DNA of 64,000 nt from Methanobrevibacter sp. TLL-48-HuF1 (GTDB taxonomy: Archaea; Methanobacteriota; Methanobacteria; Methanobacteriales; Methanobacteriaceae). The position numbers and the translations under genes are program-made. Shown in pieces: positions 1 through 64,000 of this stretch. The stretch covers positions 1,416,501 to 1,480,500 of the forward strand of contig NZ_CP081485.1 in the NCBI RefSeq assembly GCF_023617305.1, read 5' to 3'. Numbering within the stretch: the stretch's first letter is position 1; each line of letters opens with the position of its first letter. The notes under the pieces are model-generated. The model saw nothing but the letters and a program-made list of their open reading frames with translations, had not been told where the DNA came from and made no database searches.

Positions 1-1016
1 CAGATTCTCTTTTATCTCATGAAAATAAAAGCATTATTATTGATTATGGGGATAATGTCATTAAGCATCTTTTTCGTATGACTTCTGGTTTGGAGTCTAT
101 GATTGTAGGTGAAGACCAAATTTTAGGCCAGGTTAGTGATGCTAAGCAAAAGGCATTTAAAGAACGTCATTGCGGCAAGATTTTAGATTCTATTTTTACT
201 AAAGCTATCCACGTAGGTCGTGTAGTAAGAAACAAAACTAATATTAACAAAGGTTCAATTTCTATCGGCTCGGCAGCTGTTGATCTGGCTGAAAAGCATT
301 TGGGAAATCTTGAAAATAAGTCTGTTTTAGTTATTGGTGCTGGAAAGATGGGTAAACTGGTGGCTAAAGCTTTGGCTGAAAAAAATTTAAATGCAATTTT
401 TGTTGCAAACAGAACTTATTATGTTGCTGTTGAACTGGCTAATGATTTAAACGGTCAGGCTGTTCTTTTCAGTGAATTGGGCAAGTATGTTCAAACAGCA
501 GATTTAATAATAAGTGCAACTGGTGCTCCGCATTATATTTTAAATAAAGAACGTTTGGAAAAGACTGATGGAGATTTTAAAGACTTGCTTATGATTGATA
601 TAGCTAATCCGAGAGATATCTGTCAGGATGTCTGTGAATTGGGAGTTAAATTATTCAATATTGATGACTTACGTGAGATTGCAGATGAAAATACTAAACT
701 CAGAAAAAAGGAATCTGCAGAAGCTGAAAATATCATCGATGAGGAGTTCACTTTACTTAAAGAATCCTTTAAGCTAATTGGTGTTGAAGATATTATTGCT
801 AATTTAAGAGTATCTATGGAAAAGATAAGAGAAAGAGAAACTAAGAAAGCAATTGCTAAACTTTCTGATGTAGATGCAAATGCTAAAATAGTAGATAATT
901 TAACAAATTCTATTGTTAATAAAATATTTTTTGATATTTCTAAAAAAATCAAACAGGCAGCTCATGAAAATGATGAAGAATTAATTAGAGCTATTGAATT
1001 CATGTTTGAAGAATAA
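1..1016 (+). CDS. hemA: Glutamyl-tRNA reductase, 5' end outside the window
   Basis: Reduces glutamyl-tRNA(Glu) to glutamate-1-semialdehyde, the first step of tetrapyrrole synthesis (coenzyme F430, cobamides, heme-like compounds). The reading frame is open from base 3 and contains the family signature HLFRMTSGLESMIVGEDQIL, so the ATG at 78 is internal and the N-terminal catalytic region is cut off by the window edge. A Rossmann NADPH site follows (VLVIGAGKMGKLVAKALAEK), then a long helical dimerisation tail. It converges on the AAA ATPase gene, with a hairpin over the shared 3' ends. Identity is secure; only the start is missing. Confidence 0.95.
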   Translation, partial: DSLLSHENKSIIIDYGDNVIKHLFRMTSGLESMIVGEDQILGQVSDAKQKAFKERHCGKILDSIFTKAIHVGRVVRNKTNINKGSISIGSAAVDLAEKHLGNLENKSVLVIGAGKMGKLVAKALAEKNLNAIFVANRTYYVAVELANDLNGQAVLFSELGKYVQTADLIISATGAPHYILNKERLEKTDGDFKDLLMIDIANPRDICQDVCELGVKLFNIDDLREIADENTKLRKKESAEAENIIDEEFTLLKESFKLIGVEDIIANLRVSMEKIRERETKKAIAKLSDVDANAKIVDNLTNSIVNKIFFDISKKIKQAAHENDEELIRAIEFMFEE

Positions 1017-1021
1017 TTAAA

Positions 1022-1044
1022 GAATGTTTTTTATTCAAACATTC
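1022..1044. terminator. Hairpin between convergent hemA and AAA ATPase
   Basis: GAATGTTT and AAACATTC form an 8-bp stem around a 7-base loop. It lies just after the hemA stop and includes the stop codon of the minus-strand ATPase gene. T-rich DNA flanks it on both strands, so it could end transcription from both sides. Confidence 0.45.
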
Positions 1045-2155
1045 CTTTTACTTCACTATTTTTAATTTTACTTGCTTTTAAAGCATATTCCACATCTTTT
1101 TTATCTACAATTTCTTTGTCATGTGAAATTGCATGGTGAAGTGCTGTTTTTAGAATTTTTTCTTTAATGTCTCTTCCAGACATATTTTTACTAATTTTAA
1201 CTAACTTTTCAATATTCAATTCATATTCAAGTGGAAATGTTTTAAGATTATTTTCAAAGATAGTTTTTCTCTCATTGTCATCAGGTAAAACAAATTCAAT
1301 TTCTTCTTCAAATCTGCTTCTTACAGCATAGTCAATTGAATTTGGAGTGTTGGTGGCTCCTATTGTTATCACTGCTTTATTTTCATTAATTCCATCCATT
1401 TCAGTTAAAAGGGAATTTACAATTTCAGCAACATCTCCTCTAAGTGACTGGAAACTTCTGTGAAGTGCAATTGCATCAATTTCATCAATAAATATTATAG
1501 ATGGTGCTGTTTTTTGAGCTTTTTCAAATAATTCCTGTATTTTAGATGCACTGTCACCAACATGTTCTCCAATCAATGAAGTGGCTTTTATTAAATACAA
1601 TGGAACATCAAGTTCATTAGCCAGTGCTTTTACAAGCATTGTTTTACCAGTACATGGAAATCCATAAAATAAAATGTTTTTTGGAGCCCATGGACCAAAT
1701 TTATCCGGATTTTCAAGATATTTGATTAAAACTTTAGTTTTATTTTTAGCATTTTCCTGTCCTACAACATCTGAAAGTTTGACATCTGTTTTAACACGTT
1801 TAACAGTATCCAAAGTATTTTCTCCAATATCTAAAAGTTTAATTTTAGTGTTTTCAGAGATTATTGAGTTATTGGGGTTGAGAGATACTATTTGAAAACC
1901 GTAATCAGGAATTATTTTCTGATCGAAAAGATAGGAATTTTCTTTTACAACTAACCCTAACCATTGTTCACGAGCATACTCTTCGAATAATGCTTTATCA
2001 ATAATTTCAAGATTATTTTCCATCATTGCAAAATCAAAAGGATAACCTACAGGTTTTAAAACTATACATTCAGCAAAAGGAGTGTTTTCTTTTTGCGCGG
2101 GTTTTGATTTTGGGTTAGATGGTTTTGTTTCATGGGTTTTATTGTTTGTTTTCAT
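1031..2155 (-). CDS. AAA-family ATPase (Cdc48/PAN-like single AAA module)
   Basis: A 374-residue protein with one AAA domain in its second half. Walker A is GFPCTGKTML, Walker B is IIFIDEIDAI, the sensor-1 region is VITIGATN, and the second region of homology SRFEEEIEF carries the usual arginine-finger position. The first 110 residues are not a recognised domain and start with a Lys/Asn/Pro-rich stretch. The module resembles Cdc48 and proteasomal ATPases, but it lacks a second AAA ring and I see no N-terminal coiled coil of PAN type. It is probably a cytoplasmic unfoldase or remodelling ATPase; the substrate is unknown. Confidence 0.85.
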   Translation of the reverse strand: MKTNNKTHETKPSNPKSKPAQKENTPFAECIVLKPVGYPFDFAMMENNLEIIDKALFEEYAREQWLGLVVKENSYLFDQKIIPDYGFQIVSLNPNNSIISENTKIKLLDIGENTLDTVKRVKTDVKLSDVVGQENAKNKTKVLIKYLENPDKFGPWAPKNILFYGFPCTGKTMLVKALANELDVPLYLIKATSLIGEHVGDSASKIQELFEKAQKTAPSIIFIDEIDAIALHRSFQSLRGDVAEIVNSLLTEMDGINENKAVITIGATNTPNSIDYAVRSRFEEEIEFVLPDDNERKTIFENNLKTFPLEYELNIEKLVKISKNMSGRDIKEKILKTALHHAISHDKEIVDKKDVEYALKASKIKNSEVKGMFE

Positions 2156-2300
2156 TTAGTCACCAACTTGTAACAGTTGTTTTTAATTAACTATGTATTT
2201 TATTTGTTTTACTATATAAAATATAATAAATATTGTTAAGGTGGTTATTGCATTTGTTTTATCAGATATTGCGGTGATGAAAAAAAGTAAGATTTTAAAA

Positions 2301-2326
2301 AAATAAGAATGGTTAAATTCTTATTT
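2301..2326 (-). terminator. Hairpin terminator of the 3-hydroxyacyl-CoA dehydrogenase gene
   Basis: A perfect 10-bp stem (AAATAAGAAT with ATTCTTATTT) and a 6-base loop lie immediately after the stop codon of the minus-strand gene. A T-rich run follows in the direction of transcription. Confidence 0.5.
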
Positions 2327-3261
2327 TAATATTTGTAGAAACCTTCACTTGAGTTTATACCAGTTTTTCCAGCATCTATTTTTTCTTTAAGCATAGCTGC
2401 TACTTTTCCCTCAATGGTGTCTGGATCGCTAGCTTTTGGATTCATCATACCAATATTATATGCAGTAGTTAAACCTACAACATCAAGTATTCTAAATGGA
2501 CCTAATGGAGCACCTGTAGCTAACATCCATGTTTTGTCAATAGTTTCAAAATCAGCAACTCCTCCTGCATATAATGCTTCTGCAGCACTTAAAAATGGAA
2601 CGAGCATTGAATTAAGGATGTATCCTGGTTGTTCTTTTTTAAGTTTCAATGGAATCATATTGATATTTTCAGCAAATTCACATACTGCATTGAAATATTC
2701 CTGACCAGTTTCTGAATGGCCCATAATTTCTGCAGTATTGTTTCTCCAGATTTCATTTGCAAAATGGAGTGCAAGATACTTTTCAGGACGTCCTGTGTAC
2801 TTGGCAAATGCACTTGGAAGCATTGTGGAAGAATTAGTTGCAATTATTGTTTTTTCAGGAAGATGTTTAGCTAATTCCTGATAAAATGCTATTTTTTGTT
2901 CAGGATCTTCAGCAATAGCTTCAATAACTAAATCAGCATCCTTTCCTGCTTCTTCATAACTTGTTGTTAAGGTTATGCTGTCATAGGCATCTTCAACTTT
3001 TTGCTTAAGGTCGTTGATTTTATCTGCAGACAGTTCACTTTCACAGCTGAATCCTCTACAATATGCTGTGGGGTTTGTTTTCATTGCTTCAAGAGTGTTT
3101 AAATAAATTTCTTTTAATCTTAAAAGTTTAGGTTGTGCTCTTTCAATTGATCCTTCGCTTCTTAACCATATAGTTACATCAAAGCCACAAAAAGCAGATT
3201 GAAGAGCAATTTGACTACCTAGTACTCCACCACCTGCTACTACAATTTTCTTCATATTCAT
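2326..3261 (-). CDS. 3-hydroxyacyl-CoA dehydrogenase family protein
   Basis: NAD-dependent oxidoreductase of the 3-hydroxyacyl-CoA/3-hydroxybutyryl-CoA dehydrogenase family, 311 residues. The N-terminal Rossmann motif is GGGVLGSQIA at about residues 9-18. The middle has DLVIEAIAEDPEQKIAFYQE and IIATNSSTMLPS, the conserved NAD and catalytic-loop segments, followed by ALHFANEIWRNNTAEIMGH, where a histidine sits at the usual catalytic place. The C-terminal helical domain (GYILNSMLVPFLSAAEAL) is complete. An AGAGGTG ribosome site supports the ATG at 3261. Hydrogenotrophic methanogens have no fatty-acid beta-oxidation, so the true substrate is unclear. It is monocistronic with its own terminator. 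Confidence 0.85.
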   Translation of the reverse strand: MNMKKIVVAGGGVLGSQIALQSAFCGFDVTIWLRSEGSIERAQPKLLRLKEIYLNTLEAMKTNPTAYCRGFSCESELSADKINDLKQKVEDAYDSITLTTSYEEAGKDADLVIEAIAEDPEQKIAFYQELAKHLPEKTIIATNSSTMLPSAFAKYTGRPEKYLALHFANEIWRNNTAEIMGHSETGQEYFNAVCEFAENINMIPLKLKKEQPGYILNSMLVPFLSAAEALYAGGVADFETIDKTWMLATGAPLGPFRILDVVGLTTAYNIGMMNPKASDPDTIEGKVAAMLKEKIDAGKTGINSSEGFYKY

Positions 3262-3404
3262 TTTTACACCTCTATTGGATACATATTAATATCCTATGTT
3301 TCATTATTAAGAAATCATCATTATTATTAATTTCGTTATAATCCTGACTAAAGCTTTAAATAATTTTAAAATAAATCAACTAATTAGTTGTTTGAGATGA
3401 AAAA

Positions 3405-4475
3405 ATGAGTTTTAGAACAAAGAGAGTTTTTATAGCAACTCCATTTTATATGCTTTTTGAATTTTTCCTGTTGAAATATTTATTTTTACTCTTTGGTGGA
3501 GTTAAGGATGTTTATTTGTTTATAGCTACTTTACTTTTAGGTGGCCTTCAATGTATCCCCATGATATTTGAAGAGCAAAAATCAACTGCTGCCGGAAGAT
3601 TTTTTACAGAAATATTTGGGATTTGGCAATGGTCAATGTTGATGATTTTAATAGATCTGATTGTTATTTATGTAATAAAACAATTTATTGACATTTCATT
3701 TGGTGTTGTATGTATTTTATTAGCTGTTGTGCCGATTTTAGGTGTTTATAATTATTATCATGCTCATAAATTAATAGTTAAAGAACATACTTTAGAATTC
3801 AAAAATTTAAAGGAAGAAGTTAATATTGTCCATTTGTCAGATATACATTTTGGTGCTGTAAGATATAAAAAAATAATTAATCAGGTAGCTAATAAGTTAA
3901 ATGAATTGTCTGGCAGTTGTGACATTGCTATTATTTCTGGAGATTTGGCTGACGGATCTTGTGAGGTTAAAGAAGATGATTTTAATGCATTTAAGAATGT
4001 AAACATGCCAATTCTGTTTACACCTGGAAATCATGATTTCTATCCGGGAATTGAAAATGTTTGCAGGGCAGCCAAAAAAGCTGGAATAATTGTTTTAGAT
4101 GATGAAAAAATGGAATTTAAAGGATTGAATATCTTTGGATTGTCTTTTACTTTTGGAGATAAGGAAGATGTATCTAATGAACAGTTAAAACAGGCTACTG
4201 ATGATGATACCGTAAATATTATAAATTATCATGTTCCTTATGCTTGGGATTTATTTGCCCGATTAGGTTACAATCTTCAGTTGTCTGGCCATACTCATGG
4301 TGGACAATTTTATCCAATGAATCTGTTTTGTAAATTGATGTTTAAATACAATAAAGGAATATTTGAAGAAAATGGTAATTATCTGTCAGTCACTACTGGG
4401 GTAGGTTCAATGGACACTCCTATGAGGTGGGGAACTGATTCAGAATTGGTTATATTAAAATTAAGAAAAAAATAA
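3405..4475 (+). CDS. Membrane-anchored metallophosphoesterase
   Basis: A 356-residue calcineurin-like phosphoesterase. The first 125 residues hold about four hydrophobic helices. The catalytic domain then shows the whole two-metal signature in order: LSDIHFG (near residue 146), SGDLADG, GNHDFY, NYHVP and SGHTHGGQFYP. This layout (membrane region plus YkuE/YaeI-type phosphatase) is typical of enzymes acting on membrane-associated phosphoesters; the substrate cannot be read from sequence. The gene is divergent from the dehydrogenase and its stop nearly touches that of the opposite-strand TIM-barrel gene. Confidence 0.88.
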   Translation: MSFRTKRVFIATPFYMLFEFFLLKYLFLLFGGVKDVYLFIATLLLGGLQCIPMIFEEQKSTAAGRFFTEIFGIWQWSMLMILIDLIVIYVIKQFIDISFGVVCILLAVVPILGVYNYYHAHKLIVKEHTLEFKNLKEEVNIVHLSDIHFGAVRYKKIINQVANKLNELSGSCDIAIISGDLADGSCEVKEDDFNAFKNVNMPILFTPGNHDFYPGIENVCRAAKKAGIIVLDDEKMEFKGLNIFGLSFTFGDKEDVSNEQLKQATDDDTVNIINYHVPYAWDLFARLGYNLQLSGHTHGGQFYPMNLFCKLMFKYNKGIFEENGNYLSVTTGVGSMDTPMRWGTDSELVILKLRKK

Positions 4476-4477
4476 GT

Positions 4478-5314
4478 TTAAATCATGGTTTCGTAAAGCT
4501 CTTTCATTTTCAGAGCATCTTCATCTCTTAGAGGAGTTTCACAAATAATATTTGCTCTCCAGCCATTGTCTATGAGATTTGAAAGTAAATCCTCAATGTT
4601 AGGCCCATATTCGTTACTTTCAGCAAGAGTGTGGTGTTTTACTTCACCACCATTGCCATATTCTATTGTTGTAAAATGACAATGAAGGATATCAATATCC
4701 AAATTATCTTCCAGTTGTGAAAAAATGCAGTTATAATCTTCTTTTTTATTTAAAAATCCTCTTCCACGTGCATGAACATGGGCAAAATCAATTGTTGGTT
4801 CAAAATGATCAAAACTTGCACATAATTCAACAATCTCTGAAACATTTCCCTGTTGTGAACGTTTCCCTGTGGTTTCCGGTGCAAAAGTAAACTCTTCAAT
4901 ACCTTCAGCTTCCAGCTCTTCAAATAATCTGCTAATGGTATTTTTAGAAATTTCCATTGCTTTTTCAGGCTTTCTATTTGAATAAAAACCAGGGTGAAAC
5001 ACTAATCTGTATGCTCCCATCCATTCTCCGGCACGGGCTGTTGCAATTAGATGGTTGAGACTTTTTTTAATTTTCTCTTCTTCTTTAGAGCATAAATTTA
5101 TGTAGTATGGTCCATGCATTGAAATGAGAATGTCATGTTTTTCGGATTCTTCTTTTAGAATTTTAGCTGACTTTTCACCAATTCTTACACCATAAAGGGA
5201 TTGATATTCGTAGGAATCAAGACCTTCTTCTTTAATATATTTCGGTGCTTTGTAAGCAGCTCCTTTATAATTAACAGGACTTCCGGCAGGTCCAAACATT
5301 ACATTATTTTTCAT
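4478..5314 (-). CDS. AP endonuclease / sugar isomerase-like TIM barrel protein (endonuclease IV family)
   Basis: About 278 residues of the xylose isomerase-like TIM barrel superfamily, closest in feel to endonuclease IV: HGPYYINLCS, LVFHPGFY, FAPETTGK, PTIDFAHVHARG, ILHCHFTT and ICETP supply the His/Glu/Asp metal ligands expected for a trinuclear zinc site. This would be an apurinic-site endonuclease in base-excision repair, though a sugar-phosphate isomerase role is possible. I take the ATG at 5314; a TTG nine bases upstream (5323) would add three residues. It follows gap with only a short gap and may be cotranscribed. Confidence 0.75.
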   Translation of the reverse strand: MKNNVMFGPAGSPVNYKGAAYKAPKYIKEEGLDSYEYQSLYGVRIGEKSAKILKEESEKHDILISMHGPYYINLCSKEEEKIKKSLNHLIATARAGEWMGAYRLVFHPGFYSNRKPEKAMEISKNTISRLFEELEAEGIEEFTFAPETTGKRSQQGNVSEIVELCASFDHFEPTIDFAHVHARGRGFLNKKEDYNCIFSQLEDNLDIDILHCHFTTIEYGNGGEVKHHTLAESNEYGPNIEDLLSNLIDNGWRANIICETPLRDEDALKMKELYETMI

Positions 5315-5342
5315 CTTTATCAAAAAAAGTGTTAAATGGAAA

Positions 5343-6359
5343 TTATAAAATTCCCATTGCTTTGTTGGTTTTAGCTATTGATTTTTCATTATCTGATTCC
5401 ATTTCAAGTAATGCACGAATTGCATCAATATTTTCTGGAACAACATCTGATTCTTGGTGAACAGCTTGCATATAGTATAATTCATTACCTACAACATTTA
5501 TGGATTCTCTCCAAACTGGAATTTCATATAAATCGTTTCTGTTTCTTCCAAGTTCTTTAGCATATTCCATAAGTTCTGCAGTTGAACCTAAACCTTCACT
5601 GGCATCTACAACAAGAACTCTGGAACGTTTTTCTAAAGCATCAATAATTTCCTGAGTTTCTATTTCATTATTTATTTCAACCATTATGTTGTGTTGGTGC
5701 ATAAGAGTTGTAGGAACAAGTAATGCCATTGTTGTTACATCAATACCTTCCATAACCGTTTTTACATCAGGACCGTGGTGGGACGGTACTTTTGGAGGGT
5801 TTGGCACAATGGAGTTGATAGGTCCTTTTTTAACTTCTGAAGGGTCAGATCCTCTTCTAACCATTACTGCTCTAACTTTTTTAATATCTGCAATAGGGTC
5901 AATAGTACTTAATGTACGTGTAAGTCCTGTGGTGTTACATGAAACAACTCTGGTGTAATCTTTACCGTAAGAGTCATCATAATTTGAAATAGCATTAAAT
6001 GAAAGACCGGTTAATTCATGGTCTTCTCCACCTTGGTAAATTGCTTTAACTCCAGCTTTTTTATACATTTCTAAATTTTGAGGACCGATAGTTCCAGGAG
6101 TACAGTCTACAACAACATCTGCTTCCTGAATCATGTCTTCTACAGTTCCAGCTATTTCAATTCCTGCTTCTTTAAATTGATTGGCTCTTTCAGGAATTCC
6201 AATGTATAAATCATAACCTTTTTCTTCAACTGCAGTTCTTGCTTCGTAATTAGGTCTAGTTTTACTTACACCAATTACTTTCATATCATCTTGAGCAGCT
6301 ACTGCATCTGCCACTCTTTTTCCTATGGTTCCATATCCGTTTATAGCTACAGATTTCAT
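5343..6359 (-). CDS. gap: Glyceraldehyde-3-phosphate dehydrogenase, archaeal type II (phosphorylating)
   Basis: Interconverts glyceraldehyde 3-phosphate and 1,3-bisphosphoglycerate, in methanogens mainly for gluconeogenesis. The protein is 338 residues, the normal archaeal length. It has the N-terminal dinucleotide site [14 protein letters not shown], the active-site cysteine in SCNTTGLTR, and the archaeal segment [20 protein letters not shown]. It works with phosphoglycerate kinase and triosephosphate isomerase encoded at 46.8-48.8 kb. The downstream endonuclease-like gene may share its transcript. Confidence 0.96.
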
Positions 6360-6483
6360 TTTAATCCCTAATTTTAATATTAAATTTTTAAAAAAAATTT
6401 GTTATATGGATTAAAATTTGTAAGTTAAATTATATAAAATTTGATATTTTAAAATTAATAAAAAAGAGCAATAAAAAGATTCA

Positions 6484-6507
6484 AAGGTAGGAGATTTATT
6501 CTACCTT
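6484..6507 (-). terminator. Hairpin at the end of the metallochaperone gene
   Basis: AAGGTAG and CTACCTT form a 7-bp stem around a 10-base loop that contains the gene's stop codon. In the minus direction it is followed by a T-rich stretch. Confidence 0.45.
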
Positions 6508-6708
6508 AAATCCAGCTTCTTGGACAGCTTCAGCTAAATCAGAATCAGATACTTTATCGGAATCAAATGTAACTTTTGCAGTATTAGTTTCTAAGTCAGC
6601 TTTAGCATCTTCTACACCATCTAAATCTTTTATGGAAAGCTCAACAGCTGCTACACAAGATGGACAGTGCATTCCAACAACATTAATAGTTTTTTCTTCA
6701 GTTGCCAT
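6496..6708 (-). CDS. Heavy-metal-associated domain protein (copper-chaperone-like)
   Basis: A 70-residue single HMA domain with the metal-binding motif GMHCPSC (Cys15 and Cys18) and the typical beta-alpha-beta-beta-alpha-beta length. It probably carries Cu(I) to the P-type ATPase encoded just upstream, which lacks its own N-terminal HMA domain. It has its own strong AAGGAG ribosome site and its own TATA box, so it can be expressed separately from the ATPase. Copper is the likely metal by family; the sequence does not prove it. Confidence 0.88.
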   Translation of the reverse strand: MATEEKTINVVGMHCPSCVAAVELSIKDLDGVEDAKADLETNTAKVTFDSDKVSDSDLAEAVQEAGFKVE

Positions 6709-6756
6709 AATTTTTTCTCCTTAATTGTTTATATTTAAGTATTTGGCCAGAAACTA

Positions 6757-6764
6757 TATATAAA
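6757..6764 (-). promoter_or_regulatory. TATA box of the metallochaperone gene
   Basis: On the minus strand this is TTTATATA, matching the archaeal box A, about 50 bases upstream of the ATG at 6708. I see no copy of the TATACC-N6-GGTATA palindrome here. Confidence 0.5.
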
Positions 6765-6785
6765 CTTTTAGTCATGCCAAAATAT

Positions 6786-8636
6786 TTATCTGTAATTTAA
6801 AAGTAGTGATGCATAAACAATTACAATAACTGAACCAATGTTATGTACAAATGCTCCTTCAATAGGATTTAATAATCCAAGCATAGCTAAAACTGTTGCT
6901 ATTAAATTTAAGGTTAATGCAAATCCAATTCCAGCATTAATGGTTCTTAAAGTCTTTTTAGATACTTTAAATAAATGGGGTAAGTCTTGGATATTGTCAT
7001 GGATTAAAGTAATATTTGAAGCTTCAATTGAAATGTCACTGCCGATGCTGCCCATTGAAATTCCTACATTAGCTTGTTTAAGAGAGGGAGCATCATTTAA
7101 TCCGTCTCCAATCATAGCTACTTTATTATTTTTTAATTGTAATTCTTTAATGTAATTACTTTTATCTTCTGGTAAACAGTTATATTTGTAATTGTCAATC
7201 TCGACTTTCGAAGCAATAGTTTGAGTTGTATTTTGATTGTCTCCACTCATAAGTACCGGAGTAACATTCATTGATTTTAAATTAAGAATAACATCAACTG
7301 CATTATTTCTTAAAAGGTCCGATAATAATACTGCTCCAATTAACTGATTATTCATACAAAGATAAATTGCAGTTGCTCCGGCATCTAAATGAGGCTGAAC
7401 TTTTGTTTTTTCAAATTTTTTATAGTTTTCATTTAGAAGCTTTTTGTTTCCAGCTACTATTTCATTATTTCCAATTTTTCCTTTAACTCCTTTTCCAGAA
7501 ATAATCTCAAAATCATTTATTTCTTTCAATGGGGGATTTTTACGGATTTTATAATATTTCACAATTGCTTTAGCAAGAGGATGTTCTGATTTATTTTCAA
7601 GTGATGCAAGAATATGCATTATTTCATTTTTAGTGTATTTCTTATCATATGGGATTATTTGATTTACTTCTGGTTCTCCATAAGTTAATGTTCCGGTTTT
7701 GTCTAAAATTATACTATTTACTTTAGCTAGCTCTTCAAGAGTTTCTCCATCTTTAACAAGAATTCCTTTTTTGCTTAAATTTCCAATAGCTGCCATAATT
7801 GCTGTTGGCGTAGCTAAAACTAATGCACATGGGCAAAATACTACAAGTATTGTAACTGCTCTTAAAATTTCATGAGTTATAATCCATGTTCCTATTGAAC
7901 AGATAAATGCAACTACAACAATCCATGTTGCCCATCTGTCAGCTGCTTTTACGATTTTTGCATTTTCAGGTTTTGAAGATTCAATTAATTTTATTAATTT
8001 GTTTACTGAACTGTTTTCTCCATTTTTTGTTGCTTTGATGATTATTGAACCATATAAGTTTATTGTACCGCTGTATACTTCATCACCTACAGTTTTATCC
8101 ACAGGAAGTGACTCTCCAGTTAATGCTGCTTGGTTTATTGAAGATTCACCTTTTATAATTACTCCATCTCCGGGAATTATTTCTCCAGGCAATACTTTGA
8201 TAATATCGTTTATTCTGATATTTTGAGCAGCTATTTCTTTTTCATCCACATTACTGTTTATTATTGTTGCAGTTGTTGGAGTAATGTCAATTAAATGTTT
8301 AATTCCATTTTGAGTTTTGCTTACGGTGTATTCTTCTAAAAATCCTCCAATAGTCATGATTAAAGCAATTACTCCTGCAGCAAATACTTCACCAATTATT
8401 ATTGATGATATGATAGCTATTGAAACAAGTAAATCTGCTTTTATGTCTTTTTCATGTATTAATGATTCTATTGCTTCTCTGATTATGGGCAAACCACATA
8501 ATATAACTGCTATCCATGATAAATCAAAGAATAATAAGTCTGGTTTTATAAAACCAGTTATTAATGAGATAGCTGAAATAACCATTAAGATTATTTCTTT
8601 TAATTCATCTTTTCCTAGCCAATTTTTAATATTCAT
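6786..8636 (-). CDS. P1B-type heavy-metal-transporting ATPase
   Basis: A 616-residue membrane pump that exports a heavy-metal ion using ATP. It has the metal site CPC at residues 268-270, the phosphorylation motif DKTGTLT (Asp312), TGES in the actuator domain, SEHPLAKAI in the nucleotide-binding domain and GDGLNDAP in the hinge. It is short because the usual N-terminal metal-binding domain is missing; a free HMA protein is encoded next to it. The last helix carries HNIGS rather than a clear copper or zinc signature, so specificity is open. A TATACC-N6-GGTATA palindrome lies 21-38 bases upstream of the start. Confidence 0.92.
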   Translation of the reverse strand: MNIKNWLGKDELKEIILMVISAISLITGFIKPDLLFFDLSWIAVILCGLPIIREAIESLIHEKDIKADLLVSIAIISSIIIGEVFAAGVIALIMTIGGFLEEYTVSKTQNGIKHLIDITPTTATIINSNVDEKEIAAQNIRINDIIKVLPGEIIPGDGVIIKGESSINQAALTGESLPVDKTVGDEVYSGTINLYGSIIIKATKNGENSSVNKLIKLIESSKPENAKIVKAADRWATWIVVVAFICSIGTWIITHEILRAVTILVVFCPCALVLATPTAIMAAIGNLSKKGILVKDGETLEELAKVNSIILDKTGTLTYGEPEVNQIIPYDKKYTKNEIMHILASLENKSEHPLAKAIVKYYKIRKNPPLKEINDFEIISGKGVKGKIGNNEIVAGNKKLLNENYKKFEKTKVQPHLDAGATAIYLCMNNQLIGAVLLSDLLRNNAVDVILNLKSMNVTPVLMSGDNQNTTQTIASKVEIDNYKYNCLPEDKSNYIKELQLKNNKVAMIGDGLNDAPSLKQANVGISMGSIGSDISIEASNITLIHDNIQDLPHLFKVSKKTLRTINAGIGFALTLNLIATVLAMLGLLNPIEGAFVHNIGSVIVIVYASLLLNYR

Positions 8637-8656
8637 TTAATCACCTAAAGTATAGG

Positions 8657-8674
8657 TATACCCCTATAGGTATA
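8657..8674. promoter_or_regulatory. Putative metal-repressor operator upstream of the P-type ATPase
   Basis: The 18-base palindrome TATACCCCTATAGGTATA has perfect 6-base arms (TATACC/GGTATA) around a 6-base centre. A second copy of the same arms with the same spacing lies in front of the CsoR-family gene at 8978-8995. The two sites being in exactly these places suggests operators of that regulator. This is inference, but the shared arms and spacing are directly visible. Confidence 0.65.
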
Positions 8675-8692
8675 AAATTATTTTAAAAAAAA

Positions 8693-8965
8693 TTAAATTC
8701 TGGAATAATATTCTAAAATTGTAGATACATCAGCTAATGCTTCTTCAGTATCTCCTTTTTCCATACTTTCTTTAATACAATGTTCAAGATGTCCTTCAAC
8801 AATTATATGTCCTACTTTGTGTAGTGCTGATTTTGATGCATTTATTTGCATTAAAATATTTTCACAAGGAACATCTTCATCAATCATACGATCAATTGCA
8901 TTTAGTTGACCTATTATTTTTTTTAATCTTCTGTGAAGATTCTCAGAATCCATACATTTTTTCAA
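8693..8965 (-). CDS. CsoR/FrmR-family metal-sensing repressor
   Basis: A 90-residue all-helical repressor of the CsoR/RcnR/FrmR family. The Cys-His-Cys triad typical of copper sensors is present at Cys34, His59 and Cys63, in the usual spacing (RMIDEDVPC; GHLEHC). It likely represses itself and the neighbouring ATPase until metal binds. The open frame begins with TTG at 8965; an ATG at 8953 gives a protein four residues shorter and would remove Cys4. Neither has a clear ribosome site. Its promoter has a TATA box at 9009-9016 and the palindromic operator between box and start. Confidence 0.88.
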   Translation of the reverse strand: MKKCMDSENLHRRLKKIIGQLNAIDRMIDEDVPCENILMQINASKSALHKVGHIIVEGHLEHCIKESMEKGDTEEALADVSTILEYYSRI

Positions 8966-8977
8966 AATAACACAACC

Positions 8978-8995
8978 TATACCTAGTAGGGTATA
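8978..8995. promoter_or_regulatory. Putative autoregulatory operator of the CsoR-family gene
   Basis: The 18-base sequence TATACCTAGTAGGGTATA repeats the arms TATACC/GGTATA and 6-base spacing seen before the ATPase. It lies 13-36 bases downstream of the TATA box at 9009-9016, where an archaeal start site would be, so a bound repressor could block polymerase loading. Confidence 0.65.
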
Positions 8996-9008
8996 TATTT
9001 ACTTGTTG

Positions 9009-9016
9009 TATATAAA
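9009..9016 (-). promoter_or_regulatory. TATA box of the CsoR-family gene
   Basis: The minus strand reads TTTATATA, a perfect box A, 44-51 bases upstream of the TTG start at 8965. The palindromic operator begins 14 bases downstream of it. Confidence 0.6.
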
Positions 9017-9068
9017 TATTTTGAGTTGTTGAGTTTACAAAAAGAAAAAAAGAAAATGATGTAAACAT

Positions 9069-9494
9069 TTAGGTTACATCTATAATACCTGATCCATCAC
9101 CAGAACTACTGCCTGATCCTGAATCTCCGCTTGAGGAACTTCCGCTGTGGCTTGAACCTCCGCTTGAAGACCCTCCGCTTGAAGAGCTTCCACTTGAAGA
9201 GCTTTCACTGTGGCTTGTTCCACTTTGATGGCTTGAACTTCCACTTGAAGAGCTTCCAGTTGTTGAACTGGAACTGGAATCAGAACTTGAAGAACTTCCT
9301 CCAGATGAACTGGAATCAGAACTGGAACTGCTTTGATCAGATAAAGTACTATTGCTAGTTAAATTAATTGTAGAATTATTATCATGTTCAGTTGTATTAT
9401 CTGATGAATTGGTAATGTTTGTTGCATAAAAGACTAACCCAATGAGGATAATACAAACAATAATAATTGCAAGTATAATATTATTTTTCTGCAA
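9069..9494 (-). CDS. Ser/Gly-rich membrane-anchored surface protein
   Basis: A 141-residue protein with one hydrophobic helix at residues 6-27, then an acidic and Asn-rich segment, then about 90 residues made almost only of Ser and Gly with a few His, Asp and Thr. This looks like a membrane-anchored, probably glycosylated outer stalk; no enzyme domain is visible. It starts with TTG one base after the stop of the adhesin-like gene, and its ribosome site (GGAGA) lies in that gene's last codons, so translation is coupled. The low-complexity DNA (about 9100-9330) is prone to length change. Function unknown. Confidence 0.7.
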   Translation of the reverse strand: MQKNNIILAIIIVCIILIGLVFYATNITNSSDNTTEHDNNSTINLTSNSTLSDQSSSSSDSSSSGGSSSSSDSSSSSTTGSSSSGSSSHQSGTSHSESSSSGSSSSGGSSSGGSSHSGSSSSGDSGSGSSSGDGSGIIDVT

Positions 9495-9495
9495 T

Positions 9496-11385
9496 TTATC
9501 TCTCCATTTTTAGTTTATTATCAGATGATATATAGTCAAATATAGTATCAACTGATTCAATTAATAAATCAACATATGGTACAGTTACATTATTATAATC
9601 TTCGTATTTATATGTTTCATAAAGTACAGTAGGAGTACCTGATTTTTGTATAGGGAGAGTTACATATGGTGGACTTGTTTGTGAAGCAGGGAAATATTCC
9701 TTTAAACCAGGATTATCATTGATTATTTTAGTAGCTATGGCTTTTGATACATTATCCTGTGCCGGAGCAAAAGCAAAGTTAGTAATGACATATGCTCCGC
9801 CTTGATTGGAATGTACATCAACTACAAGGGAATAATTGTTTTTTATAGCTTCAGGAACTACATAATCACGTCCTAAAAGTTGTCCTCTCATTCTATTAAT
9901 ATCATCAATAGGTTTACCAATTGGTGTTACATTTATTTTATAAATATCATAACAGTAATTTAATTCACCGGATTTTTTAGTTAATTCATCAAATAATGCT
10001 TTGTGAACAGCGTTTTCAGTTACATGAACACCAATGATATAAGCTACTCTTACCTTTGAACTGGTATTACCAATGGATTTATATAAATAAACAGTACCAT
10101 TTTCATTTGAACCTAAATTGTATCTTTTAAATCCGGTTTCATTATTGTAAATCTCTAAAGTTTTTCCTACAGAATAACCGTTGTAAGTTGTTGTAATAGT
10201 ATAAACTCCAGGATATGCTTTAATATTAATAAATGCAATACCTTTTTCATCAGTAATTTTAGTTAAAACTTTACCTGCAATAAGAAATGTTACAGAAGCA
10301 TTGCTAAGTGGTCTGCCTTGTCCGTCTAAAACTTCTGCAGTAAAAGTTGCAGTACCTGTTTTGTTACATGGCTGACTAATATCATATGTAATTAAAGTTT
10401 TATTTACAAAGACATTATTTCCTGTTTGCAATCCGTCAGGATGCATAGCAGTTATAATATAATTTCCAGGATTAAGGTTAATATTTAACTTGGCAGTACC
10501 GTTTTCGTTGGTGTATTGTGTGTAGAAAACACCGTTGATATTAAATGTAACTGCTGTATTGTTAGCTATTGGATTTCCTTGTTTGTCCAAGAAAGTAGCG
10601 TAGTATTGGGATTCATTTTTATAATACTTAACTAAGTCCTTGGAAACAATTGTAGGCAAAACATCAATAGTATATCCTTTTTTTTCACCTTTAGGGTGTA
10701 TAGCTGTAATTATATATTTTTTAGGATAAAGTTGGATGTTTAATTTTGCAGTACCGTTTTCGTTGGTGTATTGTGTGTAGAAAACACCGTTGATATTAAA
10801 TGTAACTGCTGTATTGTTAGCTATTGGATTTCCCTTTTCATCCAAGAAAGTAGCATAGTATTGGGATTCATTTCTATAATACTTAACTAAATCATTTGAT
10901 TCAATAACAGATAAAATTGTAACTTTTGCATTTTTAAGTGCAGGATTATAAATATCTGAACCATTATAAGCTACTGTGAAATTGTAAACATTCGGATCTA
11001 AATTAATATTCATTCCAAATGTACCATTGCTATCTGTAATCTTATTATAACTCATACCATTAATATTAATACTAACAGTTTGGTTAATTATAGGGTTACT
11101 ATTATTGTCTAATAATTTTCCACTTAATTTTGTACCATTTTTATAGTACATTTCAAAGTCATGTATGTCAATACTAACATCGGATTTAACATCAGTGGTA
11201 TTTGGTTGGATAATATTATTATCATCAACTTCTAAATCAGTGTTAATAACGTTATTATCATATGTTTCCATACTTTGATGTAAATCAGTAGTATTTTCAT
11301 TTGCACTTACAGTAGAAATTCCAGCTATCAATATAAAAACTGATATTAGAATTATCAACTGTTTTTTAAATATTAAATTTTTCAT
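9496..11385 (-). CDS. Adhesin-like secreted protein with Ig-like repeats and a possible metallopeptidase-like C-terminal domain
   Basis: A 629-residue exported protein. Residues 1-28 form a signal peptide. Residues 55-410 hold four to five Ig-like (Big/invasin-type) repeats, each with the pattern G(K/N)PIxNxTVxxxINGxxY...DxNGTxxxNIxLxP; two are nearly identical. The last 210 residues form a different domain: IIGVHVTENAVHKAL, VVDVHSNQGG and TPTVLYETYKYE place His454, Glu457, His525 and Glu590 in an order like M14-type zinc carboxypeptidases or deacylases. That function is inference. A surface role in adhesion or wall turnover fits. A TATA box lies at 11417-11424, and the Ser/Gly-rich gene follows after one base. 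Confidence 0.8.
   Translation of the reverse strand: MKNLIFKKQLIILISVFILIAGISTVSANENTTDLHQSMETYDNNVINTDLEVDDNNIIQPNTTDVKSDVSIDIHDFEMYYKNGTKLSGKLLDNNSNPIINQTVSININGMSYNKITDSNGTFGMNINLDPNVYNFTVAYNGSDIYNPALKNAKVTILSVIESNDLVKYYRNESQYYATFLDEKGNPIANNTAVTFNINGVFYTQYTNENGTAKLNIQLYPKKYIITAIHPKGEKKGYTIDVLPTIVSKDLVKYYKNESQYYATFLDKQGNPIANNTAVTFNINGVFYTQYTNENGTAKLNINLNPGNYIITAMHPDGLQTGNNVFVNKTLITYDISQPCNKTGTATFTAEVLDGQGRPLSNASVTFLIAGKVLTKITDEKGIAFINIKAYPGVYTITTTYNGYSVGKTLEIYNNETGFKRYNLGSNENGTVYLYKSIGNTSSKVRVAYIIGVHVTENAVHKALFDELTKKSGELNYCYDIYKINVTPIGKPIDDINRMRGQLLGRDYVVPEAIKNNYSLVVDVHSNQGGAYVITNFAFAPAQDNVSKAIATKIINDNPGLKEYFPASQTSPPYVTLPIQKSGTPTVLYETYKYEDYNNVTVPYVDLLIESVDTIFDYISSDNKLKMER
10493..10892. repeat. 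Two in-frame 255-bp tandem repeat units in the adhesin-like gene
   Basis: Positions 10493-10578 and 10748-10833 are identical over 86 bases. Similarity with few changes continues to about 10637 and 10892. The period is 255 bases (85 codons), matching one Ig-like domain. The near-identity at DNA level suggests a recent duplication or gene conversion within the gene. Confidence 0.85.
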
Positions 11386-11416
11386 ATGACAACACTATAA
11401 CCAATTTGTACTTCAT

Positions 11417-11424
11417 TATATAAA
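11417..11424 (-). promoter_or_regulatory. TATA box of the adhesin-like gene
   Basis: TTTATATA on the minus strand, 32-39 bases upstream of the ATG at 11385. This spacing would give a very short leader; no ribosome site is obvious before the ATG. Confidence 0.5.
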
Positions 11425-11784
11425 CTTTTTAGGAAAAATAACACTTTTTCTGTTTATTTTTGATGTTATATGCTTCTGAAATTCATTTCTTTTTTATATT
11501 TTGTTTTAAGAGCTAATATTCTTCAGTATCATTTAAAACTTATTATTGTCTTTTTAATAAAAAAATAAAAAATAATGATAAATAAAACATAGGATGATAT
11601 AAAATGATAAACTTTCGATAAAACTTTAAAATAATGTCTAAAAGAGCGTCTTGTAAATTTATACTGATTATTTTCTTTCTAAATATGAAATGGAGTTAAT
11701 ATTTAATAATACATACTTAAAGGATAATAATTTTTAAAAATAGCTATTATGTTGTGAAATTACGAAAATTAAAAAATAAGAAAA

Positions 11785-11807
11785 AAGCAAATTAAAAAAA
11801 TTTGCTT
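11785..11807 (-). terminator. Hairpin terminator of the topoisomerase VI operon
   Basis: AAGCAAATT and AATTTGCTT form a 9-bp stem with a 5-base loop, starting 18 bases after the top6A stop on the minus strand and followed by a T-rich tract. Confidence 0.55.
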
Positions 11808-11825
11808 GAAGTTTAAGGAATAAAT

Positions 11826-12926
11826 CTATTCCATAGCCTCTAGTTTTTCTGGGAAATATGTATCTACTACATATTCGAGACCATATTTTGAGAAAGATTG
11901 CTGTTCTGCTTTTTTACCAATCTTAAGCATTTTTTTAATTTCAGTTTGCCAGAAATCACTTTTATACCTTGGGTCTTTAGCTAACTCTTTTAATCTCATA
12001 ACATCAACGTCTTTAAGATTATCTGTTGGCAAATCATAATTGATAATGTCACTAGCTGTTACTCCCATGAATTTTGCATCAGGAGTAGCTAAATCATGAT
12101 TAACGTGAGCTAATTTTGCACTTCCTGAAATAATCACCTGTGCAATATGAAATCCCCAAGGGTCTCCGTCGTTACAGATATAAACAGGCAAGTGTAATTC
12201 TTCATTTACTCTTTTAATAAATCTTCTTGTAGCACGAGCTGCTTGTCCTTTAAGTCCTACAATTAAGGTATTAAATCTGTCATATGCTTTTTCCTGAACC
12301 ATCCTGTGGAACATTCCCATGGTTTCTACAGCAATAACTCTATCTACATTACAATCTAAGAAATCTACTTGATCAATTGTTGGTGAAATAGTATATCCTG
12401 ATTTTCCAGCTTTTAAAGCATTAATTTCAACATCACCATCTTTTAAGGTTAAATCACCATATACTGAGGCACCATCTTCCTCTGGCATTAATCCTAAATC
12501 TTCCCTTGTTGTTCCTAAGGTTACTTCTAAATCTTCTCCAACAATGTTTGATTCCTGCTGTGTTTTAAAACTGATTCCCCAACCTTCAGAAACATAATAC
12601 ATTTCCCTGATTGTAGCTGTTTTTTCTCTTTGAACTAAATCTTTACAGAAATTAGCTACATAAACCATTTGCCCTAATTTTCTGATTTGTTTTACATTAC
12701 CAAGAGATCTTCTACCGTATCTGTCTCCTAAAACATAATATCTTTTTGCTTCATCATAAACAATATTTGAGGTACCACGTGAAGGAACTTTTATAGAAGG
12801 AACTTTTTGTTTTTCGATTTCTTCAATAATTTCCTGACCTAATCCTTTTAATTTGTTGAAGGTATATTCTTTTCTTAGTTCTTTATGTGATTTACCTTCT
12901 GGGTTTTGTTTTATTTCATCAGACAT
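11826..12926 (-). CDS. top6A: DNA topoisomerase VI subunit A
   Basis: Catalytic DNA-cleaving subunit of type IIB topoisomerase, related to Spo11; 366 residues, the normal length. The active-site tyrosine is in [12 protein letters not shown]. The Toprim acidic residues are in [10 protein letters not shown] and [12 protein letters not shown]. With subunit B it relaxes supercoils and decatenates DNA using ATP. It starts 13 bases after top6B, so the two form an operon (B before A), and it ends at a strong hairpin. Confidence 0.97.
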
Positions 12927-12939
12927 TTAAATCACCTGT

Positions 12940-14640
12940 TTATTCTTCTTCCTCATATTCTGGAACTTCCTCTTCAATGTTTTTAAGATTACTGTGGTCA
13001 TCGTCAACAGCATATCCAAATTCATCAAGTTCTTCCATAATTAATGCGTCTTCTTCTACTTCTTCTTCCTCTTCTTCAACTTTTTCACCAAGTAATTCTG
13101 CAAGTGCCCTTTTAGTTACTTTAGCTAAAACTTGATTATATTCAGGTATTCCAGTTTCTCCTAATTTTGCAGCTTCTTCAATGATGACTGGGAGATAATC
13201 TTCGAATACTTTTGAACGCATTGCTTTTTCTTTTGCAGCTTTTTTAGCTCTTAAATGTTTTTGAAGTTTACGGGCTAAAGTCATAGTTGCCTGTCTTATT
13301 TCATGAACAATTTCAGGTTCTGGAGATACACTTTGTTTTCCGGTAGAAAGATAAGGAACTTGTGTTGAAATGATGTTTACAAATAAAGTAATTGGGGAAT
13401 TGTCAAAGTCTTTAATTCCGTAACGTTTCCAATCAATACTTTTTAGTGCTTCGGTAATTGCACAGCTTCCTTGATCAAATGTTAATGGAACTCTATTTGC
13501 AAATCTCATAATTTCTGATTTTCTTTGTTCATTTACAACTCTTCCGGAATCTCCACCATAAGCAATTCCTGCTTCAATAATGAAAGAAACACCTCCTCCA
13601 TAGGTTACAGGTTTTCTTGTAAGTGTAGCTATGAATTCAGGTTTAAGAATTTGTTTCATACCTTTTTCAATTTGTTCTGATCCGATAGGTATGAGTCCGT
13701 TACTTGGAGGAGCCATGAATTTCATTTTTTTGAAACAGTTTACAATAGCTTCTGCTTCAGCCCAGGTCATATCCTTTGGACGTTTATTCATGTCAATACC
13801 AGTCATTTCCTCAATTTCGTTTACTCTTTTATTGGACATTCTGGAAAGTGAGCTGGTTAACATACTCTTGTATCGTCTTTTATCAGTATGTTTTGCCATA
13901 AATAGAATATCATCTGCACTAACTCCTTTTGGATGTGGTAAAACTTCTTTTGGAAGTATCGGAACAATATTTGCCGCTCTTTTAAAAATATATTTGTGTC
14001 CACTTGGATCTCTAAAGGTAATTTTTGCATGAGGGTTTCCAATCATGGTTCTTCTGATGTATTCAAAAGCACCTTGTTCTGCCATGGAGTAAGAAACATC
14101 TTTAAATTGTAATTCGATACAGACTCCAGTATGTTCAGCAGGGAAATCTTCTCTTTCCATTAACATACCTTTATTTTTCTTAACATCCATTTTGAACTTC
14201 ATTTTAACTCCTTTAAGTTTATCTCCTTCCTGATAACAGGAGATTACACGAGCAGGTTCACCAGTAGTCATCTGTGATAAAAGTACACAACCACTACAAC
14301 CTAAACCTTGTTGTCCTCTTGACTGGATGTTTCTGAATTTGGATCCTGCAAACATACTACAGTATACTTGCATTACAAAGTCTTCAGGAATTCCCGGACC
14401 GTTATCGGAGTGTCTGAGAATGTAATGTTCTTTATCAATTCTTTTTAATTCAATATTGATTTCTGGAAGGATACCTGCTTCTTCAGCTGCATCAAAACTG
14501 TTCGTAATTAATTCGTGAAAAACAATTGTTAATGAGCGGATTTTACCAGTGAATCCTAACATTTGCTTGTTTTTTCTAAAGAACTCTGATGGTGTCAATT
14601 GTTGGAAATTGTCAAAGAGTTCATTTGCTTGTTGAGACAA
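12940..14640 (-). CDS. top6B: DNA topoisomerase VI subunit B
   Basis: ATPase subunit of topoisomerase VI, 566 residues. The GHKL nucleotide site is seen in [14 protein letters not shown] (N box), [10 protein letters not shown] (G1 box) and [11 protein letters not shown] (G2 region). The transducer lysine lies in the segment around [11 protein letters not shown]. The C-terminus is strongly acidic. An AAGGAGG ribosome site precedes the ATG. It is the first gene of the topoisomerase pair and lies downstream of the KH-domain gene, with a terminator and about 300 bases between them. Confidence 0.97.
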
Positions 14641-14917
14641 ATTTTTCCTCCTTAAAATTTTATAATTTATTTATGAATCTATTCTTTATTTAAATCAAGT
14701 CAGAGAGCATTTTCAAAGTAATATTTTTAGAGTACTCTATCTGTTATGATTAAGTTATAGATAAAAAAATAATAATTTTATTGTAGAAAACATGATATTT
14801 TCATTACACTATCTATATATGCTAAGTAAAGTATATAATATTTTGCTATTTGTTTTGAAATTTTTGACTTCAAAATAAAATATTGCAATGCTTCTAAATC
14901 ATTGTAAAAAAAAGTTA

Positions 14918-14941
14918 AGTAACATTAATAAAAATGTTACT
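14918..14941 (-). terminator. Hairpin and U-tract terminator after the KH-domain gene
   Basis: AGTAACATT and AATGTTACT form a perfect 9-bp stem with a 6-base loop that overlaps the first two bases of the gene's stop codon region. On the minus strand it is followed within four bases by a run of eight T. It looks like a textbook intrinsic terminator. Confidence 0.7.
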
Positions 14942-15569
14942 ATTTCATCATTTCTTCATCAAAGTCGATTCCGTCTTTGAATTCGATTTCATCATCTTTG
15001 ATTCCAACAAGATCTTTAAATTCTTTAAGTTTCAATTCATCTTTTTTACGCTCTAAAAAAGAATAGACTGATTTGTGTCTTGATCCTTTTAAAATCATTT
15101 CAATAGCTTCTTTAGCTATCATGATGTTGTCCATTTCACCAATTAATGAAACGGTTTTTCCATAGATGGCCATTTGCACGTCAGCCATATCCATAATTAT
15201 TTCACGTGTTTTTCCATTTTGCCCAATTATTCTCCCTTTATATCTAGAAAGTGCATTTTTAGATTTTCCAATGTATAATGGCAATTTTATGACTTCTAAA
15301 TAAATATCATCATTAACTAAGTTAAGAGCAACTTCCGGATTAAATCCGCGAGCTACTGCTTTTACAATGTGATTTGCATTCCATACGCCAAGTGGATCGC
15401 TCATGTTTTCTTGTGGGGTGATGTAAACAGTTCCGTCTTCACTATCAATATCTAAGATTGTTTCAGTAGCCTTTTCAATTGATTTTTTTACATCTCCCTT
15501 GTTTCCAATTAGTGCCCCAATTCTATTTTGAGGTATTTTTAAATAATCTGTTTCTGGCATACTTATCAC
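14940..15569 (-). CDS. KH-domain RNA-processing protein (Pno1/Dim2-like)
   Basis: A 209-residue protein with two KH modules: IPQNRIGALIGNKGDVKKSI near the N-terminus, and RIIGQNGKTREIIMDMADV in the middle with the GxxG loop GQNG. It matches the archaeal homologue of Pno1/Dim2, which acts in small-subunit ribosome assembly with the RIO1 kinase. In many archaea it is encoded beside aIF1A and RIO1; here the RIO1 gene is on the same strand, but an opposite-strand transporter lies between them. The C-terminal 40 residues are charged. Confidence 0.88.
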   Translation of the reverse strand: MISMPETDYLKIPQNRIGALIGNKGDVKKSIEKATETILDIDSEDGTVYITPQENMSDPLGVWNANHIVKAVARGFNPEVALNLVNDDIYLEVIKLPLYIGKSKNALSRYKGRIIGQNGKTREIIMDMADVQMAIYGKTVSLIGEMDNIMIAKEAIEMILKGSRHKSVYSFLERKKDELKLKEFKDLVGIKDDEIEFKDGIDFDEEMMK

Positions 15570-15696
15570 CTTTTATAAGTAATATAAGTTATTTGTATTG
15601 TTTTATTTAATAATTTCTAAAATTTTTCAGAGGACATACTTTTTAATAGATGTTTTGATAAAAATTATTGGTGTACGAAAAATTAAAGGAATTATT

Positions 15697-16596
15697 ATGA
15701 AAAAGATTTATTTTTTATTGCCTGCTTTAGCGGGGATGATGTTTGGATCAAGTGGAATTTTTGTTAGAACTTTAACTGAAAACGGAATTGATCCGACAAC
15801 ATTGTTATTTTTAAGATTTTCAATAGCTACTCTGGTAATGTTTGTTTGTGTGTTATTGACTGACAAATCATTATTTAAAATCAAAAAGGAGTATTTGCCT
15901 TATTTTATCATTGCAGCTATTAGTATTGTAGGATTGAATCTTTGTTATAATGAGGCTATGAATTCAATTCATCTGTCTCTTGCAGCAGTATTATTGGGCA
16001 CTTCACCAATTTTTGTTATAATTGGTGCTTATTTTACATTAGGTGAAAAAATAACAGTTAAAAAAGTAGGATCAATGCTTCTGGCAATTGTAGGATGTAT
16101 ATTGGCTAGCGGATTTTTAGAAAGCAGTATTGGTTCAATTTCATTAATCGGAGTTTTAGGTGGTGTTGGAGCTGCGATATTTTGTGCTGTTTATACATTA
16201 GATTCAACAAAAGTGATTAATAGGGGATGCCATACATACAGTATTTTATTTTACTCTTTAATTTTGATTGTAATGATACTGTTACCTTTTACAGATTTTG
16301 GTCAGATAAATCATTATGTCAGTATTAATCCAGTTTCAAATGTGCTGTTTTTAATATTGCATTCATTTATTTCATTTGCTTTGCCATACATCTGTTTAAC
16401 AACTGCTTTAAATTATGTGGAATCTGGTGTGGCATCAATATTGCTGTCTGGATGTGAACCTATTGCAGCATTAATATTTGGTATTGTCTGTTATTTTGAA
16501 ATTCCAACATTTTTAATGCTTTGTGGTTTGGTAATAGTTATTGTTGCATTGGTAATCTTATGCAAACCACCTAAAAAAGAAGAAGTTAAAGTTTGA
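15697..16596 (+). CDS. EamA/DMT-superfamily transporter
   Basis: About 299 residues with ten predicted hydrophobic helices in two EamA halves (for example PALAGMMFGSSGIFVRTL and GVLGGVGAAIFCAVYTL). It exports or imports a small metabolite; the substrate cannot be told. I chose the ATG at 15697 because AAAGGA precedes it by six bases and hydrophobic helix 1 begins there; the open frame extends upstream to 15598 but is unlike the family. The gene runs against its neighbours and interrupts the aIF1A-RIO1-KH gene string. Its 3' end overlaps the RIO1 stop by 11 bases. Confidence 0.85.
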   Translation: MKKIYFLLPALAGMMFGSSGIFVRTLTENGIDPTTLLFLRFSIATLVMFVCVLLTDKSLFKIKKEYLPYFIIAAISIVGLNLCYNEAMNSIHLSLAAVLLGTSPIFVIIGAYFTLGEKITVKKVGSMLLAIVGCILASGFLESSIGSISLIGVLGGVGAAIFCAVYTLDSTKVINRGCHTYSILFYSLILIVMILLPFTDFGQINHYVSINPVSNVLFLILHSFISFALPYICLTTALNYVESGVASILLSGCEPIAALIFGIVCYFEIPTFLMLCGLVIVIVALVILCKPPKKEEVKV

Positions 16597-17359
16597 AGTC
16601 TACATATTCGTATACTTCATCATAACTTGTTTTTACACCTAATTTTTTATATTCATTAACTAATGTTTTTATATCTCTTTGAAGCAGTTCATGAGAAATA
16701 GGGTTGTCTAAAACAACAGACTGTGAAACATCAATGATAATCGGTTCTTCATTTTGATTAAGGATGTTATAATTGGATAAATCTCCATGAACTAATTTTC
16801 CTTCATGTACAAACTTTTTCAACTGCACTAAAAGCTTATTGAAAAATTCTTCAGGATTTTTTGGAGGCTGGTTTCTGACAGGTTGTGCCGGATTTCCTTT
16901 TTCATCACCAATAAATTCAATTATTAAAACATTATTTGAGCTGATGTAAGGTTCAGGAACATTAACTCCTGCATTATGTAATCTTTTAAGGTTTTTAAAT
17001 TCTTTACTTACCCAAGCATAAATCAGCTGTCTTTTATTTTTAGTTTTAACATTAAATCTTGGGTCTCCATGGACATAATAATCCATTTTTTTAAAATCAG
17101 AAGTAGCTATTCTGTAAATTTTAACAGCTACATAAGTTTCATCTTTAGTTATTCCCTTTAAAACATTAGCTTCCTTTCCAGTACTTATAGCACCATTTAA
17201 AATATCAATATAATCCTGTTTAGCTAATTTGTATAATGTTTCTAAAGTTATTTTGTCAAAAACTTCGCTTCCGACCTTTCGGTCTTCACTGCCTTTTCGT
17301 CTTTTACGTTCTCGTATTTTTTGGACTTTTGCATCAGCCTTATTGATTTTTGAATCCAT
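16586..17359 (-). CDS. rio1: RIO1-type serine protein kinase
   Basis: Atypical kinase and ATPase of small-subunit ribosome maturation, 257 residues. Motifs are the RIO1 P-loop region STGKEANVLKG, the catalytic Lys in VAVKIYRI, the flexible loop around YYVHGDPRF, the catalytic loop VHGDLSNYNIL and the metal loop IIDVSQSV. The N-terminus is basic. It starts 37 bases after the aIF1A gene and is probably cotranscribed with it. Confidence 0.95.
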   Translation of the reverse strand: MDSKINKADAKVQKIRERKRRKGSEDRKVGSEVFDKITLETLYKLAKQDYIDILNGAISTGKEANVLKGITKDETYVAVKIYRIATSDFKKMDYYVHGDPRFNVKTKNKRQLIYAWVSKEFKNLKRLHNAGVNVPEPYISSNNVLIIEFIGDEKGNPAQPVRNQPPKNPEEFFNKLLVQLKKFVHEGKLVHGDLSNYNILNQNEEPIIIDVSQSVVLDNPISHELLQRDIKTLVNEYKKLGVKTSYDEVYEYVDFKL

Positions 17360-17396
17360 TAAAATCAGTTAAAATAATAAGGGGGTAAAAGGGTAT

Positions 17397-17705
17397 TTAC
17401 ATTTTTAAATAGCCTTTTCTTTCAAGCCAGTTAGATTCAGTTTTGGTATATCTCCATATTACATCTGCTTTTTCATCTGATTGGAAATCCCATGGTTTTA
17501 CAAGAATGATATCTCCTTCACGAATCCAAATACGTTTTTTCATTTTTCCTGGGATTCTAGTCATTCTAATGTTTCCATCAGCACATCTAACTTTTAATTT
17601 ACCGTGACCCATAATTTGTTCTACGGCTCCTGGAATTTCCCCTTTTTTAGGTGTTCTTACTCTTCTAAATTCTTGTGAGTTATTGTTATTATTTGGTTTT
17701 GACAA
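17397..17705 (-). CDS. eif1A: Translation initiation factor 1A
   Basis: Archaeal aIF1A, 102 residues with one S1/OB fold. It shows the typical region GQ(V/I)xQxMGHGKLKVRCADGN in the form VEQIMGHGKLKVRC, then RIPGKMKKRIWIREGDIILV. It binds the small subunit and promotes start-codon selection. A GGAGGAGAG stretch precedes the start. First gene of the aIF1A-RIO1 unit. Confidence 0.97.
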   Translation of the reverse strand: MSKPNNNNNSQEFRRVRTPKKGEIPGAVEQIMGHGKLKVRCADGNIRMTRIPGKMKKRIWIREGDIILVKPWDFQSDEKADVIWRYTKTESNWLERKGYLKM

Positions 17706-17814
17706 GTACTCTCCTCCTCAATATAGTTTATATTTTCCATTTTGTTGATGATAAATTAAACTATTTATATATTACTTTTATTAATATATTAATGTATTCA
17801 TTAAAGGGGATAAT

Positions 17815-19044
17815 ATGGGAACTGAATTTTTAAAAATTAAAGAATCTGAAGATGCTTTAGAAATTATTCAAAAATTATTTGATAAATATTACACTCTTCA
17901 AAGTGAGGAAATAGCTGTTGAAGATGCATACGGCAGAATACTTTCTGGTGATGTATATAGTAGGATGGATTTCCCTCCATTTGATAAAGCCCTAAAAGAT
18001 GGTTTTGCAATTCTTTCACAGGATAGTTTTGGAGCTAGTGAAGAATCTCCAAAAACTTTGGAAGTTATTGATTTTTTAGAAGCAGGTTCAACAACTGATA
18101 AAACTGTTGAGGAAGGCAAATGTGTTGAAATAAGTACTGGTGCAGCTATGCCTAAAGGAGCAGATGCAGTTGTAATGGTTGAATACTGTGAAAAAATGGA
18201 TTCTAATGTTAATATACTGACTACTGTTACTCCTACTCAGGATGTAGCTAAAAAAGGTTCTGATACTAAAGAATCTAAATTAATTTTAAAAAAAAGGGAT
18301 GTTTTAACTCCCGGTAAGATTGGTGTTTTACTTTCTCAAGGATTTGAAACAATTGAAGTCTATAAAAAACCTACTGTTGGTGTTATATCCACCGGAAATG
18401 AAATCACTCTTCAGGGTAATGAATTGCCATATGGTAAAATTTATGATGTCAATGGAAATATGATTAAAAATGATGCAATATCCTGTGGAGCCAATGCTAA
18501 GTTTTTAGGAACTGTTAAGGATGATTATAATCAACTTAAAGCTAAAATTCAGGAATCTTTAGATGATGTAGATATTTTAATCGGATCTGGAGGAACTTCT
18601 GCAGGTCTTGGAGATGTAATGAAACATGTTTTGGATGAATTAGGTCAGGTTTATATTCATGGAATCTCTGTACAGCCGGGAAAACCTACTATTATAGGTA
18701 TTGTTGACGGTAAAATCGTAATTGGATTGCCTGGAAATCCTGTGTCTGCATTAATGATTTTTAATGCATTTGTAGCTCCTCCTTTAACAAAATTGGCAGG
18801 CATTGATAAAAATTTCGAAAAAAGTACTGTTAAAGGCAAACTAACTAGAAGAATACATTCTCCAGTTGGCAGGATGCAGTATCAATTGGTGAAAGTTGAT
18901 GGTGAAAATATTCAGCCGATATTTAAAGACTCTGGAGCTATATTTTCTCTATCTACTGCTGACGGTTATGTAAAAGTTCCAAAATCTGTTGAACTTCTTG
19001 ATGAAGGAGAAGAAGTTGAGGTATATTTATTTAACATAAATTAA
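17815..19044 (+). CDS. moeA: Molybdopterin molybdotransferase MoeA
   Basis: Inserts molybdate or tungstate into adenylylated molybdopterin, needed for formylmethanofuran dehydrogenase and formate dehydrogenase. The protein is 409 residues, of normal length. Domain 1 has FPPFDKALKDGFAI, the central part EISTGAAMPKGADAVVMVE, the molybdopterin-binding fold ISTGNEI and GSGGTSAGLGD, then QPGKPTIIG and GLPGNPVSA. The C-terminal domain IV is present. A GyrI-like gene follows 28 bases later. Confidence 0.96.
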   Translation: MGTEFLKIKESEDALEIIQKLFDKYYTLQSEEIAVEDAYGRILSGDVYSRMDFPPFDKALKDGFAILSQDSFGASEESPKTLEVIDFLEAGSTTDKTVEEGKCVEISTGAAMPKGADAVVMVEYCEKMDSNVNILTTVTPTQDVAKKGSDTKESKLILKKRDVLTPGKIGVLLSQGFETIEVYKKPTVGVISTGNEITLQGNELPYGKIYDVNGNMIKNDAISCGANAKFLGTVKDDYNQLKAKIQESLDDVDILIGSGGTSAGLGDVMKHVLDELGQVYIHGISVQPGKPTIIGIVDGKIVIGLPGNPVSALMIFNAFVAPPLTKLAGIDKNFEKSTVKGKLTRRIHSPVGRMQYQLVKVDGENIQPIFKDSGAIFSLSTADGYVKVPKSVELLDEGEEVEVYLFNIN

Positions 19045-19072
19045 AAATATTAAATAAAAAAAGGTGAATCAA

Positions 19073-19534
19073 ATGCAAATTCAAGATAAAATTATTCCTG
19101 ATCAAAAAATAGCTGTTATTAATTATAAAGGACCAATTTCCGATTTAGAAATATTGCTTTCTAAATTGATGGACTGGGTTGAAACAGAAGAAATTAAAAC
19201 CATTGGAGAACCTTTTATAATTTACTACTCTCCAAGACATAGTGTAAATCAAGGAGATGCTGTGTTTGATGTAGGTATAGCTATTGAAGGTGATGCACAA
19301 GCAAAAGACATTATTAAAACTGCAGATTTATTCGAACATGGTGTTTTAAGCGGAATTCATGAAGGTTCTATTGATAATATTTTAGATAGCTATGATACAA
19401 TGGTTAAAGTAGCTCAAGAAAACAATTATGATATTATTGGTTCACCTACTGAAGTTTTAATAAAAAATATTCACAATGCTGACAGTGAAGATGAATATGT
19501 CACTGAAATAAGATTGCCAATCATTAAAATGTAG
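19073..19534 (+). CDS. GyrI-like small-molecule-binding protein
   Basis: A single GyrI-like/effector-binding (SOUL-like) domain of 153 residues, with the motifs IAVINYKGPISDLEILL near the start, FIIYYSPR and VFDVGIAIEGDA in the middle, and ETEIRLPI-like EIRLPIIKM at the end. No DNA-binding domain is attached. Such stand-alone proteins bind or hydrolyse small hydrophobic compounds; the ligand is unknown. I place the start at the ATG 19073, since AAGGTGA (19061-19067) is a good ribosome site for it; the GTG at 19064 falls inside that site. Confidence 0.75.
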   Translation: MQIQDKIIPDQKIAVINYKGPISDLEILLSKLMDWVETEEIKTIGEPFIIYYSPRHSVNQGDAVFDVGIAIEGDAQAKDIIKTADLFEHGVLSGIHEGSIDNILDSYDTMVKVAQENNYDIIGSPTEVLIKNIHNADSEDEYVTEIRLPIIKM

Positions 19535-19542
19535 GTCATATT

Positions 19543-19797
19543 ATGGCTAAAAATAATGAAGAAATAGATATAGATGAAGAAATTAAAAGAATTTCTCGTA
19601 AAACTAATGTGGATGTCTTTAAATCTGAAAGAACATTTGATAACAGGATTAAAAATTTAGAAAGAGAAATTGAAAAAGCTTCTCAAACTCAACTTAATGA
19701 CTTTGATAAAAATAAAGAGTTAGTAGGTAAATACCTGTCAACAGATTACTCTTCATCTACTATTGATAATTACAGACGAAAATTAAAAAAAATTTAA
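19543..19797 (+). CDS. Small charged protein of unknown function
   Basis: 84 residues, rich in Lys, Glu, Asp and Asn, with a likely coiled-coil stretch around RIKNLEREIEKASQTQ. No known domain or motif is visible. It starts 8 bases after the GyrI-like gene, so it is probably in the same transcript, and its stop overlaps the convergent tldE stop by four bases. I do not recognise it. Confidence 0.55.
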   Translation: MAKNNEEIDIDEEIKRISRKTNVDVFKSERTFDNRIKNLEREIEKASQTQLNDFDKNKELVGKYLSTDYSSSTIDNYRRKLKKI

Positions 19798-21104
19798 TGT
19801 TGTCCAACAACTCTTAAGTTGTGGACTAAGATTTTTGGAAGGATAAATGGTCCGTATTGTTTAATTTCGGATTTGACACCTTCACTTTTTTTCAATATTT
19901 CAAATATATTTCCAGAAATCATTGCTTTATTTATAGGGTAGCTAATCTCACCATTTTCTATTTTAAAAGCATTACTTGCTTCTACGGAAAAATCACCGGA
20001 AATAGGATTTGCAGTATGTGCTCCTAAAACACTGGTAGTTAAAACTCCTTGGGCTATTTCGCCTATTCCTATTTTTTCATCAAAATCAAGAATTATATTT
20101 GACGGACTGACTGATGGTGTAGATAGGTATGAGTTTCTATAACCGTTTCCAGTACTTGTTGTATTTTCTTTATTTGCTGTGTAAATATCATACATAAATG
20201 ATTTTAAAACACCATTTTCTACAAGGTTGGTTTTTTTGGATACAGTTCCTTCACCGTCACATTTTGCAGAATACATTCCTTTTTCTAAAGTGGCATCATT
20301 TGTTATTGATAAGTTAGGGCTTACAATTTCACTATTCATTTTGTCATGAAGTATGGACCTTCGTCTTTGAACGTTTTCTCCATTGAATGCTGCTAAAAAA
20401 GTAGATAAAAGACCAGTAGCAGCATAATAATCAAGAATCACATCATAATCGTTAGTTTCAACAGATTTTGTATCAACAGATTCCATAGCTAATTTACACA
20501 CATCTTCAGCTAATTTGTCACCATCCAGATCATAAAATCTTGAAGAGACAGAATCATATGCTGTAGCTACATTTCCTTTTTCTTCAATATTTACAGATAA
20601 TCCAGCACCAAATCCAGTGCTTTTATCAGCAATTGAAACTCCATTTGAATTCAATATAATTGATTCTCCACGGCTTGCTGAAAATCCTGCTGAAGTTACT
20701 TCACATTTGGTTTCATTAGCTTTTGTTATGATATTATTCAGAAAATCAATAGTTTCATCCAAGTCTAAATTTTCAAATTTTTTATCATATAGTTTATCAA
20801 TTTTATTTACTTTTTCTTCTTGTGAAAATGCATAATTTTTATCAGGATTATTTAATTTGGTATTTTCCAGAGCTTGCAGAGCAGTTTGATTAATTTTATT
20901 TAAATCTGAAGTGAATGCAAAGCCCATTTTATTGTCTTTCAATATTCTAATTCCAATTCCTTGGGTAATTTCTTCTTTTGCAAAATTTAATTCATCGTTT
21001 TTAGAATCAAGTTCTATTGTTTTTCCTGTACTGACATATACTTCATAATCATCACAGATTTTTTTAACTTCTTTTTCACATTTTTCAGCTATTTCATATA
21101 TCAT
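19794..21104 (-). CDS. TldE/PmbA-family metalloprotease subunit
   Basis: About 436 residues of the TldD/PmbA (U62) family. It has the C-terminal family segments VLGAHTANPISGDFSVEASN and YPINKAMISGN. No HExxxH zinc motif is present, which marks it as the non-catalytic TldE/PmbA partner; a TldD partner is not in this window. TldD/TldE proteases process peptides and modified polypeptides. The open frame reaches a TTG at 21134 inside the upstream phosphatase gene, but the ATG at 21104 is more likely. It probably forms an operon with hypD and the phosphatase. Confidence 0.85.
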   Translation of the reverse strand: MIYEIAEKCEKEVKKICDDYEVYVSTGKTIELDSKNDELNFAKEEITQGIGIRILKDNKMGFAFTSDLNKINQTALQALENTKLNNPDKNYAFSQEEKVNKIDKLYDKKFENLDLDETIDFLNNIITKANETKCEVTSAGFSASRGESIILNSNGVSIADKSTGFGAGLSVNIEEKGNVATAYDSVSSRFYDLDGDKLAEDVCKLAMESVDTKSVETNDYDVILDYYAATGLLSTFLAAFNGENVQRRRSILHDKMNSEIVSPNLSITNDATLEKGMYSAKCDGEGTVSKKTNLVENGVLKSFMYDIYTANKENTTSTGNGYRNSYLSTPSVSPSNIILDFDEKIGIGEIAQGVLTTSVLGAHTANPISGDFSVEASNAFKIENGEISYPINKAMISGNIFEILKKSEGVKSEIKQYGPFILPKILVHNLRVVGQH

Positions 21105-21114
21105 TTTATCAGCT

Positions 21115-21819
21115 CTATAATACAAATTTTTCAATAGCTTCCTTTACACCATCACCATAGCTGTTTGTGCAGATGTAATCACTATTTTTTTTTAAGGAAT
21201 CTTCAGCATTTCCAACAGCTACCTTCATGCCTGCTTCTTTTAGAAATGCTTCATCGTTTTCACTGTCTCCCATAGCCATTACATTATTCATGTCAATGCC
21301 AATTTCATGGCAAAGATACTTTAGGGAACTTCCTTTATTTACTCTTTTGTCTGTAACATGTAGGGCAAATCCGCTATCGTATAATTCTATTTTATCTAAA
21401 TATTCAAAGCCTTCCAAACCTTCTTCAAGCTCTTTTTTAGTTATAGTTTTGTAAAATACACTTTCAGTTAACCTGTACATATTGTCATTTGAAATGTGTT
21501 TATCAAATTTCGGACCTAATGTTTCTTTTAAGTGTTCATCAGCAGCAGTTACATAAGTTCTATCAACTATTGTTTTTATCTGGTTGTTGTTGTAATTTTC
21601 TTTGAATATTACGCCACCATTTTCACTTACTACTCCTCCACTAGCTCCAAGGAGTACTAATGTTGCATAAGCATAGGTTACAATATTTCCAGTTACGATA
21701 ATTGTAGGAACTCCTGCATCTTCTGCTTTTCGTATAGATTCCATAGCTGAGTAACAAAGTCTTCTTTTATTATCAGTTATTGTTCCATCAATATCTACAG
21801 CTATTGCGTCTATATTCAT
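21115..21819 (-). CDS. Phosphoglycolate phosphatase, archaeal HAD type
   Basis: HAD-superfamily phosphatase of 234 residues, similar to the archaeal phosphoglycolate phosphatase/sucrose-phosphatase-like group. Motif I is AVDIDGTITD, motif II lies in TIIVTGN, a conserved Lys is in NKGSSLKYL, and motif IV is MGDSENDEAF. It removes phosphate from 2-phosphoglycolate or a related sugar phosphate. It is separated from hypD by one base and is likely translated from the same message. Confidence 0.85.
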   Translation of the reverse strand: MNIDAIAVDIDGTITDNKRRLCYSAMESIRKAEDAGVPTIIVTGNIVTYAYATLVLLGASGGVVSENGGVIFKENYNNNQIKTIVDRTYVTAADEHLKETLGPKFDKHISNDNMYRLTESVFYKTITKKELEEGLEGFEYLDKIELYDSGFALHVTDKRVNKGSSLKYLCHEIGIDMNNVMAMGDSENDEAFLKEAGMKVAVGNAEDSLKKNSDYICTNSYGDGVKEAIEKFVL

Positions 21820-21820
21820 C

Positions 21821-22867
21821 TTAATCCCTTGAATATCTGTGAGCTATGTTACAGGTTCCTTCTTTACTGACCATACATGCCCCAATTGGATGGAGTGGAT
21901 TGCAGGTTTTTCTAAATAATTTACAGTCTTCAGGTCTAGCCAATCCTCTTAAAATAGGTCCGCAAATACATCCTTTAGGAGCTTCTTTAACATCTTTTAC
22001 TTCAATATCATATTTGACTCTTGCGTTATACTGGCTGAATTCATCTTTAATTTCTAAGATGGAATTAGGTATTTTTGGAAATCCTCTCCATTCTCTGCTG
22101 CCTACTTCAAATACTTGGTCGATAACTTTTTGAGCTATTACATTTCCTTCATCTCTAACTGCTCTATGGTATTCGTTATCTATTTTAGGTGTTTCATCAC
22201 GTATTTGCCTTAAAATCATATAAACAGACATTAAAATGTCTAATGGATTAAATCCGGCAACTGCCTGAGGTATGCCGTAATCTGTTGAGAGATATTCAAA
22301 AGGTTTAGTTCCAATAATTGTACAAACATGTCCTGGTTCAATTAATGCATTAAGATTAGTTTCTCCAGAATTTATTAAATAATCGATAGCTGGGGGGATT
22401 AATCTGTGACAGGATAATACTGAAAAGTTTTCAGGAGGTTTGGATAAAATTTCTGCAGCAGTTGTTGGTGCTGTGGTTTCAAATCCTGCAGCCATAAATA
22501 CAACATCATTGTCTTCTTTTTTGGCTATTTCAATAGCTTTATTGATTCCATATACTACTCTTACATCTCCACCTTCTGCTTTTGCTTCTGCAAGAGAACG
22601 TTCAGAACCTGGAACTCTTAACATATCTCCAAAAGTAGTTACTGTAACTCCTTTGTCGACTAATTCTAAACATTCATCAATTTCACGGGAAGGTACAACA
22701 CATACAGGACAACCAGGCCCCGCAATAATTTCTACTTCTGGAGGAAGTAAAGACCTTATTCCATTTTCCATAATTGCATGTTCATGTGAACCACAGACAT
22801 GCATTATTTTTACTGGAGTAGCTATTTCATTTATTTTGTCTAACAACTCTTTTGTCATATTTTTCAT
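21821..22867 (-). CDS. hypD: Hydrogenase maturation protein HypD
   Basis: Scaffold for assembling the Fe(CN)2CO group of NiFe hydrogenases, 348 residues. Visible family motifs are the HypC-interaction region HVCGSHEHAI, the Cys-containing GPGCPVCVVP, AAGFETTAPT, and the C-terminal iron-sulfur cysteines in CICGPILRG, CKLFRKTCNP and EGTCNIAHRY. NiFe hydrogenases supply electrons for hydrogenotrophic methanogenesis. It is divergent from the sugar-activating gene at 22951. Confidence 0.97.
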   Translation of the reverse strand: MKNMTKELLDKINEIATPVKIMHVCGSHEHAIMENGIRSLLPPEVEIIAGPGCPVCVVPSREIDECLELVDKGVTVTTFGDMLRVPGSERSLAEAKAEGGDVRVVYGINKAIEIAKKEDNDVVFMAAGFETTAPTTAAEILSKPPENFSVLSCHRLIPPAIDYLINSGETNLNALIEPGHVCTIIGTKPFEYLSTDYGIPQAVAGFNPLDILMSVYMILRQIRDETPKIDNEYHRAVRDEGNVIAQKVIDQVFEVGSREWRGFPKIPNSILEIKDEFSQYNARVKYDIEVKDVKEAPKGCICGPILRGLARPEDCKLFRKTCNPLHPIGACMVSKEGTCNIAHRYSRD

Positions 22868-22950
22868 TCATTAACACCTAAAAGATTTAATATTAGTATT
22901 ATTATATTATTTAGTAACGTTTAAATAAATTTTGTAATTTAGGGATATAT

Positions 22951-24618
22951 ATGTTTGAAAATAATAAGATATTGGTGGTGATTCCTGCTAGGGGTTATTC
23001 AAAAAATATTCCTCGTAAAAATTTACGTTTGCTTGGTGAAAAACCTCTTATTTATTACTCGATAGATATAGCAAAAGCATCACAATATGTTGATGATGTG
23101 GTAGTGTCTACTGAGGATTCTGAAATTGCATCAATTGTTGAAAAGTATGGCACTAGTGTTGTGAAGCGTCCTGTAGAATTAGCTACTGATGAAACATTAT
23201 TGGATACTGTTATTTATGGTGCAATGTTACAAAAAGAAAAACAGGCTTTTGATGAATATGATATTGTAATTACAATTCAACCTTCTTCTCCGTTATTAAA
23301 AACTGAAACATTAGATAAAGCTATTGAAAAATTCGCTGATTTTAATATTGATAGTGTAATTTCTGTTGTTGATGATAAAAATTTAAGATGGGGATTTGAT
23401 GATGAAAATAGGAGGTATTTTCCATTTTATGCTGAAAGATTGTATAGGGATTTACTTCCTAAAACTTTTAAAGAAACTGGTGGTATATTAGCTACTCGCC
23501 GTAATTTTGTAACTGAAACATCACGTTTAGGTTTGAATATAGATTTAATTGAGATTTCTCGTGAAGAAAGTGTTGAAATAAATACTTATGAAGATTGGTG
23601 GATTGCAAATAATTACCTTAGAAAAATGAAAATAGCTTTTGTTGTCGATGCTTATGATCAGATTGGAACTGGACATATGTATCGTTGTTTGTCAATGGCA
23701 TCAAAACTTGTATTCCATGATGTGGTATTCTTTATTAACAGGAACCATCAGTTAGGAATTGATATTATTGAAGGTTATAATTACAAATATCAAACATACG
23801 AAGGTAAATCTGATTTACTGGGTTTGTTTGAACATTTCAATCCAAAAATCGTCATCAATGATGTAGGAAATACTTCTTATGATTATATGGTGGATTTAAC
23901 CAGTAGAGGTTATTATATAATCAATTTTGAAGATTTTGGAAGTGGTTCTGATCTTGCAGATTTAGTATTTGATTCATTATATGAGCATGAAAGTGATGAT
24001 AAATTCTTTGTAGGGCATGAATACTACATTTTAAAAGATGAATTTTATTTGCATCAGCCAAAAATAATTACAAATGATGTTAGGAATGTTTTGATTGATT
24101 TTGCTCCAAATGATACACTTAATTTATCTCAAAAAGTTTTAGATGCTCTTTTAGCTAGTGGTTTTTCCGGCAGAATTAATGTTATTTTAGGTTCAGGACA
24201 TGAAAATTATGATGAATTAGTATCTAAATATGAATTTATGAAAAATGTTCAATTTTATACAACTGTGGAGTCTATTAGTGACTTTATGATTTCTGCAGAT
24301 ATTATTTTCACTTCTGGTGGGAGAATTATGTATCAGGTCTGTTCTTTAGGCGTTCCATGTATTGTTATATGTAAGGATGAAAGAGAGGAAAGAACTCTCT
24401 TTGGAAGTCCTGAACATGGATTTGTGAATATGGGAATGGGATCTTATTTATCTCAAGAAGATATTATAGAACAATTCAATATTGTAGCTAATGATTTTGA
24501 ACTTAGACAAGCAATGAATAACAAAATGTTGGAAATTGATTTAAAACATGGTTTTGAAGAAGTTTGGGGTGTTGTTAAATCTAAATATAGGGAATTTAAT
24601 TTAGATAATTCTAAATAA
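22951..24618 (+). CDS. Two-domain nonulosonate enzyme: NeuA-like cytidylyltransferase fused to PseG-like hydrolase
   Basis: A 555-residue protein. Residues 1-225 are a CMP-sugar synthetase (NeuA/PseF type): VVIPARGYSKNIPRKNLRLL nucleotide loop, VVVSTEDSEIA, TIQPSSPLL. Residues 228-550 are PseG-like (UDP-sugar hydrolase with a GT-B fold): FVVDAYDQIGTGHMYRCLS, INFEDFG and FTSGGRIMYQVCSLGVPCIV. These are two non-consecutive steps of pseudaminic- or legionaminic-acid-type sugar synthesis, so the protein likely serves a surface glycan. The exact sugar is inference. A TTTAAATA box lies about 30 bases upstream. Neighbours do not include the other pathway genes. Confidence 0.85.
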   Translation: MFENNKILVVIPARGYSKNIPRKNLRLLGEKPLIYYSIDIAKASQYVDDVVVSTEDSEIASIVEKYGTSVVKRPVELATDETLLDTVIYGAMLQKEKQAFDEYDIVITIQPSSPLLKTETLDKAIEKFADFNIDSVISVVDDKNLRWGFDDENRRYFPFYAERLYRDLLPKTFKETGGILATRRNFVTETSRLGLNIDLIEISREESVEINTYEDWWIANNYLRKMKIAFVVDAYDQIGTGHMYRCLSMASKLVFHDVVFFINRNHQLGIDIIEGYNYKYQTYEGKSDLLGLFEHFNPKIVINDVGNTSYDYMVDLTSRGYYIINFEDFGSGSDLADLVFDSLYEHESDDKFFVGHEYYILKDEFYLHQPKIITNDVRNVLIDFAPNDTLNLSQKVLDALLASGFSGRINVILGSGHENYDELVSKYEFMKNVQFYTTVESISDFMISADIIFTSGGRIMYQVCSLGVPCIVICKDEREERTLFGSPEHGFVNMGMGSYLSQEDIIEQFNIVANDFELRQAMNNKMLEIDLKHGFEEVWGVVKSKYREFNLDNSK

Positions 24619-24943
24619 ATTCTTTTAAATTCTTTTTTTAAGGACTTTGTCAATAAATTATTATTTGATAATTTTACTTATTTTTGCGGTTTAGTCATTA
24701 ATTTATATTTTATTTTTCTTTTATTCTTTTTAGAAATCTTGTTTTTTAATTTTTTTTGAGAATTTTTTGTTTTGGTATTTTTTGATTTTTTCCTCCACAA
24801 AAAACCATCAAAAATACATGAAAAAGCAACCATTTTACAGACTTAAAATAAGAAATAATGACTATTTTAATATGAAAATAAGAAAAATTAGAAAAGCTAT
24901 CAATAATCGGTATTATTGACAATCCCCTTAAAAAATAAAAAAG
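24619..24943. other. 325-bp convergent intergenic region
   Basis: AT-rich spacer between the 3' ends of the nonulosonate gene and the NERD gene. It holds several T-rich runs on the plus strand around 24,690-24,790 that could end transcription. One hairpin lies at 24900-24919. I see no gene. Confidence 0.6.
24900..24919. terminator. Small hairpin downstream of the NERD gene
   Basis: TCAATAAT and ATTATTGA form an 8-bp stem with a CGGT loop, 25 bases past the stop of the minus-strand NERD gene. No long T run follows, so the terminator call is weak. Confidence 0.3.
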
Positions 24944-26464
24944 TTAAAATTCTGAAGAACAATCTGCAGAATATTTGTTAAGTAAAACTGCACATTTGTC
25001 TATTGTTTCAGAATTTAATTTAGTAGAACCATATTCAATTTTATGTAATAATTCTTCCATAAATAAATCTTCATCAGTTAATGGGGTGTTTATTACAACA
25101 ACTTCATGATTTATGAAACCGACTAAAGGTTCAACAAAACAGTGTCTTATATTGTTTTCATTAAGGAAATTAATTAGGTTTTCACCCAGTATTAATGATT
25201 TTTGTTTTATTTTATTGTCCTGTGAGAATTTTGCTTGTTTGGTTGTATACTTAAAGCGTCTACCATAACTGGAGTTAATTTCTTCTATTTTTTCATCATT
25301 TTCAATAGAATCAATTAAATTTAGATTTTCATTTTCTGAATCTAGTTTATTTTTTGCTTTGTATTTTTGTGAAATAAGCGCATAAATTCCTGAAGGCCCT
25401 ATAACTACATGATTTATACCTATAGATGATCCAGGTATTTTTACATTATAGAAAACATAATACTCTTCTGGAAGAGTTAATAAGTGTTCTCTGATAATTC
25501 TAGTTCTAGTTTCTGTTTCTTTAGTGTCTCTAGTTTTATAGATTCCATAACATAATACTATCACACTAATTAATAATGTAAATATACCAAATCCGCTATC
25601 TATAGTTAATATTTCTATGATACTTAAAACGAAGATTATAGATCCAATTGCAATTAGGATATTGTTGGTGTTACTATAATTCTTAATTTCATTTATTTGA
25701 ATATTTTCATCAGTTTCAGATGTGATGTTAGTGTCAGGTTCCTTTATTGTTAATTTATCACTTATTTTTTCTAAAAACTTATGGGATTTTTCAGTTTCTG
25801 GGTTGTCCACATAATACTTTTCCATTCCTTTGAAAAATTCATCTTTAAGATATTTTTTCAAAACATTATAATCATTTGATTTAGGAATAGAAAATTCTTT
25901 TCCAAACTTAGATAGAACTGCTTGAGGTATAGTAGTTCTTGCAGTTCTTGGAGCTGGTTTTTGTTCCATTTCTTTTTCTAGTTCTTCATCTGCAATTTTT
26001 TGCATTTGATCTTCTGAGAAAAAACTTTCTATTTTATGTGTAACTGATTGTATAGGTGTTATTGTATTCTTTTCAGTAGATGTGTATTCATCAGCACTTT
26101 TAGTTTCTTCATAAACTGTTTCAGGAGCTTCCTTTTTTTTCTCTTCAAGATATTTGCCTACTTCTTTATTCATATTTTCATCTAAATATCTTAAAGACCC
26201 TCCACAACTATCACACTCGTAATCAAGTATGTTGTCGTTTTTATTTATTTTATATTTTAATCCACATTCGCTACATTGGACAATATAAGAATCATCATAC
26301 TTTTGTGAAGTTGAAATTGTAGATTTTGAGGAATTGTCGTCATCAGAATATTTTTCAGTGAATTCTAAGTCTCCTGCACATGAAGAACACTCGAATGCAC
26401 TTATGTCGTCATCATCATCGAGTTGGTATTTAGCACCACAGTTCTTACAGCATACAACTTTCAT
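24944..26464 (-). CDS. NERD-domain membrane protein with two N-terminal zinc ribbons
   Basis: A 506-residue protein. Two similar zinc ribbons are at residues 4-34 and 63-93 (CKNCGAKY...CSSC and CSECGLKYKI...CDSC). A charged linker follows, then two adjacent membrane helices at about 270-310, then a nuclease-related NERD domain on the C-terminal side (YVFYNVKIPG, INHVVIGPSGIYALISQK). The domain order suggests a membrane-tethered DNA or RNA-processing or sensing factor, but NERD function is poorly known. It stands alone, separated from the next gene by about 90 bases. Confidence 0.75.
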   Translation of the reverse strand: MKVVCCKNCGAKYQLDDDDDISAFECSSCAGDLEFTEKYSDDDNSSKSTISTSQKYDDSYIVQCSECGLKYKINKNDNILDYECDSCGGSLRYLDENMNKEVGKYLEEKKKEAPETVYEETKSADEYTSTEKNTITPIQSVTHKIESFFSEDQMQKIADEELEKEMEQKPAPRTARTTIPQAVLSKFGKEFSIPKSNDYNVLKKYLKDEFFKGMEKYYVDNPETEKSHKFLEKISDKLTIKEPDTNITSETDENIQINEIKNYSNTNNILIAIGSIIFVLSIIEILTIDSGFGIFTLLISVIVLCYGIYKTRDTKETETRTRIIREHLLTLPEEYYVFYNVKIPGSSIGINHVVIGPSGIYALISQKYKAKNKLDSENENLNLIDSIENDEKIEEINSSYGRRFKYTTKQAKFSQDNKIKQKSLILGENLINFLNENNIRHCFVEPLVGFINHEVVVINTPLTDEDLFMEELLHKIEYGSTKLNSETIDKCAVLLNKYSADCSSEF

Positions 26465-26557
26465 ATTATCCTCTTTGCTTTGCCTTATTTTATTGTGTTA
26501 ATTTTTATAATTATTTTATTATATATGTTTCTAATATTTCTCAGTTTGCAGCAATTA

Positions 26558-28135
26558 TCACTTATTTTTCTCATATAAATACAGGTCATCTATGTTTTTT
26601 ACTTGGGTATAATTAGTTAAATTACTTAATTCTTTATTGGAAATGTAATATGTTACATTAGACTGATCTATGTATGTAATATTGCTTGTTGGAATTCCTT
26701 CAACATCTGTTTGTAAATACCAGCTATAAGGTCTTAAATTATAAACTCCAATTGACTGGTTTTCATAATCTGGATTATTTTGAATTATGTAATTTGATAT
26801 TTCTTCAGGACCTTTAAAATTTGGAATGTCTTCGTAAGTTGATGTAAAAGCAAATCCTTGAATTACAAACATTATAATTAAAACTAATGGAATTATATTT
26901 TTATTGATTGTGATTTTTTCATGAATTAATTCTATACTAAGCATAATAAAGTATATTATTGGAGGAATGGCTGGAATAATATATCTGTTAACTCTAATAT
27001 TGAAATAAGTAAAGAATATGTAAAATGACAATATCCATCCTAACATTGCAAGGTATTCCTTATGTTTGGAGTCTTTACCAATTAAATAAAGGCCAACAAA
27101 TGTAATTATTATTGTAACAATGGAACTGACATGGGTGAATGTTGCAATAGATATTAAAAATGCAATTGCTGCACCAATGCTTTCTTTATTGCGTTTGATT
27201 CTTAGTTTCATTCCTCCAAGAATAGTTCCAATAGCTAATAATCCAAGAGTTATCCATGAAATTATTGTTGAGTTTTCAAGTAGAGGGGTAGAATTTACAA
27301 ATGTGGTTTTTGAAGCAGAAATGAATTCTGGGAAATTGGTAAAGTAGTATTTCATATCTGGATTATATGCCTGATTCACGGTCATTCCACGTTTTCCTTC
27401 TACTCTGATTGCAGTTTCATGAATTAATGGCAATTCAAAATTACTCATTATAGTTAATATAATTAAAACAACAACAAAAAGGCCAATGGAATATAATATT
27501 CCTTTAATAATGTATGGTTTGTCTTCAGGTGTTATTTTAAATCCTTTTTCATAAACATAGTATAATATTAAAACGGGTAAGATTAATCCTGCAGTATATC
27601 TTGTAAATAAACAGATTACAAAAAGAGGCATAGCTATAATATAATATTTTGGATTTAATTTAATAGCCATATATGAGATAAGAACACACCATATAGTTAC
27701 AGCTACTGCCGGAATATCCAAAGTTCCATTAGCTAACCATGCTAAATTAAGTGCAAAAGTAGCATACATTATAGTTCCAGTTAAACTCAATACTTCATTA
27801 AATCTGGTTCTAAGCAAAAGATAAAATCCAATATTTCCAAGTATTGCGAATACACCAGTAACTAAATAAATAGAAAGTTCGCTTTTAAATCCCAAATCAA
27901 ATAATAATGATGTTATAAAAGAGATTAAAGGATATAGGTAAATTGTTGATGTGGAGTTTATATTGGCTCCAGAGTAATATAGTGCATTTAATAAATAAAC
28001 AAAAACATCAGAACAGTATATTCCGATTGATTCTGTAAATTGAATGTAATGGGCAACTAATAATGAACTAATTATAAGGACAACTAATATAAACTTAATG
28101 TCATTACTTTTCAAATTTAAATCATTAAAAATCAT
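26558..28135 (-). CDS. Multi-pass membrane glycosyltransferase (GT-C, ArnT/PMT-like)
   Basis: A 525-residue protein with 11-12 hydrophobic helices and a short C-terminal outer domain. The first loop carries acidic residues (GIYCSDVFVY) and the early part has the layout of ArnT/PMT-like enzymes that use lipid-linked sugars (LAWLANGTLDIPAV, CLFTRYTAGLILP). It probably adds sugars to lipids, proteins or surface glycans outside the cell. The acceptor is unknown. It is followed, on the same strand, by nothing until the NERD gene. Confidence 0.75.
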   Translation of the reverse strand: MIFNDLNLKSNDIKFILVVLIISSLLVAHYIQFTESIGIYCSDVFVYLLNALYYSGANINSTSTIYLYPLISFITSLLFDLGFKSELSIYLVTGVFAILGNIGFYLLLRTRFNEVLSLTGTIMYATFALNLAWLANGTLDIPAVAVTIWCVLISYMAIKLNPKYYIIAMPLFVICLFTRYTAGLILPVLILYYVYEKGFKITPEDKPYIIKGILYSIGLFVVVLIILTIMSNFELPLIHETAIRVEGKRGMTVNQAYNPDMKYYFTNFPEFISASKTTFVNSTPLLENSTIISWITLGLLAIGTILGGMKLRIKRNKESIGAAIAFLISIATFTHVSSIVTIIITFVGLYLIGKDSKHKEYLAMLGWILSFYIFFTYFNIRVNRYIIPAIPPIIYFIMLSIELIHEKITINKNIIPLVLIIMFVIQGFAFTSTYEDIPNFKGPEEISNYIIQNNPDYENQSIGVYNLRPYSWYLQTDVEGIPTSNITYIDQSNVTYYISNKELSNLTNYTQVKNIDDLYLYEKNK

Positions 28136-28161
28136 TAAATAATTTTTTTATAATTTATTTT

Positions 28162-29013
28162 TTAAAAAGTTATTGTAAATGTTCCAATAGCAAATGCAAT
28201 AAATGCAATTAACATTCCAATTTTCAGGTATTTTGAAACTTTATTTGCTGTTTTTGAATCCTGTTTTCTAAGTGATATGGCACCATAAAGAAATATTAAC
28301 ACAGCTATGCTTACAACAATCAGATAATTAATGTTAAAAATGTGATAAATGTAAAGTATAGGACATAATGCACAATCAATGATTATTAAGCTAATTGCAA
28401 TAATTGCAGATATTTTTGAGCCATATACTATTGGGAATGTTTTAGCTCCTTCTAATTTATCTCCTTCTATATCTTCTATGTCTTTTGTTATTTCTCGGGC
28501 AGTAGTCATTATTAATGCAAAAAATGCAAGTAAATAAGATTCGTAAATTATTAATCCTTCATTAAAAGTGTATCCTGCAAATATAAAACATAATCCTGTC
28601 ATAAATCCCACAGTTAAATTACCAATTAATGGTGTGGATTTTAATTTATATGCATATAAGTAGAGTACAATGTCTGAAAATATTACGATTCCACATGGAA
28701 TCCAAGTATCAGCTAAATATGATATTATAAACCCGATAATTGCTGCAACAATAAATAAAAGGTATGCATAGTTTTTTGCATTGTTAAGTGAAATTCTTCC
28801 AGAAGGAATTGGTCTTTGAGGTTTGTTGATTAAATCTATTTTATAGTCAAAATAATCGTTAATCACATTTCCACCACTCATAGCAAAAAATACAGCTAAC
28901 ATAGCTAATATGATAGGAACATCAATGCTTTTTTCAAGAATAGCTACTAAAATAACTGCGATTATCGCCATTATTACATTTCCCGGACGGATTATTTCAA
29001 CATAGGGGTTCAT
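28162..29013 (-). CDS. Geranylgeranylglyceryl-phosphate geranylgeranyltransferase (UbiA family)
   Basis: Integral membrane prenyltransferase of 283 residues that adds the second geranylgeranyl chain in archaeal ether-lipid synthesis. The first aspartate-rich motif is NVINDYFDYKIDLINKP, followed by RPIPSGRIS; the second is REITKDIEDIEGDKL, then FPIVYG. About nine helices are present. UbiA members can also use other acceptors, but these motifs are those of the archaeal DGGGP synthases. It sits 26 bases upstream of the glycosyltransferase gene and may share its transcript. Confidence 0.9.
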   Translation of the reverse strand: MNPYVEIIRPGNVIMAIIAVILVAILEKSIDVPIILAMLAVFFAMSGGNVINDYFDYKIDLINKPQRPIPSGRISLNNAKNYAYLLFIVAAIIGFIISYLADTWIPCGIVIFSDIVLYLYAYKLKSTPLIGNLTVGFMTGLCFIFAGYTFNEGLIIYESYLLAFFALIMTTAREITKDIEDIEGDKLEGAKTFPIVYGSKISAIIAISLIIIDCALCPILYIYHIFNINYLIVVSIAVLIFLYGAISLRKQDSKTANKVSKYLKIGMLIAFIAFAIGTFTITF

Positions 29014-29107
29014 AATTTTTCCTCTTTAATAAATACTTTTATAAACTATATTAAGGTAAAATAACTATATTAATATTTATGGTTAATTAAAATAGGCCGG
29101 TGTTATT

Positions 29108-30202
29108 GTGAATAAAATTAAAATAGCAATTGTAGGGATGGGGAATTGTGCAAGTTCTCTTATTCAAGGAATACATTATTATGATGGAAAAAATCCTGAT
29201 GAAGCAATAGGATTGATGCATTGGGATATTGGGGGATATTCACCTTCAGATATTGATGTTGTTGCAGCTTTTGATATTGATGCTAGAAAAGTAGGTAAGA
29301 GCATTGATGAAGCTATTTTTGCAAAACCAAATTGTACAACTATTTTTCAAGAAGAAATCCCAAAATATGATGTTTGTGTAAGTATGGGGCATGTTTTAGA
29401 TGGTGTTGCACCACATATGTCTAATTATGAAGGGGATTACACTTTTGTTGTTAGTGATGAAGAACCAGTTGATGTTGTTGAAGTTTTAAAGAAAAGCGGT
29501 GCTGAGATTTTAGTGAATTATTTGCCTGTCGGATCTGAAAAAGCAGCTAGGTTCTATGCGCAGTGTGCTCTTGATGCAGGAATTGCTTATGTGAATTGTA
29601 TGCCTGTTTTTATTGTAAGTGATGATGAATGGGATGCTAAATTCAGACAAAAAGGAATTCCTGTTGTTGGGGATGATATCAAAGCACAAATTGGAGCTAC
29701 AATAACTCACAGAACATTAGCTAATTTATTTAAAGATAGGGGAGTTAAATTAGATAGAACTTATCAGATTAACACTGGTGGAAACACTGACTTTTTAAAT
29801 ATGCTTAACAGAGACAGATTGGATTCTAAAAAAGAATCTAAGACTGAAGCTGTTCAGGCTGTTGTAGCTGAAAGAATGGATGATAGGGATATTCATATTG
29901 GGCCTAGTGATTATGTTCCATGGCAAAATGATAATAAATTATGTTTCCTTAGAATGGAGGGCCGCACATTCGGGGATGTTCCAATGAATATTGAACTTAG
30001 GTTAAGTGTTGAAGATTCTCCGAATTCTGCAGGTTGTGTTATTGATGCCATTAGGTGTTGTAAACTTGGTTTAGAAAGAGGTATTGGTGGTCAGTTAACT
30101 TCTATTTCTTCTTATGTAATGAAACACCCTCCAGTTCAAGTTACTGATGATGAAGCTTATGAAAATGTTGAAAAATTTATTTCTGGCGATTTAGAAAGAT
30201 AA
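29108..30202 (+). CDS. Inositol-3-phosphate synthase
   Basis: Converts glucose 6-phosphate to 1D-myo-inositol 3-phosphate, used for archaeal phosphoinositol lipids. 364 residues with an N-terminal NAD site GMGNCASSLIQGI, the family segment GDDIKAQIGATITHR, and NTGGNTDFLNML with catalytic lysine-containing stretches. Translation begins with GTG at 29108, preceded by a GGCCGGTG stretch. The gene is divergent from the archaeal lipid prenyltransferase, which fits a joint role in lipid head-group and core synthesis. Confidence 0.93.
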   Translation: MNKIKIAIVGMGNCASSLIQGIHYYDGKNPDEAIGLMHWDIGGYSPSDIDVVAAFDIDARKVGKSIDEAIFAKPNCTTIFQEEIPKYDVCVSMGHVLDGVAPHMSNYEGDYTFVVSDEEPVDVVEVLKKSGAEILVNYLPVGSEKAARFYAQCALDAGIAYVNCMPVFIVSDDEWDAKFRQKGIPVVGDDIKAQIGATITHRTLANLFKDRGVKLDRTYQINTGGNTDFLNMLNRDRLDSKKESKTEAVQAVVAERMDDRDIHIGPSDYVPWQNDNKLCFLRMEGRTFGDVPMNIELRLSVEDSPNSAGCVIDAIRCCKLGLERGIGGQLTSISSYVMKHPPVQVTDDEAYENVEKFISGDLER

Positions 30203-30328
30203 TTTTTCTTTTTCTTTTTTTTATTTTTAAACAAACATATTAATACTAGTTAAAATAATATATAATATTTGGTATAATTTATTCTATTTATTGATTTATA
30301 AAAAAACATTAATGAGAGGTGTTAATCT

Positions 30329-32038
30329 ATGACTAAAGTAAGATTTACCGAAACTGCACTTCGTGATGCTCACCAATCCTTACTTGCAACTAGGATGAGA
30401 ACTAGGGACATGATTCCTATTGCTGAAGAAATGGATAAAATAGGTTTTTTCTCTGTTGAAGCATGGGGTGGAGCTACTTTTGATACATGTATAAGATATT
30501 TGAATGAAGACCCATGGCAAAGGTTAAGAAGCTTAAAATCCGAATTTACCAAAACTCCAATTCAGATGTTAATTAGAGGGCAAAATTTAGTCGGATATAA
30601 ACATTATCCTGATGATATTGTTACAAAATTTGTAGAAAAATCCTATGAAAATGGTGTTGACATATTTAGAGTTTTTGATGCTTTAAATGATGTTCGTAAC
30701 ATGAAACAAACAATTAAAGTTGCTAAAGCTCAAGGAGCTCATGTACAAGGAACTATAAGCTATACTTTAAGTCCGGTTCATTCATTAGATGATTTTGTAG
30801 ATTTGGCTAAAGAACTTGAAGCTCTTGAGTGTGATTCAGTATCTATTAAAGATATGGCGGGTTTAATAACTCCTGCGGCGGCTTATGAGTTAGTAACTAA
30901 ATTAAAAGAAGAAACTGATTTATTAGTAGATTTACATTGTCATTGTACTAGTGGAATGACTCAAATTAGTTATTATGCAGCTTGTCAGGCGGGTGTGGAT
31001 ATTTTAGACACAGCTATTTCTCCTCTTTCTGGAGGAACAAGTCCGCCTCCTACTGAAAGTATGGTTGCAGCATTACAGGGAACTCCATATGATACAGGAT
31101 TGGATTTAAAATCATTAACTGCTATTAAAAAATACTTTGATCAAATTAAAGAAAAATATTTAGCTTTAATTGATCCTATTGCTGAAAGTGTTGATACTGA
31201 TGTTTTAATGTATCAAATTCCCGGTGGAATGCTTTCAAACTTAATTTCACAACTTAAAGAACAAAATGCTTTAGACAGATATAATGATGTTCTTGATGAA
31301 ATGCCTCGTGTAAGAAAAGATATGGGTTACCCACCTCTTGTAACTCCAACTAGTCAAATTGTAGGTATTCAGGCTGTAATGAATGTATTAGGTGGAGAAA
31401 GATACAAAACAGTTTCTAATGAAGTAAAAGAATATATGAAAGGTTTCTACGGCAAACCTCCTGCACCAGTTAATGCTAAAATAGCTAAAAAAATCATTGG
31501 TGATGAAGAAGTTATTACTTGCAGACCTGCAGATTTACTTGAAGATGAATTTGACAAATATAAAACAGAAGGGGAACAAAAAGGTTTTGTCAAATCTGAT
31601 GAAGATGCACTTACTTATGCATTATATCCATCTATTGCTCCAAAATTCCTTAAAGGTGAAGCAGTTGAAGAAGAACTTCAAAGTGTAGCTCTTCCAAGTG
31701 AAAATGAAATTGGAATTCCAACTCAATATAATGTTGAAGTTGATGGGGATGTATATGAAGTTAAAATCATGCCTACTGGATTCATGGAAGTTGAAGAAAC
31801 TGAAAAAGGACCGTTTACTCCTGTTGAAGGAGGATTAATTTCAAATATGCAGGGTATGATTATTAAACTTAATGTGAATGTTGGAGATAAAGTAACTAAA
31901 GGATCAACTGTAGCTGTTATTGAAGCTATGAAGATGGAAAATGATATTCAGGCTGAAGAAGAAGGAGTTGTAAAAGAAATCTTTGTAGAAGCTGGAGATG
32001 CAGTTAATTCTGGCGACATTTTAATGGTTATCGAATAA
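30329..32038 (+). CDS. pycB: Pyruvate carboxylase subunit B (carboxyltransferase plus biotin carrier)
   Basis: 569 residues. The carboxyltransferase TIM barrel begins with FTETALRDAHQSLLATRMR and contains the metal site DLHCHCTSGM. A linker domain and a C-terminal biotin carrier with EAMKMEND follow, the Lys being biotinylated. With subunit A, not in this window, it makes oxaloacetate from pyruvate and bicarbonate. That feeds the incomplete reductive TCA steps encoded at 39-44 kb. AGAGGTG is the ribosome site. Confidence 0.96.
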   Translation: MTKVRFTETALRDAHQSLLATRMRTRDMIPIAEEMDKIGFFSVEAWGGATFDTCIRYLNEDPWQRLRSLKSEFTKTPIQMLIRGQNLVGYKHYPDDIVTKFVEKSYENGVDIFRVFDALNDVRNMKQTIKVAKAQGAHVQGTISYTLSPVHSLDDFVDLAKELEALECDSVSIKDMAGLITPAAAYELVTKLKEETDLLVDLHCHCTSGMTQISYYAACQAGVDILDTAISPLSGGTSPPPTESMVAALQGTPYDTGLDLKSLTAIKKYFDQIKEKYLALIDPIAESVDTDVLMYQIPGGMLSNLISQLKEQNALDRYNDVLDEMPRVRKDMGYPPLVTPTSQIVGIQAVMNVLGGERYKTVSNEVKEYMKGFYGKPPAPVNAKIAKKIIGDEEVITCRPADLLEDEFDKYKTEGEQKGFVKSDEDALTYALYPSIAPKFLKGEAVEEELQSVALPSENEIGIPTQYNVEVDGDVYEVKIMPTGFMEVEETEKGPFTPVEGGLISNMQGMIIKLNVNVGDKVTKGSTVAVIEAMKMENDIQAEEEGVVKEIFVEAGDAVNSGDILMVIE

Positions 32039-32127
32039 GATAACTATTTAATTTTTTTTCTTTTATTATTTCACTAAATAGGAATATTTATATACTTAAT
32101 AAGAAATAATTTTATTTGGTGAGATGT

Positions 32128-32493
32128 GTGGATAAAAGGTTAATTGTTGGAATTGTAATAGCTATTCTGATTTTAATTGTAGTAGGATTTGCAGTTATGA
32201 ATTCTAATGATGATAAAATAATAATCAATGGTAATTTTAACCTTGTTGGAGATTCTCAAATAGATTGGAATGATACAACACATGAATACAAGGTATTTCA
32301 GAATTTTGCTTCAAATGATGACAGAAGTTATGATACTTTAAAAGTTACATTAGCTTTTTATAAAGATGGCAATTTAATTGGAACTAATGATACAGTAGTA
32401 ACTGGTGACAGTTTTAAAGATTTCAGTGTAAATACTACTACAAAACTTCCTCAAAAGCCAGACGGTTTCACTTTTGACATTCATACAATTTAA
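32128..32493 (+). CDS. Small membrane-anchored extracellular protein
   Basis: About 121 residues, beginning with one membrane helix (LIVGIVIAILILIVVGFAVM) and then a beta-rich outer domain of about 95 residues with TxKDGNLIGTNDTVVTGDSF-like strands, resembling the FxLYD/Ig-like folds of exported archaeal proteins. Function unknown. I choose the GTG at 32128, since GGTGA (32118-32122) is well placed for it; TTG 32116 and GTG 32119 would lie in or before that site. Its stop overlaps the convergent HD-domain gene by four bases. Confidence 0.6.
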   Translation: MDKRLIVGIVIAILILIVVGFAVMNSNDDKIIINGNFNLVGDSQIDWNDTTHEYKVFQNFASNDDRSYDTLKVTLAFYKDGNLIGTNDTVVTGDSFKDFSVNTTTKLPQKPDGFTFDIHTI

Positions 32494-32981
32494 GGAGAAA
32501 TATCAAATATATTTCTACAAAATTCTTTTCCAGTTTTTGTTTTAAAAATATTTTTATAAACTTTTTTTATAGCTTCAGTATCTGTGTTTTCTTCTTCAAA
32601 ATTAACTAAAAAATCAGCTTCAATTAGTATCTGATAATCCATGCCCGTAACATTAGTATATGTATGGTGGTGCCCTATTAAAAACAATATTCTATTGACA
32701 TTTTTATAGTCCAAGCTTTCTAATATTTCTCTTGCAACTGCCGGACCTTCTTTTTCCTGTAATTTTCCATTAGCTGAGTTATATTTTTCCTCACAAACTT
32801 TAATTCCAATATCATGTAAAATAGCTGCACTTTCCAAATTAAATAAATCATATTCATTAACTTTTTCTAAAATAGCTATTGTTTTGGCATAACTGTGAAC
32901 TTTAAGGGCATGGCCGATTCTTTTTTTATCTCCATGATTGTATTTAATCAGTTCCTGAATTAATAAAGCTATCTTATTCAT
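32490..32981 (-). CDS. HD-domain phosphohydrolase
   Basis: About 163 residues with the HD superfamily metal ligands in order: HALKVHSYAKTIA, AAILHDIG (the HD pair), and HHHTY, then EADFLVNF. This would be a phosphohydrolase acting on a nucleotide or a similar compound; the substrate is unknown. The open frame reaches an ATG at 33005, but the ATG at 32981, which overlaps the queC stop by eight bases, fits the family better. It is the third gene of a larC-queC-HD unit. Confidence 0.8.
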   Translation of the reverse strand: MNKIALLIQELIKYNHGDKKRIGHALKVHSYAKTIAILEKVNEYDLFNLESAAILHDIGIKVCEEKYNSANGKLQEKEGPAVAREILESLDYKNVNRILFLIGHHHTYTNVTGMDYQILIEADFLVNFEEENTDTEAIKKVYKNIFKTKTGKEFCRNIFDISP

Positions 32982-33654
32982 TGTATTCACTTGGATCGTT
33001 AACATTAGCTAATTTAAAAGCTCTTTTTCTTCTCATGCAACTTTCACAGACACCACAGTGTTTTTCATCTCCGCTATAGCAGGAATAACTCAGTTCCATA
33101 GGTGCGTTAATTTCATCTCCTAATTTTACAATTTCATCTTTATTCAAATCAATAGCAGGTGCTTTAATTTCAATGTTTTGAGGTGAACCTACATTTAACA
33201 TATGATTAAAACTTTCTAAAAATTCTTTGGAGTTATCAGGAAATGTTGCAGCTTCCTCTTTGTCCCAGCCGACGATTATTATGTCACCACCAATACTTTC
33301 AGCATATGCTGTAGCTATTGAGGTAAATACAATATTTCTTCCAGGAACCCAAACACTATTTGCTGTGTCTTCACATTTGTCCAAATCGTCTAATTCTTCA
33401 TCAGTTAAAGTTGGAATTTCATTATCGCTTGTAAGTGAGGAATTGCTTATTTTATTAAGCCATGGCAGATCAATGACTTCATGGGTAAAGCCCATTTTTT
33501 CACAAATTTCTTTTGATGCTTTTAATTCCTGTTTAAAACTTTTTTGCCCATAATTGAAAGTTATTCCATGAATTTCATAGTCTTTGGCATAGACACATGT
33601 TGCTACACAGGAGTCCAGCCCTCCGGACAAAACGGCTATTGCTTTTTTAGTCAT
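32974..33654 (-). CDS. queC: 7-cyano-7-deazaguanine synthase QueC
   Basis: Makes preQ0 from 7-carboxy-7-deazaguanine with ATP and ammonia; in archaea preQ0 goes into tRNA archaeosine. About 226 residues. The PP-loop is AVLSGGLDSCVA, and four cysteines of the zinc site are in SCYSGDEKHCGVCESCMRRK. The ATG at 33654, preceded by AAGTGA, is preferred over GTG 33663. It overlaps larC by eight bases and is translationally coupled to it. Confidence 0.95.
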   Translation of the reverse strand: MTKKAIAVLSGGLDSCVATCVYAKDYEIHGITFNYGQKSFKQELKASKEICEKMGFTHEVIDLPWLNKISNSSLTSDNEIPTLTDEELDDLDKCEDTANSVWVPGRNIVFTSIATAYAESIGGDIIIVGWDKEEAATFPDNSKEFLESFNHMLNVGSPQNIEIKAPAIDLNKDEIVKLGDEINAPMELSYSCYSGDEKHCGVCESCMRRKRAFKLANVNDPSEYNE

Positions 33655-34828
33655 TATAATCACTTATTATCTTTTTTACTTCTATTAATGGTATATTTGT
33701 TTTATTGGCTATTTTTAATAAATCTTCGTATTCTGGTCTGTTGGAAATAATTTCTCCGTTTACATATGCAACTTTAAAGGTTACATCAAATCTTTCTCCA
33801 TTAATTTCAACAGATTTTTTAATAAATTCTCGTTTAGCTATTCCCCTATGTAAATTTGGAGCTATTCGAATACCTAATGTACCAATTTCTTTAAACATCA
33901 CTTCAATTAAGTGATTTCTTTTGTTACGATTAGCTATTACTTTTAAAAGACTTCCCTGCCTATTTTTTTTCATTATAATTGGAGTAACAGACACATCAGA
34001 TGCCCCTTCCTCAAGTAATTTGTCAAATAGATAACCTATTTCTTCACCAGTCAGATGATCAATATTTGTTTCAATAACATCTATCTGGTCACTTTCAGTT
34101 ATTTCTTTAGTTTTAATTACTCTTAATACATTAGGAAAATCAAAATCTTTTTTTCCAGCTCCGTAAGCTACTTTTGAGGTTTTGCAGGGTGGGATAAATT
34201 TCTTAAATTCACTGCACAGCTCAGCATAAATTGCACAGCCTGTTGGTGTAGCCAGTTCACTATCTACAGGTCCTCCAATACAATTGATGTCTTTTAGAAT
34301 CTCTAAAACTGCAGGTGCTGGAACAGGTAATATTCCATGCGCTGTTTTAACTCGTCCGCCACCTAAAGCTACAGGTAATCCAATCACTTCTTCTTTATCC
34401 AAATTTAAACTATAATATGCATAAACAGAACCTATAACATCAGCTACTGCATCACTGGCTCCAACTTCATGAAAATGAATTTCATCTAAGTTTTTACCAT
34501 GAACTTTTGATTCTGCAATGGCTATTCTTTTAAAAATATTTTTGGAAGTTTCTTTTACTTTTTCATCTAATTCTAAACTGTCGATTTTAGCTATTAAATC
34601 CTTATAATGGACGTGTTTGTTTTCACTTAGCAATTCCACATTACAATAGGTTGAATCAATTCCGCATTTGTTTACTTTATTAAAGTTCACTTTTACTTTT
34701 CCAAATTGGGTGGTAACTGATTCCATAATTTTTTTAAGTTCTTCAGGATTAGCTCCCAGGTCAACTAAAGCACCTATAATCATATTTCCAGCTATTCCTC
34801 CAGTTTGTGGGTCGATAATAAGTGTCAT
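33647..34828 (-). CDS. larC: Nickel insertion protein LarC (DUF111 family)
   Basis: LarC inserts nickel into the pyridinium-based pincer cofactor used by lactate racemase-type enzymes. 393 residues with the family start DPQTGGIAGNMIIGALVDLG, the His-containing FHEVGASDAVADVIG, LPVPAPAVLEIL and ELATPTGCAIY. No larA, larB or larE is in the window, so the final enzyme is unknown here. It leads a coupled operon with queC and the HD gene. Confidence 0.9.
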   Translation of the reverse strand: MTLIIDPQTGGIAGNMIIGALVDLGANPEELKKIMESVTTQFGKVKVNFNKVNKCGIDSTYCNVELLSENKHVHYKDLIAKIDSLELDEKVKETSKNIFKRIAIAESKVHGKNLDEIHFHEVGASDAVADVIGSVYAYYSLNLDKEEVIGLPVALGGGRVKTAHGILPVPAPAVLEILKDINCIGGPVDSELATPTGCAIYAELCSEFKKFIPPCKTSKVAYGAGKKDFDFPNVLRVIKTKEITESDQIDVIETNIDHLTGEEIGYLFDKLLEEGASDVSVTPIIMKKNRQGSLLKVIANRNKRNHLIEVMFKEIGTLGIRIAPNLHRGIAKREFIKKSVEINGERFDVTFKVAYVNGEIISNRPEYEDLLKIANKTNIPLIEVKKIISDYND

Positions 34829-34928
34829 AATTTTTCCTCTATAATTCTTATTTATTTTATTATTAAAAAATTTATATTAAGAATTACTATATACCATATA
34901 CTACATATAAATAATAACAGGTTAAATC

Positions 34929-36029
34929 ATGGAAAATACTAATTTGAACATTATCACTAAAGATTATGGAATATGTATTAACAATTCCGATTATTTTCTA
35001 GCATTTAGTGACTTTACTGTTAGTGATGGTATTGACATTGTTGAAAATGTCAATATTTTAAAAAGTAAAAATGATTTTGAGAAAACTGCTAAAAAAGCAG
35101 AAGCTTTCAATCACTCTGAAGGTTCATATATTGCACAGGCAGTTGATTCAATTGATTATTTTTCAAATACTTATGGGGATTTAACATTATTCACTTTTAT
35201 GGCTAATGATGTGGTTATTGAAGATTTCACTGAAAATCTTAAAGTAGCTAATTCTCCTAAGGGTTTTGTTGATGCTAGAATTGATATAAATCATGTTTTA
35301 TATATTGATAAAACTTTATCTCCAGGAATGTTATTAAAAATTTATAAAACTGTTGTTAAAGCTAAAGCAGAGTTTTTACGCAGTCTTTGTTTACCTAGAC
35401 ATATAGAAAATATTTTAAACAAAAATGATTTTTTAGCTGTACTTGCTAATGTGGCTCAAACCAGTTTAATTGATGAAGATAGTGTAGATATTGTAAATAA
35501 TGATTATGAAGATGATCAGTTTGTTTTTGAAGAGCTTGCAACATCAATTGAAGAAGCAGTCATAATTAGCTGTGAAGATGCGATAGAAAAACTCGGATTG
35601 TCTTTTGGAATATTGGATTACTTTGTATCTGAAGGTATTTTATTGGGAGATTTAGTGGAAGCAGGTCTGGCACTTGTTGCAGGTGTGGAAGTTACTGAAG
35701 AAATTTCAGAAAAGCTTGAAGCACAAATCCTAAAATCCTTATGTGATATTAATGTTATTGCTTTATTGATGGCAGCTATTAGAACTGAAGATGATTTTAC
35801 TGGCGGAAGAATAAGGGAAGTTGATGTAAGTGATGATCCGGCATATCTCTACACAGATGAAGTGTTGGGATTAGCTATTTCTAATCAGATTGCGGGAACT
35901 AAAGCAACATTTAACTTTAAACGCTATGATGAAGCAAAACCTGGGATTATTGGTGGTTTAGGACCTATGGTAGACGACATATTTGCAGGATTAATTGCAG
36001 GATGTATGTCAAAAATTTTTGAGGAGTAA
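34929..36029 (+). CDS. Two-domain cobamide enzyme: CbiZ-like domain fused to CobZ/PgpA-like phosphatase
   Basis: 366 residues. The first ~185 resemble CbiZ (adenosylcobinamide amidohydrolase): the stretch from [20 protein letters not shown] through [13 protein letters not shown] matches the family's strand-helix core. Residues ~205-366 are PgpA/YutG-like, ending in [20 protein letters not shown] and [18 protein letters not shown]; in archaea this domain works as the alpha-ribazole-phosphate phosphatase CobZ. The cobS gene follows after six bases, which favours cobamide over phospholipid metabolism. The CbiZ part is diverged, so that half is less certain. Confidence 0.75.
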
Positions 36030-36035
36030 ATAAAT

Positions 36036-36809
36036 ATGGAAAATAATAATAATGAGAGATTTTCACCGATTAAATCTCTTTTAGGGCTTTTATCTTTTTC
36101 AACGATTATTCCAGTTAAGCAGTATACTTCAATAGAATACATGACAAGGCTGGTTTGGTGTTGGCCTTTTATTCATTTGATTGTTGGTATTTTAGCAGCT
36201 GTTTGCGGTATAATTTGTGCAGATGTATTGCATTTAAATCCATTTTTCACATCAGTAATTATTTATGCATTTTTAATGTTGATAACAGGATATAATCATT
36301 TAGATGGTGTAATGGACATGGCAGATGGTGTTATGGTTCAAGGTGACCCTCAAAGAAAAATAAGTGTTATGAAAGATTCATCAGTAGGTGCTGGTGGAGT
36401 TGCAACTTTATTTTTAGTAGCTGTTTTAACAATTGCGGGAATTTATAGTGTCTTGGATTATGAATGTATAGCTGGAATAATTATTTGTGAAATGGTGGCT
36501 AAATCTTCACTTTTAACAACATCATTACTTTCAACTCCTTCAAATAATGGTATTGGATGTTATTTTATTTATTCAACTAATATATTCAATTATATACTTT
36601 CTACAGTTATTGTAGCTGTTATTGCATATTTGGTTGGAGATATTATTGGAATTATAGGTTTAGTTGGAGCTGTTGTTGCAGGAGCTTTAATAGCATTTAT
36701 TGCTAAACGTAATTTTATTATAGCTAATGGTGATGTTTTAGGAATGTCTAATGAAGTTGGAAGGTTAATGGCATTGTTGTTTATGTCAGTAGCTTTGTTC
36801 TTTTTATGA
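36036..36809 (+). CDS. cobS: Adenosylcobinamide-GDP ribazoletransferase (cobalamin synthase)
   Basis: Membrane enzyme joining adenosylcobinamide-GDP to alpha-ribazole, the last nucleotide-loop step of cobamide synthesis. 257 residues, about six helices, with the family signature HLDGVMDMADGVM and KDSSVGAGG. It lies between the CbiZ-CobZ fusion and trm56 on one transcript. Cobamides are needed by methanogens for the Mtr methyltransferase. Confidence 0.95.
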   Translation: MENNNNERFSPIKSLLGLLSFSTIIPVKQYTSIEYMTRLVWCWPFIHLIVGILAAVCGIICADVLHLNPFFTSVIIYAFLMLITGYNHLDGVMDMADGVMVQGDPQRKISVMKDSSVGAGGVATLFLVAVLTIAGIYSVLDYECIAGIIICEMVAKSSLLTTSLLSTPSNNGIGCYFIYSTNIFNYILSTVIVAVIAYLVGDIIGIIGLVGAVVAGALIAFIAKRNFIIANGDVLGMSNEVGRLMALLFMSVALFFL

Positions 36810-36818
36810 AGTGATATG

Positions 36819-37358
36819 ATGAATGTAAATGTTTTAAGATTGGACCATAGAATTGGAAGGGATACACGTATAACAACTCATGTATGTTTAACTTCTAGAG
36901 CTTTTGGAGCTAGTAAAATCTATTTAAGTGGTGAAGAAGACCATAAACTTATGGAAAATGTTAGGGACACTGCTGATAGGTGGGGAGGAAATTTTGAAAT
37001 TGAATATGCTAAAAACTATATGAGTGTTATTAATAAATGGAAAGACAATGGTGGAAAAGTAGTTCATTTAACCATGTACGGCTCTCAGGCTCATGAAATT
37101 GTTGGGGAAGTTCAGGAATCTGGTGCTGATATTTTAATTGTTGTTGGTGGAGCTAAAGTTCCTGGAAAAGTATATAAAAGTGCAGATTGGAATGTTTCAG
37201 TAACTACACAGCCTCACTCTGAAGTTTCTTCTCTTGCTGTTTTCCAGCATTTGCTGATGGACGGTAAGGAATTTGATTTGGAATTTGAAAATCCTGTATT
37301 TGAAGTTATTCCGACAGCACATGGTAAAAATGTCAATATTCATGATGAAAACAGATAA
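36819..37358 (+). CDS. trm56: tRNA (cytidine(56)-2'-O)-methyltransferase
   Basis: Archaeal SPOUT-class Trm56, about 179 residues, methylating C56 in the T-loop of tRNA. Family motifs are LRLDHRIGRDTRITTHVCLT at the start, HLTMYG, and DILIVVGGAKVPG in the knot. Two ATGs occur in a row at 36816 and 36819; the second is favoured by spacing from AAGTGAT and by the family start. It follows cobS after nine bases. Confidence 0.93.
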   Translation: MNVNVLRLDHRIGRDTRITTHVCLTSRAFGASKIYLSGEEDHKLMENVRDTADRWGGNFEIEYAKNYMSVINKWKDNGGKVVHLTMYGSQAHEIVGEVQESGADILIVVGGAKVPGKVYKSADWNVSVTTQPHSEVSSLAVFQHLLMDGKEFDLEFENPVFEVIPTAHGKNVNIHDENR

Positions 37359-37360
37359 TA

Positions 37361-38455
37361 TTAACTAATAAAGTCATCTAATCTCTTGATGGCTTTCATT
37401 TTCTCATCTTTTTTTAATTTAGCTTGATCGATAGCATCTCTCATTGTATTTATTGAATTATCATAAACTTCTTTATCAACAGGGTATGGAAATCCGTCTT
37501 TTCCTCCATGAGTAAAGCTGTATTTTACAGGATCTTCCCAGCTTGCACTTTCTCCAAAAACCAAATCTGAAATTAAAGCTAATGCCCTTATTTTTTTAGG
37601 GCCAATTCCTTTAAGCAAAACTAATTCTTCATAGTTTTCAGGCTGAATTTCCCAGGCATTTTTAAGAACTTCAAATTCTTTATCCGAAATGTCCATATCC
37701 AGAACTGGGTGATGTGACGGCATTGTAAAATCTGTTAATAGCATCTGATTATCCTTTCGTTTAAAATAGCTACGTAAATGTTCGGGATTATCATTAATTA
37801 AATCAACACTAATCTTTTGAGCTTCTTTACTTTTTTTATCTGTCATATTTAAAGATTCAGGATTTTTAACATCACAGGAAATTGCACTGTGGGGATCTTC
37901 TAAAAAATCAATTGCAGTATCACTCATCCAATGATAACGTCGGGCATATTTGTTTTTGGTGTTTAAGCCTTGCTGAACAACAGCCCAATCTCCTTTTTCT
38001 GTAATGAAGAAATTATGTTGGTATAAGGTGTATCCGTCTTGAATACAGGAGTTATCTACTTTAGCAGATAATTTACTTCCTTTTACCATATCTTCAACAG
38101 TTTTTGTTTTTAAATTGAATATATCTCCAGCTCTTTGTATTCCTTCAGGAGTTTTACGAGATTTTGCTCCTTTACCTCCACTAAGATATAATCCATGTTC
38201 TTCGGGTTTAATAGATTGTTTCAGAGCTCCGAGAGTTGTTGTAGTTGTTCCTGAGGAGTGCCAATCAAATCCTAATACACAGGAAAATGACTGAAACCAA
38301 TATGGATTGGATATTCTATTTAAAAATTCATGAGGTCCGTATTCATCAAGAATAACTTCTGTAATTGCACTGGACAGTTTAACCATTCTTGAAAACAGCC
38401 ATTTTGGCGGATGGCCTCCATGAAGTGGTAAATTGACAGCTCCTTTTCTTTGCAT
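37361..38455 (-). CDS. DUF763 protein
   Basis: A 364-residue protein of the DUF763 family, known mostly from archaea and thermophilic bacteria. The start MQRKGAVNLPLHGGHPPKWL, the segment CVLGFDWHSSGTTTTTLGAL and a helix-hairpin-helix-like LVLLKGIGPKKIRALAL near residue 285 are visible. The HhH-like element suggests nucleic-acid contact; the role is not known. No ribosome site precedes the ATG, so translation may be leaderless. It converges on trm56. Confidence 0.85.
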   Translation of the reverse strand: MQRKGAVNLPLHGGHPPKWLFSRMVKLSSAITEVILDEYGPHEFLNRISNPYWFQSFSCVLGFDWHSSGTTTTTLGALKQSIKPEEHGLYLSGGKGAKSRKTPEGIQRAGDIFNLKTKTVEDMVKGSKLSAKVDNSCIQDGYTLYQHNFFITEKGDWAVVQQGLNTKNKYARRYHWMSDTAIDFLEDPHSAISCDVKNPESLNMTDKKSKEAQKISVDLINDNPEHLRSYFKRKDNQMLLTDFTMPSHHPVLDMDISDKEFEVLKNAWEIQPENYEELVLLKGIGPKKIRALALISDLVFGESASWEDPVKYSFTHGGKDGFPYPVDKEVYDNSINTMRDAIDQAKLKKDEKMKAIKRLDDFIS

Positions 38456-38621
38456 GATTTATATTTTTAATTTTAAGTGTATTAAATAAGTTTTATAAGA
38501 GCATTTGTTAACTAATATGGATAGGTTTATGAAAACATTAATAAAGTATTATTTATAAACTTAATAGATGTTATAATGTTAACATAGTTTACATATTAAA
38601 ATTTATTTAGGAGCGTTTATT

Positions 38622-39353
38622 ATGGCTATTAATAACGGAGATTTTGTAAGATTAAATTTTACTGGAAAAATTAAAGAAAACGATGAAATATTTGATACTA
38701 CTTTTGAAGATGTAGCTAAAGAAGCAGATTTATTTGATGAAAACAAAGAATACAAACCTATTCCAATTGTTGTAGGTGGAAATCATTTATTACCAGCTAT
38801 TGAAGAAGCTATTGTTGGATTAGAAGAAGGAGATTCTAAAACTATTGAAATTGATAGTGAAGATGCTTTTGGACCTAGAAACAAACAATTAATCCAATTA
38901 ATCCCAATGAAAGAATTCAAAAGACAAGGTATGACTCCTGTACCTGGTATGAAAATTACTTCTGAAGGAAGCACTGGTAAAATCTTAACTGTTAACGGCG
39001 GAAGAGTAAAAGTGGACTTCAACCATGAATTGGCAGGTAAAGATTTAATTTTTGATGTTGATGTTACTGAAATCATTGACAATGACGAAGACAAAATTAA
39101 AAGTATGATTGAGTTACATTATGCAGCTCCTAATATGGATATTGACAATACTGTAATTGATATTGATGGTGATGTTGTAAATATAACTTTAGATGATGTT
39201 ACTAAATTTGATCAAAAATCCTATATGGATGTAACTTTCGCTAGATTCAGAATAGCTAAAGACATCTGGGAAAACATGGACTTTGAAAAAGTCAACTTTG
39301 TTGATTCCTTTGAGAAAAAACAAGAAGAAGATGAAGAAGAAGCAGAAGAATAA
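38622..39353 (+). CDS. FKBP-type peptidyl-prolyl cis-trans isomerase (SlyD-like, extended)
   Basis: 243 residues. The FKBP domain (about residues 1-160) has the inserted-flap layout of SlyD-type archaeal isomerases: DFVRLNFTGKI, IVVGGNHLLPAIEEAIVGLE, TIEIDSEDAFGPRN and NHELAGKDLIFDVDV. The last 80 residues form an extra domain found in the long archaeal FKBPs, ending in an acidic tail. It helps folding in the cytoplasm and can act as a chaperone. A hairpin follows its stop. Confidence 0.93.
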   Translation: MAINNGDFVRLNFTGKIKENDEIFDTTFEDVAKEADLFDENKEYKPIPIVVGGNHLLPAIEEAIVGLEEGDSKTIEIDSEDAFGPRNKQLIQLIPMKEFKRQGMTPVPGMKITSEGSTGKILTVNGGRVKVDFNHELAGKDLIFDVDVTEIIDNDEDKIKSMIELHYAAPNMDIDNTVIDIDGDVVNITLDDVTKFDQKSYMDVTFARFRIAKDIWENMDFEKVNFVDSFEKKQEEDEEEAEE

Positions 39354-39360
39354 TTCTTCT
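39344..39360. terminator. Hairpin between convergent FKBP and fumarase genes
   Basis: AGAAGAA and TTCTTCT form a 7-bp stem; the 3-base loop is the stop codon of the FKBP gene. The stem lies just before the stop of the minus-strand fumarase subunit, so it may serve both. The coding repeat of GAA codons makes chance pairing possible. Confidence 0.35.
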
Positions 39361-39361
39361 T

Positions 39362-39853
39362 CTAAATACTTTTTCCATGGGCAATAGCTATTATTCCGGG
39401 AATATTTTCTACTTTTAATTCATATAATGCTTCAATGCCTTCATTTTCAAAAGCAACACACTTTTTTTCTAAAACATTACTTGTAAGCAGTGCAGCTACT
39501 GGTGGAGTTATTACAAAAATAGAATTATTTTTATTTAATGCTTTTTTAGTTTCATCATTTAACATTCCTTTACCAATATGGATTTTAACACCATTTTCAC
39601 TTAAAAAAGGAATTGTAGATTCTATTTCTTCTTTATTACTTGTTGTTGGAGCTATTCCTGCATCACTAACTGCAGTGTGCATTATAGCTATTCCATTTGT
39701 ATCGATAGGGGACTTTTCTTTTTTTATTAGCTCTGCAAGTTGGGGCAGTGCAGCATCTCTTCCGGCATATATTACTCCAGATATTGAAATTTTATCTCCT
39801 ATTTGAAGTTTATTTATTTCTTCGTCATTTGTCGGTGTTTTTATTTTTTTCAT
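39362..39853 (-). CDS. Fumarate hydratase class I, beta subunit
   Basis: About 163 residues matching the C-terminal (beta) part of two-subunit class I iron-sulfur fumarases and tartrate dehydratases: KISISGVIYAGRDAALPQL, HTAVSDAGIAPTTS and HIGKGMLND. It makes malate and fumarate interconvert when joined to the alpha subunit, which is not in the window. The ATG at 39853 is used; a GTG at 39862 is possible. It is divergent from the kor operon, in line with a shared partial TCA route. Confidence 0.88.
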   Translation of the reverse strand: MKKIKTPTNDEEINKLQIGDKISISGVIYAGRDAALPQLAELIKKEKSPIDTNGIAIMHTAVSDAGIAPTTSNKEEIESTIPFLSENGVKIHIGKGMLNDETKKALNKNNSIFVITPPVAALLTSNVLEKKCVAFENEGIEALYELKVENIPGIIAIAHGKSI

Positions 39854-40042
39854 ATTTCTCACAATTTTATAATTTTAAACAATTTAATAGTCTTAAATTT
39901 TGTCTTTGTTCAAAATTTACTTTAAAATTTCTTAATTAACACTTGTTTGTTTAATTATCAATTTATTTTTAGTTTCTACTTTATTTTTTATTTTCCTATA
40001 AATTATCATGATTTATAATAAACTTTTTAAATGTATTAAAAC

Positions 40043-40050
40043 ATATATAA
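40043..40050 (+). promoter_or_regulatory. TATA-like box upstream of the kor operon
   Basis: ATATATAA lies about 46-53 bases upstream of the korD start, in the AT-rich gap between the divergent fumarase and kor genes. No palindromic operator stands out beside it. Confidence 0.35.
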
Positions 40051-40095
40051 TACATAATCTATTTTAATTTATTATAATTTTTTAGGAGATTGTGA

Positions 40096-40305
40096 ATGAT
40101 TATTATTGACGAAAATTTATGCAAAGGGTGTCACCTTTGTCTATATATGTGTCCACAGAATGTTTACGCAATATCTTCTGAACCTAATAAAAAAAGCGTA
40201 CAATTGCCGTATGTTAATTTTGGAGATAGGTGTGATAAATGTGGTAAATGTGAAATAGCTTGCCCTGATCAAGCTATCACAGTAAATGATTTAGAGGGTA
40301 AATAG
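40096..40305 (+). CDS. korD: 2-oxoglutarate:ferredoxin oxidoreductase delta subunit (ferredoxin-like)
   Basis: A 69-residue protein with two [4Fe-4S] motifs, CKGCHLCLYMCP and CDKCGKCEIACP. It passes electrons between the oxidoreductase core and ferredoxin. It heads the korDABC operon, 11 bases before korA, and is preceded by AGGAG. Confidence 0.92.
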   Translation: MIIIDENLCKGCHLCLYMCPQNVYAISSEPNKKSVQLPYVNFGDRCDKCGKCEIACPDQAITVNDLEGK

Positions 40306-40316
40306 GAGGATTTATC

Positions 40317-41444
40317 ATGTCAGAAGAATTTTTTATTCAAGGAAATGAAGCATGTGCAAAAGGTGCATTGAAGGCAGGTTGCAGATTTTTTGCAGGTTAT
40401 CCTATTACCCCATCTACTGAAGTAGCTGAAACTTTAGCTCGTGAACTTCCGAAAGTTGGGGGAGCTTTTGTTCAAATGGAAGATGAAATTGCATCAGCAG
40501 GTGCTATTATTGGAGGTTCATGGGGAGGATCCAAATCAATGACTGCTACTTCTGGACCGGGTATTTCTTTAATGCAAGAAAATATAGGTTATGCATTTAT
40601 TTCAGAGACTCCGATTGTTATTGTTAATGTTCAAAGAGGTTCTCCGTCTACTGGTCAGCCAACAATGGCTGCTCAAGCAGACATGATGCAGGCCCGTTGG
40701 GGATCTCACGGTGATTATGAACCGATAGCTTTATCTCCATCAAGTGTTCAGGAATTTTTTGATTTCACTATAAAAGCTTTTAATTTAGCTGAACAGTACA
40801 GAACTCCTGTATTTGTTTTAGCTGATGAAGTTATTGGGCACATGAGGGAAAAAATTGTTGTTGAAGATGATATTGAAGTTATTTCCAGGGAAATGCCTGA
40901 AGATAAAGATGACTTTTTACCATTTGAAAATGTCGATGGTATCAATCCAATGCCTTCTTTTGGAGCAGGATTCAATATACATGTAACAGGTTTAACTCAT
41001 GATGAAAGAGGTTATCCAGACACCAACTCTCCGGAAACTCATCAAACTCTTGTTAAACGTTTATGCAATAAAGTGTTAAAAAATAAAGATAAAATTTGTT
41101 CTGTTCAAAGTGAAAATTGTGAAGATGCTGATATTGTTATTGTATCTTATGGTGCTCCGGTCAGGTCTGTTATAACTGCTACTAAAGAAGCCAGAGCTAA
41201 CGGCAAAAAAGTAGGTTATATTAAAATTGATACTCCATGGCCTTTCCCGGATGAACAGATAAAACAGTTAACTAAAAATGCAAGTGATGTTTTAGTTGTT
41301 GAAATGAATTTAGGTCAAATGTATTATGAAGTAGACAGAGCAGTTAATGCTACAGCTAATACTCATCTTTTAGGTGTTATTGGAGGATTATTGCCAACTC
41401 CTGAAGAAATTTTATCAAAAATTGAAGAAATCGGAGGAAACTAA
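40317..41444 (+). CDS. korA: 2-oxoglutarate:ferredoxin oxidoreductase alpha subunit
   Basis: 375 residues, the pyrimidine and substrate-binding subunit. Visible family segments are QGNEACAKGALKAGCRFFAG, YPITPSTEVAE, QMEDEIASAGAIIGGSWGG and TATSGPGISLMQE. It reductively carboxylates succinyl-CoA to 2-oxoglutarate with reduced ferredoxin. Its stop abuts the korB start. Together with the ferredoxin-type delta subunit, the neighbouring sucC favours a 2-oxoglutarate rather than a branched-chain substrate. Confidence 0.93.
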   Translation: MSEEFFIQGNEACAKGALKAGCRFFAGYPITPSTEVAETLARELPKVGGAFVQMEDEIASAGAIIGGSWGGSKSMTATSGPGISLMQENIGYAFISETPIVIVNVQRGSPSTGQPTMAAQADMMQARWGSHGDYEPIALSPSSVQEFFDFTIKAFNLAEQYRTPVFVLADEVIGHMREKIVVEDDIEVISREMPEDKDDFLPFENVDGINPMPSFGAGFNIHVTGLTHDERGYPDTNSPETHQTLVKRLCNKVLKNKDKICSVQSENCEDADIVIVSYGAPVRSVITATKEARANGKKVGYIKIDTPWPFPDEQIKQLTKNASDVLVVEMNLGQMYYEVDRAVNATANTHLLGVIGGLLPTPEEILSKIEEIGGN

Positions 41445-42317
41445 ATGTCAATCGAAAAAGATCCCAATGGAAACAAATTTATTCCTTATATGAGGGAAGA
41501 CAGGCTTCCTCATATCTTTTGTCCAGGTTGTGGAAATGGTAGTATTATGAATGCTTTTTTCAAGGGAATGGAAGAAGCTGAAATGGATTTTGATAATATA
41601 GCTATGGTTTCAGGTATTGGATGTTCTTCAAGGATTCCAGGTTATGTTAAATGTGATTCATTGCACACAACTCATGGAAGGGCACTTAGTTTTGCAACTG
41701 GTTTAAAAGTGTCTAACTCTGATTTGGATGTTGTTGTATTTACTGGAGACGGTGATGCTGCTTCTATTGGAGGTAACCATTTAATCCATGCAGCTAGAAG
41801 AAACATTAATTTAACTGTTATCTGTATTAACAACAATATCTATGGAATGACTGGTGGTCAGATTAGCCCTACTTCTCCAAAAGGCAGTTTTGGAACAACT
41901 GCACCTTATGGAAATGGTGATTATCCGTTTAAATTAGCCGAACTTGTTGCAGCAGCTGGTGCAACTTATGTTGCAAGATGGACAACTGTTCAAGTTGATG
42001 AATTGGTAGATTCTATTAAAACAGCTTTAAAAAATCCTGGATTTTCATTTGTTGAAGTTGTTTCTCAATGTCCAACTTATTATGGTCGTAAAAACAAACT
42101 TAGAACCCCAACAGCTATGGCAGTAACTATGAAAATAAATACTTTGTCAAAAGAAGATGCTGAAGGTATGAGTGATGATGAATTAATTGGGAAAATTGTC
42201 ACTGGTGAATTTGCTAACAAATCAAGACCTGAATTTTGTGAAAATATTGAAAAATTAAGCGAAGACAAATCAGGTGGCAGAACTCTTGTTGATTCTGCAT
42301 ATGAAACAGATTTATAA
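41445..42317 (+). CDS. korB: 2-oxoglutarate:ferredoxin oxidoreductase beta subunit
   Basis: 290 residues, the thiamine-diphosphate-binding subunit. CPGCGNGSI begins the core, SGIGCSSRIPGY follows, and the TPP motif is GDGDAASIGGNHLIHAARRN with the closing NN of ICINNNIYGMTGGQ. It forms the catalytic core with KorA and starts directly after the korA stop. Confidence 0.94.
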   Translation: MSIEKDPNGNKFIPYMREDRLPHIFCPGCGNGSIMNAFFKGMEEAEMDFDNIAMVSGIGCSSRIPGYVKCDSLHTTHGRALSFATGLKVSNSDLDVVVFTGDGDAASIGGNHLIHAARRNINLTVICINNNIYGMTGGQISPTSPKGSFGTTAPYGNGDYPFKLAELVAAAGATYVARWTTVQVDELVDSIKTALKNPGFSFVEVVSQCPTYYGRKNKLRTPTAMAVTMKINTLSKEDAEGMSDDELIGKIVTGEFANKSRPEFCENIEKLSEDKSGGRTLVDSAYETDL

Positions 42318-42330
42318 ACTGGAGGATAAT

Positions 42331-42873
42331 ATGAGAAAAGAATTGAGAATAGGTGGGTTTGGAGGACAAGGAGTAATTCTTGCAGGAATTATTTTAGGAA
42401 AAGCTGCTTGTCTTTTTGATAAAAATGAAGCAGTTCAAACTCAGTCTTATGGTCCTGAAGCTCGTGGGGGAGCTTCTAAATGTGAAGTTGTTATTAGTGA
42501 TAAAAAAATTGATTATCCTAAAGTTCAAAGTCCGGATATTTTAGTAGCAATGTCTCATGAAGCATTACTTAAATATATTGTTGATTTGAAGGATAATGGG
42601 GTTTTAATTGTTGATCCTGGAACAACAACTATTGAAGATGTTCAGGATTTTATTGATGAACATAATATTAAAGTTTATAATGCTCCGGCAACCAAAACAG
42701 CAATGGATGATATTGGTCTTAAAATTGTGGCCAATATTGTTATGGTTGGAGCTATTACAAAAATTACAGAAGTTATATCTAAAGATGCAGCTATCGAATC
42801 AATTAAAGCTAGTGTTCCTGCAGGAACTGAAGATAAAAACATAGCTGCTTTTGAAGCAGGATATAATTTCTAA
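42331..42873 (+). CDS. korC: 2-oxoglutarate:ferredoxin oxidoreductase gamma subunit
   Basis: About 180 residues of the POR gamma domain, with GGFGGQGVILAGIILGKAAC and SYGPEARGGASKCEVVIS. The open frame extends upstream to 42274, but GGAGG at 42321 and the family start fix the ATG at 42331. Last kor gene, 12 bases before sucC. Confidence 0.94.
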   Translation: MRKELRIGGFGGQGVILAGIILGKAACLFDKNEAVQTQSYGPEARGGASKCEVVISDKKIDYPKVQSPDILVAMSHEALLKYIVDLKDNGVLIVDPGTTTIEDVQDFIDEHNIKVYNAPATKTAMDDIGLKIVANIVMVGAITKITEVISKDAAIESIKASVPAGTEDKNIAAFEAGYNF

Positions 42874-42885
42874 TTAGGTGTTATA

Positions 42886-44001
42886 ATGAAATTTTTCGAA
42901 TATATGGCAAAAAGAATTTTTAATGAGGAAGGAATTCCAATTTTGGAAGGACATGTTGCTAATTCTGCTGAAGAAGCAACTTCTATTGCATCAGACATGG
43001 GAGTGCCTGTTGCAATAAAATCTCAGGTATTAGTTGGTGGTAGAGGTAAAGCAGGTGGTATTAAATTTGCAGATAACCCTGGTGAAGCATATAAAGTTGC
43101 TGATTCATTGATTGGCACTACAATTAATGGCGAAAGAGTACATCAGCTTTTAATTGAGAAAAAAGCAAACATCATTAAAGAATTTTTCTTAAGCATATCC
43201 ATTGACAGAGCCAATAAAAGACCGGTTATTATGGTAAGTAATGAAGGTGGGGTTGAAATTGAAAATTTAGCTAAAACAAACCCTGAAAAGATAATTAAAT
43301 ATCATCCAAATCCTTTAATTGAATTTTTACCATATGAAGCTCGTGAAATAGCTCGTAAAATGGGCGTTCCATCAAATTTAATATCTCAAATGGGTGATGT
43401 AATATACAAATTATATAAATTATTTGAGAAATATGATGCAGAAACCGCCGAAATCAATCCATTAGTATTGACTGATGAAGGATTAATAGCTGCTGATGCA
43501 AAATTCGTTGTGGAAAATGATTCATTGTACAGACATCCGGAATTAGTAAAACTTGCACGTTATAAGAAAAAAGCAGTCGATTTTGTTAAATTAGATGGAG
43601 ATATTGCAGTTATTGGTAATGGTGCAGGTTTAACATTAACTGGTATGGACATGATTAAATTCCACGGTGGAGAGCCAGCTACTTTCTTAGATATTGGTGG
43701 GGGAGCTTCAGAAGAAAGTATTAAAAAATCCCTTAACATAGTATTAAATTATGAACCGGTTAAAGTAGTGTTTTTAAATGTTTTAGGAGGAATTACTAAA
43801 GCAGATGATGTTGCTCATGGTGTTGTTGATGCTATTAGAGAATCTAAAAGCTTAGTATCAATTGTAATTAGGTTAACAGGTACTAATGAAGAGGAAGGTC
43901 AAAGAATACTTGAAGAAGCAGGAATTCCATATGAAATTTCAATGGAAAAAGCAGCTAAAAAAGCTGTTGAGCTTTGTAATAAAATTAAGGCTGAAGAATG
44001 A
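42886..44001 (+). CDS. sucC: Succinyl-CoA synthetase beta subunit
   Basis: 371 residues with the ATP-grasp fold of the ADP/GDP-forming beta subunit: VAIKSQVLVGGRGKAGGIKF, ETAEINPLVLTDEGLIAADAK-type acidic site, and GGGASEE. It makes succinyl-CoA from succinate for the Kor enzyme. The alpha subunit (sucD) is not in this window. Cotranscribed with korDABC, with an ATGA overlap to the next gene. Confidence 0.95.
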   Translation: MKFFEYMAKRIFNEEGIPILEGHVANSAEEATSIASDMGVPVAIKSQVLVGGRGKAGGIKFADNPGEAYKVADSLIGTTINGERVHQLLIEKKANIIKEFFLSISIDRANKRPVIMVSNEGGVEIENLAKTNPEKIIKYHPNPLIEFLPYEAREIARKMGVPSNLISQMGDVIYKLYKLFEKYDAETAEINPLVLTDEGLIAADAKFVVENDSLYRHPELVKLARYKKKAVDFVKLDGDIAVIGNGAGLTLTGMDMIKFHGGEPATFLDIGGGASEESIKKSLNIVLNYEPVKVVFLNVLGGITKADDVAHGVVDAIRESKSLVSIVIRLTGTNEEEGQRILEEAGIPYEISMEKAAKKAVELCNKIKAEE

Positions 44002-44660
44002 AATTTTTTGCTATAAATGGTAGTCATAGAAAAGATGGAAATACTGCTCAGCTTTTAGAAAAAGCTTTAGAAGGAATACACTCAGTTTGCAGTGATGCAG
44101 AAATTGAATCAGTTAATTTATATGATATTCCTTTTAATGGTTGTAAAAGCTGTTTTGCATGTAAAAAGATTAATGGTCGTCATTATGGAAAATGTGTTTA
44201 TAAAGATGACTTCAAACCGATTCTGGAAAAAATTGTTCGGGCAGATGGTGTAATACTGGGATCTCCAGTTTACTTTGGCGATGTAAGTGGAGTAATGAGG
44301 TGCTTTTTAGAGCGTTTTATCTTTCCATTCTTTGTTTATGATGAGGATATGACTAGCTTAGCTCCAAAAAAGATGGCTATTGGTTGTATTTACACTATGA
44401 ATCTTGATGAGGAAACTGCAAGACAATTGGGCTACCATGATTTATTCGATAAAAATGAATTTGTTTTGGAAAAAATGTTTACAAAGCCTATTCATCTTTA
44501 TTCTTACGACACCTATCAGTTTGATTATTCCAAGTATAAAATGGAACTTTTTACTGAAGATGAAAAATTAAAAACACGTAAAACACAGTTTCCAATTGAT
44601 TTGGAAAATGCATTTAAATTAGGAGAAAAAATAGCTATTGGAGCAAAACAACACGACTGA
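43998..44660 (+). CDS. Iron-sulfur flavoprotein / NADPH-dependent FMN reductase family
   Basis: 220 residues with a flavodoxin-like fold. The FMN loop is INGSHRKDGNTAQLLEKAL, and GCKSCFACKKINGRHYGKC is the compact Cys motif that binds a [4Fe-4S] cluster in archaeal iron-sulfur flavoproteins. GSPVYFGDVSG is the second flavin contact. It overlaps the sucC stop by four bases (ATGA), so it is coupled to the kor operon and may move electrons related to it or protect against oxygen. The partner is not known. Confidence 0.85.
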   Translation: MKFFAINGSHRKDGNTAQLLEKALEGIHSVCSDAEIESVNLYDIPFNGCKSCFACKKINGRHYGKCVYKDDFKPILEKIVRADGVILGSPVYFGDVSGVMRCFLERFIFPFFVYDEDMTSLAPKKMAIGCIYTMNLDEETARQLGYHDLFDKNEFVLEKMFTKPIHLYSYDTYQFDYSKYKMELFTEDEKLKTRKTQFPIDLENAFKLGEKIAIGAKQHD

Positions 44661-45549
44661 CTTCAGATTCGTTAACTATTTTTTTACCACAATTTTCTCC
44701 TATTTTTTGGGCAAAACTTTTAACTTCATCAAATGTTGGCATATTGTCAGGGGTTAATCTGTATCTTGATGATCCGACACACATGTAAGCTTTTATTTCT
44801 ACAAAATCAGGATTTGATTTTTTAATTAATTCTCCGTATTTTTCAGGATTAATCATGTTTCTTCCTTTAACGCATGTTGTTCTTATACATGTGCGGGAGT
44901 TAAAACTAGCTAGTGTATCAAGTGATTGGTTTAAATTATCCCATCCTTCACTAATTTGAGGTTGGCAAACCTCATCATATATTTTCTTAGTAGGAGCATC
45001 TAAGGAAAGATATAGCTGGTAAGGTTCATTTTCTAAGTTTTTTAATTTATCAACACACTGGCCATTGCTGACAACGAAAGTTGTGAAATTACGGCGGTTA
45101 AATTCAGCTATTAATTCATCAATTTCGGGATATAACATTGGTTCTCCAGCTAGTGAAATAGCTGCATTTGTAGGAGTTTTGGATTCTTCTAATTTTTCTT
45201 TATTTGCTTTGTCATTTCCAAAAAAACCGCAAAGTAAATTATTCTGAGCTTTAATGGCTTCATCAATTATAGTTTTCGGATCATCGTATTCCCCTTCCCA
45301 TTGGGTCTGGGTATATGATAAATCTCTCCAGCAAAACTCACATTTTTGCTGACAGTTAGGTACTGCAGGAGCCATCTGAAGACATCTGTGGCTTTCAATA
45401 CCGTAAAATTTTTCTTTATAACAGACTCCTCTGTCTAAAATACTTTGTTTGGTCCAGTGGCATATTTTAGCAGCTGCATGATTGTGGCTACCAACAAATC
45501 TGTATCCGCTTGACTCTAATTTTTCTACTTGTGTTCTAGTTAATGACAT
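44635..45549 (-). CDS. taw1: 4-demethylwyosine synthase (TYW1/Taw1)
   Basis: Radical-SAM enzyme forming the tricyclic base imG-14 at G37 of tRNA-Phe from pyruvate and N1-methylguanosine. 304 residues. The SAM cluster is CQQKCEFCWRD, the N-terminus carries HNHAAAKICHWTKQS, and the segment SLAGEPMLYPEIDELI follows. It lacks the eukaryotic flavodoxin domain, as archaeal versions do. Its 3' end overlaps the flavoprotein gene by 26 bases. Confidence 0.94.
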   Translation of the reverse strand: MSLTRTQVEKLESSGYRFVGSHNHAAAKICHWTKQSILDRGVCYKEKFYGIESHRCLQMAPAVPNCQQKCEFCWRDLSYTQTQWEGEYDDPKTIIDEAIKAQNNLLCGFFGNDKANKEKLEESKTPTNAAISLAGEPMLYPEIDELIAEFNRRNFTTFVVSNGQCVDKLKNLENEPYQLYLSLDAPTKKIYDEVCQPQISEGWDNLNQSLDTLASFNSRTCIRTTCVKGRNMINPEKYGELIKKSNPDFVEIKAYMCVGSSRYRLTPDNMPTFDEVKSFAQKIGENCGKKIVNESEVSRVVLLQ

Positions 45550-45702
45550 AATCTTAAAAATCCTTAATGCTATGAGTTTATTTTAGAGCATTATACTAAT
45601 TTAATATTATTGTTTGTTGACTAAATTTTTAATTCATGTATATCAAAAAGTAAATTGTTGAATGGTTAGGTTTTAATAATTGTTTTATTTATATTATTTA
45701 TT

Positions 45703-46323
45703 ATGAATAATAAAATTTTAGTTCTTGTTTGTGCAGTTATACTAATTTTAGCAGCTTTTGTTTCTGCTTTTGTTTTTATAAATCCGCAGGAAGAATCATC
45801 TTTAACAATTACAAGTAATGCAACTTTATATGATGGGGATAATTGTACTGTTAAGTTAACTGATGAAAATGGTCTTGGAATAGCTAATAAAACAGTTAAT
45901 GTAACTTTAACTAATGAAAACGGGTCAAAATCTAATTTTGAATATATCACTGGTGGGGATGGATTAATTAGTTTTAATATAACTGGTATTGGTAATTATT
46001 CTATTGGTTGTGTTTTTGATGGGGACAGGGACTATAAAAGTACTAATGTAACTCAAAATGTAAGTGTTATTGATAATGTAGTTCAGGATGGAAATAATGG
46101 ATTTAAAGATACATCTAATCAAAAATCATCTTCTTCTCAAAGTAATTATTATGAAGATGATCATTTGTCCTGTGAACAATTAAAAGCCAAATATCCTGAA
46201 ATGTCTGACGGCGAATTATTTGAGAGATTCGGTGAAAGAGGGGATAATGGAATAATGTATAATGGAAAACACGTATGGGAAGATAGGGGTGATGGGAGAA
46301 CATATAGCGGACATCCTATTTAG
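45703..46323 (+). CDS. Membrane-anchored Ig-like surface protein
   Basis: 206 residues: one N-terminal helix (VLVCAVILILAAFVSAFVF), one Ig-like repeat at about 30-125 with NGLGIANKTVNVTLTNENG and NITGIGNYSIGCVF, a Ser/Asn-rich linker, and a distinct tail with MYNGKHVWEDRGDGRTYSG. It is probably exposed on the cell surface. The tail is not a domain I recognise. Its stop codon lies in a hairpin shared with the convergent 112-residue gene. Confidence 0.7.
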   Translation: MNNKILVLVCAVILILAAFVSAFVFINPQEESSLTITSNATLYDGDNCTVKLTDENGLGIANKTVNVTLTNENGSKSNFEYITGGDGLISFNITGIGNYSIGCVFDGDRDYKSTNVTQNVSVIDNVVQDGNNGFKDTSNQKSSSSQSNYYEDDHLSCEQLKAKYPEMSDGELFERFGERGDNGIMYNGKHVWEDRGDGRTYSGHPI

Positions 46324-46347
46324 CAGTCTCAATAATTTGAGCTGCTA
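46321..46347. terminator. Shared hairpin over the stop codons of two convergent surface genes
   Basis: TAGCAG, one unpaired T, and CTCAA pair with TTGAG and CTGCTA around a TAAT loop, giving 11 pairs with one bulge. The left arm begins with the TAG stop of the plus-strand gene; the right arm ends with the stop of the minus-strand gene. Confidence 0.55.
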
Positions 46348-46683
46348 TTCGTCATCATATTCCCAGCTGTCTGCGCACCTGTCATCGTAGTATGCGTCAT
46401 CGTAATGGTAATCATCACCTACAGCATCATCATATGAATCATCGTAGTCATAAGAATAGCTGGTTGTGGTGTGATGTATCGGATTTGTGGTATGGTGGTT
46501 ATTTTCTTTTTTATCTTCGCTGCTGTTTAGATAGCTGTCGCTGATGTTGGTTGTAGGTGGCAGATATTCGTAACTTGAATTTAAAGTATCCTCTTTAGTT
46601 GAGGTCTTTGATTCATAAGCTATAATGGCAAATAAGCAGATAATCATAACTAAAATTATACAAAGTTTGGATGCTTTGTTCAT
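46345..46683 (-). CDS. Small membrane protein with an Asp/Tyr-rich tail
   Basis: 112 residues with one N-terminal helix (LCIILVMIICLFAIIAY), a Ser/Thr/Asn-rich middle with several His, and a tail of Asp and Tyr (DDYHYDDAYYDDRC). The tail could bind metal or a basic surface. No known domain is visible. It is convergent with the 206-residue Ig-like surface gene and shares its terminator. Function unknown. Confidence 0.6.
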   Translation of the reverse strand: MNKASKLCIILVMIICLFAIIAYESKTSTKEDTLNSSYEYLPPTTNISDSYLNSSEDKKENNHHTTNPIHHTTTSYSYDYDDSYDDAVGDDYHYDDAYYDDRCADSWEYDDE

Positions 46684-46812
46684 ATATATTAATTTTATCT
46701 AGAAAGATATATATTTTGTGTATATATGGATATTATCTAAAAGTATTTTGGTTAAATTTAAATGATTTTAAATCAAAAATATTAATTAAATTAATGATTT
46801 GGGGAATTATTT

Positions 46813-47481
46813 ATGAATACGCCAATTGTAATATTAAATTATAAAACTTATTTAGAATCTAGTGGGGAAAATGCATTGGAGTTAGCTCGTGCATTAAAAA
46901 GTGCTTCAGAAGAATCCGGTATCACTATGGTTGCAGCTCCACAGGCAGCTGATATTTATAGGGTTCACGATCAAATTTCTTTACCTATTTTTGCACAGCA
47001 CATTGACCCAATTACTCCTGGAGGACATACAGGTTCTAATTTAATTGAAACTTTAATTGAAGTAGGCATTAACGGTAGTTTAATTAACCATTCTGAAAAC
47101 AGGATGAAATTAGCTGATATTGATGAAGTTATACAATTGTGTAAGCAACATAATATTGAATCCTGTGTCTGTACAAATAATATTGCAACAAGTAAAGCAA
47201 TAGCTACTTTTAATCCTGATGCAGTAGCTGTAGAACCTCCAGAACTTATTGGTAGTGGAATTCCAGTATCTCAGGCACAACCAGAAGTTGTAGAAGACTC
47301 TGTTAAAGGAGTCAAATCAATCAATAAAAAAATCAAAGTCTTGTGTGGTGCAGGAATATCTACTGGAGAGGATATGAAAGCTGCAATGGATTTAGGTGCA
47401 GATGGAGTTTTACTAGCTTCCGGAATTGTTAAAGCTGAAAATCCTAAAAAAGCTTTATTGGATTTAGTTAGTAAATTATAA
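46813..47481 (+). CDS. tpiA: Triosephosphate isomerase, archaeal type
   Basis: 222 residues, the short archaeal form. The catalytic Lys is in ILNYKTY, His in NHSENRM, and Glu in VAVEPPELIGSG; the phosphate loop is GADGVLLASG. It interconverts dihydroxyacetone phosphate and glyceraldehyde 3-phosphate. Followed by pgk 50 bases later, with which it likely forms an operon. Confidence 0.96.
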   Translation: MNTPIVILNYKTYLESSGENALELARALKSASEESGITMVAAPQAADIYRVHDQISLPIFAQHIDPITPGGHTGSNLIETLIEVGINGSLINHSENRMKLADIDEVIQLCKQHNIESCVCTNNIATSKAIATFNPDAVAVEPPELIGSGIPVSQAQPEVVEDSVKGVKSINKKIKVLCGAGISTGEDMKAAMDLGADGVLLASGIVKAENPKKALLDLVSKL

Positions 47482-47531
47482 AAACTTGTATTTTTATAAA
47501 TTTATTTATATTTAATATTTTGAGTGAAATG

Positions 47532-48761
47532 ATGGCTGATAAATTTAATACAATTGACGACTTTGATGTTGAAAATAAAACTGTGTTAGTTAGAATTGAT
47601 ATTAACTCTCCAGTTGATCCTAGTTCTGGGATTATATTAGATGATACAAGATTAAAATTGCATGCTAAAACAATTAAAGAATTATCTAATAAAGGAGCTA
47701 AAGTTGTATTGCTTGCTCATCAAAGCCGTCCAGGTAAAAAAGATTTCACAGATTTATCTCAGCATGCTGATGCATTATCTGATCTTTTGAATTTAAGAGT
47801 GAAATATATAGATTCTATCTTTTCAAAATCTGCAAAACAAGCTATTAAACAACTAAAACCACATGAAATTCTTTTACTTGAAAATGTAAGGTTCTTTTCT
47901 GAAGAATCTTTATCCAGATCTGCTGAAGCTCAGGCAGAAACATTACTGGTTAGGCAATTGTCTCCGGTAATTGATTATTTTGTTAATGATGCATTTGCAG
48001 CAGCTCATAGATCTCAGGCATCTTTAGTAGGTTTTACTGTTAACACTCCTTCAGCTGCAGGCAGGGTAATGGAAAAAGAACTGACTGTAATTCAGAGTGC
48101 TTTGGATAATGTGGAACATCCCTGTGTATTCCTGCTTGGTGGAATGAAACCTGATGATTCAATAGATGTTATGGAAAATGTATTAAGTAACGGTACTGCA
48201 GATTCTATTTTAACAACAGGTATTGTAGGAAACATTGTTCTTTGGGCTGCAGGTGTAGACATCTGTGAAGTAAACAAGAATTTTATAATAAGTAAAGGAT
48301 ATGAATCAATGGTTTCCAAAGCCAGAAATCTTATTGAAAAATTCGGAAATAAAGTAAAATATCCTATTGATGTAGCTATTGAAAAAGATGGCGAAAGAAA
48401 AGATGTTGATTGTGATAATATTCCTAATGAAGCTATTTTTGATATTGGTGTAAAAACAATTAGTTATTATGCAAAAATAATCCGTGATTCTAAAACAGTA
48501 TTTGCAAATGGTCCTGCAGGAGTATTTGAAAATCCTAAATTTGCAATGGGAACTGAAGATTTAATTAATGCTATGGCTAAATCAAATGCATTTACACTGA
48601 TTGGTGGTGGCCATATTGCTGCAGCTACTTCAGCTTTAGGTTATGAAGACCAAATGAGTCATTTAAGCAGCGGAGGTGGAGCTTGCATCAGTATGCTTGC
48701 AGGTAAAAAACTGGCTGCTGTTCAGGCATTAAGGGATTCAGCAAAAAATAGTAAAAATTAA
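47532..48761 (+). CDS. pgk: Phosphoglycerate kinase
   Basis: About 409 residues. The start has TVLVRIDINSPVDP, then LLAHQSRPGKKDF, LLENVRFFSEE, DAFAAAHRSQASLVG and the C-terminal GGGHIAAATSALG. It interconverts 3-phosphoglycerate and 1,3-bisphosphoglycerate. The frame is open from a TTG at 47520, but GAGTGA at 47522-47527 points to the ATGs at 47529 or 47532; I use the second by family length. A 9-bp hairpin covers its 3' end. Confidence 0.95.
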   Translation: MADKFNTIDDFDVENKTVLVRIDINSPVDPSSGIILDDTRLKLHAKTIKELSNKGAKVVLLAHQSRPGKKDFTDLSQHADALSDLLNLRVKYIDSIFSKSAKQAIKQLKPHEILLLENVRFFSEESLSRSAEAQAETLLVRQLSPVIDYFVNDAFAAAHRSQASLVGFTVNTPSAAGRVMEKELTVIQSALDNVEHPCVFLLGGMKPDDSIDVMENVLSNGTADSILTTGIVGNIVLWAAGVDICEVNKNFIISKGYESMVSKARNLIEKFGNKVKYPIDVAIEKDGERKDVDCDNIPNEAIFDIGVKTISYYAKIIRDSKTVFANGPAGVFENPKFAMGTEDLINAMAKSNAFTLIGGGHIAAATSALGYEDQMSHLSSGGGACISMLAGKKLAAVQALRDSAKNSKN

Positions 48762-48769
48762 CTATTTTT
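48744..48769. terminator. Hairpin between convergent pgk and thiE
   Basis: AAAAATAGT and ACTATTTTT make a 9-bp stem with an 8-base loop that includes the stop codons of both genes. The T-rich right arm could act as a termination tract for pgk and the left arm for thiE. Confidence 0.5.
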
Positions 48770-49387
48770 CGCTTTAAATTCTTTTAATAAATTTTCACTA
48801 GCTGTTTTTGGATTTTGAGAATTCATGATGGCGCTGACAACAGATATTCCATCAATTCCACAGTCATTTAATTCATGTGCATTTTCCCGAGTGATTCCTC
48901 CAATAGCTACAGCAGGAATATCAACAGATTTTACTATTTCTTTTAACTCTTTTTTAGATACTGATGTCGCATCGTCTTTTGTATTTGTCGGATAAACTGC
49001 ACCAACACCTATGTAATCTGCACTGTCCTTCTGAGCTTTTTTAGCTTCTTTAATATTTGCAGCAGATACTCCTAAGATTTTATCTTTGCCAATCAGTAAT
49101 CTTGCTATCTGTGCAGGCATGTCACTTTGTCCGATGTGTACGCCCTCAGCATCAATAGCTAGAGCAATATCAATTCTGTCATTGATTATTAGAGGCACAT
49201 TATATTTTTGTGTAATTTCCTTAACTTTCAAAGCCAAATTATAGAAGTCTAATGTTTCAGCTTTTTTTTCTCTAAGTTGAACTACACTGACTCCACCTTT
49301 TAATGATTCTTCTATAATATTTAAAAATTTTTCTTCATCTTCACTGTTGTTAGTTACAAGATAAAGTGATAAGTTCAGGCTGTTCAT
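48758..49387 (-). CDS. thiE: Thiamine-phosphate synthase
   Basis: Joins the pyrimidine and thiazole phosphates into thiamine phosphate. 209 residues, TIM barrel, with VVQLREKKAETLDF, LIINDRIDIALAIDAEGVHI, GQSDMPA and AVGGI-like AIGGITRENA. It overlaps thiM by four bases. The product serves KorAB, encoded 6 kb away. Confidence 0.95.
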   Translation of the reverse strand: MNSLNLSLYLVTNNSEDEEKFLNIIEESLKGGVSVVQLREKKAETLDFYNLALKVKEITQKYNVPLIINDRIDIALAIDAEGVHIGQSDMPAQIARLLIGKDKILGVSAANIKEAKKAQKDSADYIGVGAVYPTNTKDDATSVSKKELKEIVKSVDIPAVAIGGITRENAHELNDCGIDGISVVSAIMNSQNPKTASENLLKEFKAKNS

Positions 49388-50247
49388 AATATCTCAATGT
49401 TGCTTTTGTTAATTAAAGTTTGACTATCTAATTTATATAAATAGTCTATTAAATAAGCTCTAAAGCTTCCTGTTCCTGCATTTTCATTGTCTACTTTAGC
49501 TCTTGCTTTTTCACCGGCTATTGTCATTAATAATGCTGCAAGTAATGTTCCTTCAAGAGGATTGGTAGCTCCAATACAACTTCCTACAATAGATGACAGC
49601 ATACAGCCACTGCCTGTAATTTGAGGCATCATTTCATCACCATTGTCAATAGCTATTGTAGTTTCACCATCAGATAAAATGTCTATTGGGCCACTGGCTA
49701 ATATTACTGTATCCAAGTTAGCTGCAAGTTTAGAAATGATTTTAGCATTTTCATTTAAGTTGTCTTTAGTTATAATATCACTTTCAGATACATCTACGCC
49801 TTTTGCAGTATTTGATTCGGAAATTATTCCAGTTAATTTGGCTATTGTTTTTATTTCAGTTATATTTCCTCTAATAGCTGTTAATTTATAATTTTCAATA
49901 AGTTCTAATGTTACTTTATTTCTTAATTGACTTATTCCTACTCCAACTGGATCAAGAATAACTGGGGTGTTTATTTTATTTGCTTGAGCAGAACTAACTT
50001 TCATAGCTTCAACTTGTTCATGACTTAATTTTCCAATATTTATTACTAAAGCATCAGCTATTGAGACAACTTCAGCTACTTCTTCAATATCTTCAGACAT
50101 AATTGGAGAAGCACCAATAGCCAATACTGCATTTGCACAATCATTTACAGTTACAAAATTAGTTATGCAGTGAGTTAATGGATTTTTGTTTTTTAATTCA
50201 TCTAATAATTTTGGTATTTTTTGAAGTAATTCTTCTTTATTTATCAT
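49384..50247 (-). CDS. thiM: Hydroxyethylthiazole kinase
   Basis: Phosphorylates the thiamine thiazole, a salvage step. 287 residues, ribokinase-like fold, with the start region NPLTHCITNFVTVNDCANAV, LDPVGVG, IRGNITEI and the active-site GSGCMLSSI. It leads the thiM-thiE operon, and no TPP riboswitch was seen in front of it. Confidence 0.95.
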   Translation of the reverse strand: MINKEELLQKIPKLLDELKNKNPLTHCITNFVTVNDCANAVLAIGASPIMSEDIEEVAEVVSIADALVINIGKLSHEQVEAMKVSSAQANKINTPVILDPVGVGISQLRNKVTLELIENYKLTAIRGNITEIKTIAKLTGIISESNTAKGVDVSESDIITKDNLNENAKIISKLAANLDTVILASGPIDILSDGETTIAIDNGDEMMPQITGSGCMLSSIVGSCIGATNPLEGTLLAALLMTIAGEKARAKVDNENAGTGSFRAYLIDYLYKLDSQTLINKSNIEIL

Positions 50248-50454
50248 GATTTATAATTATAAAACTTTTAGTATATAATATTTGATGTGTGTATTTTTTG
50301 AATTAAGTTTAATTTAGGGAGTATTTTTTGTTTTTTATTGAACAGTTATCATTATTTTTAAAAGTTCATTGTTTAATTTCATTATTTTTTGAGTATTAGA
50401 AAAGTATTTAAATAAGTTTATACAAAAGTTTATTTGTTACATTAATTTCATTAT

Positions 50455-50528
<74 letters not shown>

Positions 50529-50596
50529 TTCTATTTTGTGTTTTTTAGTACACATATTATGATTACATTTTTTTCAAAATATTGTAATCAATAACA

Positions 50597-50604
50597 TTTA
50601 TATA
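50597..50604 (+). promoter_or_regulatory. TATA box of the tRNA-Pro/tRNA-Tyr unit
   Basis: A perfect TTTATATA 61 bases upstream of tRNA-Pro. The two tRNA genes that follow are eight bases apart and likely share this promoter. Confidence 0.55.
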
Positions 50605-50664
50605 CTATGAGGTATAAAATAGGTAATGTATGATGTATTGTTATGCATCTAGTTTGTATTAAGT

Positions 50665-50739
<75 letters not shown>

Positions 50740-50747
50740 TTTCATGT

Positions 50748-50821
<74 letters not shown>

Positions 50822-50882
50822 TTTGATTACTTTATTAAATTGATTATATTTATGGTTGTGGAAAATTAATTTTTCCGAAACC

Positions 50883-50890
50883 TTTATATA
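50883..50890 (+). promoter_or_regulatory. TATA box of the tRNA-Asp/tRNA-Lys unit
   Basis: TTTATATA about 76 bases upstream of tRNA-Asp. It probably serves both tRNA genes and perhaps the polymerase operon that follows. Confidence 0.5.
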
Positions 50891-50965
50891 TGATACTAAA
50901 TATAGTAATTAATGGTGTATGGTTAATACTGTTTGATTAGCTATACTGTATTTTAAGTATTTCCT

Positions 50966-51037
50966 GCCTTGGTGGTGTAGGGGCTATCATGTGGGCCTGT
51001 CGAGCCCGCGACTCGGGTTCAAATCCCGGCCAAGGCG
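50966..51037 (+). tRNA. tRNA-Asp (anticodon GTC)
   Basis: Acceptor arms GCCTTGG/CCAAGGC, anticodon loop CTGTCGA and T arm GGGTTCAAATCCC are intact. The discriminator base is G and no CCA is encoded. Confidence 0.95.
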
Positions 51038-51060
51038 CTTAATATTTAAATGTTGTATGT

Positions 51061-51136
<76 letters not shown>

Positions 51137-51182
51137 TTTTCTAATTTTATATTTTAACTTTTCTAGCTGGAGGAATTATATA

Positions 51183-51416
51183 TTGACAATTAATATTCAA
51201 GAACATATGCTTGTACCTAAGCATGAAATAATGACTGATTCTGAAATTGAAGATTTAAAAAATAGTGCTGACTATGATATTGAAAATCTTCCTAGAATTA
51301 AAGTTGATGATCCTGTTGTAAAAGCTATTGATGCTAAAGAACATGATATTTTAAGGATTACTCGTGAGAGTGATACTGCAGGTACTTTTGTTACTTATCG
51401 TATTGTAAAAAGTTAG
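51183..51416 (+). CDS. rpoH: RNA polymerase subunit H
   Basis: A 77-residue archaeal RNA polymerase subunit (RPB5 C-terminal homologue) with MLVPKHEIM and the C-terminal DPVVKAIDAKEHDILRITR. It starts with TTG at 51183, set by GGAGG about nine bases upstream. It is the first gene of the polymerase operon, with 236 bases before rpoB2. Confidence 0.95.
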   Translation: MTINIQEHMLVPKHEIMTDSEIEDLKNSADYDIENLPRIKVDDPVVKAIDAKEHDILRITRESDTAGTFVTYRIVKS

Positions 51417-51580
51417 TTATAATGTTAGAATAGTAAAATTTAGTATAATAAGTTTATTTCTGTATTTTTTTATTGTTTTTGGAAATTCATTATAATAAAT
51501 TTGAACTTAGTTTGAGAGGAATTATCTTAATAGAGATAGTTAGGAGTAAATTAAGAATAATAATCAAATGAAGAATTTTA

Positions 51581-51609
51581 ATTAGGTTTCCTAATCTTAT
51601 TTTTATTAG
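51581..51609 (+). terminator. Hairpin in the rpoH-rpoB2 gap
   Basis: ATTAGG and CCTAAT form a 6-bp stem with a TTT loop, then a T-rich stretch. It may reduce read-through from rpoH or be a regulatory leader for rpoB2. The stem is short, so the call is tentative. Confidence 0.3.
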
Positions 51610-51652
51610 TTAATTATTTTTATGGTGTTTTATAGAATGCTGGAGGAAGTCC

Positions 51653-53197
51653 ATGACAGAGAATAACTGGAAATTAGTTGATGCATTTTTTGATAAATAT
51701 GATTTAGTTGACCATCATATTAAATCATACAACGATTTTATAAATAATGGGATTCAAAATATCATAGATATTACTGAACCTATTACTTTAGAAAATGGTA
51801 AATATACTTTAAAAACAGGTAAACTCTTTATTGAAAAGCCATTCACTAAAGAGGCAGACGGTTCTAAAAGTATGATTTATCCTGCGGAAGCAAGACTTAG
51901 AAATTTAAATTATTCTGCACATATGTATCTTGAGATGGCATTAAATGAAGAAGGGGAAGATAATCCTTTAGAAAAAGTGTATATTGGAGAATTACCAGTA
52001 ATGCTTAAATCTGATATTTGTCATCTTCATGGTCTTAGTGATGAAGAATTAATTGAACAAGGTGAAGACCCTCAAGATTTAGGTGGTTACTTTATTGTAA
52101 ATGGTTCTGAAAGAGCTGTTGTAACAATGGAGGAAATTGCACCAAATAAAATTATTCTTGAGCGTATTGGTGAAGTTGAAGATAGAAGAGCTAAAGCTAT
52201 TGTAACCTCTATTAAAAGTGGTTTCAGAGCAAGAATTTCTCTTGAATATAAAAAACCACGTAAAAGCGGTGTATTTTTAAGAATTTCTTTCCCTTATGTT
52301 CCGGGGGAAATTCCACTTGTTATTTTATTAAGAGCTCTTGGTTTAGCTACAGATCAAGAAATTATTACTGCAATTTCCAATGATCCAAATTTCCAAATGA
52401 TTATTGCAGATGATATTCAGGTATCCCTTTCTCAGTTGAAATTAGATCAAAAAGAAATGGATGGCATGACTAAGGAAGAAAGAAGACAATATTTACAATT
52501 AGCAGCTATTAAATACATAGGTAACCGTGTAGCTAAAGGTATGACTGAGGAATACCGTGTTAAACGTGCTGAAGATGTAATTAATCGTTACTTATTGCCT
52601 CATATGGGTATTGAATCAGAAAGACGTGAAGCTAAAGCTACTTATTTAGCTGAAATGACTGAAATGTTACTTCAGGTTATTGATGAGCAAAGAGAACCTC
52701 ACGATAAGGATCATTATACAAATAAAAGACTTAGAGTATCTGGAGATTTAATGGAAGATTTATTTAGAGTTGCTTTTACAAGTTTAACTAGAGATATGAG
52801 TTATCAACTTGAAAGAAGTATCTCCCGTGGTAAAGAGCTTTCCATCAAACAGGCAGTTCGTAGTGATGTTTTAACTGAAAATATTAAACATGCTATTGCA
52901 ACTGGTAATTGGGTTGGTGGAAGAGCTGGTGTAAGTCAATTATTAGATAGAACTAGTTATATGGGTACTCTTTCTCATTTAAGACGTGTTGTATCTCCTT
53001 TAACAAGAAGTCAACCTCACTTTGAAGCAAGAGATTTGCACCCAACACAATTCGGTAAAATTTGTCCGAATGAAACTCCAGAGGGTCCTAACTGTGGTCT
53101 GGTAAAGAATTTAGCTTTAATGTGTAATATTTCTGAAGGTTCTGATGAACAGGAAATCATTGATGTTATTAAAAAAATGAATGTTTTAGATGATTAA
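51653..53197 (+). CDS. rpoB2: RNA polymerase subunit B'' (N-terminal half of RPB2)
   Basis: 514 residues, the N-terminal part of the split large subunit usual in methanogens. Typical segments are GYFIVNGSERAVVTMEEIAPNK, the fork loop region GNWVGGRAGVSQLLDRTSY, and LSHLRRVVSPLTR ... TPEGPNCGLVKNLA. It is preceded by GGAGG and followed after 12 bases by rpoB1. Confidence 0.97.
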   Translation: MTENNWKLVDAFFDKYDLVDHHIKSYNDFINNGIQNIIDITEPITLENGKYTLKTGKLFIEKPFTKEADGSKSMIYPAEARLRNLNYSAHMYLEMALNEEGEDNPLEKVYIGELPVMLKSDICHLHGLSDEELIEQGEDPQDLGGYFIVNGSERAVVTMEEIAPNKIILERIGEVEDRRAKAIVTSIKSGFRARISLEYKKPRKSGVFLRISFPYVPGEIPLVILLRALGLATDQEIITAISNDPNFQMIIADDIQVSLSQLKLDQKEMDGMTKEERRQYLQLAAIKYIGNRVAKGMTEEYRVKRAEDVINRYLLPHMGIESERREAKATYLAEMTEMLLQVIDEQREPHDKDHYTNKRLRVSGDLMEDLFRVAFTSLTRDMSYQLERSISRGKELSIKQAVRSDVLTENIKHAIATGNWVGGRAGVSQLLDRTSYMGTLSHLRRVVSPLTRSQPHFEARDLHPTQFGKICPNETPEGPNCGLVKNLALMCNISEGSDEQEIIDVIKKMNVLDD

Positions 53198-53209
53198 GGG
53201 AAAGATAAT

Positions 53210-55021
53210 ATGGATAGTGCTAAGATTTATATTAATGGGGAGCTTTTAGGATACTGTAAAGATCCGGAAAGTTTCACCAATGAAATGAGAGAAAAAAGGA
53301 GAAATGGTAAGGTTTCTCATGAAATGAATATTACTTATTATGATAAAAATAATGAGATTTATATATTCAATGACCCTGGTAGGGCAAGAAGGCCGTTAAT
53401 CATTGTAAAAGATGGCAAACCAGTTCTCACAGATAAACATTTAGAGAAAGTAGCTAAAGGTGAATTAAAATGGGACGATTTAATAGACAATGGTTTCATT
53501 GAATACTTGGATGCCGAAGAGGAAGAAAACTCCTATATTGCTATGAGTATTGCTGATTTAAATGAAGAACATACTCATTTGGAAATTGACCCGGCTACTA
53601 TGCTTGGAATTTGTGCAGGTATTATTCCGTTTTCCGATCACAATTCTTCACCAAGGAATACTATGGAAGCAGGTATGACAAAACAAGCATTAGGATTATA
53701 TGTTTCTAACTATGCATTACGTACAGATACAAGGGCTCACTTATTACACCATCCGCAAACTCCTATTGTAAAAACACGTATTATTGATTCAACTAATTAT
53801 GACAAAAGACCATCAGGTCAGAACTTTGTTGTAGCTCTTATGTCTTACGAAGGATACAACATGGAAGATGCAATGGTTATTAACAAAGGTTCTCTTGAAA
53901 GAGGATTAGCTAGGTCTTCATTTTTCAGAGCTTATGATACTGCTGAAAAAAGGTATCCTGGTGGACAAGAGGATAAATTTGAGGTTCCTGACAAAAACAT
54001 TAAAGGTTACCGTTCCGAAGATGCTTACAGGCATTTAGATGATGATGGTGTTGTTAACCCTGAATCATATGTTGAATCTGGTGATGTATTAATTGGTAAA
54101 ACTTCACCACCAAGATTCTTGGAAGAAATCGATGAATTTGGTACTGTAGCTGAAAAAAGAAGAGAAACTTCTGTAACAGTCAGACACGGTGAAAAAGGTA
54201 TTGTCGATGCTGTTCTTTTAACTGAAACTGTTGAAGGAAGCCGATTGGCTAAAATCAGGGTGAGGGATACCAGGCAACCTGAGTTCGGGGATAAATTTGC
54301 ATCAAGGCACGGTCAGAAAGGGGTTCTTGGTTTAATATTATCTCCTGAAGATGTTCCTTTTACAGAATCTGGTGTTGTTCCCGATTTAATTGTTAACCCT
54401 CACGCTATTCCTTCCAGGATGTCTGTAGGACAAGTGCTTGAGATGGTAGCTGGTAAAGCAGGCTGTCTTGAAGGTGAGCGTGTTGACGGAACTCCATTTA
54501 ACACAGAACTTGAAAAAGAAATCAAACAGCAACTTAAAAATCACGGATTTGAATCTGCAGGTTGTGAATCATTATATAATGGTGTAACCGGAGAAAGAAT
54601 CGAAGCTGAAATATTTGTTGGTGTTGCATATTACCAAAAATTACACCACATGACTACTGATAAAGTTTATGCTCGTTCAAGAGGTCCTGTACAAGTTCTT
54701 ACCCGTCAGCCTACTGAAGGAAGAGCTCGTGAAGGTGGTTTAAGGTTTGGAGAAATGGAAAGAGATTGTCTTATTGCACACGGTGCAGCTCTTACCTTAA
54801 AAGAAAGGCTTTTAGATGAGTCTGACAAATATGAAGCTATTGTCTGTGAAAATTGTGGTATGTTAGCAGTATATGATAAGAATAAAAATAAAAAATACTG
54901 TCCAATTTGTGGAGATGTTGAAACTTATCCGATAGAAATTTCATACGCATTTAAATTATTATTAGATGAACTTAAGAGTTTATGTATTTTCCCTAAATTA
55001 GTTTTAGGAGACAAAACATAA
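53210..55021 (+). CDS. rpoB1: RNA polymerase subunit B' (C-terminal half of RPB2)
   Basis: 603 residues. It includes the catalytic and RNA-binding segments [21 protein letters not shown] and [15 protein letters not shown], the wall region [20 protein letters not shown], and a C-terminal zinc site [11 protein letters not shown]...CPICG near residues 546-569. Split exactly as in other Methanobacteriales. Confidence 0.97.
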
Positions 55022-55048
55022 TTATATTAATATGAAGGAGTCAATATT

Positions 55049-57733
55049 TTGAAAGGATTTATAAAAAAAATCAAACAAATTAACTTTGGGCTTATGTCTC
55101 CTGAGGATATTCGTGAAATGTCAGTAGTTAAAATTGAAACTCCTGATACTTACGATGAGGATGGTTATCCTATTGAGAATGGTTTAATGGATCCTCATTT
55201 AGGGGTTATTGATCCAAGTTTAAAATGTAGGTCTTGTGGTTATAGAGGTGGAGAGTGTCAAGGGCACTTTGGTAGTATTGAGTTGGCTAGGCCTGTTATT
55301 CATGTTGGTTTTGGTGATGTGATTCATAAGATTTTACGTTCAACATGTAATGAGTGTGGTCGTGTTTTATTAACTGATGATGAAATCTTTAAATTCACTG
55401 AAAAGATTAAGGATGCTCAGAATCATCATGAAAATTTAACTAAGCTTTTAAAAGAGATTTATAATGAGGCTCGTCGTGATGTTTGTCCTCATTGTGAAGC
55501 AGCTCAGGATGATATTACTATTGATAAGCCGGTTTCCATTGTTCAGAAAATGGAGGGTGAGGATTATAAATTAACTGCTAGTGAAGTTCGTGAAAGGCTT
55601 GAAAGGATTTCTGATGAAGATGCTTTTGTTTTAGGTGTTAATCCGGAAGTAGCTAGACCTGAATGGTTAGTGTTAACAGTTTTACCTGTTCCTCCAGTTA
55701 CTGTAAGGCCTTCTATTACTTTAGATACTGGTGAAAGGTCTGAAGATGATTTAACTCACAAACTTGTTGATATTTTACGTATTAATCAGAGATTAATTGA
55801 AAATATGGAAGCAGGTGCTCCTCAACTTATTGTTGAAGATTTGTGGGAGTTATTGCAGTATCATGTAACTACTTACTTTGATAATGAGGCTAGTGGTGTT
55901 CCTCCTGCAAGACACAGGTCTGGAAGACCTTTAAAAACTTTGGCTCAAAGGTTAAAAGGTAAAGAAGGTAGGTTCAGAAGTAATTTGTCCGGTAAAAGGG
56001 TTAATTTCTCTGCCCGTACTGTAATTTCACCGGATCCAAACATCAGTATTAATGAAGTTGGTGTTCCTGAAATGATTGCAAAAGAGGTTACTGTACCTGC
56101 TTATGTAAATGACTGGAACATGGATGAAATGAGAACATATATTGAAAACGGTCCTAATGTTCATCCTGGAGCCAACTATGTTATAAGAACTGACGGAAGG
56201 AAAATCAGGGTTTATGATGAAACTAAAGACATGATTTTAGAGAAGTTGGAACCTGGTTATATTATTGAAAGACACCTGAAAGATGGGGATATGGTTTTAT
56301 TCAATCGTCAGCCTTCTCTTCACAGAATGTCTATGATGGCTCATGAGGTAAGGGTTTTACCTTATAAAACTTTCCGTCTTAATTTATGTGTATGTCCTCC
56401 TTACAATGCAGATTTCGATGGAGACGAAATGAACATGCACGTTTTCCAAACTGATGAGTCTCGTGCTGAGGCTAAGTCTTTAATGCGTGTACAGGAACAT
56501 ATTTTATCTCCAAGGTTTGGTGGACCTATTATTGGTGCTATTCACGATCACATTTCCGGAGCATATCTTTTAACAAAACCGGGATCTGAATTTACAGAAG
56601 AACAGGCGCTGCAAATAATCAGAAAATCACATTTATTCAATAATGAAAATGTTGACCCTAAACACTTAAAACGTAAACATGAAAACTGGACCGGTAAAGA
56701 GTTATTCTCTTTATTACTGCCTGATGATTTGAATCTTGTTTATAAGGCTGAGATTTGTCAGAAATGTGATGTCTGTAAAGAGGAAGCTTGTGACATTGAT
56801 GCTTATGTTGTAATTGAAAATGGTGAACTTAAACATGGTGTTATTGATGAAAAAGCTTATGGTTCTTTCTCTGGACGTATTTTAGATAAAATTGTTAAAG
56901 AGTATGGTCCTGCTAGAGCCAGAGAATTCTTAGACAGGTCTACTGATTTGGCTATCTGTGGAATTATGAAAACAGGAATTACCACAAGTACCAATGATGA
57001 GGAAATTCCTGAAGAAGCTCAGGAAAGGATTAATGAGCATTTAAGAGAATCTGAAAATAAGGTAGATAAATTAGTTGAAGCATATGAAAACGATTATCTT
57101 GAAGCTTTACCTGGTAGAAGCCTTGAAGAAACTTTAGAAATGAAGATTATGCAAGTGCTTGGGGAAGCTAGGGATGTATCTGGTCAAATTGCAGAAAACT
57201 ACCTTACTATGGAACACAACCATTCTGTAGTTATGGCACGTACCGGTGCTAGGGCATCTATGTTGAACCTTACTCAGATTACTTCCTGTGTAGGACAACA
57301 GTCTGTTCGTGGTGGCCGTATCCACAGGGGTTATATTGACAGGACTTTACCTCACTTCCGTAAAAATGAGTTAGGTGCAAAAGCAAAAGGATTTGTACAT
57401 TCCAGTTATAAAAAAGGTTTGGATCCAATTGAATTCTTCTTCCACGCTATGGGAGGAAGAGAAGGTCTTGTAGATACAGCGATTCGTACAGCACAATCCG
57501 GTTATATGCAAAGAAGACTGGTAAATGCACTTCAGGATTTACAAGTTAAACCATCCGGACTTGTTACTGATAACCAGGGAATGGTTATTCAACTTATGTT
57601 TGGTGAAGACGGAGTAGATCCGGCTAAAAGTGACTTTGGTAAAGCAGCTGACTTAAATAAAATCATAGATGAAAATAGGTTAGGAGATGCTAATCCAAAC
57701 TATGATTCAGGTGTTGAACAAGAGGGTAAATAG
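55049..57733 (+). CDS. rpoA1: RNA polymerase subunit A' (N-terminal part of RPB1)
   Basis: 894 residues, with the catalytic magnesium loop [14 protein letters not shown] near residue 455. The clamp zinc sites are [16 protein letters not shown] and CNECGRVL with CPHC. The bridge-helix region is [20 protein letters not shown]. It starts with TTG at 55049 behind AAGGAG. The A'' subunit follows after eight bases. Confidence 0.97.
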
Positions 57734-57741
57734 GTGTAACT

Positions 57742-58956
57742 ATGGATGATGCAATAATTAAAAAAGTGGAAGATGCTTTACTTAAAGCTGAAATAAACTT
57801 TGATGCAAGATTTGTTGAAAACGGAATTGTTGACCCGTCAAGTCGTGTAAAATTCCCTGAAAAATATGTGGATGATTTAGCATCTGCTTATGTTAACAGA
57901 CATTTATCTGACGATGAGTTAGATATGCTTATTGGAGAGCTTAAAACTGCCTATGAACGAGCTCATGTTGAAGCTGGTGAGGCTGTTGGAACAGTAGCTG
58001 CACAATCTGTAGGTGAACCAGGTACTCAGATGACTATGCGTACTTTTCACTATGCAGGGGTAATGGAATTAAACGTAACATTAGGTCTTCCAAGACTTAT
58101 TGAAATCGTGGATGCAAGAAAAAAAATAGCTACTCCAACAATGGATATTTACTTTACTGAAGAAAAACGTCAGGATGAGGAATTCGTTAAAACTTTAGCT
58201 AATAAAATTGGTAAAAGTACTGTAAACGATGTTCTCAGTGATTTCAGTTTAAATTATGCGGATATGAAAGTTGAAGCAGTTTTAGACGAAAGAAAAATTG
58301 AAGATAAAAGACTTGATCTTGAGGAAATTCTTGCTAAAATTCAGAAAAACTTTAAAAAAGCTGATATTAAAAAGGATAATCTCAAGATTGTTGTCGAACC
58401 GCCAAAACGTGAAATTAGGGAGCTTCGTCTTTTAGCAGACAAATTCCGTGATTTACAGATAAGTGGTATTAAAGACATTGGAAAAGTCATTATCCGTAAA
58501 GATGAAAGAGAATGGATTATGCACACTGAAGGTTCTAATCTTAAGGATATTCTCTCTATGGACGGTATTGACACATACAGAACTACTACAAATGACATTC
58601 ATGAGATAGAAACTGTATTGGGTATTGAAGCAGCTCGTCAATCAATTATTAATGAAGCAAGAAATACTCTTGAAAACCAAGGTCTTAGTGTTGATGTTAG
58701 ACACATTATGTTAGTTGCAGATATTATGACTTCTGAAGGAGAAGTAAAATCCATTGGTAGACATGGTATTAGTGGTGAAAAATCAAGCGTTTTAGCTCGT
58801 GCAGCTTTTGAAGAAACTGGTAAACATTTACTTCGTGCAAGTATTCGCGGTGAAGTTGATGATTTAACTGGTATCATCGAAAATATTATTATTGGACAAC
58901 CAATACCTCTTGGTACCGGTTCAATCGGTGTCAAAATGGCAAATAAAAATGAATAG
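57742..58956 (+). CDS. rpoA2: RNA polymerase subunit A'' (C-terminal part of RPB1)
   Basis: 404 residues. The trigger-loop region is seen as [19 protein letters not shown] and [10 protein letters not shown], then the jaw and cleft segments, ending with [20 protein letters not shown] and [19 protein letters not shown]. No intein is present. Confidence 0.97.
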
Positions 58957-58967
58957 GAGGCTAGATG

Positions 58968-59264
58968 ATGGACGTAGATAGAAGTATCAGGGTAGCTGTC
59001 GATACTGGTGATGTGACATTAGGCTCTGAAAAATCAATTCAATCTTTAAAATTAGGAAAAGGTCAGCTTGTAATTGTTGCTGCAAACACTCCTAAAGATA
59101 TTGTTGAAGATGTTGAATATTATACAAATCTTTCAGATATCCCATCATACACTTACGAAGGTTCAAGTGTAGAATTGGGTTCTGTCTGTGGTAAACCATT
59201 TACAGTTGCTACATTAATCGTTAACGATCCAGGAGATTCTACTATATTAGATGATTTGAGGTAG
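58968..59264 (+). CDS. rpl30e: Ribosomal protein L30e
   Basis: About 98 residues of the L7Ae/L30e family. It has the usual start DVDRSIRVAVDTGDVTLGS and LVIVAANTPKDI, then the C-terminal SSVELGSVCGKPFTVATLIV. Two ATGs stand together at 58965 and 58968; the second is better spaced from GGAGG and matches homologues. In archaea it follows rpoA2 as here. Confidence 0.94.
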   Translation: MDVDRSIRVAVDTGDVTLGSEKSIQSLKLGKGQLVIVAANTPKDIVEDVEYYTNLSDIPSYTYEGSSVELGSVCGKPFTVATLIVNDPGDSTILDDLR

Positions 59265-59270
59265 ATTCAT

Positions 59271-59702
59271 ATGTCTATTAAATTCACTGCAAATGAAATT
59301 AGATACATAGCTCTTTTTGAAAACATGACTGGAGCAATGGTTAAAGATTGTATTATCGATGATGAACATGGTAAAGTCACATTTGTCGTGAAAAACGGTG
59401 ATATGGGATTAGCTATTGGAAAAGGCGGAAGCACTGTTTCCAAAGTTCAAAGAGCAGTAGATAAAGGAATTGAAATCGTTGAATTATCCGACGATCCGAT
59501 TCAATTTATTAAAAATCTTTTATCCCCTGCAGAAGTACAAGGTGTTAAAGTACTTCAGAAAGAATCAGGTGAAAAAATAGCTACTGTTACAGCAGATAAT
59601 ACCAACAAACGTATTGCTATCGGTAAAAACGGTGTCAATATTGAAAGAGCTAAGTTAATTGCAAAAAGACAACACAATATAAACAATATTATTTTAAAAT
59701 AG
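59271..59702 (+). CDS. nusA: NusA-like transcription factor (archaeal, two KH domains)
   Basis: 143 residues without the S1 domain of bacterial NusA. Two KH modules show VKNGDMGLAIGKGGSTVSKV and KRIAIGKNGVNIERAKLIAK. It likely binds nascent RNA during elongation or termination. In many archaea the ribosomal genes rps12 and rps7 follow; here a strong hairpin and unrelated DNA follow. Confidence 0.94.
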   Translation: MSIKFTANEIRYIALFENMTGAMVKDCIIDDEHGKVTFVVKNGDMGLAIGKGGSTVSKVQRAVDKGIEIVELSDDPIQFIKNLLSPAEVQGVKVLQKESGEKIATVTADNTNKRIAIGKNGVNIERAKLIAKRQHNINNIILK

Positions 59703-59718
59703 CTATATTTAGCTATTT
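59697..59718 (+). terminator. Terminator of the RNA polymerase operon
   Basis: AAATAGCTA and TAGCTATTT form a perfect 9-bp stem with a TATT loop. The nusA stop codon lies in the left arm, and a T-rich tract follows immediately. This marks the operon end right after nusA. Confidence 0.65.
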
Positions 59719-60015
59719 ATTTTTACTTTTTTAAAATGAGATGGAAAATCTATTTTGCTTTTTTATTGTAATATGACTATTTTTCCTGTTTTTAAATCTT
59801 TTGAATTAAATTTTAATAATTTAACAATTTTAAATGGTTTAATTTTTAGAATACAAATATCATAATCGATATTTTTACCAATAATTGTGGGAGAGTATTT
59901 TTTTCCATTTATTAATTCGATTTTTAAATTATCCGTATTTTCTACGACATGTGTATTTGTTATAATATAATTATTTTTTAAAAAAAGCCACTACCACATA
60001 GTTTATTTGTTGTTG

Positions 60016-60023
60016 TTTTTTTT
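60016..60023. repeat. Target-site duplication, left copy
   Basis: Eight T residues directly before the left terminal repeat, matching eight T residues directly after the right one (61412-61419). Since the sequence is a homopolymer the match alone is weak, but frame restoration of the host gene supports it. Confidence 0.65.
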
Positions 60024-60052
60024 GAGTCTGTAAAATTTTATAGGCTTATTTG
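60024..60052. repeat. Left terminal inverted repeat of the insertion sequence
   Basis: 29 bases, all 29 matching the reverse complement of 61383-61411. The transposase remnant's stop codon (60046-60048) falls inside it. Confidence 0.9.
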
Positions 60053-61257
60053 ATTTTAATGTGTTTTTCAGTCCAATATTGCATTTGATAGTCTAAAAAT
60101 GTCAGGATTCCATTTTTGGTTTTGTATATTTTCTTTATTTTTTCAGGATTGGTTTGTCTGTAGTAATTTTCGACTTTATTGGATGTTTTTTCTATATTTT
60201 CATCATCAAGATATTCTACGTATCTGTGGGAGTGATTTATGATGTGTTTTCTTATGAAATCTTTTAAAACAACTGGTATGGCTGTATATTTTTGTAAAAT
60301 ATTGTTTAAATTGTTCTATTGCTTCTTTTTTTGATTTTTGTCTGAAACAGTTTTTTAATTCTTGTGCATTTTCGTAAATATGGTCTCTTTGTTTTCCATT
60401 AATCTTGTTTCTTCTACAATATACTTTTAATTTTATGGTTTATTGTTTGAAACAAATGAAATATGCACAATTGATGTTTTACTCCTATTTCATCTGCTAC
60501 ATTACGATACAGTGGGAATAAATCGGTTGTTAGGCAAATGAATGGTTTATTTTCTGTTGATTCTAAGATAAATTTTTTCGTGTTTTTTGGTATTCTGCGA
60601 CGTACTATTCGTTCTGTGACTGGAATATTGAGTATTGCATCAAATAAAGTTAATCTGTAGTGTCTAGTTCCATTAAGTCTTAAAAATTGCTCATCATATA
60701 AATAATAGCCAGAATATTCAAATTTTTCATTGCTGATGCTTTCTTCGTGATTTTTGTCAGACCAGTTCTTGATTGTTTGATGAGATATTCTGATTCCAAG
60801 GAATATTATGAAAGTATTTACTTATTTTTATGAAGTGATTGGTACCCTATTTTCATTATTCCTGGAATTTTATCCATTATTTCTTGTAAAAATTGTTTAT
60901 TTTCACCAATTAATGGATTATTGTATATTTTAGAATTTTTTTCCACATTTTTTGCATTGATATTGCTGTTCTTTGAATTCTGTTGTTTTTCCATTAGTAT
61001 TTTGTTTGTTTTTCTTTATTGTGCCTTTTTTGATTATTTTGTGGCTTCCACAAACTGGACAAATGGGATTATCATATTTAAAAGTATTATTTTCATCTAA
61101 AAATAGTTTATGATTAGTATTTTCAAAATTAAGTGTTTTATTCAATCTTTTCTGAAATGATTTTTTCTTGATCAATTTTTTCATCAAAAAAATCATAAAG
61201 TTTAAGTTGTATGAAGTCTATATTACTATTGAGGGCAGATTTGTTTTGTTTGCTCAT
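60046..61257 (-). pseudogene. Frameshifted DDE transposase of the insertion sequence
   Basis: Reading from ATG 61257, the N-terminus MSKQNKSALNSNIDFIQLKL runs to a stop after about 39 codons. A second frame carries a zinc ribbon (CPVCGSHKIIKKG ... CKKCGKK). A third gives the catalytic core (ISHQTIKNWSDKNHEE, YLYDEQFLRLNGTRHYRLTL, CLTTDLFPLYRNVADEIG, HQLCIFHLFQ), with acidic residues placed as in DDE enzymes. The C-terminus FLDYQMQYWTEKH ends in the left repeat. At least three frame changes are needed, so it cannot make active protein. Family is not settled beyond DDE with an N-terminal zinc ribbon. Confidence 0.85.
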
Positions 61258-61382
61258 AAAACATTATTTGTCCTCACTTATTAAAGTAATTTACTATTTT
61301 TAAATCATTTATATTAAAATTAAAGAAAAATTAGAATGAAATTTCATCAAAATGAAAGTTCAACTGTAAAAAAATTCAAAAA

Positions 61383-61411
61383 CAAATAAGCCTATAAAAT
61401 TTTACAGACTC
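61383..61411. repeat. Right terminal inverted repeat of the insertion sequence
   Basis: 29 bases, the exact reverse complement of 60024-60052. Followed by the right T8 target copy at 61412-61419. Confidence 0.9.
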
Positions 61412-61419
61412 TTTTTTTT
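61412..61419. repeat. Target-site duplication, right copy
   Basis: Eight T residues following the right terminal repeat, matching the left copy at 60016-60023. Confidence 0.65.
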
Positions 61420-61491
61420 AAAAAACCTTTCTTTTTTGAGGTCGTGATTTTAACTACATTTTGTTTAGCATTTTCAATTGTAGTTATTATT

Positions 61492-63054
61492 TTATTTTCT
61501 ATATTCATTAAAATTCACTTCCGTTCCTTTAATTATCATTTTTTTAATAATTGTTAATTTAAATGGTATTTTATTTTCAATTTTCATTAATATGTTTAAA
61601 TCATCTGTTGTAAATCCTTTTATAATCATTAATGTGATTAAATAAATGGGGAATAAAAATAATAATCCTATGTAGAATCCAATTAAGTTTTTGGGTAAAA
61701 TTAATAAAAATATAGTGATTATTATTCCAGCAAATAATATTTTTAAATAATGGCCCATGTTAAATTTTAAGGAAATGTGTTTATTTAAATAGATTAATGA
61801 AATTAATGTCATTGTTGCTGTTGTTAATGTAGTGGAGATAGCACCACCATTTACCCCAAAATAAGGGATGAATATAAAGCTTAAAAGTAATATTTGGATA
61901 AAACCTCCAATTAAAAGATACATTGAACTTTTTGGTTTACCTGCACCTTGAATCATACTTGAAGTTATTGCAAATATGGAATAAAAAAACATTCCTAATG
62001 TTAAAATTGTTAAAACATTTGCACCTTTTGAATAAAATGGTTTGGTGAAAAACATCACTAACAATACTTCTTTAGAAAAAATCATTATAAATAAACATAT
62101 TGGTACCATTATGATTAAGTTATATCTTAAAGCATTAAACATATATTTTTTAAGTATATTTGTATTTTTTGATGCAAACATTTCAGATGTTACAGGTAAT
62201 ATTGTAGTAGCTAAAGAATTAGAAATCATCAGGGGTAGTCTTGCAATAGGTTCTGCTATTCCAAAATATCCAACTTCAGAGATTGTAATGAATAAAGGCA
62301 TTATTGTGGTGGTCATACTGTATATTCCTATTTCTGAAATTGTAGTTAAAATAACTGGAATTGAAAATGAGATTATTTTATAAGCAATTTTTATTTCTTC
62401 TTTAAAATCCATTTTTAATTTTAACATTCCTTGGAAGACGTCTAAAAAATATTTATGTAAAATTATAATAACTGAGATTAATGAAGAGAAAAAACCAATT
62501 ACACTACCAAATATGGCACCTACAACTGAAAAACCAAGTATAATTAATACGATAGCTGATAAAATCATAGTGATCTGTTCAATAGCTCGACTAGTTAATA
62601 TATGTGTCATTTCATATGTTCCTTGAAATATTCCTCTAAATACACCTACAATAGCACTAAATGGGACGATTAAACCTATAATTTGTAAAGGTAGTAATAG
62701 TGATTTGTTATTATAAATTTTAACAAGTAAAGGTGCTATAAAAAAAATCATTAATAGTCCAAAAGTTATTCCTAATAAGATTGCAATTTTTATAGAAACT
62801 AATATGAGTTTATAGGAATTTTCTTTTTGATTTGTAGCATTATATTCTGACACATATTTACTTATGGTTGGAGGCAATCCTCCTGCTGCTAATGTTTGCA
62901 ATATATTTTGAAAAGGAGAGATAATTGTTAAAATACCATAAGCATAGTTGTTTAGAAGATAAACCATTAAAAATTTGTATATATATCCACCTATTTTAAA
63001 AAATACATTTCCAAATAAAATAGCTAAATTATTTTTAAGAAAATTATTAACCAT
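61492..63054 (-). CDS. Polysaccharide/lipid flippase (MATE/MurJ-Wzx-like, MVF superfamily)
   Basis: A 520-residue protein with about 14 hydrophobic helices. The start FLKNNLAILFGNVFFKIGGY and the segment LAAGGLPPTISKYVSEYNAT are typical of oligosaccharide flippases and SpoVB/MurJ-like proteins. It would turn a lipid-linked sugar across the membrane, for pseudomurein or surface glycan. The exact cargo is unknown. No transferase genes adjoin it. The truncated trypsin-like gene begins within its last codons. Confidence 0.85.
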   Translation of the reverse strand: MVNNFLKNNLAILFGNVFFKIGGYIYKFLMVYLLNNYAYGILTIISPFQNILQTLAAGGLPPTISKYVSEYNATNQKENSYKLILVSIKIAILLGITFGLLMIFFIAPLLVKIYNNKSLLLPLQIIGLIVPFSAIVGVFRGIFQGTYEMTHILTSRAIEQITMILSAIVLIILGFSVVGAIFGSVIGFFSSLISVIIILHKYFLDVFQGMLKLKMDFKEEIKIAYKIISFSIPVILTTISEIGIYSMTTTIMPLFITISEVGYFGIAEPIARLPLMISNSLATTILPVTSEMFASKNTNILKKYMFNALRYNLIIMVPICLFIMIFSKEVLLVMFFTKPFYSKGANVLTILTLGMFFYSIFAITSSMIQGAGKPKSSMYLLIGGFIQILLLSFIFIPYFGVNGGAISTTLTTATMTLISLIYLNKHISLKFNMGHYLKILFAGIIITIFLLILPKNLIGFYIGLLFLFPIYLITLMIIKGFTTDDLNILMKIENKIPFKLTIIKKMIIKGTEVNFNEYRK

Positions 63055-63700
63055 AATTTCAGCTCATAAATCTACACAATGTTCTAGAATTGGCTTTATT
63101 AATTACCAAGTTGTAACTAATATGTAATTTAAATGAATATTGGGGAAACAATACTCATTTTTTAGTTATTATTTGCTTCTAACAATGTTACTATTCGCAT
63201 AATAATATATATTAGCTTTATTTTGTATTAAATGGGATATAATTTATTTTTCATTTAACAAATCATTATTTGATTAACTGATTGTTTAATTAAGAATGAT
63301 AATTAATTAAATGATAGTAAAGAGTAATAACTATATAATTGTTAGTATAGATGAACAAGGTTATTATAGTTTTATTTTAAATTTAATTATTTTATAATTT
63401 TTTATTTAATGTTTATATAAATTTAAACAAGTTTTAAGTTAATTCAATTGATTTTATCATTTAGAAAAGTTTTGTTAATATTTTAAAATTATGTTTTGAT
63501 TGTTTTTTTTCATTAAAGTTAATGGGTTTAATTGAAATATACTTATTTTAGAAAATAATCAATTTAAATTACTTATTTTTTCTTTAAAAATAATTTTGCA
63601 TGTTTTTTATTATTTTTATTATTTTTATTCCCATATTTAAAAAAGTAATACTTTTAACAAAAATAATACTATTTGGATGTGTCCTAAAACTCCCATTTTT
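63055..63700. other. 646-bp intergenic region upstream of the flippase
   Basis: Very AT-rich DNA with no open frame, RNA gene or clear repeat that I can support. It must contain the flippase promoter; many short A/T runs make a single TATA box hard to choose. The right edge, from about 63674, holds the end of a second insertion sequence. Confidence 0.5.
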
Positions 63701-64000
63701 TTAATTTTTTTCTATGATGTTTTTATGAATTATTTTGAGATTATGGGCTGTTGTTTCAATATTTAAATTTATAATACATTTTTGTTTTCCCAATCTTTTT
63801 AAACCGTTGTAATTTCGTCCTGTTTTTAAAACGCCAAATATTGATTCAGTTATGGGTGTTCTTTTTTTGTAAATTTTTTGCCCATAATCAGAGAAGTAAT
63901 CATCTTTTAATTTTTCTTTATATGGGTCTACTACTTCAGTTATTTCTCTAACTCTGCTAAAAGTGCATGATTTTAGTTTTGGGCATTGTTTACATTTGGT
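63674..64000 (-). mobile_element. End of a second insertion sequence (IS1182-like), cut by the window edge
   Basis: The outer 27 bases before the transposase stop begin with TTGGATGTGTCCTAAAACTC, a likely terminal repeat. The other end and any target duplication are outside the window. Different from the ISM1-like element by sequence. Confidence 0.6.
63701..64000 (-). CDS. Transposase, C-terminal part (IS1182-like DDE family)
   Basis: 99 codons of open frame running off the window edge, with no frameshift in the visible part. It has the Cys motif CKQCPKLKSC and the C-terminal segment RTPITESIFGVLKTGRNYNG, followed by NIETTAHNLKIIHKN, as in the DDE_Tnp_1 domain of IS1182-type elements with the last catalytic Glu. 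The N-terminal part and the first catalytic Asp residues lie beyond the window. Confidence 0.8.
   Translation of the reverse strand, partial: TKCKQCPKLKSCTFSRVREITEVVDPYKEKLKDDYFSDYGQKIYKKRTPITESIFGVLKTGRNYNGLKRLGKQKCIINLNIETTAHNLKIIHKNIIEKN

Follow-up and report, generated by a model that had tools for sequence, protein, structure and literature searches.

Based on the comparison of the DNA with related genomes and published operators, it was concluded that two palindromes of the form TATACC-N6-GGTATA are, very probably, the operators recognised by the CsoR-family repressor whose gene lies between them. The window, i.e., the whole stretch of 64,000 nucleotides analysed, belongs to Methanobrevibacter sp. 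TLL-48-HuF1. The preliminary description had claimed paired 18-base sites upstream of an ATPase and a repressor. Both sites were found at the claimed positions, one located 20 nt 5' of the pump ATG (8636) and the other 12 nt 5' of the csoR TTG start codon. The features are given below in their order along the minus strand.

9016-9009, minus strand (9009..9016): csoR TATA box TTTATATA, its position conserved across the window's genus
8995-8978, minus strand (8978..8995): csoR operator TATACCTAGTAGGGTATA, TATACC-CTACTA-GGTATA on the csoR strand
8693..8965, minus strand: csoR, CsoR/RcnR-family repressor of 90 aa with a TTG start (Pfam PF02583)
8692-8685, minus strand (8685..8692): T8 tract, terminator-like, directly 3' of the csoR stop codon
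8674-8657, minus strand (8657..8674): pump operator TATACCCCTATAGGTATA, TATACC-TATAGG-GGTATA on the pump strand
8656-8651, minus strand (8651..8656): extra half-site CCTATA (TATAGG on the plus strand), abutting the pump operator
6786..8636, minus strand: heavy-metal P1B-type ATPase of 616 aa, P1B6-like (TIGR01525, 572 bits, cut-off 346)
6496..6708, minus strand: CopZ-like HMA protein of 70 aa (MHCPSC; PF00403; best NCBIfam match CopZ, below cut-off)

The TATA box of csoR, previously called perfect, proved to be real, and because of its position the csoR transcription start would be expected near the middle of the csoR operator, i.e., near 8987 and about 25 nt away from the centre of the TATA box. 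The pump promoter had a weak TATA box. The extra half-site and the pump operator together formed a direct repeat TATAGGTATA-CCCC-TATAGGTATA, and this half-site was kept as GGTATA-CCTATA in the window's genus and in a second Methanobrevibacter genus. A T-run 5' of the pump operator was likewise conserved among the loci compared. Directly upstream of csoR lay a short, secreted-looking open reading frame (9069-9494, minus strand) with a Ser/Gly-rich low-complexity tail, for which no Pfam match was obtained.

Throughout the 1,951,395-bp genome, the exact motif occurred at these two places alone, and the reversed pattern, used as a control, gave 0 exact matches over the same length. The chance expectation for the exact motif was 0.08 per genome (Markov-1, window composition). 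Under the Markov-1 model, two exact motifs within 339 bp would occur with a probability of about 1e-10, an estimate made post hoc, so that the relatives served as the independent test of the motif.

Among the relatives, csoR homologues were recorded in 98 of the 151 genomes of the order (7 of 19 genera), and the exact motif in 92 of the 151. The motif was present in 87 of 98 genomes with csoR and in 5 of 53 genomes lacking it (Fisher p 6.5e-23, with both genome lists drawn by hand from two tables); since the compared genomes are related, these counts are not independent and the p value is no clean probability. The csoR-side site was retained with at most one mismatch in all 55 loci of the window's genus, and the pump-side site, between csoR and the pump, in 54 of them. 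Both sites were also found in 12/12 loci of the second Methanobrevibacter genus. The csoR site ended 12 or 13 nt upstream of the start codon in 53 of the 55 loci, and in those 53 a TATA box was located 12-19 nt upstream of the site. The comparison of the loci gave an information content of about 2 bits per position for the arms and 0.5-0.9 for the middle of the centre. Hence the centres did vary, as had been claimed, but they were not wholly free: C was favoured following the left arm and G preceding the right arm. Altered forms of the motif, such as TATACCTATACCCCTATA, were observed in genera g3 and g8. The csoR of a relative (G045) was 98% identical to that of the window, and one Methanobrevibacter genome carried a tandem duplicate of csoR (L005 / L123). 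An operator shared by the pump and the repressor was thus strongly supported by the co-occurrence with csoR, the near-invariant arms and the fixed position.

Further, the sites were compared with published CsoR boxes; no archaeal CsoR operator was found in the literature searched. The window sites consisted of an AT-rich inverted repeat outside two short G/C tracts in a TAC...GTA frame, as in type-2 CsoR operators. The boxes of Streptomyces lividans csoR/copZA (ATATACCCCTNAGGGGTATAT; PMC3902906), S. aureus copA (ATACCtataGGGGGTAC; PMC5947656) and Bradyrhizobium csoR-cueA (TATACCCCTACCGGGTATA; PMC5057107) similarly stand before a pump and/or csoR and have TATACC/GGTATA-like arms with G/C tracts. 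However, all three published boxes are of the TAC-X9-GTA form, whereas 8 bases separated TAC from GTA at both window sites, in the Methanobrevibacter relatives and in gut bacteria with the same CsoR. Judged by its sequence, the window operator is a putative type-2 CsoR box in which the spacing is reduced by one base to TAC-X8-GTA, and it differs from those boxes in standing behind an archaeal TATA box.

The scan of named genomes yielded full-length members of the same CsoR subfamily with about 49-66% identity. Their bacterial carriers were Lachnospiraceae, Ruminococcus, Treponema, other Spirochaetes, Parasutterella and others, and the archaeal ones Methanobrevibacter and Methanomassiliicoccales. 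Gut Firmicutes, Spirochaetes and a Parasutterella were found to carry this CsoR-pump pair together with the same operator. In 10 bacterial loci a CPC-type pump came after csoR (L174, L179, L181, L182, L190, L193, L194, L198, L199 and L200), and every one of them had a TAC-X8-GTA site between the two genes. Several bacterial loci had the operator inside the TTGACA/TATAAT promoter spacer, e.g., TTGACA-acctaTACCCCCATAGG-TATAAT in L199, and in promoters of this type the -10 box began with bases of the operator's right arm. Two loci of Methanomassiliicoccales had X9 sites, arranged in pairs. The operator is therefore not an archaeal invention, as gut bacteria with this CsoR-pump pair have the same sequence within sigma-70-type promoters. 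The preliminary description had presented an archaeal metal regulon with a clear operator rule; the shared operator was upheld, but the rule extends to only two promoters here and is not archaeal in kind.

The repressor was assigned to the CsoR/RcnR (DUF156) family by a PF02583 score of 86.2 bits (cut-off 22.8) over residues 7-84. The conservation of residues 1-6 (xKxCMD) supports the TTG at 8965 as the csoR start codon. The metal site of CsoR lies between subunits, and the candidate metal ligands of the window repressor are C34, H59, C63 and C4. C34 was present in 88 of 89 archaeal sequences, H59 and C63 in 89/89, and the whole Cys-His-Cys set in 22/22 bacterial sequences. The additional Cys4 was invariant in the archaeal and bacterial sequences of the subfamily. 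The fold family and the Cys-His-Cys set are common to the Cu(I)-sensing CsoR proteins of M. tuberculosis, Geobacillus and S. lividans. However, Tyr35-His61-Glu81, the copper allosteric network of Cu(I)-sensing CsoR (PMC7055735), was not retained: the Tyr35 column was Pro (Pro33) in 84 of 89 archaeal and 22/22 bacterial sequences, and the Glu81 column held Asp in most archaeal sequences and varied among the bacterial ones. The closest solved structures by sequence were a Cu-CsoR (the best) and InrS, the Synechocystis nickel sensor, in which the copper ligand set is combined with the N-terminal ligand His21 (PMC7055735). InrS and the window repressor have the three ligand positions and the Pro before the first Cys in common, but the column of RcnR His3/InrS His21 was aligned with Lys in the latter, with a Cys two residues later.

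The pump had no N-terminal HMA domain and carried CPC and HNIGS. In copper ATPases of the P1B-1 type (CopA), CPC is accompanied by YN and MxxSS, which are situated in the last helices. The window pump shares the CPC with them but contains LN and HNIGS, and its motifs (VVFCPCALVLATP and VHNIGSVIVI) were those of the P1B6-like, CtpC type. The combination of CPC and HN is called P1B6-like in a study of CtpC, which has been linked to zinc and earlier to manganese (PMC9374683). CtpC and the window pump share the CPC and the conserved HN motif, whereas the partner of CtpC is PacL1 (DUF1490) and that of the window pump a CsoR-family repressor. The order of repressor, pump and chaperone matches that of the Listeria csoR-copA-copZ operon (PMC10233261), but the pump here is not of the P1B-1 type and copZ is apparently controlled separately.

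A wider regulon in this genome was considered and rejected, as no further exact site was found. The CopZ-like gene, considered as a third target, had no operator but a conserved upstream element of another kind (TTAGGCATNACTAAA at about 6759-6785, minus strand, just before a TATA box TTTGGCATGACTAAA), and it is probably under control separate from the CsoR operator. The CopA of the genome, with HMA domains and MALSS, was preceded by an element resembling TTAGGCATNACTAAA (G000:C1:1205513), and palindromes TTTAGGYRTRCCTAAA were clustered at G000:C1:710-714 kb; these elements and palindromes look like a separate regulon, possibly of the DtxR type. Further pumps of the genome were a ZntA-like pump beside its own ArsR-type gene, a P1B6 pump and a second CPC/HN pump (L234, G000:C1:1925500-1931000) with a His-rich tail. 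The exact operator was absent at CopA, the ZntA-like pump and the second CPC/HN pump. Repeated AGTAATACT elements upstream of the latter suggest another metal-responsive operator.

Copper as the effector had been implied by the binding test proposed in the preliminary description, but the pump type and the details of the sensor leave copper, nickel or zinc open as candidate metals of the pair. We lean towards copper, since the Cys-His-Cys set is retained, the best structural match is a Cu-CsoR, Lys occupies the column of the N-terminal His of RcnR and InrS, and a CopZ-like gene is the neighbour in the window's genus. This last argument is weakened by the different upstream element of the CopZ-like gene and by the lack of such a gene next to the pump in the second Methanobrevibacter genus. 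It is quite possible, although not our preferred reading, that the operators are assigned correctly but that what the repressor senses and the pump exports is nickel, zinc, cobalt or cadmium rather than copper. In that case C4 would act as a further ligand, much like His21 of InrS, a precedent for the copper ligand set in a nickel sensor. The replacement of Tyr35 by Pro33, the invariant Cys4, the zinc link of CtpC and a CopA that lacks the operator all point in this direction.

Methanosphaera-like genomes (g12) departed from the common arrangement. There, csoR followed rpiA and no operator was found upstream of it; the operator came after csoR and was followed by a short membrane peptide. The open reading frame 3' of this operator in L078, L087 and L090 was roughly 45-75 aa long, with one membrane segment and a shared FYL.IY motif. 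Dispersed exact sites, 5-8 per genome, were recorded in G118, G121, G130, G114 and G117 (L203-L222), near genes of FeoA, flavodoxin, ferredoxin, nitroreductase, MarR/MATE and J-domain proteins. They may belong to an enlarged CsoR regulon or to a different regulator that reads this motif. Since csoR lacks an upstream operator there and exact sites occur at unrelated genes, another protein may read the motif in Methanosphaera. It is nevertheless improbable that the palindrome in general serves a different regulator and is no more than a neighbour of csoR, as the motif is largely missing from genomes without csoR, resembles experimentally bound CsoR boxes and persists beside this csoR in distant bacteria. 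A pair of chance repeats in AT-rich DNA may be practically dismissed: two-mismatch versions, numbering 69 in the genome, were uninformative, being fewer than the 138 of the reversed control, while the exact form occurred at the two places alone and its conservation in dozens of species already refuted that reading.

With both palindromes taken as CsoR operators, the following mechanism was proposed. By analogy with CsoR, the metal-free repressor, expected to be a tetramer, would bind both 18-bp sites. At csoR it would cover the start of transcription, expected about 25 nt downstream of the TATA box, and since the operator covers this predicted start, a block of polymerase loading or opening is likely. 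At the pump gene, bound 20 nt upstream of the ATG, it would lie over the promoter or the leader. The T8 tract behind csoR resembles an archaeal terminator and would account for a separate operator at the pump. Excess metal bound at C34-H59-C63, perhaps with C4, would release CsoR, and both the export and the repressor's own gene would be switched on. The module of CsoR subfamily, CPC/HN pump and operator also occurs in gut bacteria, and in Methanobrevibacter its operator is combined with archaeal promoter elements.

The Methanobacteriaceae pumps were grouped in the pump tree and adjoined a mixed-phylum clade of gut bacteria, with the support of the deep forks open. The natural reading of these sequences is that the module has been exchanged within the gut. 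Its direction of transfer is inferred only and unproven, because of the open deep-fork support and a bacterial sampling biased to csoR loci. More tentatively, and with considerable doubt, one cross-domain module could unite the CsoR subfamily (Cys4, Pro33, Cys-His-Cys), CPC/HN pumps and TAC-X8-GTA, its operator working in both the bacterial sigma-70 spacer and the TATA-directed start of gut methanogens, with a metal other than copper.

The operator rule is precise enough to be tested with two oligonucleotides. The features of the sensor and the pump question the routine 'copper' annotation of such genes in methanogens. Together with its bacterial counterpart, the operator would provide a natural example of one sequence used by two dissimilar transcription machineries once genes had been exchanged in the gut.
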